Shown: positions 1 to 64,000 of the stretch, piece by piece | How positions within the stretch are numbered: the first letter of the stretch is position 1 | Layout of the letters: each line of letters begins with the position of its first letter | Assembly (NCBI RefSeq): GCF_024218775.1 | Contig: NZ_CP100404.1 | Span: 248,001 to 312,000, forward strand | DNA: 64,000 nt | Source: Haloarcula marina | Lineage (GTDB): Archaea > Halobacteriota > Halobacteria > Halobacteriales > Haloarculaceae | Direction: 5' to 3' | Program-made: the position numbers and the translations under genes | Notes under the pieces: generated by a model | The model's database searches: none | What the model was told of the DNA's origin: nothing | What the model saw: only the letters and a program-made list of their open reading frames with translations

Positions 1-139
1 TGACGGCGTAGGTGCTGTTCCCGCGCGGCCGGACGGCCATGCGCTCGGTCCACGCGCGAGCGGCGCGGGAGGGGAGCCTACTGGGGTCCGGTGCGAGTGC
101 AGTTCGCTCCGAGTCGGCGGCCGGGTCGATGAGTGTCAT
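1..139 (-). CDS. Partial SWIM-zinc-finger-like haloarchaeal protein (N-terminal 46 residues only)
   Basis: An open frame on the minus strand starts with ATG at 139 and runs off the left edge without a stop. The 46 visible residues begin MTLIDPAADSERTAL and contain the stretch RAWTERMAVRP, which resembles, from memory, the N-terminus of small haloarchaeal SWIM zinc-finger proteins. The zinc-binding residues would lie outside the window, so the family cannot be confirmed here. Codon use is GC-rich like its neighbours. Confidence 0.5.
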   Translation of the reverse strand, partial: MTLIDPAADSERTALAPDPSRLPSRAARAWTERMAVRPRGNSTYAV

Positions 140-285
140 AGCGGGCGGACACGGCTGTTTTTCTCGATGTGTCCAGTCGAAACGTAGGTGTCGGACGAAC
201 CTAAACCTCTCGCTCACCCAACTGCTCCGGCGGGGGGCTACGGCGCTTCGACACTCTTTTGGCCGGGCCAACGATATCGCGGGAC

Positions 286-495
286 ATGGAATTGGACCGG
301 GAGGCCATCGTGCAGATAGTGGTCTCGACCATCGCACTCGCGACGTTCGTCGCCGCCGCCGTCTTCGTCTCGACGAACTATTCGAGCAACGGCGGACTCA
401 CCGAACAAGGCGGTATCGCGATTATCGGCGCTATCGGGCTGTTCATCGTCGTGATGCTCGTCGCTGGTCTCTGGATGGAACGCCAAGAGTTCTGA
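286..495 (+). CDS. Small two-TM membrane protein (DUF7472-like)
   Basis: This 69-residue protein begins MELDREAIVQIVVS and has two hydrophobic segments, at about residues 8-26 and 43-62, joined by a polar loop rich in Asn, Ser and Gly. It ends WMERQEF. I associate it from memory with the haloarchaeal family DUF7472, whose function is unknown. An in-frame TTG 27 nt upstream could extend it, but ATG at 286 gives the natural N-terminus. It converges on priL with only 10 bp between stop codons. Confidence 0.75.
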   Translation: MELDREAIVQIVVSTIALATFVAAAVFVSTNYSSNGGLTEQGGIAIIGAIGLFIVVMLVAGLWMERQEF

Positions 496-505
496 CGGCC
501 CGGTT

Positions 506-1594
506 CTACGCGTCGGCCTCTTCTCCCGCGTCGTCGCCGCCGTTCTCCTCGCGCCAGTCCACCAGTTCGTCGTCCTCGGCGTCGTCCAGTTTCTGCTCGT
601 AGTATCCCATCGGATGCGAAATGCGCTCACAGAGGTCGTCCTTGTTGACGCAGTCGCCGTAGGACATCATCGTGGAACACGCGGGCGTCGAGTACTCCGT
701 GGGACTGGTGTCGCCGCGGATGTGGTCGACCTGATACCGGGTCGCCTCCTCGCCGAACCCGGGATTGACCTGAAAGAGGTCGACGATTTCGTCCGTCGTC
801 ATGCCGATGCTGGTGAGGAACGCCGCGATGGCGAACCGCGAGTGGTGTTCGAGGTGCTCGCCCTTCTGGACTTGGTCGAGCAGGGACTGCATACACGGCG
901 GGAACATCTCGGGGACGACGGTGTCTATCTCCCGCGTCAAATCGAGGTCGGCGAGCACCTCGCGTAACTGTTCGACTTCCGCGTCGAGTTCGTCGGCGAT
1001 GACGTCGGGCACGTCGAAGGGGAGTCCCTCCGCGACGCGGTGGCGAATCGCCTGCTTCAGGAGGACGTGGAGGTCGTCGGTGGCGATGCGGACCCGACCG
1101 TCGGCGAGCGGTCGGTTGACGAGTCGCCACCGGTCGCCGCGCTGGTCGGCCGCCAGTTCGAGATACGCGCCCACGTCGACCCAGTAGCCCGTCTCGGCCT
1201 CGTGGACCGCGCTCGCGAGGTCGAACTCCACGAGGAGGTCACGCAACTCGATACGCTCGCTCTGGGTCGACTTGAACTCCGTCGTCGTCTCGAACTCGGC
1301 GGTGAAGCGCTCGCGGGCCGTCGCGGCCTCCGCGCTGGCGTACTTTCGGGTACAGACGTGTTCGTCGACGAGCGAGACGAGGACGCGGGCCACGGGATAC
1401 GACAGGAGTTCGACGCGGGTGCGGCGGTGCGGTTCCCCGACAGTGCCCTCGGTAATCGCCGACTCGACGCGCTCCAGCGCTCGCCCCGTGACCGCCTCCT
1501 CGGTGGCGACCACTTCACCGAGGTCGACCGCCGCGGCTTCGACGGCCTCGCGGGCGGCGGCGAGGAACGGATAGCGTGCGTGGAGCGACTGCAT
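506..1594 (-). CDS. priL: DNA primase large subunit PriL
   Basis: PriL is the regulatory, iron-sulfur partner of the catalytic PriS subunit in the archaeal replicative primase. The 362-residue protein shows the helical N-terminal region and the C-terminal Fe-S domain. Four cysteines at about residues 234, 306, 315 and 322 fit the conserved [4Fe-4S] ligands, and PACSTMMSYGDC is the typical C-terminal signature. An acidic tail (after about residue 336) is a halophile feature. The ATG at 1594 was chosen because the homologous region starts there; the open frame continues 61 codons upstream into the MATE promoter, which is not credible. The gene diverges from the MATE gene at 1690. Confidence 0.93.
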   Translation of the reverse strand: MQSLHARYPFLAAAREAVEAAAVDLGEVVATEEAVTGRALERVESAITEGTVGEPHRRTRVELLSYPVARVLVSLVDEHVCTRKYASAEAATARERFTAEFETTTEFKSTQSERIELRDLLVEFDLASAVHEAETGYWVDVGAYLELAADQRGDRWRLVNRPLADGRVRIATDDLHVLLKQAIRHRVAEGLPFDVPDVIADELDAEVEQLREVLADLDLTREIDTVVPEMFPPCMQSLLDQVQKGEHLEHHSRFAIAAFLTSIGMTTDEIVDLFQVNPGFGEEATRYQVDHIRGDTSPTEYSTPACSTMMSYGDCVNKDDLCERISHPMGYYEQKLDDAEDDELVDWREENGGDDAGEEADA

Positions 1595-1689
1595 GGACTG
1601 GCGTTGCGGGCGTGGCCGAATAAAATTGCCGTCACGGTCGCGCTCGAACCACGACGAATTATATCCACGTAGTTCGACCCCCGACGTAC

Positions 1690-3198
1690 GTGAGTACGAC
1701 CGACCGCTCCGTCGACCTGACCGAGGGGCCGTTACTGCGCCCGCTGTTGGCCCTCTCACTGCCGCTCGTCGGCACACAGTTGTTACAGGTCGCGTACAAC
1801 CTCGTCGATACGTTCGTCGTCGGGCAGTTGGGCGACGGCGCTGTGGCGGCGCTGACCTACTCGCTGCCGTTCATCTTCCTGACTATCTCGCTGGGGAGCG
1901 GACTCACCGTCGCCGGGACGGTCCTCGTCTCCCAGCACCGCGGCGCGGGCAACGACGACCGGGTGCGGGAGGTGGCGGGCCAGACCATCGCCGTCACCGC
2001 CGTCGTCTCGGGCCTGCTCTCGCTGGTCGGATTCGGCCTCGCGCCGACGCTCCTGCCGTACATCGGGACGACGCCGGGGACGGCGATTCACGCGATGGCC
2101 GTCGAGTACACCCGCATCGTCTTCGCCGGGACGACGTTCATGTTCGGCGCGTTCGCGTTTCAGGCCATCCTGCGCGGGTGGGGCGACACGAAGACGCCGA
2201 TGTACCTCATGCTCGGAAGCGTCGTCGCGAACGCCGTCCTAGACCCCTTCTTCGTCCTCGGCTTCCGGGACAACGTCGTCTTCTCGCTGGTCGGCCTGGG
2301 CGGCCTGGAATCGACGCTGTACGCCATCACCGGCTTTGCGGGGATGGGCGTCTCCGGGGCGGCCATCGCCACCGTCATCGCGCGCGGCGGCGCGGCGCTG
2401 GCGGGCTTTTGGCTCCTCTTCTCGGGCCGACTCGGCCTCGCCGTCTCCCTTTCGGACCTCCGACCGGACGAGGAGACGGTCCGGAAGATTCTGGACGTGG
2501 GCGGTCCCGCGGGCCTCGAACGGTCGGCCGACTCGCTGGCCTACACCGGCATGACCGTCCTCGTCGCGATGGTCGGGACGGAGGCCGTCGCGGCCTACGG
2601 CGTCGGCAACCGCATCAACACGCTCGTCTACCTCCCGGCGGTGGGCCTCGCACAGGGCGTCGAGACGGCCGTCGGACAGAACCTCGGGGCCGACGAGGCC
2701 GGGCGGGCGCGCCGTGCGGTCCTCATGGCGGTGGGACTGGGCGGCGGCGTCTTCCTCCTCGCCAGCGCCGCGGCCTTCGCGTTCGCGGCGGCCATCGTCG
2801 CCGCCTTCTTCGACGTGAGCAGGACGGCACCGGAAGTCCTCTCGATGGGCGCGGACTACTTCCGAATCATCGGCCCTACCTACGTGTTCATGGGCCTCTT
2901 TCACCTGCTGAACGCCGCGTTCCGCGGGGCCGGGAGCACGCGGACGGCCCTCGGTTTCTCCATCGCCTCGCAGTGGTTCTTCCGCATCCCGCCGACGCTC
3001 GTGCTCATCACCGCCGTCGGCATGGGAGCGGCGGGCGTCTGGTGGGGCATCGCGTTCTCGCACGTCGCCGCCGCGGCACTGGTGGCGGTGTGGTTCCTCG
3101 TCGGCGACTGGGACGAGTCCGTCGTCGACGAGGGGAGCAACGAGGGAGCGAACGACACCGAGGAGTCTGATAGCGAGACGCCCGCAACGGCCGACTAA
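1690..3198 (+). CDS. MATE family efflux transporter (first of tandem pair)
   Basis: A 502-residue membrane protein with about 12 hydrophobic helices in two related halves, as in MATE (MatE) multidrug/cation-coupled exporters. N-terminal motifs such as PLVGTQLLQVAYNLVDTFVVG and the internal GWGDTKTPMYLM stretch are typical of the archaeal DinF-like branch. It starts at GTG 1690, with an AT-rich box near 1660-1668 about 25 nt upstream, which suggests a leaderless message. The C-terminus is an acidic, disordered-looking tail. Its closest relative in the window is the next gene (start 3307), which shares long stretches of identity, so this is a tandem duplication. Its substrate is unknown. Confidence 0.93.
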   Translation: MSTTDRSVDLTEGPLLRPLLALSLPLVGTQLLQVAYNLVDTFVVGQLGDGAVAALTYSLPFIFLTISLGSGLTVAGTVLVSQHRGAGNDDRVREVAGQTIAVTAVVSGLLSLVGFGLAPTLLPYIGTTPGTAIHAMAVEYTRIVFAGTTFMFGAFAFQAILRGWGDTKTPMYLMLGSVVANAVLDPFFVLGFRDNVVFSLVGLGGLESTLYAITGFAGMGVSGAAIATVIARGGAALAGFWLLFSGRLGLAVSLSDLRPDEETVRKILDVGGPAGLERSADSLAYTGMTVLVAMVGTEAVAAYGVGNRINTLVYLPAVGLAQGVETAVGQNLGADEAGRARRAVLMAVGLGGGVFLLASAAAFAFAAAIVAAFFDVSRTAPEVLSMGADYFRIIGPTYVFMGLFHLLNAAFRGAGSTRTALGFSIASQWFFRIPPTLVLITAVGMGAAGVWWGIAFSHVAAAALVAVWFLVGDWDESVVDEGSNEGANDTEESDSETPATAD

Positions 3199-3238
3199 TG
3201 CCGTTCGTGGGATAGATTCTCGTACTCACGGTAACGTT

Positions 3239-3264
3239 ATACTGACTGACCGACCAGTCAGTAT
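3239..3264. promoter_or_regulatory. TetR-type operator on the MATE promoter
   Basis: Perfect 10-bp inverted arms, ATACTGACTG (3239-3248) and CAGTCAGTAT (3255-3264), are separated by ACCGAC. The left arm overlaps a TATA-like TTATACTG (3237-3244), and the right arm ends just ahead of the predicted transcription start (about 3266). The same TGACTG/CAGTCA core occurs in the promoter of the tetR gene at 57378. Binding by that TetR protein is inferred, not shown. Confidence 0.75.
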
Positions 3265-3265
3265 C

Positions 3266-3310
3266 ATGTCGGTCTCCATCTCTTTCGTTCTCCGGAGGTG
3301 TCGACGGTGA
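3266..3310 (+). other. Candidate 14-codon leaderless upstream ORF coupled to the MATE start
   Basis: ATG at 3266 lies about 26 nt downstream of the TATA-like box, which is where a leaderless message would start. It opens a 14-codon frame (MSVSISFVLRRCRR) whose TGA at 3308-3310 overlaps the GTG start of the MATE gene at 3307 in the configuration GTGA. A Shine-Dalgarno-like GGAGG (3294-3298) lies inside it, 8 nt before that GTG. The geometry is seen directly; translation is inferred. Confidence 0.5.
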
Positions 3311-4797
3311 CCGCGACGAGCGAGCAGTCCGAGCGGTTCACGCAGGGGAGTCTGCTGTGGCCGCTCCTGACGCTGGCCGCGCCGTTAGTCGCCACGCAAC
3401 TGCTTCAGACGCTGTACAACATCGCCGACACGTTCTGGGTCGGTCGCCTCGGACAGGAGGCGGTGAGTGCCCTCTCCTTCTCGTGGCCCATCGTGTTCCT
3501 GCTGTTGGGCATCGGCGGCGGGATGACCGGCGCTGGCACGATACTCATCTCACAGAACACCGGCGCGGAGAACGACGACGAGGTGAGCCACGTCGCCGGG
3601 CAGACGCTCGTGTTCGTGACGTTCCTGTCGGTGGCGCTCGCCGCCGTCGGCTACGTCCTGACGCCGACGCTCTTGCAGGTAATCGGGACCGAACCGGGAA
3701 CGGCCATCCACGAGATGTCGGTCACGTACACCCGGTACGTCTTCCTCGGCATCTACTTCATGCTCGGCTTCTTCGTCTTTCAGGCGCTCCTGCGCGGGTG
3801 GGGTGACACGAAGACGCCGATGTACCTGATGGTCGGCAGCGTCGCGCTCAACGTCGTCTTGGACCCGATACTCATCCTCGGGTTCGCGGACAACCCCCTG
3901 TTCGCGTGGGTCGGTCTGGAGGGCGTCGCCGCGAGCGCACTGGCGGCGACTGGCTTTACCGGTCTGGGCGTAGAGGGCGCGGCCATCGCGACGATATTCT
4001 CGCGCGGCCTCGCGGCCGTACTCGGCCTCTGGCTCCTCTTTTCGGGCCACGTCGGCATCGAACTCTCGCTGTCGGACCTCCGTCCGGACTTCGCTGCGAT
4101 TCGGAAACTCGTCCGCATCGGTGCGCCGCTCAGCGTCGAGACCAGCACGCAGGCGCTGTCCGTGACGGTGATGACCGCGCTGGTCGCCATCGTCGGCGCG
4201 GACGCCGTCGCCGCCTACGGCATCGGCGGCCGCTTCGCCTCGCTCGTCTGGTTGCCGATGGTCGGGATGGGCATGGCCGTCGAGACGGTGGTCGGACAGA
4301 ACCTCGGCGCGGGCGAGCGAGCACGCGCCCGCCGGACGGTGTTCCTCGCCAGCGGCATCCTCGTCGGTCTGTTCCTCGTGGTGAGCGCGCTCACGGTCTC
4401 CTTCGCACCTGCCATCGTCGGCGTGTTCATCACCGGCGAGGGGGCCGCCGCCGTCGTCGACCACGGCGCGGACTACCTCCGCATCGTCGCTCCGACGTGG
4501 GCCGTGATGGCCGTCTTCCACATGATAAACGGCGCGTTCCACGGCGCGGGGTCGACCCGCCTCTCGATGGTGCTGGGTCTATTGACGATGTGGGGCTTCC
4601 GGGCCGCCGCGGCCACCGTCCTCGTCATCGTCGTGGGCATGGGCGCGCCCGGTGCGTGGTACGGCATCGCCGCCTCGAACGTCGCCGCCACCGTCGCCGC
4701 CGCGGTCTTCTTCTTCCGGGGCCGGTGGCTGGACGACGTCATCGACGACGAAGCGGGTGAGGACGTGGGCGACAGCGAGAGCGCGGCCGTAGCGTAA
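3307..4797 (+). CDS. MATE family efflux transporter (second of tandem pair)
   Basis: A 496-residue, roughly 12-helix MATE exporter, closely similar to the gene just upstream (for example GWGDTKTPMYLM and VGQNLGAG stretches). Two GTG starts compete. GTG at 3298 would overlap the GGAGG ribosome-binding site itself, while GTG at 3307 is spaced 8 nt from it and overlaps the stop of the upstream mini-ORF by GTGA, so 3307 is preferred. The promoter carries a TetR-type palindrome also found before the tetR-MATE operon at 57.4 kb, so control by that regulator is likely. The C-terminus is acidic. Confidence 0.92.
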   Translation: MTATSEQSERFTQGSLLWPLLTLAAPLVATQLLQTLYNIADTFWVGRLGQEAVSALSFSWPIVFLLLGIGGGMTGAGTILISQNTGAENDDEVSHVAGQTLVFVTFLSVALAAVGYVLTPTLLQVIGTEPGTAIHEMSVTYTRYVFLGIYFMLGFFVFQALLRGWGDTKTPMYLMVGSVALNVVLDPILILGFADNPLFAWVGLEGVAASALAATGFTGLGVEGAAIATIFSRGLAAVLGLWLLFSGHVGIELSLSDLRPDFAAIRKLVRIGAPLSVETSTQALSVTVMTALVAIVGADAVAAYGIGGRFASLVWLPMVGMGMAVETVVGQNLGAGERARARRTVFLASGILVGLFLVVSALTVSFAPAIVGVFITGEGAAAVVDHGADYLRIVAPTWAVMAVFHMINGAFHGAGSTRLSMVLGLLTMWGFRAAAATVLVIVVGMGAPGAWYGIAASNVAATVAAAVFFFRGRWLDDVIDDEAGEDVGDSESAAVA

Positions 4798-4894
4798 AGC
4801 CGAGAAGTTCGATTCTTGCTACTGCTCGCGGGTCACTTCGCACCGCGCTCGCAGTGTTGGCGGTTCTCGCGCACCACGCTCGCACCGAACCGGC

Positions 4895-6172
4895 CTACGT
4901 CCCGTGCTGCCAGGAGTCCATGTACTCGGCCTGCTCGTCGGTCAGGGAGTCGAACTCGACGCCCTCGGCGGCCAACTTGATTTCCGCGACTTCCTTGTCC
5001 AGTCGGTCGGGCACGTCGTGGACGCCCGCGTCGTAGGCGTCGCCGTTCTCGACCATCTCACGGACGCAGACGGCCTGAATCCCGAAGCTCTGGTCCATCA
5101 CCTCGACCGGGTGGCCGAGCGCGATGGGGGTCGCGAGGTTGACGAGGCGGCCCTCCGCGAGGACGTTCAGCCGTCGGCCGTCGGCCATCTCGTAGGCCTG
5201 GACGCCGTCGCGGGCCTCGTAGGTGTCGACGGCGAGGTCCGAGAGCGCGTCGAGGTCGACTTCCACGTCGAAGTGGCCCGCGTTGGCGAGTAAGACGCCG
5301 TCCTGCATCGCCTCGAAGTGCTCCTCGACGATGACGTCGCGGTTGCCGGTGGTCGTGATGAACACGTCGCCCTCCGCGGCCGCCTCGGCCATCGGAAGCA
5401 CGTCGTAGCCTTCCATGTGGGCCTCTAAGGCCCGGCGGGGTTCGACTTCCGTGACGACCACGTCGGCGTTCTGGCCGCTGGCCTTCTTCGCGACGCCTTT
5501 CCCGCAGTGGCCGTACCCGGCGACGACGACCGTTTTCCCGGCCCACGAGAGGTTCGTCGTCATGGCGATGGAGGCCAGCGAGGACTCGCCCGTGCCGTGG
5601 ACGTTGTCGAACAGGCGCTTCATCGGCGTGTCGTTGACGGCGAAGACGGGGTACTCCAACTGGCCGTCCTCGTCCATCGCGCGCAGGCGGTGGACGCCGG
5701 TCGTCGTCTCCTCCGCCCCGCCGACGATGCTGTCGATGAGTTCGGGGTAGTCCTCGTGGATGGCGGCGACGAGGTCCATCCCGTCGTCGACCGTAATCGT
5801 CGGTTCGTGGGCGATGACGGCCTCGATGGCCTCGTAGTACTCCTCGTCGTCGACGCCGCGTTCGGCGTAGGAGGTGACGCCGTCGACGGCGTCGAGTGCG
5901 GCGCTCACGTCGTCGTGCGTGCTGAGCGGGTTACAGCCGGTGATGGCGACTTCCGCGCCGCCTTCGGCGAGCAGTTCCGCGAGAATCGCCGTCTTCGCTT
6001 CGACGTGCATCGCCATGCCGATGCGCTCCCCAGCGAAGGGCTGGTCTGCCTCGAAGTCTTCGCGCAGGGCGGCGCAGATGGGCATGTGCTGTGCTGCCCA
6101 GTCCATCTTCCGCCGACCCGACTCGCGGGCCGACTCTACGTCGTCGAGTCGCTCCGAAATGGGCGTGGTCAT
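4895..6172 (-). CDS. ahcY: Adenosylhomocysteinase
   Basis: This enzyme hydrolyses S-adenosylhomocysteine to adenosine and homocysteine, removing the inhibitory product of methyltransferases. The 425-residue protein shows the family signatures in order: the substrate region with GMAMHVEAKTA (about 52-62) and CNPLSTHDDV (about 80-89), the central DDGMDLVAAIH and GGAEETTTGVHRL segments, and the Rossmann NAD-binding motif VVVAGYGHCGKG (about 215-226). The length is typical of archaeal AhcY. An SAH/MTA-deaminase-like gene lies two genes upstream on the same strand, which suggests two routes for SAH disposal. Confidence 0.96.
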   Translation of the reverse strand: MTTPISERLDDVESARESGRRKMDWAAQHMPICAALREDFEADQPFAGERIGMAMHVEAKTAILAELLAEGGAEVAITGCNPLSTHDDVSAALDAVDGVTSYAERGVDDEEYYEAIEAVIAHEPTITVDDGMDLVAAIHEDYPELIDSIVGGAEETTTGVHRLRAMDEDGQLEYPVFAVNDTPMKRLFDNVHGTGESSLASIAMTTNLSWAGKTVVVAGYGHCGKGVAKKASGQNADVVVTEVEPRRALEAHMEGYDVLPMAEAAAEGDVFITTTGNRDVIVEEHFEAMQDGVLLANAGHFDVEVDLDALSDLAVDTYEARDGVQAYEMADGRRLNVLAEGRLVNLATPIALGHPVEVMDQSFGIQAVCVREMVENGDAYDAGVHDVPDRLDKEVAEIKLAAEGVEFDSLTDEQAEYMDSWQHGT

Positions 6173-6220
6173 GCCCGAGAAAAAGCACAGAGTTCCTAAA
6201 ACGCTACCGAAGCCGTTCAG

Positions 6221-7027
6221 TTACCGGCCGTTCGCGTTGCCGTTGGCGTGGTCCGGCGGGCCGCTCTCGCCGTCGTCATCGTCGTCTGCTTCCTCGTCAT
6301 CGTCGTCCGCTTCGTCGTCTTCTTCTTCGTCGTCTTCAGTCTCGGCCTCGCTGTCCGCTTCTTCGCTGTCGTCGTCTTCGGTTTCGCTGTCCGCAGTCTC
6401 GTCGGCTTTGTCGTCGCCGTCAGGTCCTTTGTCGGCGGGCGGGCCAGCGTGGGCGGGACGGCCGCGCTCGCTGTCGTCTTCGTCGTCGCCGTCGACACTC
6501 TCGGGGCCGACGTCGTCGGGTTGGCCCGCGTGGTCGGGCGCGTTACCCGGGTTGTGTTCGTGGACGTAATCGGTCACCTCGGGACCGATGTTGACGCCGC
6601 CGTTCTCCAGCAGGTACTGGATGAACGCCGAGACGCCCGCACCGAAGCTCTCGGCCTCTTCGTCCTCAGCGGCGGTCAGTTCCGCGGTGGTCGTCGCCGT
6701 CTCGTTGTCGGCGCTCGCGGTCACGGTCACGTTGACCGTCTCCTCGGGAGCGGGGAGTTCGACGGTCCCGTTCTCGCCGGTGCTGTAGTTCCCGACCCCG
6801 TCGTAGCTCTCGTTTTCGAACGGTTCGACGGCCACGCTGGCGTTCTCGACGCCGGTCCCGTTGTCGGTCACGGTCACCGTCACGGGCTGATTCCCGGCCT
6901 GATTCCCGGCTTGACTCACGCTCACGGACAGGCCGCTGTCTGTGTCGGCGGCGGCCGCGGCCCCCGACCCGACGGCCAGCAGTACCATCCCGACTGCGGC
7001 AGTAAGTGCGAACAGTTTGGTGCGCAT
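6221..7027 (-). CDS. Secreted acidic low-complexity protein
   Basis: A 268-residue protein of unknown function. A Sec-type signal peptide (MRTKLFALTAAVGMVLLAVG, then an Ala-rich cleavage region) is followed by a predicted beta-rich domain resembling Ig/cell-surface adhesion modules (about 30-115). After that come a helical segment (about 130-160) and an extremely Asp/Glu-rich tail with GPPDHAN-like motifs. The ATG at 7027 fits the signal peptide. An ATTAAA element (7055-7060, minus-strand TTTAAT) sits about 28 nt upstream, so the message is probably leaderless. It lies between ahcY and the SAH/MTA-deaminase-like gene, but no functional link is evident. Confidence 0.8.
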   Translation of the reverse strand: MRTKLFALTAAVGMVLLAVGSGAAAAADTDSGLSVSVSQAGNQAGNQPVTVTVTDNGTGVENASVAVEPFENESYDGVGNYSTGENGTVELPAPEETVNVTVTASADNETATTTAELTAAEDEEAESFGAGVSAFIQYLLENGGVNIGPEVTDYVHEHNPGNAPDHAGQPDDVGPESVDGDDEDDSERGRPAHAGPPADKGPDGDDKADETADSETEDDDSEEADSEAETEDDEEEDDEADDDDEEADDDDDGESGPPDHANGNANGR

Positions 7028-7152
7028 CTCACTTCCAACCAGCACAGAGATGGGATTAAACCCCGCTCGCCGTTCAGTTCGTTCACCCTCACTCCGGGAG
7101 TGGAATTATGCCCTTAGAGATAGTTAAAACGTTTAAAAACCGTTCTGAGCGT

Positions 7153-8457
7153 TTATTCCGAGTCGGTCGCCCGCTCGACGAGCGCCGTCGCGTGCTCGCT
7201 GGCCCGTTCTCTGACCGCCGCCTCGTCGAACACCGTGACCTCGCGGTCACGCATGAGTACCTCCCCGTCACAGACGGTGTGGCGCACGTCGCTCCCGCGG
7301 ACGGCGTAGGCCAGGTGCGAGACGGGGTCGTGAGCGGGGGTGAGGTGGGGCGCGTCGAAGTCGACCACCGCGAGGTCGGCGTTCGCGCCGGGTTCGATAC
7401 GGCCGCCGTCGAAGCCCAGTAAGTCCGCGCCGTGTTTCGTCGCCATCTCGACGACGGTTTCGGCGGCGACGGCGCTGGCGTCATCGGCGGCGAGTTTCCC
7501 GACCATCGCGGCGTCGCGCATCTCGTCGAACATGTCGAGGTCGTTGTTCGACGCCGCGCCGTCCGTCCCGAGGCCGACGGTGACGCCCGCGTCGAGCAGC
7601 CGCTGGACGGGAGCCATCCCGCTGGCGAGTTTCATGTTCGAGGCCGGGCAGTGGACCGCGCCGGTCCCCGTTTCGGCCAGCAGGCCGATTTCGGACTCGT
7701 CGACGTGGACGCAGTGGGCGAGGAACGTCTCGTCGCCGAGCAGACCGACATCGTCAGCGTATTCGAGGGGGCGGACCCCGTGTTCGTCGACGATGGGGTC
7801 GACTTCGTCGGTCGTCTCGTTGGCGTGGAGGTGGATCGGCAGGCCCGCCGCGACGGCTTCGGGGACGAACTCTCGGAGGTACGCCTCGCCGACGGTAGTG
7901 AGGCTGTGCGGTTGGAACGTCGTCCTGACCCGGCCGTCGGCCGCGCCGTCCAGTTCCAGCGCCACGTCGAGACTCTCCTGCACGTCCGCTCGCGCGCCAT
8001 CGTCGTCTTTCCCGACGGTGACGGCGGTGTGACCCAGCACCGCGCGCATCCCGGCGTCGTCGACGGCCGCCGCGATTTCGTCGACGTGGAAGTACATGTC
8101 CGAGAGCGCCGTCGTCCCCGACTTCAACATCTCGACGAGGCCCAGTTCCGCGCCGACGCGCACGTCCTCGGCGGTGAGTTCGGCCTCGACGGGCCAGATG
8201 TCCTCCTGTAACCACGCGTCGAGCGGTTTGTCGTCGGCGTATCCCCGCAGAAGGGTCATCGCGACGTGGGTGTGGGCGTTCACGAGGCCCGGCATCACCA
8301 GGCCGCCGCTGGCGTCGAGTTCGTCGTCGCCGCCGAGTTCGCCCGGCGCGTCGACGGCCAGTATCTCACCGCCGTCTTCGTCCACCAGTACGTCCGCGCG
8401 TTCGACCGTCAGGTCCGGGCGGAGGACCCGCCCGCCGCTGACGAGGAGTTCGGTCAT
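7153..8457 (-). CDS. Amidohydrolase, 5'-methylthioadenosine/S-adenosylhomocysteine deaminase type
   Basis: A 434-residue metal-dependent hydrolase of the TrzN/MtaD branch. Metal-site motifs are visible: NAHTH (His62, His64), the IHLHANE stretch, the AHCVH stretch, and GTDGAASNN near residue 300, all characteristic of adenosine-type deaminases that turn SAH or MTA into the inosyl derivatives. Archaeal relatives such as methanogen DadD also accept 5'-deoxyadenosine. Proximity to ahcY supports a role in SAM by-product recycling. The exact substrate cannot be decided from sequence. It diverges from the MFS gene at 8556. Confidence 0.87.
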   Translation of the reverse strand: MTELLVSGGRVLRPDLTVERADVLVDEDGGEILAVDAPGELGGDDELDASGGLVMPGLVNAHTHVAMTLLRGYADDKPLDAWLQEDIWPVEAELTAEDVRVGAELGLVEMLKSGTTALSDMYFHVDEIAAAVDDAGMRAVLGHTAVTVGKDDDGARADVQESLDVALELDGAADGRVRTTFQPHSLTTVGEAYLREFVPEAVAAGLPIHLHANETTDEVDPIVDEHGVRPLEYADDVGLLGDETFLAHCVHVDESEIGLLAETGTGAVHCPASNMKLASGMAPVQRLLDAGVTVGLGTDGAASNNDLDMFDEMRDAAMVGKLAADDASAVAAETVVEMATKHGADLLGFDGGRIEPGANADLAVVDFDAPHLTPAHDPVSHLAYAVRGSDVRHTVCDGEVLMRDREVTVFDEAAVRERASEHATALVERATDSE

Positions 8458-8555
8458 GACCCGGAGTTTGGGGGCACGGCTCTTAGTTCGGCCGGGTCCG
8501 TCGTCGCGCCTTTCGTCACCGTCTTTGCCGCCCGGTGCGTTCGTCCGATACCTCG

Positions 8556-9758
8556 ATGGCCGTCACCGACTCCGTCAGGCGAACCGTGGCCGACCTGCGG
8601 ACCGGTCACCCCGCTCGGTTGCTCGGCGCGGTAGCGGCCGGATGGTTCCTCGTCCTCGGGATGCGCTTCGTCATCCCCGCTATCTTACCGACCATCAGCG
8701 ACGAGTTCGGCGTCTCGAACGCCGCGGCCGGACTGGCCGTGACAGTCCTGTGGCTCACGTACGCGGTGATGCAGTTCCCGACGGGGGCGCTCATCGACCG
8801 GGTTGGCGAGCGGACGCTCCTCGTCGCGGGGGCCGCCCTCTCCGGCACGGGCCTGCTGGCGTACTTCGTCTCGCCCACCTTCGCGCTGTTCCTGTTGGCG
8901 ACGGCCGCGTTCGGCCTCGGGACGGGGCTGTACGGCCCGACCCGCGGGACGGTCCTCTCTCGGACCTTCGACGCCCGCGAGGGGACGGCCTTCGGCGCGG
9001 TGATGGCCGCTGGCTCCGTCGGGGCCGCCGCGCTCCCTTTCCTCGCGGCCGCGGTGACCATCCGCTACGGGTGGCGCGTCGCGCTTGCCGGTGCCGCGCC
9101 CCTCTTTTTCGTCGTCGCCGTCGCGCTGTGGCTCTCGATTTCGGACCGCCCGACCGCGACCGACGGCCGCCACCTCTTGACCGACCTACGGAGCGTCATC
9201 GCAGGCATCCGACACCGCGGTCTGCTCCTCGCCGTCGTCGGTGCGACGCTGATGCTGTTCGCGTTTCAGGCGGTGACGGCGTTCCTGACGACGTATCTCG
9301 TGACCGTGAAGACGCTGGACCAGAGCACCGCCGGGGCCCTCCTCTCCGTGCTGTTCGTCGGCGGCGCGGTTTCCCAGTCGGTGACCGGTCGCCTCGCCGA
9401 CCGCTACGGGTCGCCGTCGGTGCTGACCGCCGTGGCACTGGTGAGCGCCGTCCCCCTCGCACTCCTTCCGCGACTGGAGGGCGAAGTCGCCTTGGCGGCG
9501 GGTGCGGCGCTCGTCGGAATCCGGATGAGCGCCGGGCCGCTCTCGAACGCCTACATCGTCGACACGCTCCCGGATTCCGTCGAGGGTACCGGGTGGGGAC
9601 TGCTCCGGACCTGCTTCTTCGCCATCGGGTCGCTCGGTTCGACCGTCGTCGGAGTGCTCGCGGACCGGAGCCTGTTCGACACGGCGTTCTACCTGTTGGC
9701 GGCGCTGACGCTGGCGGCCGCCGTCGTCTACTTCCTGCTGCCGAAACGCGACGGCTGA
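8556..9758 (+). CDS. MFS transporter
   Basis: A 400-residue integral membrane protein with about 12 hydrophobic helices and major-facilitator hallmarks, including the loop-2/3-like stretch GALIDRVGERTLLVAG. The ATG at 8556 (MAVTDSVRR) is preferred; an in-frame GTG at 8535 would add seven residues. The substrate is unknown. It is followed 39 bp later by hisG on the same strand, but nothing ties it to histidine synthesis. Confidence 0.88.
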   Translation: MAVTDSVRRTVADLRTGHPARLLGAVAAGWFLVLGMRFVIPAILPTISDEFGVSNAAAGLAVTVLWLTYAVMQFPTGALIDRVGERTLLVAGAALSGTGLLAYFVSPTFALFLLATAAFGLGTGLYGPTRGTVLSRTFDAREGTAFGAVMAAGSVGAAALPFLAAAVTIRYGWRVALAGAAPLFFVVAVALWLSISDRPTATDGRHLLTDLRSVIAGIRHRGLLLAVVGATLMLFAFQAVTAFLTTYLVTVKTLDQSTAGALLSVLFVGGAVSQSVTGRLADRYGSPSVLTAVALVSAVPLALLPRLEGEVALAAGAALVGIRMSAGPLSNAYIVDTLPDSVEGTGWGLLRTCFFAIGSLGSTVVGVLADRSLFDTAFYLLAALTLAAAVVYFLLPKRDG

Positions 9759-9797
9759 GAGGGAAAGACAGTTCCCCGACGGCGTACCAGTTGGAAT

Positions 9798-10646
9798 ATG
9801 CGCATCGCCGTCCCCAACAAGGGCCGCCTGCACGACCCAAGCGTCGAACTGCTCGAACGTGCCGGCCTCCATCTGGTCGACGGGGCCGACCGCCAACTGT
9901 ACGCCCAGACGGTCGACCCCGACGTGACCGTCCTGTACGCCCGCGCCGCCGACATCCCGGAGTACGTCGACGACGGGGCCGCCGACATCGGTATCACCGG
10001 CCTCGACCAAGTCCGCGAGTCGGGCGCGGACCTCGTCGAACTCCGTGACCTCGGGTTCGGGTCGTGTCGCCTCGTCCTCGCCGCCCCGGAGGACGACGAC
10101 AGCGTCACGTCGGTCGAAGACTTCGAGGGCGGTCGCGTCGCCACGGAGTTCCCGAACATCACCCGCCGCTTCTTCGAGGACGCGGGCGTCGAGGTGGACA
10201 TCGCGGAGGTCTCGGGCGCGACGGAACTGACCCCCCACGTCGACATCGCCGACGGTATCGTCGACATCACCTCGACGGGAACGACCCTGCGGATGAACCG
10301 CCTCGAAATCGTCGACGAGGTGCTCCAGAGTTCCGTCCGCCTGTTCGCCCGCGACGACTCCGCCGACGACGAGAAGGTTCAGCAGGTGGACATGGCGCTG
10401 GGGTCCGTGCTCTCCGCGGAGGACAAACGCTACCTGATGATGAACGCCCCCGAGGCCGCACTCGACGACGTGAAGGAGGTCCTGCCGGGGATGGGCGGGC
10501 CGACGGTGATGGACATCGCCGGGTCCGAGGACGTGGCCGTCCACGCCGTCGTCGAGGAGTCCGCGGTGTTCGAGACCATCAACGCCCTCAAGCAGGTCGG
10601 CGCGAGCGACGTGCTGGTGACCGAAATCGAGCGCCTGGTGGAGTGA
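9798..10646 (+). CDS. hisG: ATP phosphoribosyltransferase, long form
   Basis: HisG catalyses the first step of histidine biosynthesis, joining ATP and PRPP. The 282-residue protein has the periplasmic-binding-like catalytic core ([11 protein letters not shown] start, ADIGITGLD, and the PRPP loop [10 protein letters not shown] at about 155-164). It also has the C-terminal ACT-like regulatory domain (about 205-282) that marks the long form, which is allosterically inhibited by histidine and needs no HisZ. hisH is also in this window, 37 kb away, so the his genes are dispersed. Confidence 0.96.
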
Positions 10647-10691
10647 TAGAGTCGGGTCTGGTGACTCTCTCACCAGTCGAGACAAAGAGCG

Positions 10692-10703
10692 TGCTGCATA
10701 CAG
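10692..10703 (+). repeat. Left copy of 12-bp inverted repeat TGCTGCATACAG
   Basis: TGCTGCATACAG at 10692-10703 is repeated in opposite orientation at 12079-12090. The surrounding 40 bp are also weakly similar (a GAGAC...AAG motif before and TCAGCA after), so these look like decayed copies of a longer element. They bracket the HxlR/oxidoreductase pair. Confidence 0.6.
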
Positions 10704-10801
10704 TGGATGTCGTCAGCAACATGCCAACAGCAAGGAGTCACTGAAGCAACCGCTCAGTAAGTGTCCGTATTGACTGCCCCTCCCTGCGATTAACTGACGC
10801 A

Positions 10802-11137
10802 TCACCGTCCATCGATAATCCACTTCTCACCCCATTCGTAGATTTCATCGAACGCTGCGAGGAGTTCTTCCCCCTTTGGTGTCAGAGAGTAATACACGGC
10901 GACCGGACTGTCCTCTTCTACTCGACGCTCGACGTATTCTTTATCCTCTAACTCATCGAGCACGCGGGACAACGTCTGTGAGTTCGCATCCGTTGCTCGC
11001 TTGAGTTCGTTAAAGCGGAGTTCACCCTCCCGGAGGACATGAATGACGGTCATCCGCCAACGGGATCCGATTTCTTCGAGGGTTTTGATCACCGGACAGC
11101 CTCTGTATTTCGCTTCGAGCGTCTCATCAGATGACAT
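10802..11137 (-). CDS. HxlR-family winged-helix regulator
   Basis: A 111-residue MarR-like winged-helix protein of the HxlR type. It has the N-terminal CPVIKTLEEIGSRW segment (Cys14, a position used as a redox sensor in some family members), the helix-turn-helix around residues 38-60 (FNELKRATDANSQTLSRVL), and a wing ending YYSLTPKG. It is divergent from the NAD(P)-binding oxidoreductase gene at 11277, a common arrangement in which the regulator controls both genes. A TATA-like CTATATAGG lies near 11171. Codon use is less GC-biased than flanking genes, in keeping with acquisition. Confidence 0.9.
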   Translation of the reverse strand: MSSDETLEAKYRGCPVIKTLEEIGSRWRMTVIHVLREGELRFNELKRATDANSQTLSRVLDELEDKEYVERRVEEDSPVAVYYSLTPKGEELLAAFDEIYEWGEKWIIDGR

Positions 11138-11144
11138 CGGTGTG

Positions 11145-11200
11145 ACTTGGTCAGATGAACGTTCGCTGAGCTATATAGGAGTCACGCACTATGACCAAGT
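11145..11200. promoter_or_regulatory. Divergent promoter with candidate HxlR operator arms
   Basis: ACTTGGTCA (11145-11153) and its exact inverse TGACCAAGT (11192-11200) flank the TATA-like element of the HxlR gene (around 11171-11178). A second AT-rich box (CTATTATC, about 11252-11259) lies 25 nt before the oxidoreductase start at 11277. The 9-bp perfect inverted arms are a plausible operator for the divergently transcribed regulator. This is inference from position only. Confidence 0.5.
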
Positions 11201-11276
11201 ATGGAAATATGACCGCCAATCGCAACTCTCAGTTGTCAGTGTCGTACGACTGCTATTATCGAACTCACCAATCATA

Positions 11277-11915
11277 ATGAACGTACTACTACTCGGTGCG
11301 AGCGGACGAATCGGACAGCGAACTGCCACTGAACTCCTTGACCGTGGCCACACAGTCACGGGCGTCTCCCGGAGCGGGACGGTCGAAGGAACCGACGCCG
11401 ACGGGTTCGTCGCCGTTGCCGGGGACGCGACCGTAGCCAGCGATGTTGCGAAGCTCGCGGCGGGTCACGACGCCGTGGTATCGACACTCGGCCCAAGTGA
11501 CGACGAGTCGCCCGAGGTCCTCCTGGACATGATAAGGGCCGTGGTCGAAGGACTGCGCCGCGCAGATGTCGAGAGAGTAATCTGGACTGGTGGCGCTGGC
11601 GGGCTTACAGTCGGTCCTGAGACGATGCTCGTCGAAACAGACGACTTCCCCGAGGAGTGGGACGCTATCGCGCGGGCCGCCATCGAGGCATACGATATCC
11701 TCAGTGAGGCGGACGACTTGGCGTGGTCGTATCTCGCGCCCGCCGCGCTGATCGAACCGGGCGAGCGCACCGGCAAGTACCGGACTGCCGACCGCGAACT
11801 CGTGACCGACGACGAGGGAGACAGCTACATTTCGATGGAAGACTTCGCCGTGGCCCTCGTAGACGAACTCGAAAACGAAAACGCCGTTCACACCTACCTC
11901 GGAACTGGGTACTGA
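11277..11915 (+). CDS. NAD(P)H-binding oxidoreductase (atypical SDR, YwnB/NmrA-like)
   Basis: A 212-residue Rossmann-fold protein starting MNVLLLGASGRIGQRTATEL, with the glycine-rich dinucleotide motif GASGRIG at residues 7-13. It also has a WTGGAGGL segment and a C-terminal region typical of atypical short-chain dehydrogenases that sense or use NAD(P)H. The frame continues upstream of ATG 11277 into the promoter, but homology and the TATA-like box 25 nt upstream fix the start. The adjacent divergent HxlR gene suggests electrophile or redox-stress control. The substrate is unknown. Confidence 0.87.
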   Translation: MNVLLLGASGRIGQRTATELLDRGHTVTGVSRSGTVEGTDADGFVAVAGDATVASDVAKLAAGHDAVVSTLGPSDDESPEVLLDMIRAVVEGLRRADVERVIWTGGAGGLTVGPETMLVETDDFPEEWDAIARAAIEAYDILSEADDLAWSYLAPAALIEPGERTGKYRTADRELVTDDEGDSYISMEDFAVALVDELENENAVHTYLGTGY

Positions 11916-12078
11916 CCGCGGGTTGGTGTCCGGTTTCTCTGTGATTTCGCCGCGCTCGCGATAGTCGCGTTTGCTGCCTTCGCCGTGAGCCTACGTCTCC
12001 AATCGCTTCGAGGAATGCCTGGACTTCGCGGTTCAGGGTGACCCGCACGCGGAACAGTTCCCCTGCTGAAAACGCGCT

Positions 12079-12090
12079 CTGTATGCAGCA
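12079..12090 (-). repeat. Right copy of 12-bp inverted repeat
   Basis: CTGTATGCAGCA is the exact inverse of the repeat at 10692-10703. It lies in the 225-bp non-coding stretch between the oxidoreductase and ggt. Read on the minus strand, about 11985-12114 is open (GERTKQFCCIQSAFSAGELF...) without resembling a complete gene, as expected of a mobile-element relic. Confidence 0.6.
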
Positions 12091-12140
12091 GAACTGCTTG
12101 GTCCTCTCACCCATCGAGAGGTTCCAACAAGGCCAGGGAG

Positions 12141-13766
12141 TCAGTACACGTCGACGGTCCCGTCTTTCCGCGGTTCCGTCGCGCCCGACAGCGTCCCGTC
12201 GTCCCAGCGGGCGATTTGCGCGCCGCCGAACTGGAGGGGCACGTCGACGGTCACCTCGTGACCGCGGCGGACGAGTTTCGACACCACGTCGGCGTCGAAA
12301 CGGGCCTCCGTCGCCAGCGTGCCGTCTTCCTGATAGCGCCAGCGCGGTTCGTCGAGCGCCGCCTGCAACGGCATTCCGCGGTCCAGCAGGTTCGAGAGCA
12401 CCTGCACGTGGCCCTGCGGTTGCATGTACCCGCCCATCACGCCGAAGGCCGCCCAGTCGTCCGCGCCGAAGCGGACGAGGCCGGGAATGAGCGTGTGGAA
12501 CGGCCGCTTGCCCGGTTCGAGGCGGTTGGGGTGGTCGGCATCGAGGGAGAAGGAGGCTCCGCGGTTCTGGAGGGTCAGTCCCGTCGACCCGGCGACCAGT
12601 CCGCTACCGAAGCCCATGAACAGGGAGTTGATGAACGAGACGACGTTGCCCTCGCCGTCGGCGACGGTCAGGAGCACGGTGTCGGCGTCCTCGGCGGGCG
12701 AGTCGAGCATCCCCACCTCGGGGTCGTCGATGGCCTCCGGACCGACCTCGGTCGCACGCCGTTCGGCCCACTGTTTCGACTGGAGCGGCGGAATCTCCTC
12801 GTAGTCCGGGTCGGTGATGTAGCGGTGCCCGTCGGTAAAGGCGAGTTTCGTGGCTTCGGCCAGCAGATGGGTCCGCTCGGCCTCGCTCTCGGTTTCGGGG
12901 ACGCCGACGGCCTCGGCGACGTTCAGCGCCTCCAGCGCGATGAGGCCCTGATTGTTCGGCGGGAGTTCGTACACCGTCGCGCCGCCGTAGGTGGTCGAGA
13001 CGGGGTCGGGGTACTCCACCTCGAAGGCCGCGAGGTCCGACCGGTCGAGGAACCCGCCCGCAGACTGCACCGTGTCGACGATTTCCTCGGCGATAGCGCC
13101 CTCGTAGAAGGGGGCCGCACCCTCGTCGGCCAGCGTCGCCAGCGTCTCGCCCAGTTCCGGCAGGCGCATGGTCTCGCCCACGTCAGGGGCGCGCTCTCCG
13201 TCGAGGAGGTACTGCTCGCGAGCGGCGTCGTTTCGCAGTTCCGGTTCGCAGAGTTCCCACGCCGAGGCGATGACCTCGCTGACCGGGAAGCCCTCGGTGG
13301 CGTAGTGGATGGCGTCCTCCAGCACAGTCGAGAGGGGGCGGCGACCGAACCGCTCGACGGTGGCCTCCCACCCGCGCGGTGCGCCGGGCACGGTCACGGC
13401 AAGCGGGCCGCGCTCGGGCATCTCGGCGTCCGCGGGTGCACAGTCGTCCCGTTCGGCCGCGCGCTCACGAACGGCCTCGCGGGTCGCGGCCTCGGGCGCG
13501 CCGCCGCAGGCCCGCATCGCGCCCACGTCGCCGTCGGCGGTGCGGTACAGCGCGAAGGCGTCCCCGCCCAGTCCGGTGCTCATCGGTTCGACGACGTTCA
13601 GCGTCGCCGCCGTCGCCACCGCCGCGTCGAAGGCGTTGCCACCGTCTCGGAGCACGTCGACGCCCGCTTGCGCGGCCAGCGGTTGGCTCGTCGCGACGAC
13701 GCCGCGAGTGCCGTAGGCCGTCGACCGGCGGGAGGTAAAGCGGTCCAGATTCGGCTGGCTGTCCAT
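12141..13766 (-). CDS. ggt: Gamma-glutamyltransferase (Ntn hydrolase)
   Basis: A 541-residue Ntn hydrolase that cleaves and transfers gamma-glutamyl groups, classically from glutathione. In haloarchaea the natural substrate may be gamma-glutamylcysteine. Visible landmarks are VVATSQPLAAQAG and DVLRDGGNAFDAAVA near the N-terminus, NVVEPMSTGLGGDAF (about 58-72), and the autoprocessing region DTVLLTVADGEGNVVS (about 345-360), where a Thr acts as N-terminal nucleophile after cleavage. MGFGSGLVAGSTGLTLQNRG follows. No clear signal peptide is seen, so it may act in the cytoplasm. Confidence 0.93.
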   Translation of the reverse strand: MDSQPNLDRFTSRRSTAYGTRGVVATSQPLAAQAGVDVLRDGGNAFDAAVATAATLNVVEPMSTGLGGDAFALYRTADGDVGAMRACGGAPEAATREAVRERAAERDDCAPADAEMPERGPLAVTVPGAPRGWEATVERFGRRPLSTVLEDAIHYATEGFPVSEVIASAWELCEPELRNDAAREQYLLDGERAPDVGETMRLPELGETLATLADEGAAPFYEGAIAEEIVDTVQSAGGFLDRSDLAAFEVEYPDPVSTTYGGATVYELPPNNQGLIALEALNVAEAVGVPETESEAERTHLLAEATKLAFTDGHRYITDPDYEEIPPLQSKQWAERRATEVGPEAIDDPEVGMLDSPAEDADTVLLTVADGEGNVVSFINSLFMGFGSGLVAGSTGLTLQNRGASFSLDADHPNRLEPGKRPFHTLIPGLVRFGADDWAAFGVMGGYMQPQGHVQVLSNLLDRGMPLQAALDEPRWRYQEDGTLATEARFDADVVSKLVRRGHEVTVDVPLQFGGAQIARWDDGTLSGATEPRKDGTVDVY

Positions 13767-13805
13767 GCCTGATACCGGTGGCTGGCCGGGAAAACTGTTT
13801 GGCCC

Positions 13806-15065
13806 TCAGCCGCGTCGCCACAGCGTCAGCGCGAACAGGAGGCCCAGCGCGGGGAAGACGGCGAGGCCGAGGAACGTCCCGCGGACGCCGACGACCGAGA
13901 GCAGATAGCCGGAGATGGCCGCCCCGGCCGCGCCGACGCCGAAGTTGTTCAGGTAGGTGTAACCGTACGACAGGCCCCGGTCACCGGGTGGGCTGTACTC
14001 GGCGATGGTCGCCTGATACATCGGCTGGAGGGCAAAGAGGAGAAAGCCCAGCGCGACGCTCACCGCGAGGAGGGGCCACAGACCCGCCTGCGCGGCGGGG
14101 ACGAACAGCAGGGCGACGACGGCGAGACCGGCGAATATCGCGCTGAGTCCCGCCGTGGTCTCGATGCGGTCGGTGAGTTTCCCGCCGACGTACTGCCCGG
14201 CGATGCCGACGGTCAGCAGGCCCGAGTAGAGGTAGAAGGCCAAGTCGAACTCCTCGGCCAGCGGACTGCCCGGTTCGAACAGTCGGACGAACTCCGTTAT
14301 CGGCGGGAGGAAGCCGCCGAGCACGTCCGGCAGGAACGTCAGCGTCCCGCGGTAGAACAGGCCGTTCATCATCACGACGAGCATCGCGAGCGTGAATCCG
14401 GTCGTAAAGAGCGCGCGACTGTCCGCGAGGAACTCCCCGAGCGAGGCCGCTTGGCCGTCGTCCGTGTCGTCGTCCACGTCACTCGACTCGCCACCGTCGG
14501 CGCTGACCGCCGCCGTCTCGTCGAACTCGGCGGTGAGGGCGTAGCCGACGGCGACGACGGCGGGCACGACCAGCAGGGCCGCGACGACCCGCCAGTCGAA
14601 CGCCAACAGGAGGAGGGCGGTCAGGAGCGGTCCGAGGGCGATACCGGCGTTGCCCGCCATCCCGTGGTAGGCGAAGCCGGTGCCGCGCTCCTCGACGCCG
14701 GTGGAGATGAGCGCGAGTCCCGCGGGGTGATAGACGCTGGCCGCCAGCCCCCACAGGCCCAACGCGAGCGCGATGGTCAGGACGCCCGGCGCGACGCTCA
14801 AGAGGAGGAACGAGCCCCCCATGCCGACGAGACAGGCGGTGACGAGTCGGTTCGACCCGTAGCGGTCCGCCAGCACGCCGCCCGGGAGCGCCCCCGCGCC
14901 GAACAAGGCGTAACCGACGGCGACGACGGTTCCCAGCAATGCCGTCGTCACCGGGAACTCGGTGAGCCAGACGACGACGAAGATGGGAATCGAGAGTTCG
15001 TAGGTGTGGACCAACCCGTGTGCGAGGCCGGTGAACGTGACGATGGCGCGGTCGTTCGTTTGCAT
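13806..15065 (-). CDS. MFS transporter
   Basis: A 419-residue protein with about 12 transmembrane helices. The N-terminal half contains the MFS motif region GGVLADRYGSNRLVTA and the pattern VYHPAGLALISTGV, seen in the FSR/fosmidomycin-resistance-like branch. A soluble acidic loop (about residues 185-215) separates the two six-helix halves. Its stop is 39 bp from the start of ggt on the same strand, and it lies 1 bp from the next upstream gene, so the three are probably co-transcribed. The substrate is not evident. Confidence 0.88.
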   Translation of the reverse strand: MQTNDRAIVTFTGLAHGLVHTYELSIPIFVVVWLTEFPVTTALLGTVVAVGYALFGAGALPGGVLADRYGSNRLVTACLVGMGGSFLLLSVAPGVLTIALALGLWGLAASVYHPAGLALISTGVEERGTGFAYHGMAGNAGIALGPLLTALLLLAFDWRVVAALLVVPAVVAVGYALTAEFDETAAVSADGGESSDVDDDTDDGQAASLGEFLADSRALFTTGFTLAMLVVMMNGLFYRGTLTFLPDVLGGFLPPITEFVRLFEPGSPLAEEFDLAFYLYSGLLTVGIAGQYVGGKLTDRIETTAGLSAIFAGLAVVALLFVPAAQAGLWPLLAVSVALGFLLFALQPMYQATIAEYSPPGDRGLSYGYTYLNNFGVGAAGAAISGYLLSVVGVRGTFLGLAVFPALGLLFALTLWRRG

Positions 15066-15066
15066 G

Positions 15067-15456
15067 CTAAATCAGTCCGAAGATGTTGTTGAGTGCGAAG
15101 CCCATGACCGCCGCGAAGCCGAAGTGCAACGCGACGAGCGGGACGGTCGATTTCGTCGAGAGCCGATACACGGAACTGACGGCGATGCCGTCGGCCACGA
15201 GCGTCGCGAGGACGACGACGAGGACGCCGAGACTCGGAGAGAAGAGGCCCGACTCGACGCCCCACTGCTGGAGCAACAGCGAGACGACGGCGGGGACGAT
15301 AGCGGCCTTCGCGGCCAGTTGGCTCGGCGTGTCGCCGATGAAGAAGGTCGCCGCCAGATGGAGGGTGACGGCGTAGAACAGCCACGTGAGCAACAGGGTG
15401 ACGACGACGGCGAGGACGCCGCCGCCGGTCAGACTCGGCGTTCCGGCCTGGAGCAT
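15067..15456 (-). CDS. Four-TM membrane protein (DUF7473-like)
   Basis: A 129-residue, very hydrophobic protein beginning MLQAGTPSLTGGGVLAVVVT, with four predicted membrane helices and the polar signature FFIGDTPSQLAAKAA. I associate it from memory with haloarchaeal DUF7473. A GTG two codons earlier is an alternative start. It precedes the MFS gene by a single base, which suggests co-transcription and perhaps coupling. Its function is unknown. Confidence 0.8.
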   Translation of the reverse strand: MLQAGTPSLTGGGVLAVVVTLLLTWLFYAVTLHLAATFFIGDTPSQLAAKAAIVPAVVSLLLQQWGVESGLFSPSLGVLVVVLATLVADGIAVSSVYRLSTKSTVPLVALHFGFAAVMGFALNNIFGLI

Positions 15457-15517
15457 ACCCACGGTTCGACGTGACGGCGTTTGTGTATTGTGTTCGGGGA
15501 AAGCGTCGGCCCGCGGC

Positions 15518-16078
15518 TCAGTCCAGCAGACCGAGTTCTTCGAGTCGCGAGACGATTTTGTCGACGGCTTCCTCGGCGTCTTCGGGTTTCTTCCCGCCGG
15601 TGATGACGAGTTTGCCGGAGCCGAAGAGAAGCGCCACCACGTCGGGTTCGTCGAGGCGGTAGACGAGGCCCGGGAACTGCTCGGGTTCGTACTCGATGTT
15701 CTCCAGCCCCAGACCGATAGCGATGGCGTTGAGGTTGAGGTTCCGTCCGAGGTCAGCGCTCGTGACGATGTTCTGGACGACGATTTCGGGGTTGTCGTCG
15801 ACCTGAATGTTCAGTTCGCGGAGCTTATCGAAGACGATGCGCAGACTCTGGTGCACGTCGTCGGTCGATTTCGCGCCAGTGCAGACGATTTTGCCCGAAC
15901 GGAAGATGAGCGCCGCAGACTTCGGATCCTGCGTGCGGTAGACGAGACCCGGGAACTGCTCCGGGTCGTAGTCGGCTCCCTCGAGGTCCATCGCCACGCT
16001 CTGAAGGTCGAGCTCCTGGCCGATTCCGGTCGAGGCGACGACGTTTTCGATGTTGATGGTCTCCTTGGGGTCAACCAT
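15518..16078 (-). CDS. tbp: TATA-box-binding protein
   Basis: A 186-residue general transcription factor that bends promoter DNA and recruits TFB and RNA polymerase. The two pseudo-symmetric TBP repeats are obvious. Each contains INIENVVAS/IVVQNIVTS, then YDPEQFPGLVYR/YEPEQFPGLVYR, then ALIFRSGKIVCTGAKS/ALLFGSGKLVITGGKK (repeat 1 about residues 6-93, repeat 2 about 97-184). It most resembles the housekeeping haloarchaeal TbpE. A strong TATA box sits 27-36 nt upstream of the ATG. Confidence 0.97.
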   Translation of the reverse strand: MVDPKETINIENVVASTGIGQELDLQSVAMDLEGADYDPEQFPGLVYRTQDPKSAALIFRSGKIVCTGAKSTDDVHQSLRIVFDKLRELNIQVDDNPEIVVQNIVTSADLGRNLNLNAIAIGLGLENIEYEPEQFPGLVYRLDEPDVVALLFGSGKLVITGGKKPEDAEEAVDKIVSRLEELGLLD

Positions 16079-16104
16079 GTCTCGACTTAAATCACGTATT
16101 TAAG

Positions 16105-16114
16105 GCTTATAAAG
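16105..16114 (-). promoter_or_regulatory. TATA box of tbp
   Basis: On the minus strand CTTTATAAGC is a near-consensus archaeal TATA element. It lies about 30 bp ahead of the tbp ATG (16078), giving a predicted transcript start only a few nucleotides before the codon. Its symmetry could also serve leftover transcription toward the Trm-G10 gene. Confidence 0.7.
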
Positions 16115-16241
16115 GTTCATGGCGTTTCATGGCTCGTCAACCACCGAAACAGTCGGTTTTCTGACGGTATCTCCGTATAAGTCGGGTCGGAAACGACCGC
16201 CGACCGGCACGCTCATACCCGCTCGGACGCACCGCTTGGGC

Positions 16242-17273
16242 GTGTACGTCCTCGAATTGGGTGGACAAGACGACGCGTTCGCGGCCTGCGAAGCAGAGAG
16301 CGCCGCGAGCGACGTGTCGGCGCTGGCCCCGGGGCTGGCGACAGCGCGCGGCGTCACGGCGCGCGCGCGACATCTCGCCTTCACCCACCGGGCTTGCGAA
16401 CTGGTCGGGACGGGTGACCCGACGGTCGAGAGCGCTCGCACCGTCTTGGAGGCCGCGTCCATCGACCGGACCGGAACCGTCGCCGTGCGGGCCGTCGACG
16501 TGCGAGCGAGCACTCACATCGACACCCAACGGGCGGAACGCACGCTCGGTGGCGTCCTCACGGACCGCGGGTTCGGCGTCGACCTCGACGACCCCGACCA
16601 CACGCTGTACGCCTACTTCGCGGACCCGGCGGGCGACGAGGAGGGCGGCGCGGGGAATGCCTGCTGTGCGCTCGGATGGGAACACACCACGAGCGTCCGC
16701 GACTTCGGCGAGCGGCAACCGACGGACCGCCCGTTCTTCCAGCCCGGAAGCATGGACCCCCTGGAGGCCCGTGCCCTCGTCAACATCGCCGGAGCGCGAC
16801 CCGGCGCGACCGTCGTCGACCCAATGTGCGGGACCGGCGGCATCCTGTTGGAAGCGGGTCTGGTCGGCGCGCGCGTCGTCGGCGGCGACGCCCAGACGAA
16901 GATGGTCCGCGGGACGCGGGACAACCTCGCGTACGCCCTCTCGGCGGAGGGCCACCCGGACCGGTCGGCGTACCCCGCGGCCGGTCGCTGGGACGTCGTT
17001 CGGTCCGACGCGGCCCGCCTGCCCCTGCGCGACGGGGCCGCCGACGCCGTCGTCTTCGACGCCCCGTACGGCCGTCAGTCGCGTATCGAGGGGGAACTTC
17101 GCCCCCTCGTTTCCGGTGCGCTCGGCGAAGCGCGCCGCATTGCGCCCCGGTGTGTCGTGGTCGCCGACCGGGACTGGCGCGACGCCGCGCGCGACGCTGG
17201 CTGGACCGTCGTCGGGTGGTTCGAGCGCCGCGTCCACCGGTCGCTGGTCCGACACGTCCACGTCTTGGAGTGA
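16242..17273 (+). CDS. trmG10: tRNA (guanine(10)-N2)-dimethyltransferase (Trm-G10)
   Basis: A SAM-dependent enzyme methylating N2 of G10 in tRNA. The 343-residue protein has an N-terminal THUMP RNA-binding region (about 1-150). The C-terminal Rossmann methyltransferase domain carries DPMCGTGGILLEAGLVGARVVGGDA (motif I region) and the catalytic FDAPYGRQS, the family's D-P/A-P-Y motif. GTG at 16242, giving MYVLELGGQDDAF, matches the usual archaeal N-terminus; the frame is open 41 codons upstream into the tbp promoter. It diverges from tbp. Confidence 0.92.
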   Translation: MYVLELGGQDDAFAACEAESAASDVSALAPGLATARGVTARARHLAFTHRACELVGTGDPTVESARTVLEAASIDRTGTVAVRAVDVRASTHIDTQRAERTLGGVLTDRGFGVDLDDPDHTLYAYFADPAGDEEGGAGNACCALGWEHTTSVRDFGERQPTDRPFFQPGSMDPLEARALVNIAGARPGATVVDPMCGTGGILLEAGLVGARVVGGDAQTKMVRGTRDNLAYALSAEGHPDRSAYPAAGRWDVVRSDAARLPLRDGAADAVVFDAPYGRQSRIEGELRPLVSGALGEARRIAPRCVVVADRDWRDAARDAGWTVVGWFERRVHRSLVRHVHVLE

Positions 17274-17361
17274 CTGTTCGTCCACTTCCGCTGGACGAAT
17301 GCCCACCTTTTGTTACGTGGTAACAACGCTTATACTGGGGACTGGTCATATACACACAACA

Positions 17362-17517
17362 ATGCCACGATGGTCCGACCCCGCCCCGTGTGACGAGAAC
17401 GAACGACTCTTCGAGTGTCCGGGCTGTGGGACGCGGCTCTGTAGCGACCGCTCGTCGGTGACGTGTGAGCGATGTGGCGAACCGATGCAGAACCTCAGCG
17501 TCCCGCGACCCGAGTAG
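17362..17517 (+). CDS. Small rubrerythrin-like zinc-ribbon protein
   Basis: A 51-residue protein whose CPGC (Cys19, Cys22) and CERC (Cys35, Cys38) pairs form a zinc ribbon of the kind annotated as rubrerythrin-like in haloarchaea. Two further cysteines (10 and 27) are present. A CTTATACT box at 17329-17336 lies 26-33 nt upstream of the ATG, indicating leaderless transcription. The gene ends flush against the stop of the convergent dephospho-CoA kinase gene. Its function is unknown; such miniproteins may bind nucleic acid or partner proteins. Confidence 0.87.
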   Translation: MPRWSDPAPCDENERLFECPGCGTRLCSDRSSVTCERCGEPMQNLSVPRPE

Positions 17518-18057
17518 TTACGACAGGTCGAGCGCCGCGTCCGTGTCCCCGTCCATCCGCTCTACCAGCAACCGCACTCGCTCGCGAGTCGTCGCGTCGG
17601 GGACGACGAGGACCATCCCTTCGTTCGGCTGACCGTAGACGACGCTTCCCCCGTCGGACAGCAGCAGGACCGCCGGGAGCGCCGCCAAGTCCTCTTCGCC
17701 GTCCACGTCTACGAGCGTCGTCCCTTCCCCGCGTAGCCCGTCGCCCATCGCGGCGAGTAACTCGCCGGTGAGCGTCGCGGCGGGGTTCTCGACGGTCACG
17801 CGCCGGTCGAACGCGGAGTCGTCGATGACCGCCCGCACCTCGTCGTCGACGGCCGACCGCTTCGTTCGCTCGTCGACGAGTGCGAGGTCAGGGACCCGAC
17901 CCGCCCGTAACAGGTGGTAGGTGACCATGTCGCCGACGGCGATTAGCGGGGCTTCGGCGTCGGCCAGCAGGGCGTCGGCGTCGGTGTAGACGCGGCCCAT
18001 CGGCTCTTTCAACTCCTCGCGCAGTTCGGGAGGCAGTTCGAGAACGATGTCGGACAC
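17518..18057 (-). CDS. GTP-dependent dephospho-CoA kinase
   Basis: A 179-residue DUF359 protein. This family supplies the last step of archaeal coenzyme A synthesis, phosphorylating dephospho-CoA with GTP. Family landmarks are APLIAVGDMVTYHLL (about 36-50), DLALVDERTKR (about 57-67), the VENPAATLT segment (about 90-98) and VDGEEDLAALPAVL (about 118-131). It is the last gene of the eif2g-PIN-rpo7-spt4 cluster, 3 bp after spt4, an arrangement conserved in euryarchaea. Confidence 0.93.
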   Translation of the reverse strand: MSDIVLELPPELREELKEPMGRVYTDADALLADAEAPLIAVGDMVTYHLLRAGRVPDLALVDERTKRSAVDDEVRAVIDDSAFDRRVTVENPAATLTGELLAAMGDGLRGEGTTLVDVDGEEDLAALPAVLLLSDGGSVVYGQPNEGMVLVVPDATTRERVRLLVERMDGDTDAALDLS

Positions 18058-18060
18058 GCG

Positions 18061-18258
18061 TTATCGGACTTTCAGTGCGTAGCGGCCGGGTTCGGTCACT
18101 TCCATCTCCCGGGCGATTTCGGACTTCTCGGGGTGGGCGATGACGACGTAGCCCGCCCAATCTTCGGTGAGGGAGGTGCCGCCGCAGGCCTCACACTGGC
18201 TCTCGATGTCGGCCCCCTGCACGCGGTGGCAGTCCCGACAGACGAGACGGTCGGCCAT
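18061..18258 (-). CDS. spt4: Transcription elongation factor Spt4 (RNA polymerase subunit E'')
   Basis: A 65-residue zinc protein that pairs with Spt5 to form the universally conserved elongation factor. Two zinc-ligand pairs are visible, Cys7/Cys10 and Cys22/Cys25, followed by the LTEDWAGYVVIAHPEKS stretch diagnostic of archaeal Spt4. Its start overlaps the stop of rpo7 by 1 bp, so translation is coupled. Confidence 0.96.
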   Translation of the reverse strand: MADRLVCRDCHRVQGADIESQCEACGGTSLTEDWAGYVVIAHPEKSEIAREMEVTEPGRYALKVR

Positions 18259-18836
18259 CAGGTATCACCGGCTTCCGCCGTGCTCTCTCGCTTCTCGCGT
18301 TCCTCTTGAAGCCAGCCGTGCTTGCCCAGACCGACCTGCTTCGCGGTGAGGCCGATTTTCGAGTCCCGGGGGTTGCGCTCGTCGATGCTCTTGGTGACGA
18401 TGCGGGCGCGGACGGCGTCGCCGACGCCCAACGTGCGGTTGGACTCGCGGGAGGCGAGTTGCTGGTTCTCCTCGTCGTAGGCCAGATACTCGTCGGAAAT
18501 CTGGGAGACGTGCAGCAGGCCGTCGACCGGGCCGATGCCGATGAAGGCCCCGAAGTTGACGACTTCGACGACTTCCCCGTCGACGACTTCCTGCATCTGC
18601 GGGTCGAAGGTCAGCGCGTCGAACTCGACTTCGTAGTAGACGCCGGGTTTGTTCGGCAGGACGGCCCCGTCGCCGATGTCGTGGACCTCGATGACGGAGA
18701 CGACGCTCCCCACGTCCTCGTCCATCCGACCCTCGAGTTTCTCCTGCAGGAGCAGTTTGACCATCTGCGGACCAACGTCCGCCAGATGGCGTGGCGGCAC
18801 TTCGACCGTATCGCGTAGGCGTACCCGTTTGTACAT
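18258..18836 (-). CDS. rpo7: DNA-directed RNA polymerase subunit Rpo7 (E')
   Basis: Rpo7 forms the polymerase stalk with Rpo4 and binds emerging RNA. The 192-residue protein has the N-terminal tip domain (MYKRVRLRDTVEVPP) and an S1 OB-fold domain starting near residue 82 (EVVDGEVVEVVNFGAFIGI). It also has the conserved DGLLHVSQIS loop. A charged C-terminal tail follows GLGKHGWLQEE. It sits 1 bp downstream of the PIN-domain gene. Confidence 0.96.
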   Translation of the reverse strand: MYKRVRLRDTVEVPPRHLADVGPQMVKLLLQEKLEGRMDEDVGSVVSVIEVHDIGDGAVLPNKPGVYYEVEFDALTFDPQMQEVVDGEVVEVVNFGAFIGIGPVDGLLHVSQISDEYLAYDEENQQLASRESNRTLGVGDAVRARIVTKSIDERNPRDSKIGLTAKQVGLGKHGWLQEEREKRESTAEAGDT

Positions 18837-18837
18837 A

Positions 18838-19227
18838 TTATGGTTGAGTGATACCGAGTTTGTTCCGGCCCCTTAAACTAATTACTGGAACGCCTGCGTC
18901 GAGCAAGCGGCGTTTCAGGGGCTTGTCGTTCGTGACGGCGTGTGTCGCGTCCGGCCGCGTCGCGAGTTCGAGGACGGCGTCGTCGGCGTAGTCGGCGTCG
19001 GTCTCGCGGACCGAACACCGGTCGAGCAGGTCCCGACCCACGGCGGCGGCCGTCGCCTCCGCGCCAGCGCCGTCGGCCAGTTTCTCCAGTTCCGTACGGA
19101 CCGCAACGGGGGTGACGTACTCGGTGACGTCGCCCTCGGTCCGGGAGAGGACCCGCTCTAATTCCTCGAACACGCGGACGTTACATTCGACCGGCATCAT
19201 GAGCGCGTTCGTATCCAGGACTATCAT
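18838..19227 (-). CDS. PIN-domain ribonuclease-like protein
   Basis: A 129-residue PIN-domain protein with the acidic metal-site pattern: Asp5 in [10 protein letters not shown], a central Glu (TELEKL, about 47), Asp residues in the TDADYADD segment, and the terminal [11 protein letters not shown] motif. It starts by overlapping the stop of eif2g by 4 bp (ATGA) and precedes rpo7. This location is conserved in euryarchaea and suggests a housekeeping RNA-processing role similar to the Fcf1/Utp24 group rather than a toxin, since no antitoxin gene is adjacent. Confidence 0.88.
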
Positions 19228-20456
19228 TCACGCAGCGTGCCGACGCCGATGAGTCGCCATCGCGCGCCGACGCGGCGGTTGATGGCGATTTTGGCGCCAG
19301 CCTCGGCACAGACGGGGCGCTTGAGTGCGAGTTCGCACTCCCCGTCGCGCGCGCTGGTGACCGACCCGACGGTGGTCGCCGTGCCGATAGTCAGCATCAG
19401 CGGTTCGCCGGTCGAAATCTCCTCGACCTCCTCGCCCTCGTCGCCGACGATGCGCTCCAGCAGGTCCACGTCCATCGTGAACTGCTCGTGGGTCGGCGGC
19501 AGACTGCCGGGCGGGCCGGCGACCTGTCCGGCCAGTGCGTCGCCCTTGGTGATGGCGGGGTCGAGTCCGGTCCCGACGCCGAGCAGGCCGCCGGGCGTGA
19601 CCTCGTCGACGAACTCGCCGCCCGCTTGCAGCGAGCGGACGGTGGTGGTGACGGGCCGCCATTCGGTCTTGCCGCCCTCGTCCACTTCGCGGCCGGGGCG
19701 GAGTTCGATTTCGTCGTCGGCTTCGAGTTTCCCGGCGACGAGCGACCCGCCGAGGACGCCGCCGAGCAGGTCCTCCCAGGTCGTGCCGGGGCGGTTGATG
19801 TCGAACGACCGCGCGACCATCATGCGGGCGTCGGCGTCCGGGTCGCGCTCGGGGGTCGGTATCTCGCGTTCGATAGCGTCGATGAGGAGGTCGATGTTGG
19901 CCTCCTGCTGGGCGCTGATGGGGACGACCGGGGCGTCCTCGGCCACCGTCCCCTCGACGAACTCCTGAATCTGCTCGTAGTTCTGTTTCGCCCGCTCCTC
20001 GTCGACGAGGTCGACCTTGTTCTGGGCGATGACGATGTTGTCGATGCCGATGATGTCGAGCGCGCTGAGGTGCTCCTCGGTCTGGGCCTGCGGGACGGGT
20101 TCGGTCGCCGAGACGACCAGTACCGCGCCGTCCATGATGGCCGCGCCCGAGAGCATCGTCGCCATCAGCGTCTCGTGGCCGGGGGCGTCGACGAACGACA
20201 CCGTCCGGAGGAGGTCGGTGTCCACGTCGTGGTCCTCGCAGTGTTCGTCGACGGTGAACGCCTCGGGTTCGTCCTCCTCGGGACAGCGGCGGAACGTGGC
20301 GTCGGCGTAACCGAGCCGGATAGAGATACCGCGCTTCATCTCCTCGGAGTGCTGGTCGGTCCACTCGCCGGACAGGGCCTGCACCAACGTCGTCTTCCCG
20401 TGGTCGACGTGGCCGACGAGTCCGATGTTCACCTCCGGTTGTTTGTTCGATGTCAT
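19224..20456 (-). CDS. eif2g: Translation initiation factor aIF2 subunit gamma
   Basis: The GTP-binding core of the archaeal initiation factor that delivers Met-tRNAi. The 410-residue protein has the G1 motif GHVDHGKT (about 14-21), switch region [11 protein letters not shown], a zinc-knuckle-like insert with two cysteines, G3 DAPGH, G4 NKVD, and two C-terminal beta-barrel domains. ATG 20456 ([20 protein letters not shown]) is the family start; the frame is open 69 codons further but that lies in the promoter. GTTTATC near 20496-20503 is the likely TATA box. It heads a five-gene operon. Confidence 0.96.
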
Positions 20457-20643
20457 TTCGAAAGTAATCTTGGTGTGGTTTCGCCACGTGCGACTGATAA
20501 ACCTACTGTTTGCGGTCGCGGACGGGTGATTGTCCCACTCAGTGTGGGGGTCGCTGACGGCTTCGGCTTGGACGAAGGTGTCGACGGCCGAGGCGAGCGT
20601 CGGAAACGCGGCCAGCACGTCGGTCCGGTCGCCCTCGCCGCCC

Positions 20644-21066
20644 TCAGCGCGCGGCCTGTTCACGGACGAGCGCCGCCAGGTCGGCGTACTGGTCGGCGTC
20701 GGTCCGCTTTTGCATGTACGCGCCGCCGCGCTCGCGGGCCGCCGCCGCGACTTCCGCCGCCTCGGTGGCCGTATAGAGGACGAATCCCACGTCGGCCGCG
20801 GCCCGTTCGACGAGGGCGACGCCGTCCATCCCCGGCATCTTGTAGTCCGTCACGACGCAGTCGACCGAGGCGTCGAGTCGGTCGAGCGCCGCCGCCGGAG
20901 TGGTCACGTAACTCACCTCCAAGCCGTCGTCGACGTGTTCGAGGAACTCGGTGACCAGTGCCGCCACCATCCGGTCGTCGTCGACCACCAGCACGGTGTA
21001 CCGCGTCTCGCCGACTCCTGCGTCCGTCTCCGTCCCTGTATCCCCCTCCCCGGTCACCGTTCCCAT
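20644..21066 (-). CDS. Stand-alone response regulator receiver protein
   Basis: A 140-residue single-domain receiver. The acidic pocket is in LVVDDD (about 27-31), the phospho-acceptor is Asp74 in DYKMPGMDG, the switch Thr lies in LYTAT, and the conserved Lys is Lys120 (YMQKR). The first 20 residues are a disordered Gly/Thr/Glu extension. No output domain is present, so it must act through partner proteins. The cognate kinase is not adjacent; a histidine kinase occurs at 49.2 kb but pairing is unproven. Confidence 0.92.
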
Positions 21067-21133
21067 ATCATGCTTCGACAGGTCGGGCTCACATAAACCG
21101 TCCCGAGCGGCTTCACCGCCTGAAAAGACCCCT

Positions 21134-21784
21134 CTATCCGCGGAGGAGGTTCATCACCTCGTCGGCGACGGCCCCTTCGACGGCTACGAGGAACCGCTTG
21201 CCGGGCGTGAGTTCCGTCTCCGGGCCGCCGATTCGCTCACCGGCGGCGTCGACGACGATGAGGCTTCCACGGGGGAGACGGACCTCTGCGAGCGTCTTGC
21301 CGGCGGCGGGGGCGTCCTCGGCGATTTCGACCTCCAGCAGTTCCACTTTCCCGCCGACTTCCTCGATGCTCCGAACGCCGCCACCGACGACTTCGTTGAC
21401 CGCGACGCGCGCGGTGAGCGTGGCTTCCGAGACGACGCCGTCGACGTACTCCGGGTAGAGTTCGTCCGGGTCGCCCGCGATGCGCATCACGGTGCGGATG
21501 TCCGCCATCCGCTGGGCGGCCATGCAGACGGCGAAGTTGGTCGCCTCGTCGTCGGTCAGGGCCGCGATGGCGTCACAGCGGTCCGGTTGGGCCTGTCGCA
21601 ACACCGCGGGGCGGGCGGCGTCGCCTTCGATGATGCTGGCGACGTACTCGGCGGCGACCCGTTCGCTCTGGTCGGGGTCCGACTCGATGAGGACCACGTT
21701 GTGGCCCCGTTCGTCGAGCAGTTCTGCGGTTCTGAGGCCGACGGTTCCGCCGCCGGCGACGATGACACGGAGTGATTCTGGCAT
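21134..21784 (-). CDS. TrkA-family NAD-binding regulatory protein
   Basis: A 216-residue protein with an N-terminal RCK/TrkA-N Rossmann domain (VIVAGGGTVGLRTAELL, about 7-23; acidic ribose-binding LIESD) and a C-terminal TrkA-C domain (about 137-216). Such proteins gate K+ channels or transporters in response to NAD(H) or nucleotides. It starts 2 bp after the stop of an APC permease on the same strand, so here it is probably the cytoplasmic regulator of that transporter rather than of a Trk potassium pore. Confidence 0.92.
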   Translation of the reverse strand: MPESLRVIVAGGGTVGLRTAELLDERGHNVVLIESDPDQSERVAAEYVASIIEGDAARPAVLRQAQPDRCDAIAALTDDEATNFAVCMAAQRMADIRTVMRIAGDPDELYPEYVDGVVSEATLTARVAVNEVVGGGVRSIEEVGGKVELLEVEIAEDAPAAGKTLAEVRLPRGSLIVVDAAGERIGGPETELTPGKRFLVAVEGAVADEVMNLLRG

Positions 21785-21786
21785 GG

Positions 21787-23178
21787 CTAATCTTCGGTGG
21801 GTACGGTGACTTCTGGCTCGCTAATTTCCGGTTTCAGCGCGCCGGTCGGTCCCGCGGGGCCGCCCCGGCGGCGCGACAGCAAGACGTAGATGGCGCCGCC
21901 GACGACCAGCCAGCCGACGGCGAGCGCCCACGTCGTCAGGTCGATGAACGCCCCCAGCAAGAGGTTGAGCACGATGCCGAGAATCGGCGTCACCGGGTAG
22001 AAGGGGACTTCGAAGGGCCGACGCAGGTCTGGTTGCTGGCGGCGCAGACGGATGACGCTCAAGTTCACGATGGAGAACCCGAGCAGCGAGAAGAGACTGG
22101 CGAGGTTCCCGACGACGCGGATGGGGACGACGGCGACGGCGACGAGCATCACGGCGGCCGAGGCGACGATGGCGACGAACGGCGTCCCGAACCGGTGGTG
22201 CAGACGGCCCAGCGACGCGGGCAGTTGGGCCTCCCGCCCCATCGCGAAGGCGACGCGACTGGACCCGATGATGACGGCGTTGAGCGCACTGATGGTCGAA
22301 AAGACCGCGCCGAACGCGATGAGCGCCGCGCCGGTCCCCACCAGCGGGAACACCGGCATGAACCCCTCGGCGGCCTGCGCGATGGCCGTCTCGCCCGCCC
22401 CCGCGAGGCCGTCGGGACCGAGGGTTCCCAGCGCGACGAACACCACCAGCAGGTAGACGACGACGGTGGTCGCCACCGACAGCAGGATGGCACGCGGGAT
22501 GTTGCGTTCCGGGTCCTCGACTTCTTCGGTGACGGTGGCGATGAGGTCGTAGCCCTGAAACGCGATGAACGTCAGCCCCATCGCCGGGAGCATCGTCAGC
22601 GGGTTCCCGCGCTCGAAGAAGGGGCTGAACCGTCCCAAATCGACGAACTGCAGGCCGAAGGCGACGAACACGAGCAGGATGACGATTTTCACCAGCGTGA
22701 TGACCGTCTCGGCGCTCCCGCTGGCGGCCGTCGAGACGGCGTTCAGCGTCACGAAGACGAGGACCACCGACGCCGCCCAGAACAGGACGCCGCCGGGCAG
22801 AGCCACGCCGAAGATGTGGCCGAACTCGATGAAGTTCGAGGCGAAGCCAAGTGCGTACAGCGCCCCCGCAATCATGTACGTGAACCACCGCGTCCAGCCC
22901 ATGACGAACGCGACCGGTGCGGAGAACACCTCGCGGACGTACGCGTAGCCGCCGCCGTTGCGCGGTATCGACGACGCGAGTTCCGCGTACGACAGCGCCG
23001 TGAACGTCGTGACGCCGCCGTTCAAGGCGAAGACGAGGATGGCGGCCGGTCCCGCCGTCTCGACGGCCAACCCCGTCAGGACGAAGATGCCCGCGCCGAT
23101 CATCGCCCCGATACCGACCATCGTCGCGTCCAGCAGTGTCAGCGTCGGGGCGGGTGCGCGCTCGCCAGCGTGGCTCAC
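21787..23178 (-). CDS. APC-family amino acid permease
   Basis: A 463-residue transporter with about 12 helices. The first helix has the family motif GIGAMIGAGIFVLTG, where the unwound GxG segment binds the substrate amine. GTG at 23178 (MSHAGERAPAP) is chosen because GGGAGG lies just upstream with proper spacing and homology begins there; an ATG 54 nt upstream is less likely. A TATA-like CGTTTATGTC (minus strand, about 23259-23268) would give a leadered mRNA, consistent with the ribosome-binding site. It is coupled to the following trkA gene. Confidence 0.92.
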   Translation of the reverse strand: MSHAGERAPAPTLTLLDATMVGIGAMIGAGIFVLTGLAVETAGPAAILVFALNGGVTTFTALSYAELASSIPRNGGGYAYVREVFSAPVAFVMGWTRWFTYMIAGALYALGFASNFIEFGHIFGVALPGGVLFWAASVVLVFVTLNAVSTAASGSAETVITLVKIVILLVFVAFGLQFVDLGRFSPFFERGNPLTMLPAMGLTFIAFQGYDLIATVTEEVEDPERNIPRAILLSVATTVVVYLLVVFVALGTLGPDGLAGAGETAIAQAAEGFMPVFPLVGTGAALIAFGAVFSTISALNAVIIGSSRVAFAMGREAQLPASLGRLHHRFGTPFVAIVASAAVMLVAVAVVPIRVVGNLASLFSLLGFSIVNLSVIRLRRQQPDLRRPFEVPFYPVTPILGIVLNLLLGAFIDLTTWALAVGWLVVGGAIYVLLSRRRGGPAGPTGALKPEISEPEVTVPTED

Positions 23179-23314
23179 GGGGCGTCCTCCCGGCCGTGCG
23201 GTCGGCCGTCGTGGCGTGGCACTCGCGAACACCTGTCAACCAATTCACAGTCGGCCGACATAAACGTTCGAGGCGAGCGCGACGCTTTTGCCGTCGCCGC
23301 TCCTGTCTGTGGCC

Positions 23315-24265
23315 GTGCGAGAGTTCGGTTTCGAACTGGCGCTGTGTGCGACCCTCGAACGCGAGGGCCGCCTCGTCAGTCGGCAACTCGGCGGGCACGT
23401 TCACGGGCGGCGAGTGCTCGACACCGTGGTCGTCGACCCCACCGACCGAATCGCCGACCGGGCGGCAATCACGCCGCAGCGAATCCCGACGAGCGCCGTC
23501 GAAGCAGACGTTGGGCCGGGCCGGGCGCGCTACTGGAAGGACGCCTTCGACTGCCACCCCGACCGGGCCGAACGCGCCGTCGAACTGGCGGTCGAACGCG
23601 GGTTCTTCGAGCGCGAACGCCGGGGCGGGCGCACCTACGTCCGCCAAACTGCCCGCTATCCCGACTGGGTCGACGGTATCACCGCCGTCGAGAACAAACC
23701 GGACCTCGACCGGCCCGGCGCCTTGGAGACGCAGTTGCGCACCGACGTTTCGCTGGCGCTCGCCGACCGCGTAGTGCTGGCGACGGCGGATTACGTCACC
23801 CGCGCCCACCTCAACCGCATCCCGGAAGAAGTGGGCGTCTGGCGGTTCCATCCCGACAGCGGCGAGCGTGAAATCGTGCGGGAAGCGACCGACCTGCCGA
23901 GCGACGAGAGCGGCGTCGAACTCATCGAGGAGCGGCCGGGCCGGACCGACGTGCGCGTCGTCAGCGCCGCCGAGAAGGCCACCGCTCGGACGCGATTGGC
24001 GGAACGCGCCTACGCGAAGGGGTGGCGGAGTTTCGAGTACCCGGCCTGCGCGCGGTGTCGGCCCGATTCGGACGGCCTCCCGAACTGCGCGTGGAAGGGC
24101 CGACCCGTCCGGGCGAGCGACGAGTGCGGCCCGGACTGCGAGGGGTACGACCCGGCGGACGCGCCGGCCGTCGACGGCGACGGACTCCGGGCGGACCGGA
24201 CGCCGTGGGACCCCGACCCCGAGGGTCGTCGCCGTCGACAGTCCGGACTGGACCGATTCGGGTGA
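23315..24265 (+). CDS. DUF5787-type protein, possible PD-(D/E)XK nuclease with Cys-rich tail
   Basis: A 316-residue haloarchaeal protein I associate with DUF5787; no function is established. The N-terminal half has a pattern reminiscent of PD-(D/E)XK nucleases: Asp117/Asp120 in YPDWVDGITAVENK, then Glu126-x-Lys128, and a downstream Gln140 in ETQLRTD. The C-terminal region has clustered cysteines (CARC, then NC, EC, DC within about 40 residues) that could bind zinc or an Fe-S cluster, a combination seen in Cas4/AddB-like nucleases. GTG 23315 follows the divergent permease promoter. The nuclease reading is inference. Confidence 0.8.
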   Translation: MREFGFELALCATLEREGRLVSRQLGGHVHGRRVLDTVVVDPTDRIADRAAITPQRIPTSAVEADVGPGRARYWKDAFDCHPDRAERAVELAVERGFFERERRGGRTYVRQTARYPDWVDGITAVENKPDLDRPGALETQLRTDVSLALADRVVLATADYVTRAHLNRIPEEVGVWRFHPDSGEREIVREATDLPSDESGVELIEERPGRTDVRVVSAAEKATARTRLAERAYAKGWRSFEYPACARCRPDSDGLPNCAWKGRPVRASDECGPDCEGYDPADAPAVDGDGLRADRTPWDPDPEGRRRRQSGLDRFG

Positions 24266-24266
24266 G

Positions 24267-24449
24267 TCAGACCCGCGACTGATGGTCGACGGCCAGCGCG
24301 ATGGCGAAGGCCACGACGGCGTTCAGCGCCCACGATACCTCGCCCGTGGCGACGAAGTCGCCGCTCACCGAGAAGGCGAAGGCGACCAGTCCTCCTCCCA
24401 GCGGAAGCGTCCACGTGCGGCCCACGGATGGCCGTTCGACCGCCACCAC
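24267..24449 (-). CDS. Small hydrophobic protein, two TM segments
   Basis: A 60-residue open frame starting at GTG 24449. Two hydrophobic stretches (about 15-30 and 38-54) are joined by FSVSGDFVATGEVSW, and it ends AVDHQSRV. It converges on the DUF5787 gene with a 1-bp gap and follows another small membrane protein gene by 13 bp, so the two probably form a transcript. No family is recognised. Short length and a weak start keep confidence moderate. Confidence 0.6.
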   Translation of the reverse strand: MVAVERPSVGRTWTLPLGGGLVAFAFSVSGDFVATGEVSWALNAVVAFAIALAVDHQSRV

Positions 24450-24462
24450 TTACCGAGTGCGA

Positions 24463-24687
24463 TTACCGCTCGTCACCGACGCGCGTCTCGGGGGCCGTCG
24501 CCGCGACGTTCTCGGCGTGGCCCGTCCGAGCGCGGTAGTTCGCCGCGGTGGCGATGGCGACACACGCCGCGAGGCCGACGACCAACACCCAGTCGACGTA
24601 GCCCGCGAACAGCCACAACCCGGCGACGGCGAGGCCAGCGCTCACGAGCGCAGACCCGCCGATTTCAGCTATCCCGCGCGGTTCCAT
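24463..24687 (-). CDS. Small membrane protein, two TM segments
   Basis: A 74-residue protein starting MEPRGIAEIGGSALVSAGL. The helices lie at about 11-30 and 33-50, followed by a polar tail rich in Ala, Thr and Glu. ATG 24687 is preferred over a frame extension of nine codons. It is the first gene of a likely pair with the 60-residue hydrophobic protein. Function unknown. Confidence 0.72.
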   Translation of the reverse strand: MEPRGIAEIGGSALVSAGLAVAGLWLFAGYVDWVLVVGLAACVAIATAANYRARTGHAENVAATAPETRVGDER

Positions 24688-24747
24688 GCCTCCGTGTGTG
24701 ACTCCCTCCCTCAAAAGTGTGCGGTCGGTTTCACGTTCCGAGTCGCG

Positions 24748-25623
24748 TCACAGCGAGAACCGCTCGCCGTCGACGGCGATGTCGTCGGCGAACGCTCGGT
24801 CGGCCGGGACGAAGTGGGCCGTGTGGACGATGCGATAGGCGGCGGCGTCCACGTCGGCCGCGAAGTCCCGTGCGCCGTCGAGCGTCATGTGTTTCGTCCC
24901 GAACGTGCGGGGAATCCCGTCGTCGTCGCGGTGGGTCCCGCCGGCGGGATGGTACTCGCAGGCCTCGTGGTGGACGATGCCCTCGACGAGGGCGAGGTCG
25001 GCGTCCGAGAGCGCGGCCTTCGAGCGGCCGGGAATCTCGTAGCAGGTGTCGCCAGAGATGGCCAGCACCGCGCCGCTCTCGGGTTCCTCGATGCGCAGGC
25101 CGTAACACAGCAGCGGCGGGTGTTCGACCGGGACCAGCGTCACCTCGAACCCGGCGACGGTGAACGGTTCGTAGGGGGTCTGCGCGTGGACCGATACCGT
25201 GTCGAGGTAGTCGTAGCGACTCCGTATCCCCTCGGCGACGCTCTCGCCGGTGACGGGGTCCGTCTCGTCGGCGGCGTACACCGGCAGGTCGTCGAACAGG
25301 CGATAGGCGTTGCCGAGGCCGTCCAAGTGGTCGAAGTGGACGTGCGTGACGATGGCGGCGTCGGGCAGGGGCACGTCCTGCGTGAGAAACTGGTGGCGAA
25401 AGTCGGGGCTGGCGTCGACCAGTAGCGACTCGCCCGTCTCGTTGTTCCGGACGTACACCGAGAACCGGGAGCGCTCGACGCCGTCGTCGGGGTCGACGCC
25501 GCGGGCACGCAGTCGCCCGCGCAGGTCCGCGTCGGGGTCGCGGGCGCGCTCACAGGTGTCGCAATCACACCCGACGGTCGGCGTGCCCGTCGTGTCTCCC
25601 GTCCCCAACAGCGTGACTTCCAT
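24748..25623 (-). CDS. MBL-fold metallohydrolase (PhnP/RNase Z-like)
   Basis: A 291-residue metallo-beta-lactamase-fold enzyme. HVHFDHLDG (about 92-100) supplies the first metal ligands, further His/Asp ligands appear at VEHPP, ISGDTC and the final HTAHF. The N-terminal GCDCDTCERA with three cysteines recalls PhnP (phosphoribosyl cyclic phosphodiesterase), in which such cysteines bind a structural zinc. A phosphodiesterase role on small cyclic phosphates or RNA-like substrates is therefore plausible. There are no phosphonate genes nearby. Confidence 0.88.
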   Translation of the reverse strand: MEVTLLGTGDTTGTPTVGCDCDTCERARDPDADLRGRLRARGVDPDDGVERSRFSVYVRNNETGESLLVDASPDFRHQFLTQDVPLPDAAIVTHVHFDHLDGLGNAYRLFDDLPVYAADETDPVTGESVAEGIRSRYDYLDTVSVHAQTPYEPFTVAGFEVTLVPVEHPPLLCYGLRIEEPESGAVLAISGDTCYEIPGRSKAALSDADLALVEGIVHHEACEYHPAGGTHRDDDGIPRTFGTKHMTLDGARDFAADVDAAAYRIVHTAHFVPADRAFADDIAVDGERFSL

Positions 25624-25674
25624 CGCGTACCGGTCGGGCGGCCACGTGGGTAAGTCCCGCGCTTTCGTCCGTGC

Positions 25675-25953
25675 TCACTCCCCGGTTTCCGCTTCGAGGT
25701 CGCTCGGTTCGACGCCCGCGCGACTCGCGGCGTCGGCGACGATTTCTCTCGCCCGTTCTTCGGCAACGTCGTCGACGAGACAATCGATGAAACCGGAGAG
25801 GAGCGCCGGTTGGATGCGCAGGTCGACGAACTCGACCTGTCCCTCCGCGACCACCACGTCGATGTCCCACTCGCCCGCGTCGGGGTCGGTCATTCGCACG
25901 TCGACCCAGTCGTCCGTCGGTTCGTCCGGTTCGGTGAACACGTCGTCTCCCAT
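25675..25953 (-). CDS. Small acidic protein of unknown function
   Basis: A 92-residue cytosolic protein starting MGDDVFTEPDEPTDDWVDVRMTD in its acidic N-terminal half. It has a compact alpha/beta pattern: strands near VDVRM and EFVDLRIQP, then a helix running through the C-terminal half. No motif is recognised. It sits 51 bp upstream of the MBL hydrolase on the same strand. Confidence 0.78.
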   Translation of the reverse strand: MGDDVFTEPDEPTDDWVDVRMTDPDAGEWDIDVVVAEGQVEFVDLRIQPALLSGFIDCLVDDVAEERAREIVADAASRAGVEPSDLEAETGE

Positions 25954-26020
25954 ACGGGTGACATGCCGTCGGCACGCATAAGTGTCGCCCAGAAAATGGG
26001 TTCACGACAGACGCCGAAAC

Positions 26021-27388
26021 TCAGTCGTCGTGGTCGTGGTCGTGGGCGTGACCGCCGTCGCTGGCGGCCTCGCCCTCGCTGTCGCCCGAGAAGTCGCCAC
26101 CGGCGACGAGGGTGTCGTGGTCGCCGTCCATCATGTCCATGTTCTTCAGGTTGTCCCGCTCCTCGAAGTCCTTGATGGCGTCCTCCAGGTCTTGCTGGGT
26201 GAGCGTCGTCCGCTCCTCGGTGAGGGCTTCGAGGACGGCCTCGCGAAGGACGAGGCGGAGGTCGCTGCCGGTCAGGCCCTCCGTCATGTCCGCCAGCGTG
26301 CCGGGGTCGAAGTCGACGATGTCCATCTGCCGGGTGACGATGCGGAGGATGTCCGCGCGCATGCCGTGGTCCGGTTTGGGGAAGTTGACGATTTCGTCGA
26401 AGCGCCGCCACGCCGCCGAGTCGAGTTGGTCGGGGTGGTTGGTCGCGCCGATGAGCAACACCTCGTCTTGAATCAGCGAGATTTCGTCGATGCTCTTCAA
26501 CAGGGTGTTGACCGCGCGCTTGATGGCCGCGTGCTCGTCCGACGACCGCGTCTTGGCGACGAAGTCGAACTCGTCCATGAAGAGGATACACGGCGAGAGC
26601 CGTTTCGCCACCTCGAACACCTTCTCGACGTTCTTGGCCGTCTCGCCGAGGTACTGGCTCGTAATCATCGAGAGTTTCACCTCGACGAACGGGAGGTCCA
26701 GGTCGTGGGCCAGCGCTCGCGCGACGCTGGTCTTGCCGGTCCCCGGCGGCCCGACGAAGAGGAGTTTCCCGATTTCCCGCAGGCCGATGCGGGCGAGGTA
26801 GTCTCGGTGCTCGATGGCCTTGACGATTTTCTGAATCTCGCCCTCTTGGTCGGGCGTCAACACGAGGTCGTTGAGCGTCGTCTCGACTTCGGCGGGGGCG
26901 CGAACGTCGACGAGGTCCAGCATCTCCTCGTCGTCCTCGTCGTCGGTGTCGAACGCCTCCTCCAGCATCGCGTCGATAAACGCGCGGTCGGCCCGGGCGG
27001 GGCGGTTCGTCGCGTGGGCCGTCTCGTAGTCGACGCCGAAGTCCTCGCCGTAGGCCGCCGCCAACACCGGGTTCCGCCCGATGCGGTCGGCGTCGACGCG
27101 GTCTAAGAACCACTCTTCGGCGAGGTCTCGGTCGGTGAAGGAGATGGACCCCGAGAAGTCGTCGCGGTCGGTGAACATCAGGCCGGAGACGGCGGCCCAC
27201 GGCCGTTCGACGCCGGTCGCCTCGCTGGCGGTCGTGTTCGTCGCCGACAGCGGCCGCTCGATTTCCCCGTCGGTCCAGAAGACGGCCCGGTAGGCCGGGG
27301 GCAGGTCGTCCGGGTCGAGGTCCCGCCGGTCGGTGTAGATGTCTGTCGTCAGCAGGAACTCGACGACGTCCAGTTCCGGATTACTCAT
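26021..27388 (-). CDS. AAA+ family ATPase
   Basis: A 455-residue single-AAA-domain ATPase. A roughly 150-residue N-terminal region without recognised motifs is followed by an acidic linker (EAFDTDDEDDEE) and the AAA module. That module has Walker A GPPGTGKTS (about 212-220), pore-loop-like QYLGETAKN, Walker B ILFMDEFD, sensor-1 LLIGATNHPDQLD, an arginine-finger region (WRRFDEI), and a helical lid with LTGSDLRL. The extreme C-terminus is His/Asp-rich (HAHDHDHDD), suggesting metal binding. It resembles proteasome-activating/Cdc48-like remodelers but lacks a coiled coil, so the substrate is unknown. Confidence 0.9.
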   Translation of the reverse strand: MSNPELDVVEFLLTTDIYTDRRDLDPDDLPPAYRAVFWTDGEIERPLSATNTTASEATGVERPWAAVSGLMFTDRDDFSGSISFTDRDLAEEWFLDRVDADRIGRNPVLAAAYGEDFGVDYETAHATNRPARADRAFIDAMLEEAFDTDDEDDEEMLDLVDVRAPAEVETTLNDLVLTPDQEGEIQKIVKAIEHRDYLARIGLREIGKLLFVGPPGTGKTSVARALAHDLDLPFVEVKLSMITSQYLGETAKNVEKVFEVAKRLSPCILFMDEFDFVAKTRSSDEHAAIKRAVNTLLKSIDEISLIQDEVLLIGATNHPDQLDSAAWRRFDEIVNFPKPDHGMRADILRIVTRQMDIVDFDPGTLADMTEGLTGSDLRLVLREAVLEALTEERTTLTQQDLEDAIKDFEERDNLKNMDMMDGDHDTLVAGGDFSGDSEGEAASDGGHAHDHDHDD

Positions 27389-27460
27389 TCCCACTCACGT
27401 TGCCACGCAAATGGGATAAGTGACTCGAAGCGGCGTGAGCGAAGCGCCGTGATACCTCTA

Positions 27461-27485
27461 TTCACTCGGAGTGAAAGTTTATATC
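27461..27485 (+). promoter_or_regulatory. Inverted repeat abutting the TATA box of the five-repeat membrane protein gene
   Basis: TTCACTC (27461-27467) and GAGTGAA (27469-27475) form a perfect 7-bp inverted repeat around one base. Two bases further begins TTTATATC (27478-27485), a good TATA box 23-30 nt before ATG 27508, implying leaderless transcription. The palindrome covers the BRE position and is therefore a candidate operator; the binding protein is unknown. Confidence 0.6.
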
Positions 27486-27507
27486 GTGGATATGTGTAAT
27501 AATTCCC

Positions 27508-29070
27508 ATGGCATCGGATGGTGTTCTGACACGGTGGTATCGCGGTCGCATCGGCGCGCCGACGACGGACGACGAAGTGTACGGCTATTGGCTGTTCGTT
27601 GCGGGACTGATTCTCGGGGTGGTGGGACTGGCGCTGTTCTACGCCGCAGCGCCTCGCTCCGGACTCCGTGAGGTCGGGTACGTCCTCGGCGCACTCGGCG
27701 TCGCGTCGCTGTTCGTCGGCCCGACGCTCCGCTTGCCGTTGGCCCGCCGGGCGCTGTTCGTCTCGTACGCCGGGGCGGTGGTCTGTCTCGTCGCCACCAT
27801 CTGGTTCACGACCATCTACCCGGCGGGGTGGAACGGCCCCGAGGGGAACCCGGCAGTCACGTTGTACGCCGTCGGCCTCGCGCTGGCGGCCATCGGCGCG
27901 GTGTTCGCACCGCTGCTGACCGGTCGGCAGGAGGAGTACGACCGGGTTCACGAGGAGGCGGCGGTCGCCGCGGAAGCGACCGAACGCGCCAACGAGGAGA
28001 CCGAACGGACCGCCGCCGAACGCGACTCGGTGACCGACGAACTGCTGGCGAGCGAGTCGGCCCGCGAAGCATTCTCGACGGCCCTCGACGCGACGGAAGC
28101 GGAGTTGTCCGTCGCACAGGCGACTATCGCCGCGGCGATGGACAGCAAGGCGACGTTCGAGATGTACGCCGACAAGGCGGGAAAGTACCGCTGGCGACTC
28201 CGCCACCGGAACGGCAACGTCATCGCCGACAGCGCGCAGGGGTACTCCAGCAGACAGAAGGCGATGCAGGGACTGCGGAGCGTCCAGACGAACGCGGCTG
28301 GCGGTGCCGTCGTGTTCTTCGAGGACGCGACGGAAGACGACACCGCCGAAGACGTGCCGGAAGTCCCGGCCCCCGAGAGTCAGGCGACGTTCGAACTGTT
28401 CGAGGACAAGGGCGGCGAGTTCCGCTGGCGACTTCGCCACGACAACGGGAATATTATCGCCGACAGCGGCGAGGGGTACGTCTCGAAGTCGAACGTCCGG
28501 CGCGCGCTCAAGAGCGTCCGGGCGTACGTCCCCGGTGCGGCCTACCTCAAAGTCGACCCCGTCGCGTTCGAGGTGTACGCCGACAGGGCCGGACAGTACC
28601 GCTGGCGACTCCTCCACAAGAACGGCGAGATTCTGGGCGACGGCGGCGAGGGCTATCCGACCCGAGCGGCGGCCCGCAAAGCGGCCGAACAGGTCCAGTT
28701 CGTCGCCCCCAACGCGGAGGTGGGCGAGGCGTTCGAGGTGTACGAGGACAACGCCGGTGAGTTCCGCTGGCGGTTGCTCGACGGCGACGACATCATCGCC
28801 GACAGCGGCGAGGGTTACACCGAACGCAACAAGGCGGTTCGCGCGGTCGAACGGGTCCAGTCCTACGCGGCCGAGGCCGACCTGCTGGCAATCGGCAGCG
28901 CGGCCTTCGAGATATACGAGGACCGCGGCGAGGAGTGGCGCTGGCGCCTCCGCCATCGCAACGGTGAGATTATCGCCGACAGCGGCGAGGGCTACCCCAA
29001 GCGGAGCGGCGCGGTTGCGGCCATCGAACGGGTCAAACGCCACGCGCCGGGCGCGGACCACGCCGAGTAG
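27508..29070 (+). CDS. Membrane-anchored protein with five YegP/HVO_2922-type (DUF1508) repeats
   Basis: A 520-residue protein of three parts. Four transmembrane helices (about 27-48, 55-72, 82-104, 116-137) anchor it. A charged helical stretch (about 140-210) looks like a coiled coil. Five copies of the roughly 50-residue DUF1508 module then begin near residues 217, 295, 354, 409 and 468, each with a FxxYxDxxGxxRWRL core followed by an IADSGEGY-like turn. The domain normally occurs as one or two copies in small soluble proteins, such as E. coli YegP. Its biochemical role is unknown. The repeats probably lie in the cytoplasm after the fourth helix. Confidence 0.92.
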   Translation: MASDGVLTRWYRGRIGAPTTDDEVYGYWLFVAGLILGVVGLALFYAAAPRSGLREVGYVLGALGVASLFVGPTLRLPLARRALFVSYAGAVVCLVATIWFTTIYPAGWNGPEGNPAVTLYAVGLALAAIGAVFAPLLTGRQEEYDRVHEEAAVAAEATERANEETERTAAERDSVTDELLASESAREAFSTALDATEAELSVAQATIAAAMDSKATFEMYADKAGKYRWRLRHRNGNVIADSAQGYSSRQKAMQGLRSVQTNAAGGAVVFFEDATEDDTAEDVPEVPAPESQATFELFEDKGGEFRWRLRHDNGNIIADSGEGYVSKSNVRRALKSVRAYVPGAAYLKVDPVAFEVYADRAGQYRWRLLHKNGEILGDGGEGYPTRAAARKAAEQVQFVAPNAEVGEAFEVYEDNAGEFRWRLLDGDDIIADSGEGYTERNKAVRAVERVQSYAAEADLLAIGSAAFEIYEDRGEEWRWRLRHRNGEIIADSGEGYPKRSGAVAAIERVKRHAPGADHAE

Positions 29071-29123
29071 GCGCCGCCCGCCCGGTGAACGCTTATCTGC
29101 CGCCCCGTCGAAATCACACACGC

Positions 29124-29600
29124 ATGACACTTGACGAACTGCGCGAGTTCGGGCTGACCCGGATGGACGACGGCGAGATGCGCGATTTCCTGCGGAATCA
29201 GCGCACAGGTGTCGTCGGCATTCCCACCGAGGGCGCGCCGTACCTGTTGCCGATGTCGTTCGGGTACGACGGCGACAAACGGCTGTACTTTACGTTCGTC
29301 GGCGGGCCGGAGAGTCGGAAACGCGAACTCGTCGAACAGACCGACACCGTCCGCTTTCTCACCTACGCCGCGCAGTCGATGTTCAACTGGGAGAGTCTGG
29401 TGTTGACGGGCCGGGTCCGGCGCGTCCCCGAAGCGGAGTGGGACGACATCGCCGACGTTCTCGGGACGGCGTGGCGGCCGGAGGTGTTCCAGGCGGCCGT
29501 CGACACCGGTGAGATAGCCGTCTACGAGTTCACCGTCCGCGACTGGACCGGTATCAAGCACGCGGGCCTGCCGCCGGGGTTCGACACCGAGGTGCAGTGA
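29124..29600 (+). CDS. Pyridoxamine 5'-phosphate oxidase-fold protein
   Basis: A 158-residue split-barrel flavoprotein-like protein: MTLDELREFGLTRMDDGEMRDFL, then strands GVVGIPTEGAPYLLPMSFGY and the LYFTFVGGPESRKRE segment, as in PPOX-type FMN/F420/heme-binding proteins. Many haloarchaeal relatives are annotated only as pyridoxamine 5'-phosphate oxidase family. CTTATC at 29091-29096 lies 28-33 nt before the ATG, so the message is probably leaderless. Cofactor and substrate cannot be told from the sequence. Confidence 0.87.
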   Translation: MTLDELREFGLTRMDDGEMRDFLRNQRTGVVGIPTEGAPYLLPMSFGYDGDKRLYFTFVGGPESRKRELVEQTDTVRFLTYAAQSMFNWESLVLTGRVRRVPEAEWDDIADVLGTAWRPEVFQAAVDTGEIAVYEFTVRDWTGIKHAGLPPGFDTEVQ

Positions 29601-29669
29601 CGGGACAACTCAGGCCCCGCGGCCCCGAGTTTGTGAGCTTTTAACACGACCCATCGCGTTGTGCCCTCC

Positions 29670-30803
29670 ATGCCGACACCGGTTATCGTAGATGCGGTTC
29701 GGACGCCACAGGGGAAAGAAGACGGGGCGCTCGCGGGCGTCCGCAGCGAGGACCTCTCGGTTCCGCTCGTGAACCAACTGCTCGCCAGCACCGGCGTCGA
29801 GAGCGACGAGGTCGACGACCTGCTGTGGGGGTGTGCCCAACAGCGCGGCGAACAGGGCAACAACATGGCCCGCGTCATCTCGCTCCTCTCGGACCTCGGC
29901 GAGGGCGTTCCGGGGTCGACTATCAACCGCTGGTGTGCCTCCTCCGCGGAGGCGCTGATGCGGGCGGCCGACGCCGTCGCCGCGGGACAGCGCGACGTGC
30001 TCATCGCCGGGGGCGTCGAGTCGATGTCCCGCGTGTCGATGGGCGAGAACACCCACAACGTCCACCCGCGACTCGCCGAGCACTACAACATCGGCGAACT
30101 CAGCATGGGGATGACCGCCGAGAAGGTCGCCGCCGAGAAGGACGTGGCCCGACAGGAACAGGACGAGTACGCCCTGCGGAGCCATCAACGCGCGGCCGAC
30201 GCGACGGACTCGGGCCGCTTCGACGACGAACTCGTCCCCATCGAGACGGACGAGGGCCGCGTCGAGGCGGACGAGGGCATCCGCCGCGACACCTCACTCG
30301 ACACGCTCGCGGGCCTCCCGACGGTGTTCAAGGCCGACGGGACCGTGACGCCGGGCAACGCCTCGCAGGTCTCGGACGGCGCGGCGGGCCTCATGGTCAC
30401 CTCCCGCGAGTTCGCCGAGGACCGCGGACTGGACGTGATGGCCGAAATCGGCGCGCACGAAGTCGCTGGCGTCGACCCGACCGTGATGGGTATCGGCCCG
30501 GTTCCCGCCGTCCGCCAGTTGGCCGAGCGGACCGGCCGCGACACCGACGCGTACGACCTCGTGGAACTGAACGAGGCGTTCGCCTCCCAGTGTCTGTACT
30601 GCCAGCGCGAACTCGGGTTCGACGACGACATATACAACGTCAACGGCGGCGCTATCGCCATCGGCCACCCCCTCGGGGCCTCCGGCGCTCGCCTGCCGGT
30701 GACGCTCGTCCACGAGATGCAGAAACGCGACGCCGACCTCGGCCTCGCGACGGAGTGCGTCGGGTTCGGGCAGGGCGCGGCAATCGAGTTCCACCGACCC
30801 TGA
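29670..30803 (+). CDS. Thiolase (acetyl-CoA C-acyltransferase)
   Basis: A 377-residue thiolase that condenses or cleaves acyl-CoA/acetyl-CoA. The nucleophile Cys89 lies in TINRWCASS. The second half carries NEAFASQ, the catalytic His in GGAIAIGHPLGASGAR and the second Cys in TECVGFGQGAA, so the active site is complete. CTTTTAAC (29638-29645) is a good TATA box 25-32 nt upstream. It stands alone, without nearby beta-oxidation genes, so degradative versus biosynthetic use is open. Confidence 0.95.
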   Translation: MPTPVIVDAVRTPQGKEDGALAGVRSEDLSVPLVNQLLASTGVESDEVDDLLWGCAQQRGEQGNNMARVISLLSDLGEGVPGSTINRWCASSAEALMRAADAVAAGQRDVLIAGGVESMSRVSMGENTHNVHPRLAEHYNIGELSMGMTAEKVAAEKDVARQEQDEYALRSHQRAADATDSGRFDDELVPIETDEGRVEADEGIRRDTSLDTLAGLPTVFKADGTVTPGNASQVSDGAAGLMVTSREFAEDRGLDVMAEIGAHEVAGVDPTVMGIGPVPAVRQLAERTGRDTDAYDLVELNEAFASQCLYCQRELGFDDDIYNVNGGAIAIGHPLGASGARLPVTLVHEMQKRDADLGLATECVGFGQGAAIEFHRP

Positions 30804-31144
30804 GGACGGACGCGAATCGCGGTGCGACTCGGGTATTCTTGGTCCAGATTTTTCGAGGAGTGGTCGCCATCGGTGACTCGACGAAAAAAGGGGGCAGCGA
30901 CGCGACAATCGAGGCCCACTGACCGTCGGCCGCCTCGACAGCCTGTAACCTTTCGAGAACTATTTCTGAATTGTTTGAAAGCCAATACTTATGTACGGGA
31001 CTACGAAAGCCGAGTCGTGGGGTCGTAGCTGCCATGCCTTCTGTCCATGCCACGACAGACCCGCTACGCCGCCCCACGTGGTGACGCCCCACCGCGTCAC
31101 CGTTTCGACGAGTCGGGTCGACGCCGCCAGTCGCGCTATCGCTT
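30804..31144. other. 341-bp intergenic region, no convincing gene
   Basis: The region lies between the thiolase stop and the stop of a TrmB-type gene. An AT-richer patch with ATACTTATG at about 30983-30991 looks promoter-like on the plus strand. Two short frames follow, 31034-31084 (16 codons) and one from 31047 of about 46 codons that is Arg-rich and runs antisense into the TrmB gene. Neither has convincing codon use. No RNA gene or repeat was recognised. Confidence 0.4.
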
Positions 31145-32182
31145 TCAGTTCTCGCGCTCGCGGACCGTCAGTGCCTTCGCCGAGTAGTCCTCGACGAACG
31201 CGCCGGGACCGCCGACGGTCACTTCCTCGCCGTCGACGGCCAGCGTCAGCGTGTTCTGGACGGGGAAGTCGTAGCTGACCGGTTCGAGGAGGCCCTGTTT
31301 GACCTCGACGACGGGGCCGGTGATCGACTCGGCGTCTTGGCCGGGGTAGAGGTGTGCGGTCACTTCGAGGTCCCTGTCGGCGTACTTGCTCACGACGAAG
31401 ACGGCGTGCCTGAACGAGAGTCGCTCGGCGGGCAGGACGGGCGGTTCGACGCTCGCGATTTCCTCGCCAGCGGCCCAGAAGTTGAACCACTGCGAAGCGA
31501 TAGCGCCGCCGGTCTTCGGGCTCTGTTCGAGGACTAACCCGTAGTCGTTCTCGCGGTGTTCGCCGCGCAACAGCGAGGAGTCGCTGGTCACCGCGGCCAC
31601 GTTGTCGACGACGACGAGGCTCTCGACGGGGTAGTTCCACGTCCGCACGACGCTCGCGGCGTCGCTCGCGTGCTCGATGGCCTCGATGTCGTCGCCGCCC
31701 AGCAACAGCGCGATGAACACGCCGCGTTCGCGGGCCCGCGTGAGCGGTTCGGTCAGACGTTCCGCGACGGGAGCGGGAACCATCATGAATATCTCTTCTT
31801 CGGCCCCCTCGATGAGCGCCTCCAGTCGCTGGTACAGCGTCTGCCGCGCCCTGACGAGTTCGATGGCCGGATAGTCACGCTCCGTGTCGGTGTAGCGCTC
31901 GGCGAGGTCCGATTCGATGTCGTTCAGTTCTTCCGTCATCGCTTCGATGGCCGCCTCCGGGTCGATGGCCCGCACCTGCGTCGGGGTCCGGTGGTCGTCG
32001 ACGACGAGGAGGCCGCGCTCGGCCAGACTCTCCACGAGGTCGTAGACGTACCCGGTGGAGATATCGGTGGCCGCGCCCACGTCGGCGACCGTCGCCGTCC
32101 CGGATTCCAGTACCGCGAGATAAGTTTGGGCCTCCGTCTCCGAGAGACCAAACTTCGTCAAGCGTTCTGCCGTCGAATCCAT
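31145..32182 (-). CDS. TrmB-family sugar-responsive transcriptional regulator
   Basis: A 345-residue protein with an N-terminal winged helix (MDSTAERLTKFGLSETEAQTYLAVL to about residue 75, including STGYVYDLVESLAERGL). A helical linker and a C-terminal TrmB sugar-binding domain follow, ending in a beta-rich segment (TVGGPGAFVEDYSAKAL). TrmB proteins repress or activate sugar-transport and glycolytic or gluconeogenic genes in archaea. ATG 32182 was chosen by homology; upstream codons belong to the promoter, where CAGTAAAG (minus strand, about 32208-32215) may be the TATA box. A clear paralogue lies at 32893-33924. Confidence 0.9.
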   Translation of the reverse strand: MDSTAERLTKFGLSETEAQTYLAVLESGTATVADVGAATDISTGYVYDLVESLAERGLLVVDDHRTPTQVRAIDPEAAIEAMTEELNDIESDLAERYTDTERDYPAIELVRARQTLYQRLEALIEGAEEEIFMMVPAPVAERLTEPLTRARERGVFIALLLGGDDIEAIEHASDAASVVRTWNYPVESLVVVDNVAAVTSDSSLLRGEHRENDYGLVLEQSPKTGGAIASQWFNFWAAGEEIASVEPPVLPAERLSFRHAVFVVSKYADRDLEVTAHLYPGQDAESITGPVVEVKQGLLEPVSYDFPVQNTLTLAVDGEEVTVGGPGAFVEDYSAKALTVREREN

Positions 32183-32348
32183 ATTGCTTTGTCGAGGGCA
32201 CCGACCCTCTTTACTGCACCGCTCGTCCGGAAACCGCGTGACACGGCCGCCTTCTTGCGGTGCCGGTCCGACGGTACATCTCTGGCCGATTTTCTGAACA
32301 AAATTTATGAAAACCTTTTTCGTAACAGATTTTAACCGTACGTGTGGT

Positions 32349-32804
32349 ATGGGGAACCAATCCGAGGCGAGCGGTGAGCGAAGCGAGGAACCACACGACA
32401 TCGGCGTCGTCAGGGTGGCGCGGTACGCCGAGACCGACCCGTGGGGGAGCGGGGGTGTCGCGCTGAAAGACGGCTGTTGTCCGGACGAGTCGACACTGGT
32501 CGCGGTGTGGGCGTCGCCAGCGGACGGCGTCGCGGTCGGCCGCGGGAGGGACCCTTCGCGGCTTCCCGACCCGACGGCGAGCGTCGATGTCGACGACCCG
32601 GTGACCGTGGAACTGGCGCGGTACGGTCGGCGCTGTCTCGCCCGCTACAGCACGAACGGGACGGACTGGCACCGTCTCGGGCCGCCCCTGTCGGTCCCGG
32701 CGTCGTTTCGGCCGACGGTCCTTCCCTTTACCACGGGCGCAACCGGTACCGTCCACATCGACCCCCTCACGCTCCGACAGCGGGCGCGACCGGGAGACGA
32801 GTAG
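32349..32804 (+). CDS. Small beta-sandwich-like protein (DUF1349-like)
   Basis: A 151-residue acidic protein. After a disordered start (MGNQSEASGERSEEPHD) it shows alternating strands and the stretch CLARYSTNGTDWHRLGPPLS, typical of concanavalin-like/DUF1349 folds attached to glycosidases. No catalytic residues are recognised. It lies between two TrmB-type sugar regulators and diverges from the first, so control by one of them is plausible. The codons for residues 6-12 contain a GAGCGGTGAGCGAAGCGAG run common in haloarchaeal non-coding DNA, hinting that the true start could lie downstream. Confidence 0.6.
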   Translation: MGNQSEASGERSEEPHDIGVVRVARYAETDPWGSGGVALKDGCCPDESTLVAVWASPADGVAVGRGRDPSRLPDPTASVDVDDPVTVELARYGRRCLARYSTNGTDWHRLGPPLSVPASFRPTVLPFTTGATGTVHIDPLTLRQRARPGDE

Positions 32805-32892
32805 CGGGTCGAAAGCCTACGGTGGTGGCAACTCCGACGCCGTCGAGGACGCCGCCGACGACCTGCGCGTTTGCTGGAGCGGCGACTGGTAG

Positions 32893-33924
32893 CTACGCGC
32901 CCCGCAACTCGACCCGGGCCGCGCTGTACTCCTCGATGAACGCACCGGGGCCGCCGACCGTCACCTCGCCGTCGTCGGTCGACAGCACCATCGTGTTCTG
33001 CAGCGGGAACTGGGCCGTTATCGGGTCGATGACCGCCTGTTCGATGTCGACGACCCGCCCCGTAATCGTCTCGCCCGAGCGCAGTGTCACGGTCGCTTCG
33101 AGGGCGCGGTCCGCCCGCCGGTGGCGCGTCGCGTGGAACACCGCGGCCGTGAAACTGTCGTACGCCGACGGAAGTGGGTCCGCGTCGCCCACGAACGCCT
33201 CGCGCGAACTCGTCCAGAGGTTCGCCAGCAAGGCCCCGACCGCACCGGCCAGTTTCGGGCTATTGGCCACCCGGAGCGCGAACTCCCCGCGGTCGTACTG
33301 CCCGTACAGCACGCCCGGGTCGCCGAGCATCGCGGTCCCGCGGTCGTTCAGCAGACCGAACGGCACGTCGTACTCCCAGACGCGGGCCGCGTCGACTCGA
33401 CCGGCGACGGGGTCGGCCGCCGCGGGTCGGGCCGCCCCGCCGATCAGGAGTCGCACGAACACGCCGCGGTCCGCCGCGGCGGCGAGTTCGTCCCCGATTC
33501 GCTCGACTGCGGGGGCCGGGACCGACAGCGAGATGTTGCCCGCCGCGTTCCCGATGGCGGCCCGGAGTCGCCGCTCGGCCGGGCTTCGAGACTTGACGAC
33601 TTCGACTTCGGGGTGGTCGGGGTCGCTGTGCGTGTAGTGGTCCCGGAGCGAGGTCTCCAGTCGGTCGAGGTCGGCCTCGAACTCCGCGACCGTCTCGGTC
33701 GGTCGTTCGGCCCGCACCTGCGTCGGCGTCATGTGGTCGTCCACGGTGAGGACGCCGCGCGCCGCCAGGTCGTCGATGACGTCGTAGGCGTACCCCTTCG
33801 AGAGGCCCGCGCTGCCGGCCACCTCTCCGACGGTCGCCTGCCCCAATTGTAACGCGGCCCGATAGGTCTCCGCCTCCGCCTCGGAGAATCCGAACCGCTG
33901 TAGTTGCGTTACGAGCGTATCCAT
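32893..33924 (-). CDS. TrmB-family transcriptional regulator (paralogue)
   Basis: A 343-residue paralogue of the TrmB protein at 31145-32182. It has an N-terminal winged helix (FGFSEAEAETYRAALQLGQ, then LSKGYAYDVIDDLAARGVL), the shared HMTPTQVRAERP segment, and the C-terminal ligand domain ending DDGEVTVGGPGAFIEEYSA. Identity is strongest in the helix-turn-helix and the last 60 residues; the middle has diverged, which fits different ligands. Its start at 33924 faces the thioesterase gene across a 200-bp promoter region. Confidence 0.9.
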   Translation of the reverse strand: MDTLVTQLQRFGFSEAEAETYRAALQLGQATVGEVAGSAGLSKGYAYDVIDDLAARGVLTVDDHMTPTQVRAERPTETVAEFEADLDRLETSLRDHYTHSDPDHPEVEVVKSRSPAERRLRAAIGNAAGNISLSVPAPAVERIGDELAAAADRGVFVRLLIGGAARPAAADPVAGRVDAARVWEYDVPFGLLNDRGTAMLGDPGVLYGQYDRGEFALRVANSPKLAGAVGALLANLWTSSREAFVGDADPLPSAYDSFTAAVFHATRHRRADRALEATVTLRSGETITGRVVDIEQAVIDPITAQFPLQNTMVLSTDDGEVTVGGPGAFIEEYSAARVELRGA

Positions 33925-34125
33925 GCCTACGGCTCACAGGGTCGTGGGGCGTCAAAGAGGTACCTGTCTTATGATTGTTGGAATACTTTACACACAGAAA
34001 AGTTTACATTAACCGCTGGCCGAATTACGATGGCTGTCAGAGGCACGCGGATTTCGTACCGACCACGGACGGCCCGTTGTTTCCCGTTTTCGTATCCTTA
34101 TACGACCGGCGCTCCACCGGGCCGT

Positions 34126-34575
34126 ATGAGTCTCCAAGCGCTGTTCAACGCCATCCCGTTCGTGGAGGACCTCGGGATGGACATAACCGAGGTGGGCGAC
34201 GGCCACGCGGTGGGACGCCTCCCACTCAGGCCTGAACACTCCTCGAACCCGCACGGACGCATCGCCCACGGCGGGGTCACGTACTCACTGGTCGACACCG
34301 TCGGCGGCGCGGCCGTCGTCTCCCTGTCGGGCAGTATCTCTCCGACGGTGGACATGCGTATCGACTACCTCGCGCCCGCGACCGACGACCTGCGGGCCGA
34401 AGCGAACGTCGTCAGAGACGGCGGGAGCGTCGCTGTCGTCGACGTGGAGGTGTACGACGCCGAGGACCACCACGTCGCCAGCGCCCGCGGCACGTACAAG
34501 ACAGACGGCGAGACGGGCGACTCGCCGTGGATGGACGGCGTCGACGCCGAAACGGCAGAACGGCTCTCCGACTAG
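34126..34575 (+). CDS. PaaI-family hotdog thioesterase
   Basis: A 149-residue hotdog-fold protein of the PaaI/YbgC-like group that hydrolyses acyl-CoA thioesters. The signature SSNPHGRIAHGGVTYSLVDT (about 44-63) contains the conserved H-G-G-V core and the acidic catalytic residue. The open frame extends far upstream, but ATG 34126 gives the proper N-terminus, and CTTATACG (34097-34104) is a TATA box 22-29 nt before it. Its stop overlaps the convergent antiporter stop (CTAG). Confidence 0.88.
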   Translation: MSLQALFNAIPFVEDLGMDITEVGDGHAVGRLPLRPEHSSNPHGRIAHGGVTYSLVDTVGGAAVVSLSGSISPTVDMRIDYLAPATDDLRAEANVVRDGGSVAVVDVEVYDAEDHHVASARGTYKTDGETGDSPWMDGVDAETAERLSD

Positions 34576-36518
34576 TCGCCCGCGACGAGTTTCATCCCGT
34601 CACGCACGGACTCGCGACGGCCGAGTAAGGTCACCATATCGCCCGGTTGCAGGACGTACTCGGCGGTCGGGACCTCCGCTTCGGTGCGGTCCCCACCGCT
34701 CACGAGGGCGATGAGACACGCCTCGGGCAACATCGGCCCGACTTCCCGCACGGACTTCCCGACGAGGTCCTCGTTGCGGACCTCGACTTCCTGTACGTCC
34801 CCGGTCCGGCCCACGTCGGTCATCCAGTGGGCGATGGCCGGGCGTTCTATCTGGTTGTCGATGGCCCACGCCGTCGCCATCGCCGAGGAGATGGTCCGGA
34901 CGCCCAAGTCCTCGAAGGCCTCGACGTTGTCCGGGTTGTTCGCCCGGGCGATGATGCGCTCGACGCCGAACTTCGAACTCGCCAGTTGCGAGACCAGCAG
35001 GTTCGCGTCGTCGTCGCCGGTGGCGGCCACGACGGTTTTGGCGTTTTCCGCGCCCGCAGAGCGCAACACGTCCGTATCGGTTCCGTCGCCGATTTCGACG
35101 GTGTAGCCGTCGTTGCGCCCTCGTTCGACTATCGCTTCGTCCTCTTCGATGATGACGACGTTCTCGCCCCGGTCTTCGAGGCGCTTGGCGAGCGCTCGGC
35201 CCACCTGTCCGCCGCCGACGATGATGACTCGCATTGGTATCACATCCAGTTTTTCCGCGATGTACCGCGCCAGCCCCCCTTCTAAGAGCGCCGTCGCGAA
35301 GATGACCAGAAAGACCGTTCCGAGCAGAATCTCGGCCTGACTGGCCAGCAAATCCGCCTGCGCCAGCAGTTCCGTCGCTTCCTGTCCGCTCGCCCCCTCC
35401 GCTTCCACTCGAAGTTCCTCGGCGACGGTGTTCAGTTCGACGGCAAACAGCGTCGCGACCGACGCGGGGATGATACCCCGCGGGCCGACGAAACTGACGA
35501 ACCACTTCTCCGCGCGGGTGAAACGGTCGCCGACCGTCGACACGAACACCAGTATCGGTCGGATGACCAGCGCCACGGCGAGGACGACGATGAGTCCGGC
35601 CAGTCCCACGTCGATGAGCGCGTCGAGGCTCAGTTGGGCCGCCAGCGCGATGAACACGAACGAGAGGACCAACAGCGTGATGTCGCCTTTGAACTCCTCG
35701 ATGTCCTCCTCGTAGGGGTGGTCGATGTTCCCCAGCGCGATGCCCGCGGTGGCGACGGCGGCGACGCCCGCCTCCGTCGCGATGGTGTTCGCCCCGGCGT
35801 AGGCGACGAGGGCCCCCGCGAGCACCAGCAAGCGGGAGTTCCGCGGGGCGTCGCCCGGCGAGAGGTCGATGTACTGCAGCAGGTAGTACAGCACGCCAGC
35901 GACGACGAGACCGACCAGTAGCCCGGTCCCGAGTCGGAGCGAGAACGCCTGTAACAACCCGGCGCTCGTCGCGCCGGGGTTGACCGTCTCGAAGACGACG
36001 ACGGCGATGATGGCCGCCGTCACGTCGTTGACGATACCTTCCGTCTCCAAGGCCGTCGCCACGCGGTCCCGAACCGGAACCACGTTGAGGATGGGCGTGA
36101 TGACCGTCGGCCCCGTCGCGACCAGCAAGGCCCCGATGAGGAACGCGAGGTTCCACGAGACGGCCTCGCTATTGAACGCGAACTTCACGGCGACGGCCGT
36201 CCCGATCAGCGCGATGGCCGCCCCCAGCGTCACCAGTCGGAACGTCGCCGTCGGGGCCTCCCGAATCCGCTCGAAGCGGAGGTGATAGGCCCCCTCGAAG
36301 ACGATGATGGCGACGGCGAGGCCGACGATGGCCGACAACGCGCCGCCGAACGTCTCGCTGCCGATGATGCCCAGCCCCGGTTGCCCGATGACGACTCCCA
36401 CGAGTAGGTAGAAGATGATGCTCGGCACTCGAAGGCGGGCGGCGAGTACCTGCGCGATGACGCCCAATCCGATGATACCCGCGACCAGCGGAATCAGGAG
36501 TCCCGAACTACCAGCCAC
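34572..36518 (-). CDS. Cation:proton antiporter with TrkA-N/TrkA-C domains
   Basis: A 648-residue fusion. The first about 400 residues are a CPA-type Na+(K+)/H+ exchanger with about 12 helices, including the LLVATGPTVITPIL and GPRGIIPASVATLF regions typical of NhaP/CPA1. Residues about 435-550 form a TrkA-N (RCK) Rossmann domain (VIIVGGGQVGRALAKRLEDRG), and about 565-648 form TrkA-C. Such fusions are gated by nucleotides or NAD(H). GTG 36518 is preferred because GGAGG lies 6 nt upstream; an ATG 54 nt further is possible. The role is salt or pH homeostasis, important in a halophile. Confidence 0.92.
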   Translation of the reverse strand: MAGSSGLLIPLVAGIIGLGVIAQVLAARLRVPSIIFYLLVGVVIGQPGLGIIGSETFGGALSAIVGLAVAIIVFEGAYHLRFERIREAPTATFRLVTLGAAIALIGTAVAVKFAFNSEAVSWNLAFLIGALLVATGPTVITPILNVVPVRDRVATALETEGIVNDVTAAIIAVVVFETVNPGATSAGLLQAFSLRLGTGLLVGLVVAGVLYYLLQYIDLSPGDAPRNSRLLVLAGALVAYAGANTIATEAGVAAVATAGIALGNIDHPYEEDIEEFKGDITLLVLSFVFIALAAQLSLDALIDVGLAGLIVVLAVALVIRPILVFVSTVGDRFTRAEKWFVSFVGPRGIIPASVATLFAVELNTVAEELRVEAEGASGQEATELLAQADLLASQAEILLGTVFLVIFATALLEGGLARYIAEKLDVIPMRVIIVGGGQVGRALAKRLEDRGENVVIIEEDEAIVERGRNDGYTVEIGDGTDTDVLRSAGAENAKTVVAATGDDDANLLVSQLASSKFGVERIIARANNPDNVEAFEDLGVRTISSAMATAWAIDNQIERPAIAHWMTDVGRTGDVQEVEVRNEDLVGKSVREVGPMLPEACLIALVSGGDRTEAEVPTAEYVLQPGDMVTLLGRRESVRDGMKLVAGD

Positions 36519-36603
36519 TGGTGTCCTCCATCTACGCCGGACAACGGCATCACCCTGTATAAACGCACCCACTCCCGGCGCGCGTTGCTCCTACCGCTGT
36601 CGG

Positions 36604-37506
36604 CTACTCCGCGCGGTCAAGCGCGACGAGGACCCCGCGGACGTTCATCGCTACCTCCGCGTTCGCCTTCCGGTCGCTCCACACCGCGGGCGTCTCCACC
36701 GTCTCGACGAAGTACTCGGTGACGGCGTCGTCGTCGCCCAGTTCCGCCCGCTTTGCGGCCACGTCGGCTACCCACGCGTCGAGTTTCGCGGCGTACTCGT
36801 CGAGTCTGTCGTCGGTCGGAGCCGAGCCGAAGTGCCCGTACAGGAGCGTCTCGGGGTCCAACTCACGAATCGTCTCGATGTCTTCGAGGGCCTGTTCGCG
36901 GTCGAAGTTCACCGGCGGACTGGTGACGTGGACCTCGTCGGTCGAGGGGGTGTAGATGCCCGCCGCATCGGCCGTGAACACGCCGTCGATAGCGGGGTCG
37001 TAGAAGACGACCTGATGGGGCGCGTGGCCCGGCGTGTGGACTACCTCGAGGGCGTGGTCGCCGAGGTCGATTTCGTCGCCGTCGGACATCCCGACGATGC
37101 GTTCCTCGGGCACGGGTTTCGGTTCGGTGTAGAACGCGATTTGGTCGCCGACGGCCCCCTTCGTCCCCTCCCAGATCCGCTCGGGGTTGACGAGGTGGCG
37201 CGTCCCGATTTCGTGGACGTACACCGTCGCGTTCGGGCACGCCTCTGCGAGGCGGCCCGCGCCGCCCGCGTGGTCCAGATGGATGTGGGTCAGCGCGATG
37301 ACCTCCAGTTCCTCGGGCGCGATGCCCACCTCGTCCATCGCGTCCAGTATCCGCTCGTACTCCGTCCCGATGCCCGAATCGACCAGTGCCGGACGCTCGG
37401 CGTCGACGACGTACACCGACCCGTACTCCGGCACGTCGTACATGCCGGTGTCGACGTAGTAGATATCGGGACAGTCCTCGGCCGCGTACACGTCACCGAT
37501 TGCCAT
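36604..37506 (-). CDS. MBL-fold metallohydrolase
   Basis: A 300-residue metallo-beta-lactamase-fold hydrolase with THIHLDHAGG (about 74-83), the later metal ligands HTPGHAPHQ and TADAAG, and YGHFGSAP near the end. A long C-terminal helical region (after about residue 215) resembles the glyoxalase-II-like branch that carries an extra helical domain. Start ATG 37506 (MAIGDVYAAEDCPD). The substrate is unknown; hydroxyacylglutathione-type or other thioester substrates are possible. Confidence 0.86.
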   Translation of the reverse strand: MAIGDVYAAEDCPDIYYVDTGMYDVPEYGSVYVVDAERPALVDSGIGTEYERILDAMDEVGIAPEELEVIALTHIHLDHAGGAGRLAEACPNATVYVHEIGTRHLVNPERIWEGTKGAVGDQIAFYTEPKPVPEERIVGMSDGDEIDLGDHALEVVHTPGHAPHQVVFYDPAIDGVFTADAAGIYTPSTDEVHVTSPPVNFDREQALEDIETIRELDPETLLYGHFGSAPTDDRLDEYAAKLDAWVADVAAKRAELGDDDAVTEYFVETVETPAVWSDRKANAEVAMNVRGVLVALDRAE

Positions 37507-37554
37507 ACGCTCACTCGGGGGTGGTGGACGCAAAACGATTGTGTCCGATGGCGG

Positions 37555-37932
37555 CTACCGTCGGGCGACGACCATCGTCTCGGGGCCGGGGAGTTCGCGG
37601 GCCTCGCCGCCCTCGAACCCGGCGTCGTGGTAGACGACGCCCTCGAACGGGTGCGTGTCGGGGTCCTCGAGTTCGTTCTGCGTCTCGCCGGTCTGTAGCG
37701 CCGCTTCGAGGTCGTCCCAGAACGGGTAGAGCCGGTCGTTGGCCATCTGCAGGAAGCCGCCGAGATACGACGGCGTTCCGGGGACGAGGTACGCGTCTGC
37801 CGCCGCCGTGTTTCGGTACCGCCCGCCCTCGCGTCCGAGGAGGTCGAGCGCGACGAGTGCGTCGAGGAAATCCCGTCCCCCTCGCCGATGGATGTCGAGT
37901 TCCCTGCGCGTCTTGGGACCGTCGGCGAGGGG
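37555..37932 (-). pseudogene. Decayed O-methyltransferase-like gene (5' truncated and internally deleted)
   Basis: The frame encodes the end of a dimerisation/winged-helix domain of a haloarchaeal SAM methyltransferase (RELDIHRRGGRDFLDALVA, YRNTAAADAYLVPGTPSYLG, FLQMANDRLYPFWDDLEAAL). It then jumps, after about 95 residues, to what looks like the extreme C-terminus (HDAGFEGGEARELPGPETMV, then VARR and stop). The roughly 180-residue SAM-binding domain that should lie between is absent, as is the N-terminus, which is replaced by the neighbouring cupredoxin gene. I therefore call it a pseudogene. Family assignment is from remembered homology. Confidence 0.7.
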
Positions 37933-37943
37933 GCACGGTCGCC

Positions 37944-38552
37944 CTACTCTTCGACTACCTTGACGGCACCGCGCATCCCCATCAGGTTGTAGTCGTACGT
38001 GGGATGGTCTCGGACCGGGTTGCCGTGTGGGTGGCAGTAGTAGAGATGCGTTCCTGCCTCTGTGAACGTGTGCTCCCACGCGCCCGTTCGCTGGAACGGA
38101 CTGTGGAAGACGTGGTCGCCGTTCTCGTCGCGTTCGAGGGACACCACGTCGTGCGGCCACGGTTGCGTCGAGTCGAGAACCGGGAAGAAGTTCCCGCTCC
38201 AGAGGAACTTGACCGTCGTCTCCGGGGAGACCTTTACCACGCGCGGGGCAAAGCCGAACGGGCCGTCGTCGGGTCGTTCGAGGTTCGGTGGAAACTCCTC
38301 GGGCGGGATGTCGAGCGACGTCGTCGAACCGACGACGACCTCCGTTTTGGAGAGGCCGGTTCGGTCGACGATACCGCCGTCCCAGATTGGGTTCGCCTTC
38401 AGGTGTGCCGCTTCGTTCAGAAACGACCCGAGACCGTTCCCGCCCCCGTACTGCTTCTGAGCGCTGGCAGTGCCAGTGAAGACCGCACCGGCCGCGATAC
38501 CGGCACCGATCATTTTCAATACGTCCCGCCTGTTTGTGTCGTCTCTGTTCAT
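37944..38552 (-). CDS. Tat-exported cupredoxin (halocyanin/plastocyanin-like)
   Basis: A 202-residue secreted blue-copper-type protein. The N-terminus MNRDDTNRRDVLKMIGAGIA is a twin-arginine signal (RR at 8-9) ending in AxA near residue 31. The type-1 copper ligands are all visible: His134 (PWPHDV), Cys173 and His176 (YYCHPHG) and a Met at 191 or 193 (LMGMRG). At about 170 mature residues it is longer than simple halocyanins, with an additional N-terminal region. It probably serves as a surface electron carrier; no oxidase partner is adjacent. Its stop abuts the decayed methyltransferase. Confidence 0.9.
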   Translation of the reverse strand: MNRDDTNRRDVLKMIGAGIAAGAVFTGTASAQKQYGGGNGLGSFLNEAAHLKANPIWDGGIVDRTGLSKTEVVVGSTTSLDIPPEEFPPNLERPDDGPFGFAPRVVKVSPETTVKFLWSGNFFPVLDSTQPWPHDVVSLERDENGDHVFHSPFQRTGAWEHTFTEAGTHLYYCHPHGNPVRDHPTYDYNLMGMRGAVKVVEE

Positions 38553-38799
38553 AGCTGATTGACCCGTCGCTGGTGAGCCAGTTCGGTATCAGAGCCGCTT
38601 CACGGCGGTTCTGCGAGCGTACTCGACGGTTAGCGACAGTATCCTGATACGCAAGCCATCGATATTGTAATTATGTGTATACTTTGGAAACGACTGTATA
38701 CCCAGTTGCCGCGAACGATGAACGGACGTGAACGGTCGTGCGCTCTTCCAGTCGCCGGGGACCGACACGACTAATTTCCGCCGTCGAGAACCGTCGGAC

Positions 38800-40182
38800 A
38801 TGTTATCGAGACAGTTCGTCCGGGAGAATCCCGAGACGGTCCGGGACGCCATCGAGCGGAAGGGCGTCACGGGCGTCGACCTCGACGAGGTGCTAGCCAT
38901 CGACGAGGAGTGGCGCGAACTGAAGGCGAAAGGCGACGGCCTGCGACAGGAGCGCAACGAAGTCTCGAAGACCATCGGTGCGCTCAAACAGGAGGGCAAA
39001 GACGAGGAGGCCCAGGAGGCCATCGAGCGCTCCCAAGAACTGAAAGACGAGTTGCAGGACATCGAGGACCGCGCCGACGAACTGGAGTCCCAGTTGGAGG
39101 CGGCGCTGTTGGAACTGCCGAACGTCCCGCACGAGTCAGTGCCGACGGGCGAGGGCGAGGCGGACAACGTCGAGGCCTACCGCGAGGGGTTCGAGGACCT
39201 GCGGGAGTTGCCCGACGAAGTCGTCCCGCACTACGACCTCGGCGAGGAACTGGACATTCTGGACTTCGAGCGCGGCGCGAAGGTCACCGGCGGCGGCTAC
39301 CAGTTCGTGAAGGGGGAGGGCGCGCGACTGGAACACGCGCTCATCCAGTTCATGCTGGCCGTCCACCGCGAGCAGGGCTACTCGGACATCCTCCCGCCGA
39401 TTCCCGTCAACTCGGCGTCGATGGAGGGCACGGGCCAGTTGCCGAAGTTCGACGACGACGCCTACCGCGTCGGCGCGCGGCAGGACGACGAGTACGACGA
39501 GGACGACCTGTGGCTTCTGCCGACGGCGGAGGTGCCGGTCACCAACATGTACCGCGACGAGATTCTGCTGGACGACGACCTCCCGGTGAAACATCAGGCG
39601 TTCTCGCCGAACTTCCGCCGCGAGGCCGGTGAGCACGGGACCGAAACGCGGGGGTACGTCCGCGTCCACCAGTTCCACAAGGTCGAACTCGTCAACTTCG
39701 TCCGCCCCGAGGACAGTTACGACCGCCTCGACGCCCTGTTAGACGAGGCCGCCGAGGTACTGGAGCGCCTCGAACTGCCCTACCGCGTGCTGGACATGTG
39801 TACCGGCGACATGGGCTTTACGCAGGCCAAGAAGTACGACATCGAAGTGTGGGCACCGGGCGACGATATGGCGGAAGGCCCCGACATCGGCGGCCGCTGG
39901 CTGGAAGTGTCGTCGGTCTCGAACTTCGAGGACTTTCAGGCGCGGCGGGCGGGCCTGCGCTTCCGGCCCGAACGCCACGAGTCGGCGGAGTACCTCCACA
40001 CGCTCAACGGGTCCGGCCTCGCCGTCCCGCGCGTGATGGTCGCCATCTTGGAGTACTACCAGAACGACGACGGCACGGTCACCGTCCCCGAGGCCCTGCG
40101 GCCGTACATGGGTGGACAAGCGGTCATCGAGGGCACCGAACCCGTCGGCGAGAGCGCCCTCGGCGCTGGCGAGAAAGAGTAA
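38800..40182 (+). CDS. serS: Seryl-tRNA synthetase
   Basis: A class II aminoacyl-tRNA synthetase charging tRNA-Ser. The 460-residue protein starts with the tRNA-binding antiparallel coiled coil (about 28-105, rich in Lys/Glu heptads). The catalytic domain follows with motif 2-like [22 protein letters not shown] (about 268-289) and motif 3-like [16 protein letters not shown]. It is the common bacterial/haloarchaeal type, not the rare methanogen type. ATG 38800 matches the typical [12 protein letters not shown] start; a CTAATTT box at about 38771-38777 lies 23-29 nt upstream. Confidence 0.97.
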
Positions 40183-40662
40183 CTAGTCGTCCGCCAGCAC
40201 CGACGCCGCCGGGAGGTCGGTCGCGTGCTGGCACACCTGTCGCACCTGCGGGAGCGTCGCCGACGGGAGCGCCGAGGGGGTAGCCCAGCGCGCGTCGTAG
40301 ATTCCCTCGTCGTGGACGGGACTCGGGTCGGTCAGGAGCGTGCAGTCGTAGACGGTGTACGCCGAGACGGTGTTGTCGAGGCTGTCGTGGGCGTACCAGA
40401 ACTGCGTCACTGGTCGGCCGATGCGGCCCCGACAGCGCAGTTCCTCGTCGAGTTCTCGGTGAAGCCCTTCTTCCGGTGACTCGCCGGGGTCGACGCCGCC
40501 GCCGGGGAGCGTCCAGAACGGTGTCCCGTCGGCGTGGCGCTCCTTCACGAGGAGGACGTTCGACGCCGAGGTGACGAGCGCTTTCGCGCCGCGGCGGATC
40601 TGCGTGGCTCCCGGTCGGGTGCCGGGGACGTGGTCGGCCGAGTCGGACGAGGGCTTAGACAT
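40183..40662 (-). CDS. Nudix hydrolase
   Basis: A 159-residue Nudix enzyme that cleaves nucleoside diphosphates linked to another moiety. The Nudix box is complete: GGGVDPGESPEEGLHRELDEEL (in two parts, about 53-74, with the catalytic RELDEE). The N-terminal 20 residues are a disordered halophilic extension. It converges with serS; their stop codons are directly adjacent. Substrate not predictable. Confidence 0.93.
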   Translation of the reverse strand: MSKPSSDSADHVPGTRPGATQIRRGAKALVTSASNVLLVKERHADGTPFWTLPGGGVDPGESPEEGLHRELDEELRCRGRIGRPVTQFWYAHDSLDNTVSAYTVYDCTLLTDPSPVHDEGIYDARWATPSALPSATLPQVRQVCQHATDLPAASVLADD

Positions 40663-40853
40663 GAATTGGGTTCACCACCGGGTCCCGGATAATTACACGC
40701 CCCATAACTGGAGCGCCGCCAGGCCCGCTGTCGATTCGTGTGCGGGTGCGACCCGCGCGAAGACTCACTGCTATGTGATACCCTCTCGCGACCCGAATTG
40801 AATGTTTCCCCGCGATTATCACTCGTTAGTCGCCACGTACTCCCCTCGTTTCG

Positions 40854-41216
40854 TCAGCGGGTGTAGGTATCGAGACGGCAGATGCGTCCGTCCTCGAACC
40901 GAAACACGTCGACGAATCCGACGAGACGGTTGCCGTCGGTATCGAGCAACCGCCCGCGGACCACGACTTCGGTCCCGCCGTCGCCGACCCGTCGGTAGAC
41001 TGCGTCTACCGGGTGACTCGTGTCGGTCTGCGGTCGCTCCTCGCGCATGAAGCGGACGAACCGCGAGCGCCCGTCCAACTGGCGGTCCGGTCGGTCGTGA
41101 ACGAACTCCGGGGCCAGCAACCGCTCCAGCAAGTCGTAGTCGCCCTCGTCGAGCGCACGGTAGTACGCCCGCGCCCGGTCGGCCGGTGCGTCAGGGTCGG
41201 GACCGTCCTCACGCAT
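40854..41216 (-). CDS. NTF2/SnoaL-like small protein
   Basis: A 120-residue alpha+beta cone-fold protein: helix ADRARAYYRALDEGDYDLLERLL, then FVHDRPDRQLDGRSRFVRFM and strands TEVVVRGRLLDTDGNRLVGF. This is the SnoaL/ketosteroid-isomerase-like arrangement used by many small enzymes and binding proteins. ATG 41216 overlaps the end of the redoxin gene by 8 bp; a GTG three codons earlier is an alternative. Co-transcription with the redoxin gene is likely. Function unknown. Confidence 0.82.
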   Translation of the reverse strand: MREDGPDPDAPADRARAYYRALDEGDYDLLERLLAPEFVHDRPDRQLDGRSRFVRFMREERPQTDTSHPVDAVYRRVGDGGTEVVVRGRLLDTDGNRLVGFVDVFRFEDGRICRLDTYTR

Positions 41217-42585
41217 CGTCGTCACTCGTCGGGTCGGTCAGTTCGAGTTCGCCGTCGACGGGCGTCTCGTCGGTCGCATCCCCGTTCGGGTCGTCGCTCG
41301 ATGTCTCTGCCGCCCGGTCCGCCGCGGCGTCGTCTGCGGTGCCGTCGTCCCCTGCCGCGCCGTCCGCTGTTCGCTCGCTCACTCCCGCGCTGTCTGCCGC
41401 CTCGTCGTCCTCGTAGTTCGTCTCGGGATTGTTGGCGGCCACCTCGGCCTGTATCTCGGCTATCTCGGTGTCGTCGATGTCGGCCTCACCGTCGGTCGCG
41501 TCCCCGTCCGGGTCGTCGCTCGATGTCTCGTCCGTCTCGTCCGTCTCGGCCGTCGTGGCGTCGGCGCGGTGGGCCGCTTCGGCGCTCGTCGGGTCCGCGC
41601 CGTCGGCCGCGTCCACCTCGTGGTCGATGTCCACGTCGAGCGCGGCGCTCTCTCGCTCCGTCTTTTCCGGGAGAATCGACGACGACGGCTCGTCGGTTTT
41701 CTCCAAGTCGGCCATCGCGGGCGGCCACTCGTCGGGCGGCGGGGGTTCCTCGTAGTTCCGGGCGTTCTCCAGCGGTCTCTCGGCGTCCTCGCGGAGTTCC
41801 TGCCCGTACCCGCCGCTGCCGCTGGAGTAGGCGCTCGCGGACTGTGCGAGCCAATCGGCGGCCTGCCACAGCGCGTTGGCCTTCGTCCGGGACCCGTCGT
41901 AGACGGGGACCAGCGACTCGTCGTCGACGAAGCGGACCGCGGTGTCGAAGCGGGCTTCGGCCTCCGCGAACTCCTCGCGGGCGCGCTGGAAATCGTTCTG
42001 CGCGAGCATCCACTCGGAGTCGCCGAAACTGCCCATCGCCGAGGTGAACGCCCGCCGTCCCTCGGTGTAGTGGGCGTGGCCGACGCGGTAGCGGGCGAAG
42101 GCGGTGTCGTCGCCGCCGGTGTCGGCGATGGCGTCTTTTATCTCCTCGACGCGGGGGAGTTCTGTCATGTCGTCGGTGCTCCACGCGTACTGGACGACCC
42201 CGTCGTGGTCGACGACGGCGACGGCCCGTTCGAGCAGTCGCTGACCGATGTCGTCGACGAACGCGAGGTCGTACCGCCGGGCTACCTCCCCGGCGGTGTC
42301 GGCCAACAGCGGGACGCTCAGGTCGTATCGCTCGGCGAACGCCCGGTGGCTGTACACCGAATCGGGGCTGATGCCGAGGATGGTCACGTCCTTCTGCATC
42401 GTAAAGAGGTCCAGTTCGTCCAAATCGCAGGACGTCTCGTCGCAGGCGGGGTTGAAGTCGGCCGGGTAAAAGGCGAGGATGACCACGTCCTCGCCGAGGT
42501 ACTCGTCGAGTGCGAGGGGCCGTCGCTCACCGTCGACTAACGCCGGTAACTCGAACCCCGGTGCCGCCGCCCCCTCGGAAATCAC
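41209..42585 (-). CDS. Peroxiredoxin-like redoxin with long acidic C-terminal extension
   Basis: A 458-residue protein. Residues 1-155 are a redoxin/AhpC-TSA domain of the Bcp type, with peroxidatic Cys48 and a second Cys53 (PADFNPACDETSC), the spacing used for intramolecular disulfides in atypical 2-Cys peroxiredoxins. Residues about 155-275 form helices (ARYRVGHAHYTEGRRAF and following). The last 180 residues are a disordered Asp/Glu/Ala/Thr tail containing a duplicated SSDDP(D/N)GDATD segment. The tail roughly triples the usual Bcp length. A helper SnoaL-like gene follows. Confidence 0.88.
   Translation of the reverse strand: MISEGAAAPGFELPALVDGERRPLALDEYLGEDVVILAFYPADFNPACDETSCDLDELDLFTMQKDVTILGISPDSVYSHRAFAERYDLSVPLLADTAGEVARRYDLAFVDDIGQRLLERAVAVVDHDGVVQYAWSTDDMTELPRVEEIKDAIADTGGDDTAFARYRVGHAHYTEGRRAFTSAMGSFGDSEWMLAQNDFQRAREEFAEAEARFDTAVRFVDDESLVPVYDGSRTKANALWQAADWLAQSASAYSSGSGGYGQELREDAERPLENARNYEEPPPPDEWPPAMADLEKTDEPSSSILPEKTERESAALDVDIDHEVDAADGADPTSAEAAHRADATTAETDETDETSSDDPDGDATDGEADIDDTEIAEIQAEVAANNPETNYEDDEAADSAGVSERTADGAAGDDGTADDAAADRAAETSSDDPNGDATDETPVDGELELTDPTSDDDA
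41271..41307 (+). repeat. 37-bp direct repeat, copy 1 (in the redoxin tail)
   Basis: CGGTCGCATCCCCGTTCGGG... (41271-41307) recurs at 41492-41528 with only two mismatches. In the minus-strand reading it encodes the ETSSDDPNGDATD part of the acidic tail. The similarity at DNA level indicates a recent internal duplication. Confidence 0.8.
41492..41528 (+). repeat. 37-bp direct repeat, copy 2 (in the redoxin tail)
   Basis: Second copy of the 37-bp repeat, 221 bp from the first and in the same frame. It encodes ETSSDDPDGDATD. The two differences from copy 1 are an A/G and a T/C transition. Confidence 0.8.
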
Positions 42586-42674
42586 ACTTGCATCTCGCGC
42601 TAGCGATACTTAATGGTGGTTGACATAGGCGCGCCGAACGAGCGGTTTTTCACCGTCGCCAGCGAATCTCGCCC

Positions 42675-43190
42675 GTGGAACTGCACGTTCGCTACGAGGG
42701 CGACGACGACCCGAAGAAGTGTAGCGCCCGGAAACTCGCCCGCTTCGACCTCGCCGAGTTACACCGGGCGACCCGGTCGACGCCGCCGGGTATCGTCCTC
42801 AACCCCTTCGCCGAGAAAGCCCTGTCGCCCGCCGACCGGCCGACCGCCGCCGACGGCGCGCGCCACGACCGACTGGTGGCGCTGGACTGCTCGTGGGAGA
42901 CGGCCGAACGCGAGGCGTTCGACCTGCAGGGAATTCACCGCTCGCTCCCCTTTCTGGTCGCGGGAAATCCCGTCAACTACGGGACGCCGTTCCAGTTGAA
43001 CACCGTCGAGGCGTTCGCGGGGGCGCTGTGCATCCTCGGCGACCGGGAACAGGCCGAGGAGATTCTCTCGAAGTTCTCGTGGGGCCACACCTTCCTCGAA
43101 CTGAACGAAGAACCCCTACGGCGGTACGCCGAGTGTGCCGATTCGAGCGAGGTGGTCGCGGTGCAGGACGACTATCTGGTCGAGGAGTGA
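42675..43190 (+). CDS. Tsr3-type rRNA aminocarboxypropyltransferase (DUF367)
   Basis: A 171-residue DUF367 protein. The eukaryotic homologue Tsr3 transfers the aminocarboxypropyl group of SAM to a small-subunit rRNA pseudouridine. Family stretches visible are [12 protein letters not shown] (about 10-21), [22 protein letters not shown] (about 71-79), [15 protein letters not shown] and [15 protein letters not shown]. Start GTG 42675. It diverges from the redoxin gene and converges with the enolase-like gene 1 bp away. Confidence 0.93.
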
Positions 43191-43191
43191 C

Positions 43192-44496
<1,305 letters not shown>

Positions 44497-44545
44497 TCGT
44501 CTGTTCTCCCGTCTATTCGACGGTTCTCTCGGGTCGGTAGCGGCG

Positions 44546-45157
44546 CTACTCGTCGGGGTACTTCGGTTCGCGCCGCTCGGCCCGTTCGAGCGCTCGCTCG
44601 ACGACGTCGCGCACGTCGCCGTGGAAGACGCTCCCGTGGCCCGAGTACATGTGTTCGACGCCGTCGCCCATCCGTTCCAGTAGCCGCTGCACGCTCTCGA
44701 TGAGTCGGTCGCGGGACTGGCCGGGGTAGTCCGTGCGGCCGAACGACCCGTCGTCGAACGCGCCGTCGTCGTGGACCACCACGTCGCCAGAAAAGAGCGA
44801 CTTCTCGGAGACCAGCGAGACGTGGTCCTCGGCGTGGCCGGGCGTGTAGACGACCTCACAGGTCTCGTCGCCGACCAACAGGTCGTCGCCGTCGTCGATA
44901 GCGTGGTCCCGGCGCGAATGCTCGCCGTAGGCGTACAGCGGCGCGTCGAACGCGTCGAGGACGGCGTCCAGTTGCTCGACGTGGTCGCCGTGCTGGTGGG
45001 TGAGGACGACGGCGTCTAGCGAGTCGGTGTGCTCCCGAATCACGTCGACGACGCCGTCCATCGCGCCCGCGTCGACCAGCGTGGTTCGCTCGCCGAGTGC
45101 GAGGTAGGCGTTGCAGGTGAACGTCGCTGCGTCGGCGGTGACGTTGTGGACCTCCAT
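44546..45157 (-). CDS. MBL-fold metallohydrolase (glyoxalase II-like)
   Basis: A 203-residue compact metallo-beta-lactamase-fold enzyme with all ligand motifs: THQHGDH (about 53-59), [17 protein letters not shown] and YSGHGSVF. It lacks an extra domain, like short glyoxalase-II/persulfide-type hydrolases of archaea. It lies head-to-head with the ThuA-like gene. Substrate unknown. Confidence 0.9.
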
Positions 45158-45240
45158 ACCGGGAGGTGTGGCGCGACTCGCTTGAGTGTTTGTGGCGGCG
45201 ACGACGAGTGTTTAACTCTGCTGAGGGAGACGGTTGGCGT

Positions 45241-45960
45241 ATGGCTTCAGTCACGGTCTGGAACGAGTACGTTCACGAACGCGAAGACGACGCGGTGGCC
45301 GAGGTGTACCCCGATGGCATCCACGCCACAATCGCCGACGCCCTCGCCGAACGGGGTCACGAGACGCGCACGGCCACGCTCGGCGAACCCGAACACGGCC
45401 TCACGGAGGAAGTCCTCGCCGACACCGAGGTGCTGACGTGGTGGGGCCACGCCGCCCACGACGAGGTGGACGACGCCGTGGTCGAACGGGTCGCCGACCA
45501 CGTCCAACAGGGGATGGGCCTCCTGGTCCTCCACTCGGCGCACGCCTCGAAACCGTTCAAACGACTGCTGGGGACGCCCTGTGACCTGACGTGGCGCGAG
45601 GCGGGCGAGCGCGAGCGGTGTTGGGTCGTCGACCCCGGTCACCCCATCACTGACGGCCTCGGCGACTCCATCGTCATCGAGGAGGCCGAGATGTACGGCG
45701 AACCGTTCGGCGTCCCGGAACCGGACCGACTCGTGTTCACGTCGTGGTTCGAGGGCGGCGAGGTGTTCCGGAGCGGGTGCTGTTATCGTCGGGGCCGCGG
45801 TCGCATCTTCTACTTCCGGCCGGGCCACGAGACGTATCCCATCTACCACCGCGCGGACGTGCAGCGAGTCCTCGACAACGCCGTCCGGTGGGCGACGCCG
45901 ACGCCGGGGGCCGACGCCCACGCGGGCAACCGGAACGTCGACCCGCGGGAAAAACTGTAG
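45241..45960 (+). CDS. ThuA-like (trehalose utilization) protein
   Basis: A 239-residue protein of the ThuA family, a class-I glutamine-amidotransferase-like fold tied to trehalose/sugar metabolism in bacteria. Visible landmarks are [11 protein letters not shown] near the start, [15 protein letters not shown] (about 64-78), [24 protein letters not shown] and the C-terminal [25 protein letters not shown] (45209-45216 region) is a TATA box about 26 nt upstream of ATG. No sugar transporter is adjacent, so its substrate is unknown. Confidence 0.9.
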
Positions 45961-46056
45961 CACACGCACACGCGCTTACGCGCGTGCGAACCGCCGTCTC
46001 GGGATTCGGACCGCCGAGTCATTTTTCAGTGTGAACATCATAGTCCTACACGTACT

Positions 46057-46248
46057 ATGGGGTTCGGGAGCTACGACGAGTCGGAACAAGACAATCAGGA
46101 GTACGACACCGACTTCGAAGACGAGGATGGACTCGACGCGGAGGACAACGCCCACGAGGGTGACGTCGAGTACGAGTTCACCGCATCGAACGACGAACTA
46201 CTAGACCGGTTGCAAGACATCAAAGGGAGCGACGACGCGAACACGTGA
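46057..46248 (+). CDS. Small acidic DUF5786-type protein
   Basis: A 63-residue, very acidic protein (MGFGSYDESEQDNQEYDTDF, then a Glu/Asp-rich middle) with a conserved-looking C-terminal helix NDELLDRLQDIKGSD. I recognise it as haloarchaeal DUF5786, function unknown. Its stop overlaps the GTG start of the DUF99 gene by 4 bp (GTGA), so translation is probably coupled. Confidence 0.88.
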   Translation: MGFGSYDESEQDNQEYDTDFEDEDGLDAEDNAHEGDVEYEFTASNDELLDRLQDIKGSDDANT

Positions 46249-46820
46249 AAGCCGGGGTGCGGGCGCTCGGCGTCGCCGAGTCCTACCGGGACAGGACCAG
46301 TCATCTCGCCGGGACAGTCGTCCGCGCGAGTCGCGTCGTCGACGGGTTCGTCTTCGACACCTGTACGGTCGGCGGGAGCGACGCCACCGCCGCCGTCTGT
46401 GCGATGGTCGACCGTTTGGCCCGCGAGGACGTGCGCTATCTCTTGCTCGCGGGTATCGCTCCCGCGTGGTTCAACGTCCTCGACCTTCACGAGATTCACC
46501 GCCACACCGGCCTGCCGACACTCTCGGTCACGTTCGAGGACTCGCCGGGGCTGGAGTCGGCCATCCGCGAGGCGTTCGAGGACCCCGAGACGGTCGCCGA
46601 CCGTCTGGACACCTACCGCCGTCAGCCACAGCGCCACCCAGTCACGGTCACCGACGAGACGGTGTACGTCCGCGCGGTCGGCCTCGACGACGCGGCGGCC
46701 GCCGACGTGGTGCGCGCGTTCACGCCCGAAGGAGGTCGCCCGGAACCGCTCCGGGTCGCCCGACTGGCGGCCCGCGGACTGGTCGACGCCGACACTACGG
46801 GCGAGTCCGCGCGAGAGTGA
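46245..46820 (+). CDS. DUF99 (endonuclease dU-like) protein
   Basis: A 191-residue member of the DUF99/Endo_dU family, whose fold is related to endonuclease V and which is named for activity at deoxyuridine. The pattern MKAGVRALGVAES, VDGFVFDTCTVGGSDAT, VRYLLLAGIAPAWFNVLDLH and LPTLSVTFEDSPGLE is characteristic. GTG 46245 overlaps the upstream DUF5786 stop. A uracil-DNA glycosylase gene follows 44 bp later on the same strand, which supports a role in uracil repair. Confidence 0.88.
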   Translation: MKAGVRALGVAESYRDRTSHLAGTVVRASRVVDGFVFDTCTVGGSDATAAVCAMVDRLAREDVRYLLLAGIAPAWFNVLDLHEIHRHTGLPTLSVTFEDSPGLESAIREAFEDPETVADRLDTYRRQPQRHPVTVTDETVYVRAVGLDDAAAADVVRAFTPEGGRPEPLRVARLAARGLVDADTTGESARE

Positions 46821-46864
46821 GCGCCGACCGGCGGCCTTGATACGGGGCGGTTCGAAGGCCCGGT

Positions 46865-47452
46865 ATGGAGCAGATGGAGGGTTTGAACGTGGTCGCCTGC
46901 GAGCGCTGTGAGGAACTGTGTGACTCGCGCTCGCGAATCGTCAACGGCGTCGGTCCGGCGGACGCCGACCTCCTGTTCGTCGGCGAAGCGCCGGGCGCGA
47001 ACGAGGACGAACAGGGCGAACCGTTCGTCGGCCGTAGCGGCGACGTGTTGAACGACGGTCTGCGCGACGCGGGCCTCGACCGCGGCGACGTGCGCATCAC
47101 CAACTGCGTGCGCTGTCGGCCGCCGGACAACCGCGACCCCCGCACGGAAGAACTGGCGAACTGCCGCGGATACCTGGAGACAGAAATCGACCGCGTCGAC
47201 CCGGAACTCGTCGTCACACTGGGAAAGGTGCCCGCCGAACATCTCTTGGGTCGGGACGTGGCAGTCACCGGCGAGGCGGGCGACGTGACCGACGTGCCCA
47301 TCGAGGGCGACCCGCGGCGCGTGATGGTCTGTGTCCACCCGGCGGCGACGCTGTACGACCCCTCGCAGAAGGAGACGTTCGCGCAGACGCTCGAAAAGGC
47401 AGCCGACTTCACCGACGGCGAGAGCGGACAGCGACGATTGGGCGACTTCTAG
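46865..47452 (+). CDS. Family-4 uracil-DNA glycosylase
   Basis: A 195-residue Fe-S uracil-DNA glycosylase that removes uracil from deaminated DNA. The active-site motif GEAPGANEDEQGEPFVGRSG (40-59) and the downstream HPAA (158-161) mark family 4. Cys12, Cys15, Cys84 and Cys100 are the expected [4Fe-4S] ligands. It probably forms an operon with DUF5786 and DUF99. Confidence 0.95.
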   Translation: MEQMEGLNVVACERCEELCDSRSRIVNGVGPADADLLFVGEAPGANEDEQGEPFVGRSGDVLNDGLRDAGLDRGDVRITNCVRCRPPDNRDPRTEELANCRGYLETEIDRVDPELVVTLGKVPAEHLLGRDVAVTGEAGDVTDVPIEGDPRRVMVCVHPAATLYDPSQKETFAQTLEKAADFTDGESGQRRLGDF

Positions 47453-47814
47453 GTCCGCTCCTGCTCGGAGTCTCCCGTACCGACACGTCCTCTGCGGTCT
47501 GCGTTACCGTGTTTGTCCCTGTCGTACTGAATTCGTCAGAGCAGTTCCGGCGGACTGTCCGTTGGTCGGTTCGTTGAGCGGCAAGCAGACGCGAATAGCG
47601 GCCACGACGACCATCGAACCGCCCTGGAAGAGCAGGACCGTCGTCGATAAGAGTAGAGTCCGGCACAACTCGCTGTGTGAGCATCTGCATTTAGACTGTG
47701 TGTGTGGTACGTCATTGGGGGGCACGCAGTGGCCGCTCATCGACGGCGGGCGGGTTCCGTCACTCGTTTGCGCGAAAGGGAACGCTCTTGGCGCGCGTTC
47801 GCCTACGCGCACGT
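47453..47814. other. 362-bp intergenic region, no convincing gene
   Basis: The region lies between the uracil glycosylase and hisH. The minus strand holds an open frame with one hydrophobic stretch (LLLSTTVLLFQGGSMVVVAA, about 47600-47660) that could be a relic of a membrane protein, but no proper start and no family match are seen. Composition is somewhat less GC-biased than the genes around it. I recognise no RNA gene. Confidence 0.4.
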
Positions 47815-48465
47815 ATGAACGCGAGACAGACGACCGCCGACGTGGTGGTCGTCGACTACGGACTGGGGAACCTCCGGAGCGTCACGCGCGGCCTCGAACG
47901 CGCCGGTGCGAGCGTCACGCTCTCGGAAGACCCCGCGGAGTTCGACGCCGCCGACGGCATCGTCCTCCCCGGCGTCGGGGCGTTCTCCGAAGGCATGGAG
48001 AACGCCGGGCCGTTCCGCGACGCGCTGCTCGAACAGGCCGACGCGGGCAAACCCCTCTTCGGCATCTGTCTCGGGATGCAGATGCTCCTGACGGCCAGTG
48101 AGGAGGCCGACCACGCGGGCGAGGGCGAGGTGGAAGGGCTGGACCTCATCCCCGGCCAGAACGTCCGCTTCAGCCGCGACCAGACGGTCCCGCACATGGG
48201 CTGGAACGAACTCGACGTGCAACGGGACCACCCGCTAGTCGAGGGCGTCGACGGCCAGTACGCCTACTTCGTCCACTCGTACTACGCCGTCCCAGACGAC
48301 GACGCGGCCGTCGTCGCCACCACGGACTACGGCGTCGACTTCGCCTCCATCGTCGCCAACGAGGCCGGGAACGTCTTCGGAACTCAGTTCCACCCGGAGA
48401 AATCGGGCGAGACGGGCCTGCGGATTCTGCGGAACTACGTGGACTACTGCGTCGACCAGCGGTAG
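47815..48465 (+). CDS. hisH: Imidazole glycerol phosphate synthase glutaminase subunit
   Basis: HisH supplies ammonia from glutamine to HisF in histidine biosynthesis. The 216-residue protein has the class-I amidotransferase triad: Cys85 in FGICLGMQM, His193 and Glu195 in FHPEKSG. DYGLGNLRSV near the start is diagnostic. No hisF is adjacent, in line with scattered his genes (hisG lies at 9.8 kb). Confidence 0.97.
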   Translation: MNARQTTADVVVVDYGLGNLRSVTRGLERAGASVTLSEDPAEFDAADGIVLPGVGAFSEGMENAGPFRDALLEQADAGKPLFGICLGMQMLLTASEEADHAGEGEVEGLDLIPGQNVRFSRDQTVPHMGWNELDVQRDHPLVEGVDGQYAYFVHSYYAVPDDDAAVVATTDYGVDFASIVANEAGNVFGTQFHPEKSGETGLRILRNYVDYCVDQR

Positions 48466-48612
48466 CGGGCCGCTGTCGCGGAACCGACGCTGCGCTGTCG
48501 TTGCGGTCGACGGCTGCGGTTGCCGTGGCCGAGAGGCCGCTCCGTCGGCCGACCCGGGGAAGGGCAGGCATACCGTGGAGAGCATACCGCGCCGGAGGCG
48601 GGGTTTCACCGA

Positions 48613-48633
48613 ACTCGCGGCGACGCCGCGAGT
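48613..48633 (+). terminator. Hairpin downstream of hisH
   Basis: ACTCGCGGCG (48613-48622) and CGCCGCGAGT (48624-48633) are perfect 10-bp arms around a single A. About 7 bases later comes TTTTT and, further on, TGTTTTT. The pattern suits a transcript-ending signal for hisH, though archaeal termination relies mainly on the T-runs. Confidence 0.4.
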
Positions 48634-48669
48634 GCGGCCGTTTTTCCCCATGTTTTTGCGAGGAGCCTT

Positions 48670-48689
48670 CTCACAGCGCGCGCTGTGAG
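48670..48689. repeat. 20-bp perfect palindrome
   Basis: CTCACAGCGCGCGCTGTGAG is self-complementary over 20 bp. It lies 20-40 bp before a T-poor AT patch (AGTAAAAAGTGG) leading to the stop of the convergent SWIM gene at 48727. It may be a bidirectional terminator or a protein-binding site. Confidence 0.7.
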
Positions 48690-48726
48690 CGCGCGAGGAA
48701 AGGCGACGAAGTAAAAAGTGGGGTAC

Positions 48727-49074
48727 CTAGAGGAAATCTCGCACGTCGGAGTACCACATGTCGTGGTCGTCGACAGCGTCGACGGCCTCGGCGATGCGGA
48801 CGGCGATGGCGTGCCAGCACAGGTCCTCGGGGTCCTCGGGGTCTAAGTTGTACTCGCTGTCGGCGCAGTGACAGCCGCCGTCCTCGACGATGTACTCGTC
48901 CTCGTAGCCGACGACGACGGTGAAATCGCGGTACCCTTTGACGCGGCTCTCGCCGACGGCCTCGATGGCGCGGGTCCCCCGCTGGTCGTGGGCGTCGACG
49001 ATAGCCGTCACTGCCTCGGGGGTGAGTTCCCCCGCGGATTCGAGCAGCGAGACCCAGTCGTCGACGGTGGTCAC
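48727..49074 (-). CDS. SWIM-type zinc-finger protein
   Basis: A 115-residue protein with a CxCx(15)CxH arrangement, Cys68, Cys70, Cys86 and His88 (GGCHC ... LCWHAI), the SWIM zinc finger, preceded by an acidic alpha/beta segment. GTG 49074 (MTTVDDWVSLLESAGEL) was chosen; codons upstream in the open frame are compositionally non-coding. SWIM domains bind DNA or proteins. Function unknown. Confidence 0.85.
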   Translation of the reverse strand: MTTVDDWVSLLESAGELTPEAVTAIVDAHDQRGTRAIEAVGESRVKGYRDFTVVVGYEDEYIVEDGGCHCADSEYNLDPEDPEDLCWHAIAVRIAEAVDAVDDHDMWYSDVRDFL

Positions 49075-49165
49075 ACGCTGGCTACGGCGAGGCGTGACAA
49101 AACAGCGTCGTCTGCCGGGGCGGCGTGGGCGGAACTGTAAACAGGCCGCGGCCCGACGAAACGCT

Positions 49166-50848
49166 ATGGTGGTGGTCCCGTGGGTGGCGCTGGGGTCGTT
49201 CGCGTCGGGGGTCGGGTCGCTGTACCTCCTGGCCCAGTTGCGGGACCACTGGGAGAAACCGGGCGCGAAGTGGTTCGTGGCGACCATCGCGACCATCACC
49301 GTCTGGTGTGTCACCTACGGCGTCGCGCTGTTGGTCGCCGACACGACGATTCGGCGGGCCTTGGAGACGGTGACCTGGGTGTGTCTGGTCTGGATCGGCT
49401 ACTTCTTCATGGGCTTCGCGCTGGGGTACACCGGGCGGACGAACATCCTCGAAAGCCGGTCGTTCACGGCGCTCGGCCTGATTCCGCTGGCGTCGTCGAT
49501 ACTGGCGCTGACGAACCCCTTACACGCGTTGCTGTGGGACGGCTTCCGCGTGGCGACGGTGTTCGGGGCGTCGGCGGTGACCTACACGTTCCAGCCGCTG
49601 GGGTATCTGGTCATCCTCCTCTCGATGCTGTTCGTCTCCGTGGCGACGGTGTTGCTGTTCGACACTGTCGTCAGTTACGGGCCGCTGTACCGTCGGCAGG
49701 CCATCGCCGTCGGCCTGAGTCCCATCCCGCCGGGTGTCGCGGTGCTGACGTGGGCGCTGGGACTCGGCCCGGCCATCAACCTGACGACGCTGTTGTTCCT
49801 GCCACACATCGCGCTCGACAGTTACGCGTTCGTCCGCAGCGGGATGTTCGAATTCCACCCGGCGACGCGGCGGGCGGGCGAGCGGGCGGCCATCGACGAC
49901 ATCGCGACGCCGGTGGCTATCGTCGACGTCGACGGGCGTATCATCAACCTCAACCCAGCCGCCGAGGTGATGCTCGCCATCGAGAAGCGGGCGGCGCTGA
50001 CCGACCCGCTGGACGCGTGGATTGAGGGCGACGAGTTCGACATCGGGGCCGAGCGCGACCGACTCGGCGTCGAGAACGGCGGCCGCCGCCACGAGTACAA
50101 GATTCAGCGGACGGAACTCACCGACGACTCGGGAACCCATCTCGGCTACACTGTCGTGTTTCAGGACATCACCGACGAGATTCAGCGCGAGCGGAGGCTG
50201 GAGGTGCTCAATCGATTCCTACGTCACAACGTACGCAACGAGAGCGTCGTCATTCAGGCGCGGGCAGAGTTGCTGGCCGCGGAATTGGAGGGTGAGGCGG
50301 CCGAACACGCCGCGACTATCGAAGGGGCCGTCGACCGACTCGTCGAATCGGGAGACAAGGCCCGAACCCTCTCGGAAGCCAGCGGCGACGACGAGGCGCT
50401 CGAACCCGTCGGCCTCGCGGACCGCATCGAAGACATCGTCGCCGGGTTGGAACCCGAGTACGACGGGTCGGTCACCGTCGCCGTGCCCGCGGACCTCACC
50501 GTGCGGACCCAACCGGCGCTGTTGAGCGTCGTGGTGACGAATCTCGTCGAGAACGCCCTTCAACACGTCCCGGCAGCCACCGTCTCGGTGACCGCGAGCG
50601 CCGAGGACGGCGCGGTGGCCCTCTCGGTCGCCGACGACGGACCCGGCGTCCCCGACCACGAACTCGGCGTCCTCGAACGCGGGCGCGAGACCGACCTGAA
50701 TCACGGGAGCGGGATGGGCCTGTGGCTGGTCCGCTGGGCCGTCACGACGCTGGAGGGGGACCTCGAGTTCGACACGAGCGACGGGACGACAGTGACGGTG
50801 CGACTGCCGCGCGAGCGCCCCGTCCCAAACGACCCGGCGACGGCGTGA
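49166..50848 (+). CDS. Membrane histidine kinase with 7TM sensor and PAS domain
   Basis: A 560-residue sensor kinase. The N-terminus has about seven helices (residues 1-225) like the archaeal 7TMR-HK input module. A PAS domain follows (about 245-345, IVDVDGRIINLNPAAE). The phospho-acceptor is His354 in NRFLRHNVRNE, the haloarchaeal-style H-box. The HATPase domain has the N-box NLVENALQHV and G-boxes DDGPGVP and GSGMGLWL. No response regulator is adjacent. The stimulus is unknown. Confidence 0.92.
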   Translation: MVVVPWVALGSFASGVGSLYLLAQLRDHWEKPGAKWFVATIATITVWCVTYGVALLVADTTIRRALETVTWVCLVWIGYFFMGFALGYTGRTNILESRSFTALGLIPLASSILALTNPLHALLWDGFRVATVFGASAVTYTFQPLGYLVILLSMLFVSVATVLLFDTVVSYGPLYRRQAIAVGLSPIPPGVAVLTWALGLGPAINLTTLLFLPHIALDSYAFVRSGMFEFHPATRRAGERAAIDDIATPVAIVDVDGRIINLNPAAEVMLAIEKRAALTDPLDAWIEGDEFDIGAERDRLGVENGGRRHEYKIQRTELTDDSGTHLGYTVVFQDITDEIQRERRLEVLNRFLRHNVRNESVVIQARAELLAAELEGEAAEHAATIEGAVDRLVESGDKARTLSEASGDDEALEPVGLADRIEDIVAGLEPEYDGSVTVAVPADLTVRTQPALLSVVVTNLVENALQHVPAATVSVTASAEDGAVALSVADDGPGVPDHELGVLERGRETDLNHGSGMGLWLVRWAVTTLEGDLEFDTSDGTTVTVRLPRERPVPNDPATA

Positions 50849-50898
50849 CCGCGCGGCCCGTTCGAACCACTTAACGGCCCCCGCGCGGAGAGACGGAT

Positions 50899-51999
50899 AT
50901 GCGCGTCAGCGAGGGACAGGTGACCGTCGAGGTGCCCGAACAGGCCGACGCCGGGAAGGGCGAGAACGTCTTTTTCAACCCGGTACAGGAGCTGAACCGC
51001 GACATCACCGTCGCGGCGCTGCGGGCCTACCGGGAGCGGGAGGGCGGTGAGTCGTACCTCGACGCCACCGCCGCGAGCGGGATTCGGGGCGTGCGTGCGG
51101 CCGCCGACGGGTGGGAGACGGCGCTGTGTGACGTGGACGACGAGGCCGTCGCCCTCTGTGAGCGCAACCTCGAACGCAACGGCCTCGCCGGGGAGGTCCA
51201 CCACGAGAACGCGAACGTCCTGATGCATTCGGATGCGTTCGACGTAGTCGATGTCGACCCGTTCGGGACGCCCATCCCCTTCGCCGACGCGGCGATTCAG
51301 GGGACGAAAGGCCTGCTCTGTGTCACCGCCACCGACACCGCGCCGCTGTGTGGGGCGCACTTCGAGAGCGGCGTCCGCAGTTACGGCGCGGTCCCGCGCA
51401 ACACCGAGTTCCACGCCGAGATGGGGATGCGCGTCCTCCTGTCGGCGATGGTCCGGACCGCCGCCCGCTACGACATCGCCGCCCGGCCGGTTCTCAGCCA
51501 CGCGACCAAACACTACGCCCGGACGTACCTCGACTTCGAACACGGCGCGAAAGTCGCCAACGCCTGCATCGACGAACTGGGGTACGTCCACCACTGCCAG
51601 CGGTGTCTGTGGCGCGACCACGACCACGGCCTCATCGCCGACGCGCCCGACGCCTGCCCGGTGTGTGAGGAACACCTTCAGACGGCCGGGCCGATTTGGC
51701 TGGGCCGGACCTGCGACCCCGAATTCGCGGAGCGAGTCGCCGAGGAGATTACCGACGACATGGGCACGGCCGAGAACGCCCGCGAACTGCTGGCGACGCT
51801 CGCGGCCGAACTGGACAGGCCGACCCACTACGACCAGCACCGCCTCTGCAAGCGGTGGGGTCGCGGGGCCGAGGCGATGGACACCTTCATCGAGAAACTC
51901 CGAGACGCGGGGTACGACGCCTCGCGGTCGCACTACGGCGGAACGACGTTCAAGACGGACGCCGACGTGGTCGAGATTCGCGAGGCGACGGCGGAGTAG
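50899..51999 (+). CDS. trm1: tRNA (guanine(26)-N2)-dimethyltransferase
   Basis: A 366-residue Trm1 that dimethylates G26 of tRNA using SAM. It shows the family start [23 protein letters not shown] (in pieces), the SAM-binding [15 protein letters not shown] (about 57-71), the catalytic DVDPFGTP (about 115-122) and a zinc ribbon with CQRC ... CPVC ligands (about 233-258). ATG at 50899. The gene stands alone, between a histidine kinase and a membrane protein gene. Confidence 0.96.
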
Positions 52000-52004
52000 C
52001 GCCG

Positions 52005-52424
52005 TTAGCGGTCGGCCGATTTTGGACCGCTGTCGCCGCTGAGCGACGAGACGACGCTGTACAGCAGGAGGTACAGCGGCCGGAGGAAGTAGTTCACCAT
52101 CCCGGCCAGTCCCAGCAGTCCGCCCAGCGCCTGCACTTCCTCTGGGGTCGCGCCGAGTTCGAACAACAGGGGCACGGCGGCGATAGCGGGGGCTAACCAC
52201 AGCGACTCCAGCAGGCTATCCACGTCGAGGCCGACGACGTAGCCGAACTCGCCCCCGTCCGGGCGGGTGAGGTAGAGGCCGACGGCGAACGCGAGGAGCA
52301 GGCCGACCAGCGGGACCGACGCTGGGACACCGGCGAATCCCAGCGCGAGCAACAGGCCCGAGGCGACGAGCAACAGCGCCGTCACCTGCATCGTCCCCGA
52401 CCGGATAGCCATCTCCGTGTTCAT
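52005..52424 (-). CDS. Four-TM membrane protein of unknown function
   Basis: A 139-residue protein with four hydrophobic segments (about 10-30, 36-52, 72-90, 103-128) separated by short polar loops (RPDGGEFGYVVGLD and GATPEEVQAL). No family is recognised. A GTTTATAG element (minus strand, about 52454-52461) 30 nt upstream of the ATG suggests a short 5' leader. It converges with trm1, 5 bp apart. Confidence 0.8.
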   Translation of the reverse strand: MNTEMAIRSGTMQVTALLLVASGLLLALGFAGVPASVPLVGLLLAFAVGLYLTRPDGGEFGYVVGLDVDSLLESLWLAPAIAAVPLLFELGATPEEVQALGGLLGLAGMVNYFLRPLYLLLYSVVSSLSGDSGPKSADR

Positions 52425-52516
52425 GTCTCTGTCTCGCCGGTGGAGTGGCCCGGCTATAAACCCTGTGTGACCCGGAGTTGTAACCCATATCAGAGTCCGC
52501 CCTCAAGGGCGTGTGC

Positions 52517-53953
52517 GTGTCGTCCCGGTACAACCCCGTCCGCGGCATCCTCTTGCTCGTCGGAGGCCTCCTCGCTCGCGTCGGCCTCGTCGACCGTGAG
52601 CGTATCACACGGGCGACGGACCTCTCGTGGCCCCGCATCGTCACGGGCCTCGCTCGGATGTCGAAGTCGACGGCCGACGTGGCGATGGTGGGACTGGCGC
52701 TCGGCCCGACGGCCATCGCGGGCGTCGGTTTCGCCACCCCCTTCTGGAACCTCTCCTTCGCGCTCGGCGCGGGCGTCGCCGGAGCGACCATCGGGATGGT
52801 GTCCCAGCGGTTCGGGGCCGACGCCCGCGACGAACTGGCGCTGACGGTCACGACCAGCGCCGCCGTCGTCCTCGCCCTCACGCTCCCCCTGGCGGTCGTC
52901 TACTGGGTCGTCCCCGGTTTCCTAGTCGACCTCGTCGGCTCCGGAACCGACGCCGTGGCCTACGGCGAGCGCTACCTGAAGGTGGTCGCGCTCGGGGCCC
53001 CGTTCGCCGCGCTGAACCTCGTCGGCAGTCGCACGCTCGTCGGGGCCGACGACGCCTACGCGCCGATGGTCTTACGCGGCGGCGGCGCGCTCCTCAACAT
53101 CGCCATCAACGCCGTCCTCGTCTTCGGCCTCGGGATGGGCGTCGTCGGCGCGGCCATCGGCACCGTCGTCGCGAACGTCGTCGTCGCCATCGCTTTCGTC
53201 GTCGGGTTCGCCCGCGGCGGCCTCCCCGGCGTGGATTTTCCCGTCCGAATCCCGCTCTCGCGACCGTTCCTCGACCGCTCGCTGGCCCGTGACCTCGCCG
53301 AGATGGGGACGCCGCTGGTCGGGACGAACCTCGCCCGCACCGGCGCGCAGTTCCCTCGCCTGTTCATCGTCGGCCTGTTCGGCCCGACCGTCGTCTCGGC
53401 GTACGTCGTCGCCCTGCGGGTCCGCGCCCTGCTTGACACCCCCAACTGGGGCCTGAGTCTCGCCTCCAGCAGTCTCGTCGGCCAGGCCCTCGGCGAGAAC
53501 GACGAACGCGAGGCGACGGCGTGGGCCAGCACCGTCCTCCGTCTCGGTGTCGGCGTCTATCTCGTCGTCGCCCTCGGTCTGCTCCCCTTCTCGCGGCAGG
53601 TCGGACGCCTGTTCGTCGACGACGTGGCGGTGCTCGGCCTCGTGACGGTGTTCGTCGCCGTCGCCTGCGTCAGCGTCGTCTTCCGCGGCGTCGACGGCGG
53701 TGCGACGGGACCGCTCAGGGCCAGTGGCGACACCCGCTGGCCGCTGTACTCCCAACTGGCCGGGATGTATCTGTTCGCGCTCCCCATCGCCTACGTGGGC
53801 ATCCTCGTCCCCGCTATCGGCGTCCTGGCGCTGTATGCGTCCCTGCTGGCGGAGACGGCCGTCCCCGCCGCTATCACGTACTACCGGTTCGTCTCCGGAC
53901 GGTGGCGCGTGGTGAGTCGGTCGTATCGGCCCGACGCCGCGCTGGACGACTGA
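52517..53953 (+). CDS. MATE family efflux transporter
   Basis: A 478-residue MATE exporter with about 12 helices. It belongs to a subgroup different from the pair at 1.7-4.8 kb, with a longer N-terminus (MSSRYNPVRGILLLVGGLLAR) before the first MatE repeat and SKSTADVAMVGLALGPTAIAG in helix 1. GTG 52517 is favoured over GTG 52511 because it gives the usual SSRYNP start. No TetR-type palindrome of the 3.24/57.35 kb kind is present upstream. The downstream YihY gene lies 44 bp away. Confidence 0.9.
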   Translation: MSSRYNPVRGILLLVGGLLARVGLVDRERITRATDLSWPRIVTGLARMSKSTADVAMVGLALGPTAIAGVGFATPFWNLSFALGAGVAGATIGMVSQRFGADARDELALTVTTSAAVVLALTLPLAVVYWVVPGFLVDLVGSGTDAVAYGERYLKVVALGAPFAALNLVGSRTLVGADDAYAPMVLRGGGALLNIAINAVLVFGLGMGVVGAAIGTVVANVVVAIAFVVGFARGGLPGVDFPVRIPLSRPFLDRSLARDLAEMGTPLVGTNLARTGAQFPRLFIVGLFGPTVVSAYVVALRVRALLDTPNWGLSLASSSLVGQALGENDEREATAWASTVLRLGVGVYLVVALGLLPFSRQVGRLFVDDVAVLGLVTVFVAVACVSVVFRGVDGGATGPLRASGDTRWPLYSQLAGMYLFALPIAYVGILVPAIGVLALYASLLAETAVPAAITYYRFVSGRWRVVSRSYRPDAALDD

Positions 53954-53997
53954 GTCGGGTCGCAGAGATATATGTACCAGCCGTCCGACATGCCGCT

Positions 53998-55254
53998 GTG
54001 GACCGCAATCGCGCCGTCACTGTCGTTCGGGACCTCGTCCATATCGTCCGCGAGGACCAGGTGTCGTTTCTCGCCGCCAGCATCGCCTACTACATGTTCA
54101 TCTCCGTGCTCCCGTTGTTGTTGTTGGCGCTCGTCGTCGGGTCGATACTCGGCGGCGAGGCGTTCGCCGCGCGGGTGGTCGGGGCCGTCGGCGCGGCGCT
54201 CTCACCGGCGGCGGCGGACCTCCTCGGCGACGCCCTGACGAGCAGTGCGGGGCGAGGCGGCGCGACGGTGCTCGGTCTCGGCGTGACCACTTGGGGGGCG
54301 CTGAAGGTGTTCCGCGGCCTCGACATCGCCTTCTCGGAACTCTACGGCACGGCCGGTGACGACTCGTTCGTCGCGCAGTTGGTCGACGCGCTCTCGGCGC
54401 TCGCGGGCATCGGACTGGCGCTCGCCGGGTTGTTCGTCCTCGGATCGCTCGGCGCACTGCTCGGCGTCAGCGTCGCGCTCGGTGGCGTGGCGCTCGTCCC
54501 CGTCCTCACCGTCGCGTTCCTGCCGCTGTACTACGTCTTCCCTGACACGGAGATGCGCGTTCGCGAGGCGGCCCCGGGGGCCGTCCTCGCGGCAGTCTGC
54601 TGGACCCTGCTCGGGACGGCCTTCGGCGTCTACGCCTCCCAGGCCGGGAGCTACCAACTGTACGGTGTCATCGGCGGGGCGCTCCTGTTGGTGACGTGGT
54701 TCTACTTCGCCGGACAGATACTGCTCGTCGGCGCGGCGTTCAACGTCGTCCTCTCGGGCGGCAGGGACCGGCAGTTACAACACGACTCGCTTCGAGTGTC
54801 CGGCAAAGCGATGAGTGAGGACGCCGACCGAGTGTCGGGTGAGACGCCACCGCCGGACGGGGACGCCGACGCGACGGCCGGTGGTGACGACCTGACCGAC
54901 GAGGAACTCGCACAGTTACGCGAGGAGTTCGAGTCGTTCCGCGACGACGTGGAGGACCGCACGCTCCACCGCGACGAGGTGAAAGCCGACCTCAAACAGT
55001 ACGTCCGGCGGCGGATGCGCCGGGGCCACGCCCGCGGGTGGGGCCCCTACGTCGTCTTGCTGTACGGGACGCTGATGACCCTTGGCGCGTTCTACTACTT
55101 ACAGGACCAGGGGCTGTGGGCCGTGCTGGCGATGCTCGTCATCTGGCTGGCGACGCTCGGCCTGTACGTCGTGATGCTCGTCGTCGGCGTCACGTTCCGG
55201 GTCACCGGCCTGCCCGGGCGACTCGTCGAGAAGGCCCGCGACTGGCGTAGCTAA
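53998..55254 (+). CDS. YihY/BrkB family membrane protein
   Basis: A 418-residue membrane protein. The YihY/BrkB core (about 1-275) has six helices and the conserved DQVSFLAASIAYYMFISVLP start. An acidic linker (about 280-330) and two further C-terminal helices (about 345-395) follow. GTG 53998 with GATATATG (about 53966-53973), 25-32 nt upstream, fixes the start as leaderless; the open frame runs well into the preceding MATE gene. Function of the family is not firmly known; roles in stress or envelope integrity are claimed for bacterial members. Confidence 0.88.
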   Translation: MDRNRAVTVVRDLVHIVREDQVSFLAASIAYYMFISVLPLLLLALVVGSILGGEAFAARVVGAVGAALSPAAADLLGDALTSSAGRGGATVLGLGVTTWGALKVFRGLDIAFSELYGTAGDDSFVAQLVDALSALAGIGLALAGLFVLGSLGALLGVSVALGGVALVPVLTVAFLPLYYVFPDTEMRVREAAPGAVLAAVCWTLLGTAFGVYASQAGSYQLYGVIGGALLLVTWFYFAGQILLVGAAFNVVLSGGRDRQLQHDSLRVSGKAMSEDADRVSGETPPPDGDADATAGGDDLTDEELAQLREEFESFRDDVEDRTLHRDEVKADLKQYVRRRMRRGHARGWGPYVVLLYGTLMTLGAFYYLQDQGLWAVLAMLVIWLATLGLYVVMLVVGVTFRVTGLPGRLVEKARDWRS

Positions 55255-55358
55255 CTGGCTTTCTCGGTCTGTCTCTCTCGCTCTCGTTCGTCCCGGCGTG
55301 AGCACAGTCGCTCGCCGTGACGCGCCGGAAAAAATGGTACTCGGTTCGGTGGTCGCGC

Positions 55359-56714
55359 TTAGAACTTCTCGAGGTACTGGTCGAGTTCCCACTGGGAAAC
55401 GTCGACGAGGTACTCCTTGTGTTCCTGGCGCTTGGCTTCGACGAAGTTCTCGAAGACGTGTTCGCCCAGCGCGTCGCTGACGACTTCGTCCTCTTCGAGC
55501 GCGTCGACGGCCTCGCCGAGGTTCTCGGGCAGCGTGGTGATGCCGTACTCCTCGCGCTTTGCCTCGTCGAACTCGTAGATGTTCTCGCGGACCGGGTCGT
55601 CGCATTCGAGGTCCTTCTCGATGCCGTCCAGACCGGCGTGGATGAGCGCGGCGAACGCGAGGTACGGGTTACACGAGGGGTCGGGGAAGCGAGCCTCGAT
55701 ACGCGAGGCGGCCGGGGTGCGAGCGGCCGGCTTGCGGATGAGCGCGGAGCGGTTGCGGTCGGACCACGCGACGTAGACGGGTGCCTCGTAGCCGGGGACG
55801 AGTCGCTTGTAGGAGTTCACGGTCGGGTTGGTGACGGCCGTGATGGCGGGCGCGTGCTCGAGGATACCGGCGACGAAGCTCTTGGCCGTGTCGCTGAGGT
55901 TGAACTCGTCGTCCTCGTCGTGGAACGCGTTCTCGCCGTCCTCGGTGAACAGCGAGATGTGGGTGTGCATCCCGGAGCCGTTGATGCGCGGGATGGGCTT
56001 GGGCATGAACGTCGCGTGGAGGTCGTGCTCGGCCGCGATGGCGCGAACGACGGACCGGAAGGTGGCGACGTTGTCGGCCGTGGTCAGGGCGTCGTCGTAC
56101 GTGAAGTTGATCTCGTGCTGGCCCTGTGCGACCTCGTGATGGGAGGCTTCGATGTTGAAGTCCATCGCCTCGAGGCCGTAGATGATGTCACGGCGCACGT
56201 CGGAGGCGAGGTCCTTCGGCGCGAGGTCGAAGTAGCCACCGGCGTCGTTGGTCTTCGTCGTCGCGCGGCCGTCCTCGTCCTCCTCGAACAGGAAGAACTC
56301 GGGTTCGGGGGCGGCGTTGACCTCGTAGCCGAGGTCCTCGGCGCGGTCGATGGCGTCTTTCAGGACACCACGCGGGTCGCCGGAGAACGGTTCGCCGGTC
56401 GACGTGTTGATGACGTCACAGATGAGTCGAGCGCTGGAACCGCCCTCGACGTTCTCGCGCCACGGCAGGACGGCGAACGTCGACGGGTCCGGGTCCAGAC
56501 GCATGTCGGACTCCTGGATACGGACGAAGCCGTCGATGGACGACCCGTCGAAGTAGATGCCTTCGGTGAAGGCCTTCTCGGCCTGGTCGGCCGTAATCGA
56601 GACGTTCTTGACTGTTCCGAGAATGTCCGTGAACTGAAGTCGCAGGAAGTCGACGTTCTCCTCTTCGATTTCGTCGAGTACCTCCTGTGCCTCAGCCGAG
56701 AGTTCGCTTGTCAT
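55359..56714 (-). CDS. glnA: Glutamine synthetase
   Basis: A 451-residue GS-I enzyme assimilating ammonium into glutamine. Landmarks are FDGSSIDGF (about 55-63), PEPEFFLF metal-site glutamates, [11 protein letters not shown] (active-site region, about 240-250), [12 protein letters not shown] and [15 protein letters not shown]. No adenylylation-type C-terminal insertion is evident. The promoter is divergent from lrp across 126 bp, with GTATTTTAGT (minus strand, 56744-56753) as TATA box. Regulation by the adjacent Lrp protein is likely. Confidence 0.97.
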
Positions 56715-56743
56715 CTTTAGACAGAGGGTACGAGCATTGCTAC

Positions 56744-56815
56744 TACTAAAATACTGCCGTTTTACGCAAGGATTCCGGACTCCTCGCTCGCAGTTGGACG
56801 TTCGTAAAATTCTAA
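56744..56815. promoter_or_regulatory. Divergent glnA/lrp promoter region
   Basis: The intergenic region (56715-56840) holds the glnA TATA box GTATTTTAGT on the minus strand (56744-56753). It also holds an AT-rich element AAAATTCTAA (56806-56815) 26-35 nt before the lrp ATG at 56841. Lrp-type regulators commonly bind such shared regions and control their own gene and the divergent one; the exact binding site is not recognisable. Confidence 0.6.
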
Positions 56816-56840
56816 TCCCCCGAGGGCCTGTGTGAGTGTA

Positions 56841-57296
56841 ATGACGTACGAAAATCTCGACCGCAAGCTAGTGAATGCCCTTCTGGGGGATGGGCGCGCC
56901 AGTCTTCGGAGCCTCGGAGAAGACCTCGACGTGTCGGTAACGACCGTCTCGAACCATCTCTCGGCGCTCGAAGACGACGGTATCATCAACGGCTACACAC
57001 CGAAAGTCGACTACGACGCGCTCGGGTACGACGTGACGGCCATCATCCAACTGAAAGTCGAAGGGTCTTCACTGCCCGACGTGACCGAGGACCTCAAACA
57101 GCACAAGCAGATGATGTCCGTCTACGAGGTCACCGGCGACTACGACATCATCGCCGTCGGGAAGTTCACCGACACCGACGGGATGAACGCCCAAATCAAA
57201 CAACTGCTCACCGACCCCGAAATCAAGGAGTCGAACACCTCGGTCGTGCTCAACACCGCGAGCGAACACGAGCAGTTCGAACTCGACCTCGAATAG
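56841..57296 (+). CDS. lrp: Lrp/AsnC family transcriptional regulator
   Basis: A 151-residue Lrp-type regulator. It has an N-terminal helix-turn-helix (about 5-55, [20 protein letters not shown]) and a C-terminal RAM ligand domain (about 65-145) with the [11 protein letters not shown] motif typical of amino-acid-sensing members. A GTG three codons upstream is the alternative start. In haloarchaea such a gene beside glnA is reported to control glutamine synthetase and amino-acid metabolism genes. Confidence 0.93.
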
Positions 57297-57349
57297 CCCC
57301 GCCGCTTCTCCGGGTCGAATCCCGCCGGTCGACCGAACCGATGGGTACT

Positions 57350-57363
57350 TGACTGACCAGTCA
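57350..57363. promoter_or_regulatory. TetR operator in its own promoter
   Basis: TGACTG (57350-57355) and CAGTCA (57358-57363) form a perfect 6-bp inverted repeat around AC, 15 bp ahead of the tetR ATG (57378). The position covers the likely TATA/start region. The longer operator at 3239-3264 shares the arms and most of the centre, suggesting the same binding protein and autoregulation here. Confidence 0.72.
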
Positions 57364-57377
57364 GTTAGTTACTACTA

Positions 57378-57974
57378 ATGAGCGACGGCGACCCCTCCGA
57401 GGACATCATGGGCGCGACGTATCGCGCGCTGTGTGCCCACGGCTACGCCGACCTGACGATGCAGGACATCGCCGACGAGTCGGCGAAGAGCAAAGCGGCG
57501 CTGCACTACCACTACGACAGCAAACACGACCTGCTGTGTGCGTTCTTGGAGTACCTCTACGACGGTTTCGTTGAGCGCACGGCCGACGTGGACGACGCGG
57601 ACTCCCACGAACGACTCCTCGCACTCGTCGACGCCGTACTGGATAAACCGGACGACGACAGCGAGCAGTTCGGAACCGCCATCCTCGAAATCCGCGCACA
57701 GGCCCCCTACGAACCGGGCTTTCGCGAGCGCCTGACGCGGTTCGACGACTATCTGGTCGACCGCCTGACCGACATCCTCGAAGCGGGCATCGACGACGGC
57801 ACGTTCGACCCGGAGATGGACTCCGAAGACACCGCGCGGTTCGTCGTCACCGTCCTGACCGGCGCGGCGACTGAGCGCGTCACCGCCGGCCGTCCAACCG
57901 AGTGTACCCGCCGGATGCTCACCGAGTACGTCGAGACGCACCTGCTGGCCGACACACAAGAGGTCGAGGCGTGA
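57378..57974 (+). CDS. TetR/AcrR family regulator
   Basis: A 198-residue TetR-type repressor with the N-terminal helix-turn-helix (about residues 14-55: YADLTMQDIADESAKSKAALHYHYDSKHDLL) and a helical ligand-binding domain with a C-terminal half typical of the drug-sensing group. Its TGA overlaps the GTG of the MATE gene by 4 bp (GTGA), showing a TetR-MATE operon. A palindrome upstream suggests self-repression relieved by a ligand also exported by MATE; another MATE gene at 3307 carries a matching site. Confidence 0.94.
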   Translation: MSDGDPSEDIMGATYRALCAHGYADLTMQDIADESAKSKAALHYHYDSKHDLLCAFLEYLYDGFVERTADVDDADSHERLLALVDAVLDKPDDDSEQFGTAILEIRAQAPYEPGFRERLTRFDDYLVDRLTDILEAGIDDGTFDPEMDSEDTARFVVTVLTGAATERVTAGRPTECTRRMLTEYVETHLLADTQEVEA

Positions 57975-59443
57975 GCGACGGGATACTCGCCCGCATCGGG
58001 AGCCTGTTCAAAGGGCAGGAGGAACTGGAACTCACCAGCGGCCCCATCGGGAAGCCCCTGCTGTACCTCTCCTTTCCCATCGTCATCACGAACCTCTTGC
58101 AGGTTGCGTACAACCTGGCCGATACGTTCTGGTTGGGCCAGTACAGCACGACGGCGCTGGCGGCCATCTCCTTCGCGTTCCCGATGATTTTCCTGCTCAT
58201 CTCGCTGGGGATGGGCCTCTCGGTGGCCGGGAGCGTCCTCGTCGCCCAGCACACCGGCGCCGAGGAACCCGAGAAGGCCGAGTACGCCGCCTCGCAGACG
58301 CTGACGTTCGCCGTCGCCGCGTCCCTCTTTCTGGGGACGGTCGGTTTCTTCTTCGTCGAGGACTTCCTGCGACTGCTCGGGGCCTCCCAGCAGGTCCTGC
58401 CGGGCGCGACGGGCTACTTACAGGTGGTCTCGCTCGGCCTGACGACGATGTTCGGCTTCTTCGTGTTCATCTCGCTGATGCGCGGGTCGGGCGACACCAT
58501 CACGCCGATGCTCGTGATGTTCGGGACCGTCGTCCTGAACATCGTCTTGGACCCGTTCCTCATCTTCGGGTGGGGCCCCTTCACCGAGATGGGCGTCGTC
58601 GGCGCGGCCGTCGCGACCATCTTCTCGCGAGGGCTGGCGTTCATCGTCGGCATCGCCATCATGCTCCGTGGCAACCGGGGCATCCAAATCAACCCGGCCG
58701 ACATGGTCCCGGACTTCGGCTATCTGAAGAAACTGCTCGCGCTGGGGATTCCGGCCTCGGTCGAAGGGACCGGCCGGGCGCTGTCGGTCAACGTGATGCT
58801 GTTCATCGTCGGGACGTTCTCCGTGACGGTGGTCGCCGCCTTCGGCGTCGGCATCCGCATCTTCTCGCTCGTGTTCATGCCCGCCATCGCGATGGACCGC
58901 GGCGTCGAGACGATGACCGGGCAGAACCTCGGGGCCGACCGGCCGGACCGCGCGGCGAAGGCGAACCACTTCGCCGCGAAAGTGTCGTTCGTCGTCTTGA
59001 CGGCGCTCGGCGCGGTCACCATCTTCGCCGCGCCCGCTGTCGTCAGCGTGTTCAGCGACGACCCGGCCGTCGTGAAAGTCGGCGCGGAGTTCCTCCAGTG
59101 GGTCGCGCCCACCTTCGGATTCATCGGCGTCGTTCGCGCCTACTCCGGCGGATTCCGCGGGGCTGGCAAGACTCTCACGTCGGCGGCGCTCGCGGTCCTC
59201 ATGCTCGGGGTCATCCGCGTGCCGATCGCGTGGGTCGCCTCGCGGCCGGTCGTGGTCCCGGCGTGGCTCGGGCAGTCAATCGTCGACCTCTTCGCCTTCT
59301 CGCTGGCCGAGCAAGGCATCTGGCTCGCCTTCGGCATCTCGAACGTCCTCGCGGCCGGTATCGCCCTCGCGTGGTTCCTCCGCGGGACGTGGCGCGACGC
59401 CGACCCGCGGGGCGGTCCCGACGCCACCATCGCCGACGACTGA
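57971..59443 (+). CDS. MATE family efflux transporter (TetR operon)
   Basis: A 490-residue MATE exporter starting at GTG 57971, translationally coupled to the preceding tetR. About 12 helices are visible in two halves (first repeat LQVAYNLADTFWLGQ, later MRGSGDTITPMLVM). The sequence is related to the pair at 1.7-4.8 kb (shared QVAYNLADTFW-type start, SLGMGLSVAGSVLVAQHTGA). Because tetR and this gene are one operon, the ligand is probably a toxic compound or drug-like cation exported by this pump. Confidence 0.93.
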   Translation: MSDGILARIGSLFKGQEELELTSGPIGKPLLYLSFPIVITNLLQVAYNLADTFWLGQYSTTALAAISFAFPMIFLLISLGMGLSVAGSVLVAQHTGAEEPEKAEYAASQTLTFAVAASLFLGTVGFFFVEDFLRLLGASQQVLPGATGYLQVVSLGLTTMFGFFVFISLMRGSGDTITPMLVMFGTVVLNIVLDPFLIFGWGPFTEMGVVGAAVATIFSRGLAFIVGIAIMLRGNRGIQINPADMVPDFGYLKKLLALGIPASVEGTGRALSVNVMLFIVGTFSVTVVAAFGVGIRIFSLVFMPAIAMDRGVETMTGQNLGADRPDRAAKANHFAAKVSFVVLTALGAVTIFAAPAVVSVFSDDPAVVKVGAEFLQWVAPTFGFIGVVRAYSGGFRGAGKTLTSAALAVLMLGVIRVPIAWVASRPVVVPAWLGQSIVDLFAFSLAEQGIWLAFGISNVLAAGIALAWFLRGTWRDADPRGGPDATIADD

Positions 59444-59508
59444 CCCGCTCGGCCGTGTGACGGTCGTCTGACGTATGTTCATGGTGACTGGCCCGCAACC
59501 GGACAGAT

Positions 59509-60909
59509 ATGTCTACGGGCCGTCGGGCCGGAGAGCGCGACGAGGGACGCGAGGCGCTCCTCTCGGTGTTCGGACGCCCGCTCTTGGACGCGCTCGACGG
59601 CGAGACCGGCCGGGAGGCCGCCCGCGCGCTGTGCCTCCTCGCGGACGCCGATTCGTCGGTGACCCGACCGCTCGCCACTCGCTTGGTCGAACGCCTGTCC
59701 GACGCCGAGGACCGCCGCCCGTTCCTGCGGACGCTGGCGACGCTGGCCGACGACGACCGGGCGGCGGTTCGGGCGGCGCTCGACGACTGCGCCGCCGGTC
59801 GTTCGGTACGGGCGGCCATCGCCGACACCGACGGCTGGTCGTTCACCGAACTGGCGGACGGCGGGACCGACGTCGCGGGCGCGGTCCGGCAGGTGGTCGA
59901 GACCGACGACGTGCGCGACCCTGGCCCCGGTGTCGCCCAGCGAGCGGGCACGGTCGAGAGGCCAGCGGCCGACCCCGACCCCGACCGCGCCGCCGAGCGA
60001 GAGCGGCGCGGAGACCCCGCGGCTATCGACCGCCGCGACCGACTCGCCCGGGCCGAGCAGTCCCGCGCCTTCCGGGCCATCAGCCTCCTCGGCGCGTTCG
60101 ACGACCTCACCGTGGTCGAACCGGAGCAGGCGGTCCGCTACGGGTCGGTCCTGCGGACCCACGCCACCTTAGACGGCGAGGAACGTGGCGTGGCGCTCCG
60201 CCTGTTCGACCTGCCCGACGGGGCCGACGCCCGCACGCAGTTCGCCGCCAGCGTCGCCGAAACGCTCGCCCAGTGGGAGGGCGTCACCGACCACGACGGC
60301 GTCGTGACCGTCCACGACTGGGGCGACTATCCCCGGCCGTGGGTCGCGACGCCGTATCTGGACGGGTCGCTGGCCGACCGGGGCCGCCCCAGCGTCGAAC
60401 GGGGCCTCCGCGAGGCGACGCATCTCGCCGGGGCGCTCGCGAACTGCCACCACAACGGTGTCGTCCACGGCGGCCTCGACCCGAAAGCCGTCGTCTACCC
60501 GGCGACGAGCATCGACGGTCTGCCCGCGCCGCGACTCGACAACGTCGGCCTGATGGACGCCGTGCGCGCCCACTTCGAACCGTCGGCGTATCTGGACCCC
60601 CGCTACGCCGCCCCCGAGTACTTCTCGCGGGAGTACGGCAGTATCGACGCCGCGACCGACGTGTACGCGCTCGGAGCCGTCTGCTACCGACTGCTGACCG
60701 GACGGCCACCCTTCACCGGCGACTACGACGCCGTCCGTCGGCGCGTCCTCGAAGCGCGGCCGCCCGCCCCGACCGAGGTAAACCCGCGGCTTCCCGACGG
60801 CGTCGACGACATCGTCGCGAAGGCGACGGCCAAGGACAAACTCCGGCGCTACGAGACGGCCGCGGCGGTGCGCCGGGACTGTTGGCGACTGGTCCAGTCC
60901 CTCGACTGA
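59509..60909 (+). CDS. Kinase-fold protein lacking catalytic residues (pseudokinase)
   Basis: A 466-residue soluble protein. The N-terminal 110 residues look like HEAT/ARM-type helices. After an acidic linker a protein-kinase-like domain spans about 200-465. Late-lobe signatures are present: YAAPE (366-370) and DVYALGAVCYRLLTGRPPF (384-402). Catalytic residues are replaced: the VAIK lysine position reads VALR, the HRD loop reads HGGLDPK (320-326), and the DFG position reads DNVG (344-347). It is therefore probably a scaffold or nucleotide-binding regulator rather than an active kinase. It converges on the AEC gene. Confidence 0.85.
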   Translation: MSTGRRAGERDEGREALLSVFGRPLLDALDGETGREAARALCLLADADSSVTRPLATRLVERLSDAEDRRPFLRTLATLADDDRAAVRAALDDCAAGRSVRAAIADTDGWSFTELADGGTDVAGAVRQVVETDDVRDPGPGVAQRAGTVERPAADPDPDRAAERERRGDPAAIDRRDRLARAEQSRAFRAISLLGAFDDLTVVEPEQAVRYGSVLRTHATLDGEERGVALRLFDLPDGADARTQFAASVAETLAQWEGVTDHDGVVTVHDWGDYPRPWVATPYLDGSLADRGRPSVERGLREATHLAGALANCHHNGVVHGGLDPKAVVYPATSIDGLPAPRLDNVGLMDAVRAHFEPSAYLDPRYAAPEYFSREYGSIDAATDVYALGAVCYRLLTGRPPFTGDYDAVRRRVLEARPPAPTEVNPRLPDGVDDIVAKATAKDKLRRYETAAAVRRDCWRLVQSLD

Positions 60910-60910
60910 C

Positions 60911-61861
60911 TCACACCACGGCGCCGGACTGCAACGCGGCGACCAGCAGTGTCACCGTCACGACGCTCGCGAGCGTCGTCACCAACACCGTGGCGCTCAC
61001 GAACTCGCCGGGCGAGATACCGTCGCGGTCGCTGCTGAACGCGCCGACGAGGATGAGCGTCGTCACCCCCGTCGGCGTCGCCAACAGCAAGACGAGGACA
61101 CGGGCGACGGTCGAGTTCGAGAAGCCCACCAGCAGGACGGCCGCGGTGGCGACGACGGGCGCGAGGAGGAGTCGCATCCCGCTGGCCGCGCCGACCGGGC
61201 GAACCGCCGCCGTTCCGTCGACGGAGGACAGTTGGATGCCGAGGATGAGCAACATCACGGGGATGGAGGCGTTGCCGAGCAACGCGAGCGTCTGCATCAG
61301 CGTCGAGGATTCGGGCGGGACGACGCCCAGCCATCGGACGGCAAGCGCGACCACGACGGCGTACACGAGGGGGACGCCGAACACCCGTCGCATGTCCGCC
61401 AGTGGGTCGGTTCCCGTCCCGCGTGCGGCGACGTAGATGCCGACGGTGTAGAGCATCACGCCCTGCAACGCGGTCACCAACACGGCGACGCTCCGGCCGG
61501 TCGCGCCGAAGGCGAAGTCGGCTAGTGGGATGCCGTAGTTGCCCGTGTTCGGGAAGGCGATGGCGAGGACGAACGCGCCCAACAGGGGTTCGGTCTGGCC
61601 CCACAGGCGACCGACGAGTTCGGCGACGCCGAGCATCGCCGCGGTGAAACCGAGGACGGCGACGACCACCTGGAGGATAGTCCCGCCCGCCAACTCGGAG
61701 GTCGTGAGGCTGTGGACGACCAGCGCCGGTGCGAGAACGTACACCGTCACCGTGTTGAGCGCGTCGGGGTCGACGCCCTCGTACCGGCCCAGGAGGAACC
61801 CGACGGCCGCGACGCCGACCACGGGGAGAATGGCCGTCGCGAAGATTCCCAGCAGTGACAC
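60911..61861 (-). CDS. AEC family transporter
   Basis: A 316-residue auxin-efflux-carrier-type permease with about 10 helices, the conserved FPNTGNYGIPLADFAFG (about 112-128) and a second-half FxxGxxLL-like ILGIQLSSVDG. Such proteins export organic acids or other small anions in microbes. The start at GTG 61861 is supported by the N-terminal MSLLGIFATAILPVVGVAA helix. No substrate clue exists nearby. Confidence 0.9.
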   Translation of the reverse strand: MSLLGIFATAILPVVGVAAVGFLLGRYEGVDPDALNTVTVYVLAPALVVHSLTTSELAGGTILQVVVAVLGFTAAMLGVAELVGRLWGQTEPLLGAFVLAIAFPNTGNYGIPLADFAFGATGRSVAVLVTALQGVMLYTVGIYVAARGTGTDPLADMRRVFGVPLVYAVVVALAVRWLGVVPPESSTLMQTLALLGNASIPVMLLILGIQLSSVDGTAAVRPVGAASGMRLLLAPVVATAAVLLVGFSNSTVARVLVLLLATPTGVTTLILVGAFSSDRDGISPGEFVSATVLVTTLASVVTVTLLVAALQSGAVV

Positions 61862-61942
61862 GGTCGTGAGTCGTCGTGGGGGGAGAACAATCCTTTCGAA
61901 TTTCGATGCCGTCGCGGCCGCGCCGACGCGGCCGCCGAGGCG

Positions 61943-62092
61943 TCAGAGTTCGTACCGCGCTATCTCGCCGGACCCGCACTGGTCACACGCTCGCTGCCAC
62001 TGGTCGGTCGAGGCACCACAGAGGCGACACTCGTAGATAATATAGCCCTCTGGGTCCCGCAGTGCGTCCCTGAACCACGTCATCACCGACAT
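61943..62092 (-). CDS. Small zinc-ribbon protein (49 residues)
   Basis: A short gene that a length filter would miss. It encodes 49 residues, MSVMTWFRDALRDPEGYIIY then two CxxC pairs, Cys22/Cys25 (ECRLCG) and Cys36/Cys39 (CDQCG), and ends ARYEL. This is a treble-clef or ribbon-like zinc site, similar in size to other haloarchaeal miniproteins in this window (17362 and L40e). Codon use is that of a real gene. It sits 81 bp from the AEC gene start on the same strand and may share its transcript. Confidence 0.82.
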   Translation of the reverse strand: MSVMTWFRDALRDPEGYIIYECRLCGASTDQWQRACDQCGSGEIARYEL

Positions 62093-62436
62093 TCGCTGTC
62101 ACCCTGTTTCGTCCGTGTCCACCATCTGGACATGGCTGAGCCTACTCGCCCGTGGGAAAAGCTCTATTTACCACCTGCTACGCGTCACATTCCCGCTATG
62201 CGTTTCTTGTTCCGAACTCTGTTAGCTGTGGTTACCACTCGACCGTGCTAACGTGCGACAAACATACCTGAAATACCCAACGTATTGCTCGGACGGAATG
62301 AATTATATCTCGACTGTCACGGTCGGTAGGCGGATGCTACCGCCGTCACGTATCGTCCGGAAAACGGTCGGAAATCGCTACGAAACGAGTGTGGGCCGAG
62401 GGGGTCGTGAATGGGGTGATGTAGCCGGAACCGAGC
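62093..62436. other. 344-bp intergenic region, no convincing gene
   Basis: The region lies between the zinc-ribbon gene and the thermosome stop. It is AT-richer than its surroundings, with promoter-like boxes (CTCTATTTAC near 62160-62170 and AATTATATC near 62301-62309) and a short GTCCA/TGGAC inverted repeat at about 62117-62131. It probably carries the promoter of the zinc-ribbon gene and the transcript end of the thermosome gene. No frame with coding character is seen. Confidence 0.45.
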
Positions 62437-64000
62437 TTACATCATGCCGCCCATGCCGCCGCCCATGCCGCCCATGCCGCCGCCCATGCCGCCGGGCGCG
62501 CCGCCGGGGCCGCCGGGGCCGCCTTCGTCTTCGTCGTCGTCGCCCTGGCCACCCTTCAGGTCGCCAGCGGCGATGACGTCGTCGATGCGCAGAATCATCA
62601 CGGCCGCCTCGGTGGCGGACTCGATGGCCTGCGTCTTCACGCGCAGCGGTTCGACGACGCCGTCTTCTTCCATGTCGACGATTTCGCCGGAGTAGGCGTC
62701 GAGACCAGAGGTGACGGCTCCGCCGTCGTGCTTGCTGCGGAGGTCCACGAGCGAGTCGATGGGGTCGTGACCCGCGTTCTCCGCGAGCGTGCGCGGGATG
62801 ACGTCGATGGCGTCGGCGAACGCCTCGACGGCGAGCTGTTCGCGCCCCCCGACGGAGTCGGCGTAGTCACGCAGGCCCAGCGCGAGCTGGGTCTCGGGGG
62901 CACCGCCGCCGGGCAGGACCTTGCCGTCCTCCAGCGTGGCGGCGACGACGCCGAGCGAGTCCTCGATGGCGCGCTCGACTTCGTCGACGACGTGTTCGGT
63001 GCCGCCGCGGAGAATCATCGTGACGGCCTTGGCGTCTTCGACTTCCTCGACGAAGATGCGCTCGTCGCCCGCGATGTCCTTCTGTGCGACGGAGCCAGCG
63101 AAGCCGAGGTCATCCTCGGTGATGTCGTCGATGTTCGAGACGATGCGCGCGCCGGTCGAGCGCGAGAGGGCCTCGATGTCGGACTTCTTCGCGCGGCGCA
63201 CCGCGAGGATGCCCTCCTGTGCGAGGTAGTGCTGGGCCATGTCGTCGATGCCCTTCTGGCAGAAGACCACGTCGGCACCGGACTCGGCGAGCTTGTCGAC
63301 CATCTCCTTCAGCTGTGCCTCTTCCTGGTCGAGGAACTGCTGAAGCTGGTCGGGGTCGGTGACGTTGACCTCGGTATCGAGTTCCGTCTCGGGGACCTCG
63401 ATAGCGGTGTCGAGCAGGGCGATGTCGGCGTCCTCGACGGCGAAGGGCATGTTGTCGTGGACGCGCTCCTTGTCCACGATGACGCCCTCGACGAGTTCGG
63501 ACTCGTCGGTGGAGCCACCGACGACCGTCTCGATCTGGATGTTGTCCGTGTCGACGAGGCCGTCCTCGGCGACGGACTGGGCCGCGCGGACGACGAGTTC
63601 CGCCAGCACGTCCTTCGAGGACTCCGCGCCCTTGCCGGTCATGGCCGTGCCAGCGACCTTCTCCAGCGTCTCGGTGTCGTCGGCGTCGACGTCGATGGCG
63701 TTCTCTTCGAGAATCTCCTTGGCCTTCTCGGCGGCCTGTCGGTATCCCTGCGCCAGAATCGTGGCGTGGATGTCCTGGTCGAGGAGTTCCTCGGCCTTCG
63801 AGAGGAGTTCACCGGCGATGACGACGGCCGTCGTCGTCCCGTCGCCCACCTCGTCCTCTTGGGTCTGGGCGACTTCGACGATCATGTTGGCCGCGGGGTG
63901 TTCGATGTCCATCTCGTCGAGGATGGTGACGCCGTCGTTCGTGACGACGACGGACCCCGAGTTGTCGACGAGCATCTTGTCCATGCCCTTCGGACCGAGT
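62437..64000 (-). CDS. Thermosome (group II chaperonin) subunit, partial
   Basis: The gene runs off the right edge; 521 codons are visible, lacking about the first 40 residues. Group II chaperonins fold proteins inside an ATP-driven double ring with a built-in lid. The first visible residues are [12 protein letters not shown], and the ATP-site [15 protein letters not shown] follows soon after. The C-terminus has a (GGM)n tail ([18 protein letters not shown]), common in haloarchaeal Cct proteins and facing the ring cavity. Subunit type (alpha/beta) cannot be decided here. Confidence 0.96.

Follow-up and report, generated by a model that had tools for sequence, protein, structure and literature searches.

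The window analysed here comprises 64,000 nucleotides of Haloarcula marina DNA, positions 248001-312000 of contig C1 in genome G000, and among its genes are three for efflux pumps of the MATE family, all on the forward strand. MATE1 (1690-3198; Pfam MatE), an upstream paralogue of MATE2, is separated from MATE2 (3307-4797; Pfam MatE, E = 8.7e-61) by 108 bases, in which a TATA-like box, an operator-like repeat, the codon ATG 3266, a GGAGGTG motif and the tetramer GTGA are found. The TATA-like box, TTATAC (3237-3242), begins 29 nt 5' of ATG 3266. A TetR-type operator-like inverted repeat, TACTGACTGACCGACCAGTCAGTA, is located at 3240-3263, with its core ACTGAC-N6-GTCAGT at 3245-3262. From ATG 3266, a predicted leaderless mini-ORF of 14 codons (3266-3310, encoding MSVSISFVLRRCRR) extends to a TGA at 3308-3310, which overlaps the pump GTG at 3307-3309 to form GTGA at 3307-3310, a tetramer of the RTGA type. 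The Shine-Dalgarno (SD) motif GGAGGTG (3294-3300, with GGAGG at 3294-3298) lies 6 nt before GTG 3307 and is complementary over 7 nt to the 16S rRNA 3' end of this genome, GGATCACCTCCT. A sequence-only reading of the locus had described an ATG at 3266 opening 14 codons that stop on the pump GTG, a GGAGG between the two starts and a TATA-like box upstream, and every one of these elements was found.

The longest frame listed for the pump opens at GTG 3298. This codon was ruled out as the start by alignment of the orthologues, and GTG 3307 is the better start because the aligned position is ATG (five) or GTG (two) in all seven other orthologues. MATE1 has a TATA-like box of its own, TTATAT at 1659, 31 nt from GTG 1690, from which it seems to start directly at a predicted leaderless GTG.

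For the genus, 32 genomes were searched. All of them code for some MATE protein, and this pump was identified at 68% identity or more in eight, the genome of the window included. The ATG frame is present in all eight orthologues, with 14, 14, 14, 12, 12, 12, 11 and 11 codons, and overlaps the pump by 4 nt in six of them and by 8 nt in two; the loss of the mini-ORF from close relatives that keep the pump, named in the sequence-only reading as evidence against its proposal, was thus not observed. Two net losses of 6 nt have left the overlap intact, as has a local shift of frame that is corrected a few bases further on. TATA-like boxes of the form CTATAC or TTTAC(A/G/T) are found 28-29 nt before the mini-ORF ATG in the orthologues. 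The encoded peptides fall into three types, MSV..., MFGP... and MVPV..., so that the architecture is kept (8/8) more than the peptide. The long operator is present in five of the eight and absent from G011, G001 and G003, and in G002 and G010 the SD reads GGTGGTG rather than GGAGGTG. Since operator and SD vary, the constant features are the promoter-proximal ATG, the open frame and the overlap.

These observations are best accounted for, in our assessment, by termination-reinitiation, which we consider the probable mechanism: leaderless initiation at 3266 would be followed by reinitiation at the pump, and the mini-ORF would be a stand-in for, or perhaps a remnant of, a repressor gene. The pump would be the second frame of a short two-frame transcript, the 5' end of which is predicted from the TATA-like box to coincide with ATG 3266 or to differ from it by some two bases at most. 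A ribosome would initiate on the bare 5' AUG, read the 14 codons, reach GGAGGUG shortly before the mini-ORF ends, terminate at the UGA within GUGA and reinitiate on the GUG of the pump. Free ribosomes would serve the pump start, 41 nt into the transcript, poorly or not at all, because SD motifs located in a 5' UTR are not used by haloarchaea, as published for Haloferax. What matters in the mini-ORF would be where it lies, that its frame stays open and where it stops, and not the peptide it encodes.

The published basis comes from Haloferax volcanii, for which the accessible text of the studies gives the following. There, 72% of the protein-coding transcripts were found to be leaderless, mostly beginning on the start codon, and haloarchaea prefer to initiate translation at a 5'-terminal AUG (PMC4983044). 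SD motifs are inactive at 5' UTRs, whereas motifs of 6-8 nt near stop codons mark reinitiation, with a spacing of 5 +/- 2 nt; the SD is frequent at such sites and not obligatory (Kramer 2014, PMC3986360). For overlapping gene pairs, nine of nine were strictly coupled in translation (Huber 2019, PMC6728339), and coupling was lost by a stop-start distance of about 20 nt (Huber 2023, PMC10666635). The 6 nt between GGAGGTG and the pump GTG fit the reinitiation distance. The sequence-only reading had called the reinitiation SD-dependent; the term is too strong, because G002 and G010 retain the overlap with the degraded motif.

A transcript that starts elsewhere, either by readthrough from MATE1 into MATE2 or with a 5' end downstream of 3268, would take the mini-ORF out of its leaderless position. 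Only 67 nt separate the end of MATE1 from ATG 3266, and MATE1 and MATE2 have the same orientation and are adjacent in at least six genomes of the genus. However, a BRE/TATA-like sequence and the operator are well placed in the orthologues, and both promoter and mini-ORF are retained in G001 and G003, where no MATE1 match adjoins, so that this explanation is regarded as improbable.

The sequence-only reading had described the layout as that of a translational coupler or attenuator. In an attenuator, slow translation of the mini-ORF, caused for example by a Cys codon or a drug, would change the RNA structure or stall the ribosome. Leaders of this kind are frequent ahead of efflux and resistance genes. 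All eight peptides from Haloarcula have a Cys near the C-terminus, as do the f6 peptides of L103 and L107, and Cys attenuators have been proposed for mycobacteria (Shell 2015, PMC4633059, as far as its accessible text goes). Against this stand the folding of the leader, which gave z = +0.85 for the window and +2.19, +2.32 and -0.19 for three orthologues, the lack of peptide conservation outside the close group and the absence of a common motif from the stubs of other lineages. None of the four leaders was more stable than its shuffles (|z| > 1 in the stable direction), and the structural form of attenuation is unsupported for these sequences. The Cys itself would largely follow from GGAGGTG being read in the frame of the mini-ORF. 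Attenuation is therefore judged very unlikely, and the coupler half of the earlier proposal is the one favoured by position, overlap, SD distance, conservation in all eight orthologues and the published haloarchaeal rules.

The Cys codon is located near the mini-ORF end (3296-3304 in the window) in all eight Haloarcula peptides and in the L103/L107 pair; L107 has it in a sequence devoid of GGAGG, and L007 is also among the Cys-bearing cases. Probably it arises incidentally, from translation of the SD region in the frame of the mini-ORF.

That the product of the mini-ORF is itself a functional micropeptide can hardly be expected. Within the closest group, the residues MSVP...RCRR are common to four orthologues, as such a function would have it, but beyond this group the peptide diverges fast, to MFGPFSLRRWCR and MVPVWRCLRDE, and no common motif extends to other lineages.

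The layout as it occurs in one genome is not improbable by chance, and exceeds chance expectation only weakly. When the window leader was shuffled by dinucleotides with start codons and distance fixed, the frame was open and overlapping in 92% of the shuffles, and the same test on the Haloarcula leaders gave 0.80-1.0. The evidence within the genus is thus moderate, because short frames in GC-rich DNA are mostly open once frame and distance are given, and the eight orthologues are a phylogenetically dependent sample. The surprise in a single genome is limited to the frame and the RTGA tetramer, for which we estimate a chance of roughly 0.15-0.3. Among 18 short ORFs predicted to be leaderless in a 464-kb sample of this genome, 10 were coupled to a following start, where shuffled sequences gave 7.1 on average and 11 at most, so that no significant excess of such couplings was identified in this sample. 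A count of simple motifs in it looked enriched, and its significance was gone after shuffles; a comparison with the other frames (10 versus 1 and 0) carries a bias, since genuine start codons are confined to the gene frame. The case rests on conservation and recurrence for this reason.

Further predicted leaderless short ORFs that overlap the start of a long ORF by 1, 4 or 8 nt were noted at L293:628, L300:12693, L290:7313 and L289:8032, and the same class is represented in the genome sample at L296:18040, L303:15048 and L286:4000. The long ORF at L296 resembles pyruvate kinase, as judged by eye.

The arrangement could be a chance by-product, in which case the pump would have a short 5' UTR and be translated alone, and the frame opened by the 5' ATG would be untranslated or irrelevant. 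The openness of short frames in this base composition, the genome sample with its insignificant excess, the frequency with which a start codon is followed by A and the weak score of the window site in the promoter matrix described below are all in line with this. Opposed to it are the retention of the mini-ORF in all eight orthologues despite indels, its recurrence in lineages with unrelated stub sequences, and two published properties of haloarchaea, as far as the accessible text of the sources goes: a 7-nt SD close to a start is seldom found in the 5' UTRs of Haloferax and is characteristic of reinitiation sites (PMC3986360), and a 5'-terminal AUG is the favoured start (PMC4983044). On balance, the chance explanation is considered unlikely. 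The mini-ORF arrangement is real and conserved, and most likely it is a coupler that delivers ribosomes to the pump.

Recurrence was followed across the order in 342 genomes, in 146 of which the pump was identified at E <= 1e-120. The upstream regions of 85 order loci and the eight genus loci were read, 93 in total. In 56 of these, tblastn revealed a TetR gene upstream of the pump, which is the commonest arrangement, and typically this gene overlaps the pump. In front of many of the upstream TetR genes there is a TATA-like box together with an operator; their predicted start is leaderless, and their stop overlaps the pump as NTGA. The remaining 37 loci consist of the eight from Haloarcula, 12 labelled as mini-ORF type, seven whose leader is structured and of another kind, and 10 in which the arrangement is unclear. 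Additional mini-ORF cases came from named genomes, namely L049 of Halogranum amylolyticum, L051 of Halostagnicola and L068 of Natrialba. In some lineages, stubs of 15-51 codons, predicted to be leaderless, fill the TetR slot and are nested among TetR-type pumps; no shared peptide motif was found among the stubs of these other lineages. One order-wide pattern search was too strict and gave matches in only three of the 342 genomes.

The pump gene is frameshifted or interrupted by one in-frame stop in some relatives, among them Halostagnicola sp. A56 (L051) and several loci from the order-wide search, which suggests decay of the pump or sequencing error.

A promoter matrix was trained on the TetR-type promoters, for which 55 starts had been placed; it is blind to the position of the stop. 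It was scanned over 45 non-TetR loci, comprising the 37 above and eight named ones. The best start scored 4.5 or more in 10 of the 45, and in nine of these 10 its frame ends 4 nt inside the pump as NTGA, where the cut-off of 4.5 was picked after the scores had been seen and a cut-off of 2.5 gives 11 of 16 instead. In the tenth high-scoring locus, L160, an ATG two bases upstream of the best start opens a frame that ends inside the pump in this way. The matrix is weak on Haloarcula, where it ranks the mini-ORF start first in just two of the eight loci; in the window its start scores -1.9, lower than GTG 3307 (-1.3). Five stubs of the Natrialbaceae group (46-51 codons) contain no stop in 244 in-frame codons, compared to six and five in the other frames. 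An exception is the operator-bearing locus L161, the first ATG frame of which runs 20 nt into the pump. The starts of L103 and L107 lie about 37 nt after the TATA-like box, as counted by eye, and are near-leaderless at best because of this distance.

The phylogeny was calculated for 99 pumps, with the duplicate L139 omitted. L051, with its frameshifted pump, and the distant L068 distorted the first tree and were excluded from the second. The labels m, T, L and o were assigned after the loci had been seen, and L037, labelled o, was later found to have a five-codon leader. With these labels, the mini-ORF-type pumps are scattered among the TetR-coupled pumps and are not monophyletic (p-AU 0.00041); nine changes were counted, eight of them forced by starred branches. 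L049 is sister to a TetR-type pump, L149 lies inside TetR-type pumps, and L103 and L107 are sisters of the TetR-type L101 and L102. The stub of L049, which overlaps its pump by 4 nt, begins VSDDLSLPDTHETSRRA, and sequences like VSSDSVPTAPPDVHEEVMRA form the N-termini of the TetRs that accompany related pumps; compared to five TetRs, shuffle p values of 0.001, 0.005, 0.009, 0.053 and 0.44 were obtained for it. The L149 stub matches its sister TetRs in the end codons only (GTGACC ... GTCGAATGA), and its peptide has no significant similarity to them (p 0.20-0.28).

In the pump tree, the next outgroup of the Haloarcula clade is TetR-type. The TetR promoters of L104 and L112 read TATACTGACCAGATAGTCAGT...ATG, similar to TATACTGACTGACCGACCAGTCAGT...ATG at the mini-ORF of the window. 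The Haloarcula mini-ORF is too short for a comparison with TetR peptides, and no sequence similarity links it to TetR. Because related lineages have a leaderless, pump-overlapping TetR gene in the same slot, the simplest view is that the mini-ORF is the minimal residue of, or a substitute for, such a gene, and perhaps it descends from one. More broadly, it is conceivable, though we hold it only tentatively, that the TetR gene of a TetR-MATE operon was whittled down in several lineages to a predicted leaderless stub of 11-51 codons, with control then exerted by a TetR in trans. Such a stub could not be lost, because only ribosomes terminating on it would reach the pump start.

The nearest relatives outside Haloarcula, the sister clade of the pump, carry a different leader (L037, L040, L089-L092 and L094-L096; for example L091:1105-1314 and L095:1124-1333). 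Here, a near-leaderless ORF of five codons (MSAAL*, MRAAL*, MLAVL* or MPAVL*) follows a TATA-like box, and hairpins follow the ORF. The first hairpin is GGGCC(U/C)G...C(A/G)GGCCC, with a U-A/C-G swap in five and four of the nine sequences, and a second lies beyond; the pump start is located 190-590 nt further 3'. No Rfam match was identified for this leader in the three loci tried.

The promoter upstream of the mini-ORF had been described as TetR-controlled. This is plausible, since the operator-like repeat is exact in four and one base off in one of the eight orthologues, but operator and mini-ORF are separable, because the three genomes lacking the long operator retain the mini-ORF. The operator was thereby ruled out as the reason for the mini-ORF. 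The long form of the operator is unique in the genome of the window (G000) with up to three mismatches allowed, and a pattern with a variable centre was matched exactly in five of the 32 genus genomes, always at this pump.

A second exact operator core, ACTGACCAGTCAGTTAGT, was identified at 57352-57369 on the forward strand, just 5' of the start of a gene for a TetR-family regulator (57378-57974, forward strand; TetR_N 39.3 bits versus a cut-off of 24). Its partner 3' is MATE3 (57971-59422, forward strand, the end being the last matched base and not the stop codon), and the TGA of TetR overlaps the GTG of MATE3 at 57971 as GTGA. The window contains an intact TetR-MATE3 pair and a stub version with the same operator core, and the three MATE genes considered here have three apparent start modes: direct for MATE1, stub-coupled for MATE2 and TetR-coupled for MATE3.

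The core ACTGAC-N6-GTYAGT has just two sites in the 3.74-Mb genome, at 3245 and 57352, and in G018 it is likewise found at these two places only. Rarity of the core is weak evidence, because a control with the reversed pattern also gave one site (one forward and one reverse match). What counts is that both sites fall between the TATA region and the start. In G002 and G010, the operator at the pump is kept, and that of the MATE3-linked TetR has drifted. A TetR of the 57378 type is present also in genomes devoid of the pump operator, and no TetR restricted to operator-bearing genomes was found on scanning the loci. Five TetR_N matches were identified in the genome, and the four besides 57378 have unlike upstream repeats. 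Where the operator is kept, repression of the promoter at 3237 would occur in trans, and the TetR at 57378 is the most likely repressor.

Leaderless coupled small ORFs are a known kind of element, because cases from mycobacteria have been published (Shell et al. 2015, PMC4633059). According to the accessible text of that study, the mycobacterial examples are, like the present one, short unannotated frames whose TGA forms RTGA with the next start, and their architecture outlasts the peptide sequence, as in Haloarcula. The mycobacterial frames begin with a 5'-terminal RTG, whereas here the 5' end is predicted from the TATA-like box 29 nt upstream; they are bacterial and were identified by mapping of transcription starts and ribosome profiling, while the Haloarcula case is known from sequence alone. 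The termination-reinitiation pairs of Haloferax volcanii likewise have the 4-nt overlap and an SD within the upstream frame, and an SD in a 5' UTR does not bring about de novo initiation there, but in the accessible text of these studies (PMC6728339, PMC10666635) the upstream partners are ordinary genes and not frames of 11-14 codons with no evident product. Short uORFs of 15-31 amino acids also precede genes, some of them for transporters, in Haloferax volcanii (Babski 2016, PMC4983044); in the accessible text, these lie inside UTRs of 150-250 nt and are taken to encode possible small proteins; they are not described as couplers that overlap a start. The haloarchaeal TetR-MATE operons share the TATA-like box, operator, leaderless first start and NTGA overlap with the pump, and differ in that the first frame is a TetR gene of 190-260 codons and not a stub. 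In the open-licence literature, as far as the accessible text of the papers goes (PMC11721430, PMC6728339, PMC10666635, PMC4983044 and PMC3986360 among them), no description of the arrangement in haloarchaea was found. What is new relative to mycobacteria is the archaeal occurrence, the slot of a repressor gene and the recurrence.

If this reading is true, leaderless initiation together with obligatory coupling would limit how archaeal operons lose their first gene: the first frame may shrink to about a dozen codons, yet would have to retain its first and last codon. Unannotated mini-ORFs would be predicted before other haloarchaeal genes, and seemingly misplaced pump starts would be accounted for. 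It would also pose the question of the minimum number of codons required for termination-reinitiation, which could be measured with the existing Haloferax reporter system.

Follow-up and report, generated by a model that had tools for sequence, protein, structure and literature searches.

A palindrome shared by a TetR-family gene and an unlinked MATE pump gene suggests a small efflux regulon in Haloarcula marina

The window, by which we mean the whole stretch of DNA analysed (64 kb out of a 3.74 Mb genome), contains four MATE genes and the gene of a TetR-family regulator. The tetR gene (57378..57974, forward strand) encodes a protein of 198 aa with a helix-turn-helix whose recognition helix reads SKAALHYHY. 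Its product matches TetR_N (3.5e-09; PF00440 at 36.7 bits against a curated cut-off of 24) and TetR_C_6 (4.1e-14), the C-terminal domain being of the BetI type. It is homologous over residues 4-187 to PDB 3crj (E 6.7e-42), a solved TetR-type transcription regulator, and together with the Pfam matches this homologue settles the fold. The solved protein differs in its helix-turn-helix, IADEYGKSTAAVHYYYDTK, which is that of a class of paralogues with no MATE gene beside them on the same strand in the loci read. The tetR-linked pump gene, MATE3 (57971..59443, forward strand; Pfam MatE 1.2e-59), starts in the GTGA at 57971-57974, where its start overlaps the tetR stop. The unlinked pump gene, MATE2, is localised at 3307..4797 on the forward strand (MatE 8.7e-61), and its product shares 38% identity with MATE3 and 53% with MATE1. 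Solved homologues of MATE2 include the archaeal PF0708 MATE (4mlb/3vvn), and proteins 80-87% identical to it occur in Haloarcula pellucida, Halomicroarcula rubra and Haloarcula amylovorans. PF01554 gives two stretches over the cut-off in each of the three pumps scanned, and by family these proteins are predicted to be cation-coupled drug exporters.

A palindromic operator in the own promoter is a trait of the TetR family, and such a palindrome is found before tetR. The sequence TGACTGACCAGTCA, pointed out by the earlier note, is located at 57350-57363 upstream of the tetR ATG at 57378; the complete putative operator, TGACTGACCAGTCAGTTA, occupies 57350..57367 on the forward strand, with the dyad axis between 57358 and 57359. 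Its core occupies bases -26 to -13 relative to the ATG, and the operator overlies the predicted core promoter. The promoter was compared among tetR orthologues from 30 genomes of the genus, the window genome included, with protein identities of 68-100%. Of the 30, 28 retain the 14-bp core ACTGACNNGTCAGT unchanged, with CA as its centre in 25, TG in 2 and CG in 1; in the species G026 and G001 it has drifted by two changes to ACTGGCTGGTCAGC. In all 30 loci this core starts 25-26 bases before the ATG, and a same-strand MATE homologue comes after tetR.

The arrangement extends to other genera and families, in which tetR homologues with a downstream MATE gene nearly always have an operator at most one mismatch from ACTRACYRGTYAGT. 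The exceptions among these tetR-MATE cassettes are L139, with 2 mismatches, and L222, which departs from the longer consensus at 3 positions. Homologues of tetR without a MATE neighbour usually lack the operator, and some of them (L147, L149, L152, L154) carry it. Across the cassettes the palindrome reads TnACTGAC-YR-GTCAGTnA. In L117, L131 and L134 it reads ACTAAC-YR-GTTAGT, ACTGAC/GTCAGT being altered on both arms, and it is this compensated change that fixes the symmetry axis. The tetR axis is thus 57358.5 and not 57356.5, 2 bp to the right of the axis of TGACTG-AC-CAGTCA on which the earlier note had relied; the wrong axis was chosen because the site consists of repeated ACTG/CAGT units.

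Upstream of the MATE gene at 3307 the second palindrome described, ATACTGACTGACCGACCAGTCAGTAT, is indeed found at 3239-3264. It had been taken for the tetR site expanded by 4 bp in its centre, and this insertion model was rejected: with the dyad defined by the cassettes, the MATE2 site has the arm spacing of the tetR site, with two substitutions and no insertion, and the additional 4 bp are therefore an artefact of register. Two overlapping registers of the putative MATE2 operator can be placed on the forward strand, TGACTGACCGACCAGTCA at 3243..3260 (axis 3251.5) and TGACCGACCAGTCAGTAT at 3247..3264 (axis 3255.5), each with 2 mismatches to the 18-bp consensus. The substitution A3253T in G029 affects an already mismatched position of the 3243 register, which stays within 2 mismatches, and a core position of the 3247 register, which goes to 3; since a single substitution in one species is thin evidence, both registers were kept. 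Reading the site solely as TGACCGACCAGTCA, one mismatch from the 14-mer of the earlier note, was discarded given that the 3243 register has the higher score and withstands the substitution in G029, and TGACCGACCAGTCA is retained as the second register.

Six species of the genus set (G000, G029, G030, G026, G001 and G015) have MATE2 with MATE1 upstream as a tandem pair, and the site is present in five of these. It is missing in G015, though both tetR and MATE2 are there; G006 and G031, whose MATE2 genes are more distant, lack it too. Across the five species 28 of the 31 positions of the block are invariant, compared with 14 of 40 in the upstream flank and 10 of 30 in the downstream one. The block begins at a TATA-like TATAC, ends just short of a possible start codon at 3266 and covers the predicted core promoter.

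The likeness of the two sites was analysed with weight matrices, applied to the window and to simulated sequence, whereas the whole genome was searched by pattern. A matrix built from the cassette operators ranked the MATE2 site next after tetR within the window. With a matrix from outside the genus tetR scored 33.3 bits, the 3243 register 22.2 and the 3247 register 20.0, against 8.8 for the best unrelated place of the window, and 0 positions reached at least 22.2 bits in 12.8 Mb of simulated first-order Markov sequence. The pattern CTGACTGN{0,12}CAGTCAG occurs once in the window, against a mean of 0.00 in shuffles. In the genome, the exact 18-bp consensus has one occurrence, at tetR, and the tetR operator is likewise the sole exact match of TNACTGACYRGTCAGTNA. 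Six places differ from the consensus at 2 positions, and the overlapping MATE2 registers account for two of these. The motif scan, for which many unrelated copies had been named beforehand as a refuting outcome, thus gave no flood of copies but one exact place and four with 2 mismatches outside both promoters. Counts at 3 mismatches do not exceed the control, and consequently the motif is informative only near its exact end; the reversed-pattern control of the TGACYGACCAGTCA genome search gave no information, as the reversed pattern occurs within the tetR site. The four other 2-mismatch places were inspected as possible regulon members and set aside. One of them (G000:C1:1893346-1893363) is situated some 70 nt upstream of a gene resembling superoxide dismutase.

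On these grounds the motif shared by tetR and MATE2 is real and very probably functional. We propose that the TetR protein (57378-57974) represses its own tetR-MATE operon and, in trans, the unlinked MATE gene at 3307, 54 kb away. In this mechanism a TetR dimer would bind operators of the TnACTGACYRGTCAGTnA type overlapping the core promoter, and repression would most likely occur by blocking general factors or polymerase. By analogy with the TetR family, a pump substrate or a related compound may bind the C-terminal domain of TetR and release it from the DNA, raising both pumps together. We assign this reading, autoregulation of the operon with repression of MATE2 in trans and ligand release, a probability of roughly 0.78. 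The small efflux regulon under one repressor that the earlier note had suggested is well supported by the five-species conservation, the out-of-genus matrix, the rarity of the motif and the lack of another TetR with such an operator. The idea that the palindrome links tetR with the MATE genes holds for the shared motif and is incomplete in its reach, the operator being absent at two of the four MATE genes of the window, those at 1690-3198 and 52511-53953. Against the regulon stand the 2 mismatches of the MATE2 site in either register, the lack of the site in G015, G006 and G031, and the drifted tetR operator of G026 and G001. The fourth MATE-family gene of the window (52511-53953, forward strand), without operator, lies 4 kb from tetR.

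A different regulator could bind the MATE2 site, either another TetR-type protein or one that the profile search missed, in which case the operator type would be shared and the repressor not. This is the situation that G026 and G001 bring to mind, where MATE2 coexists with another TetR that has two exact operators in tandem, and the operator of the window-tetR orthologue has drifted; in those species the second tetR-MATE cassette may own the MATE2 site. The window genome, however, has only five TetR_N proteins in the profile search, and none of the 25 genome places with at most 3 mismatches lies near the other four genes. Moreover, TetR regulators usually control themselves, which also counts against a separate repressor, and we give this explanation a small chance.

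The position of the MATE2 palindrome, spanning TATAC to the predicted transcription start, could suit a core-promoter element or an RNA hairpin rather than a repressor operator, and for this reason promoter function would be expected to account for some of its conservation. Nevertheless the conserved sequence agrees in detail with the tetR operator consensus, and G015 retains the gene and the possible start codon without the palindrome, which makes this explanation very unlikely. That two unrelated palindromes are alike by chance seems barely credible: the four other 2-mismatch matches in the genome and the 3-mismatch counts at control level speak for it, but chance would account neither for conservation in five species between diverged flanks nor for the empty simulation at the matrix score of the site.

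Control of MATE2 by the window TetR in trans is consistent with what is found in other haloarchaea. The pumps closest to MATE2 in Haloferax, Halogranum, Halobium and Haladaptatus (55-57%) are part of tetR-MATE operons whose operator is exact or has 1 mismatch, and in Halogranum amylolyticum, Halostagnicola sp. A56 and Natrialba chahannaoensis (L227, L229 and L246, respectively) there are MATE genes that bear the operator and have no tetR next to them. MATE2 fits this orphan pattern, in which the operator would have been kept and the adjacent repressor lost or never present. Pump genes of this sort, which retain the operator although no tetR adjoins them, are probably under control in trans. 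The second cassette of G026 and G001 (L110 and L111) has its two tandem exact operators 24 bp apart, and is found in the same two species whose window-tetR orthologue has the drifted operator. In L117, L131, L139 and L141 two tetR paralogues are arranged divergently; one precedes a MATE gene and has an operator of the ACTAAC/GTTAGT type, and the partner tetR has a different recognition helix.

The proposed system resembles those of the SmeT/SmeDEF (PMC3128119 for SmeT) and QacR/QacA type in having a TetR_N repressor, a palindromic operator in its own promoter and a pump gene as target. It differs from them in being archaeal, in involving MATE and not RND or MFS pumps, and in having an operator also at a second pump gene 54 kb off. 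An archaeal TetR-family precedent for two dimers on overlapping repeats is FadRSa of Sulfolobus acidocaldarius, which governs fatty acid metabolism, responds to acyl-CoA, and binds a pseudopalindrome as a dimer, an overlapping repeat at one of its operators taking up a second dimer (PMC6449355); the overlapping registers of MATE2 are deduced from sequence. In the dimer-of-dimers operators of the QacR type, two dimers bind two overlapping inverted repeats; MATE2 has two candidate registers 4 bp apart with 2 mismatches each. The MATE2 operator might take two TetR dimers, or one in either register, and so have an induction threshold different from that of the linked pump, while in those sister species that have a second cassette, drift of the original tetR operator would have accompanied the division of repressor specificities; we put this forward tentatively and consider it unlikely.

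No description of the motif or of haloarchaeal TetR-MATE control was found in the open-access literature searched. The arrangement is ordinary in kind, and the operator family is one for which that literature gave no earlier report. The present analysis defines an operator for a widespread family of haloarchaeal TetR-MATE cassettes, and efflux regulons should therefore be predictable in haloarchaeal genomes.

Between the MATE2 operator and MATE2 there is a putative leader micro-ORF, MSVSISFVLRRCRR, at 3266-3310 on the forward strand, whose stop overlaps the MATE2 start in a GTGA. Haloarchaeal overlapping gene pairs can show translational coupling (PMC6728339). Six species of the genus preserve the frame of the micro-ORF across a 6-nt difference in length.
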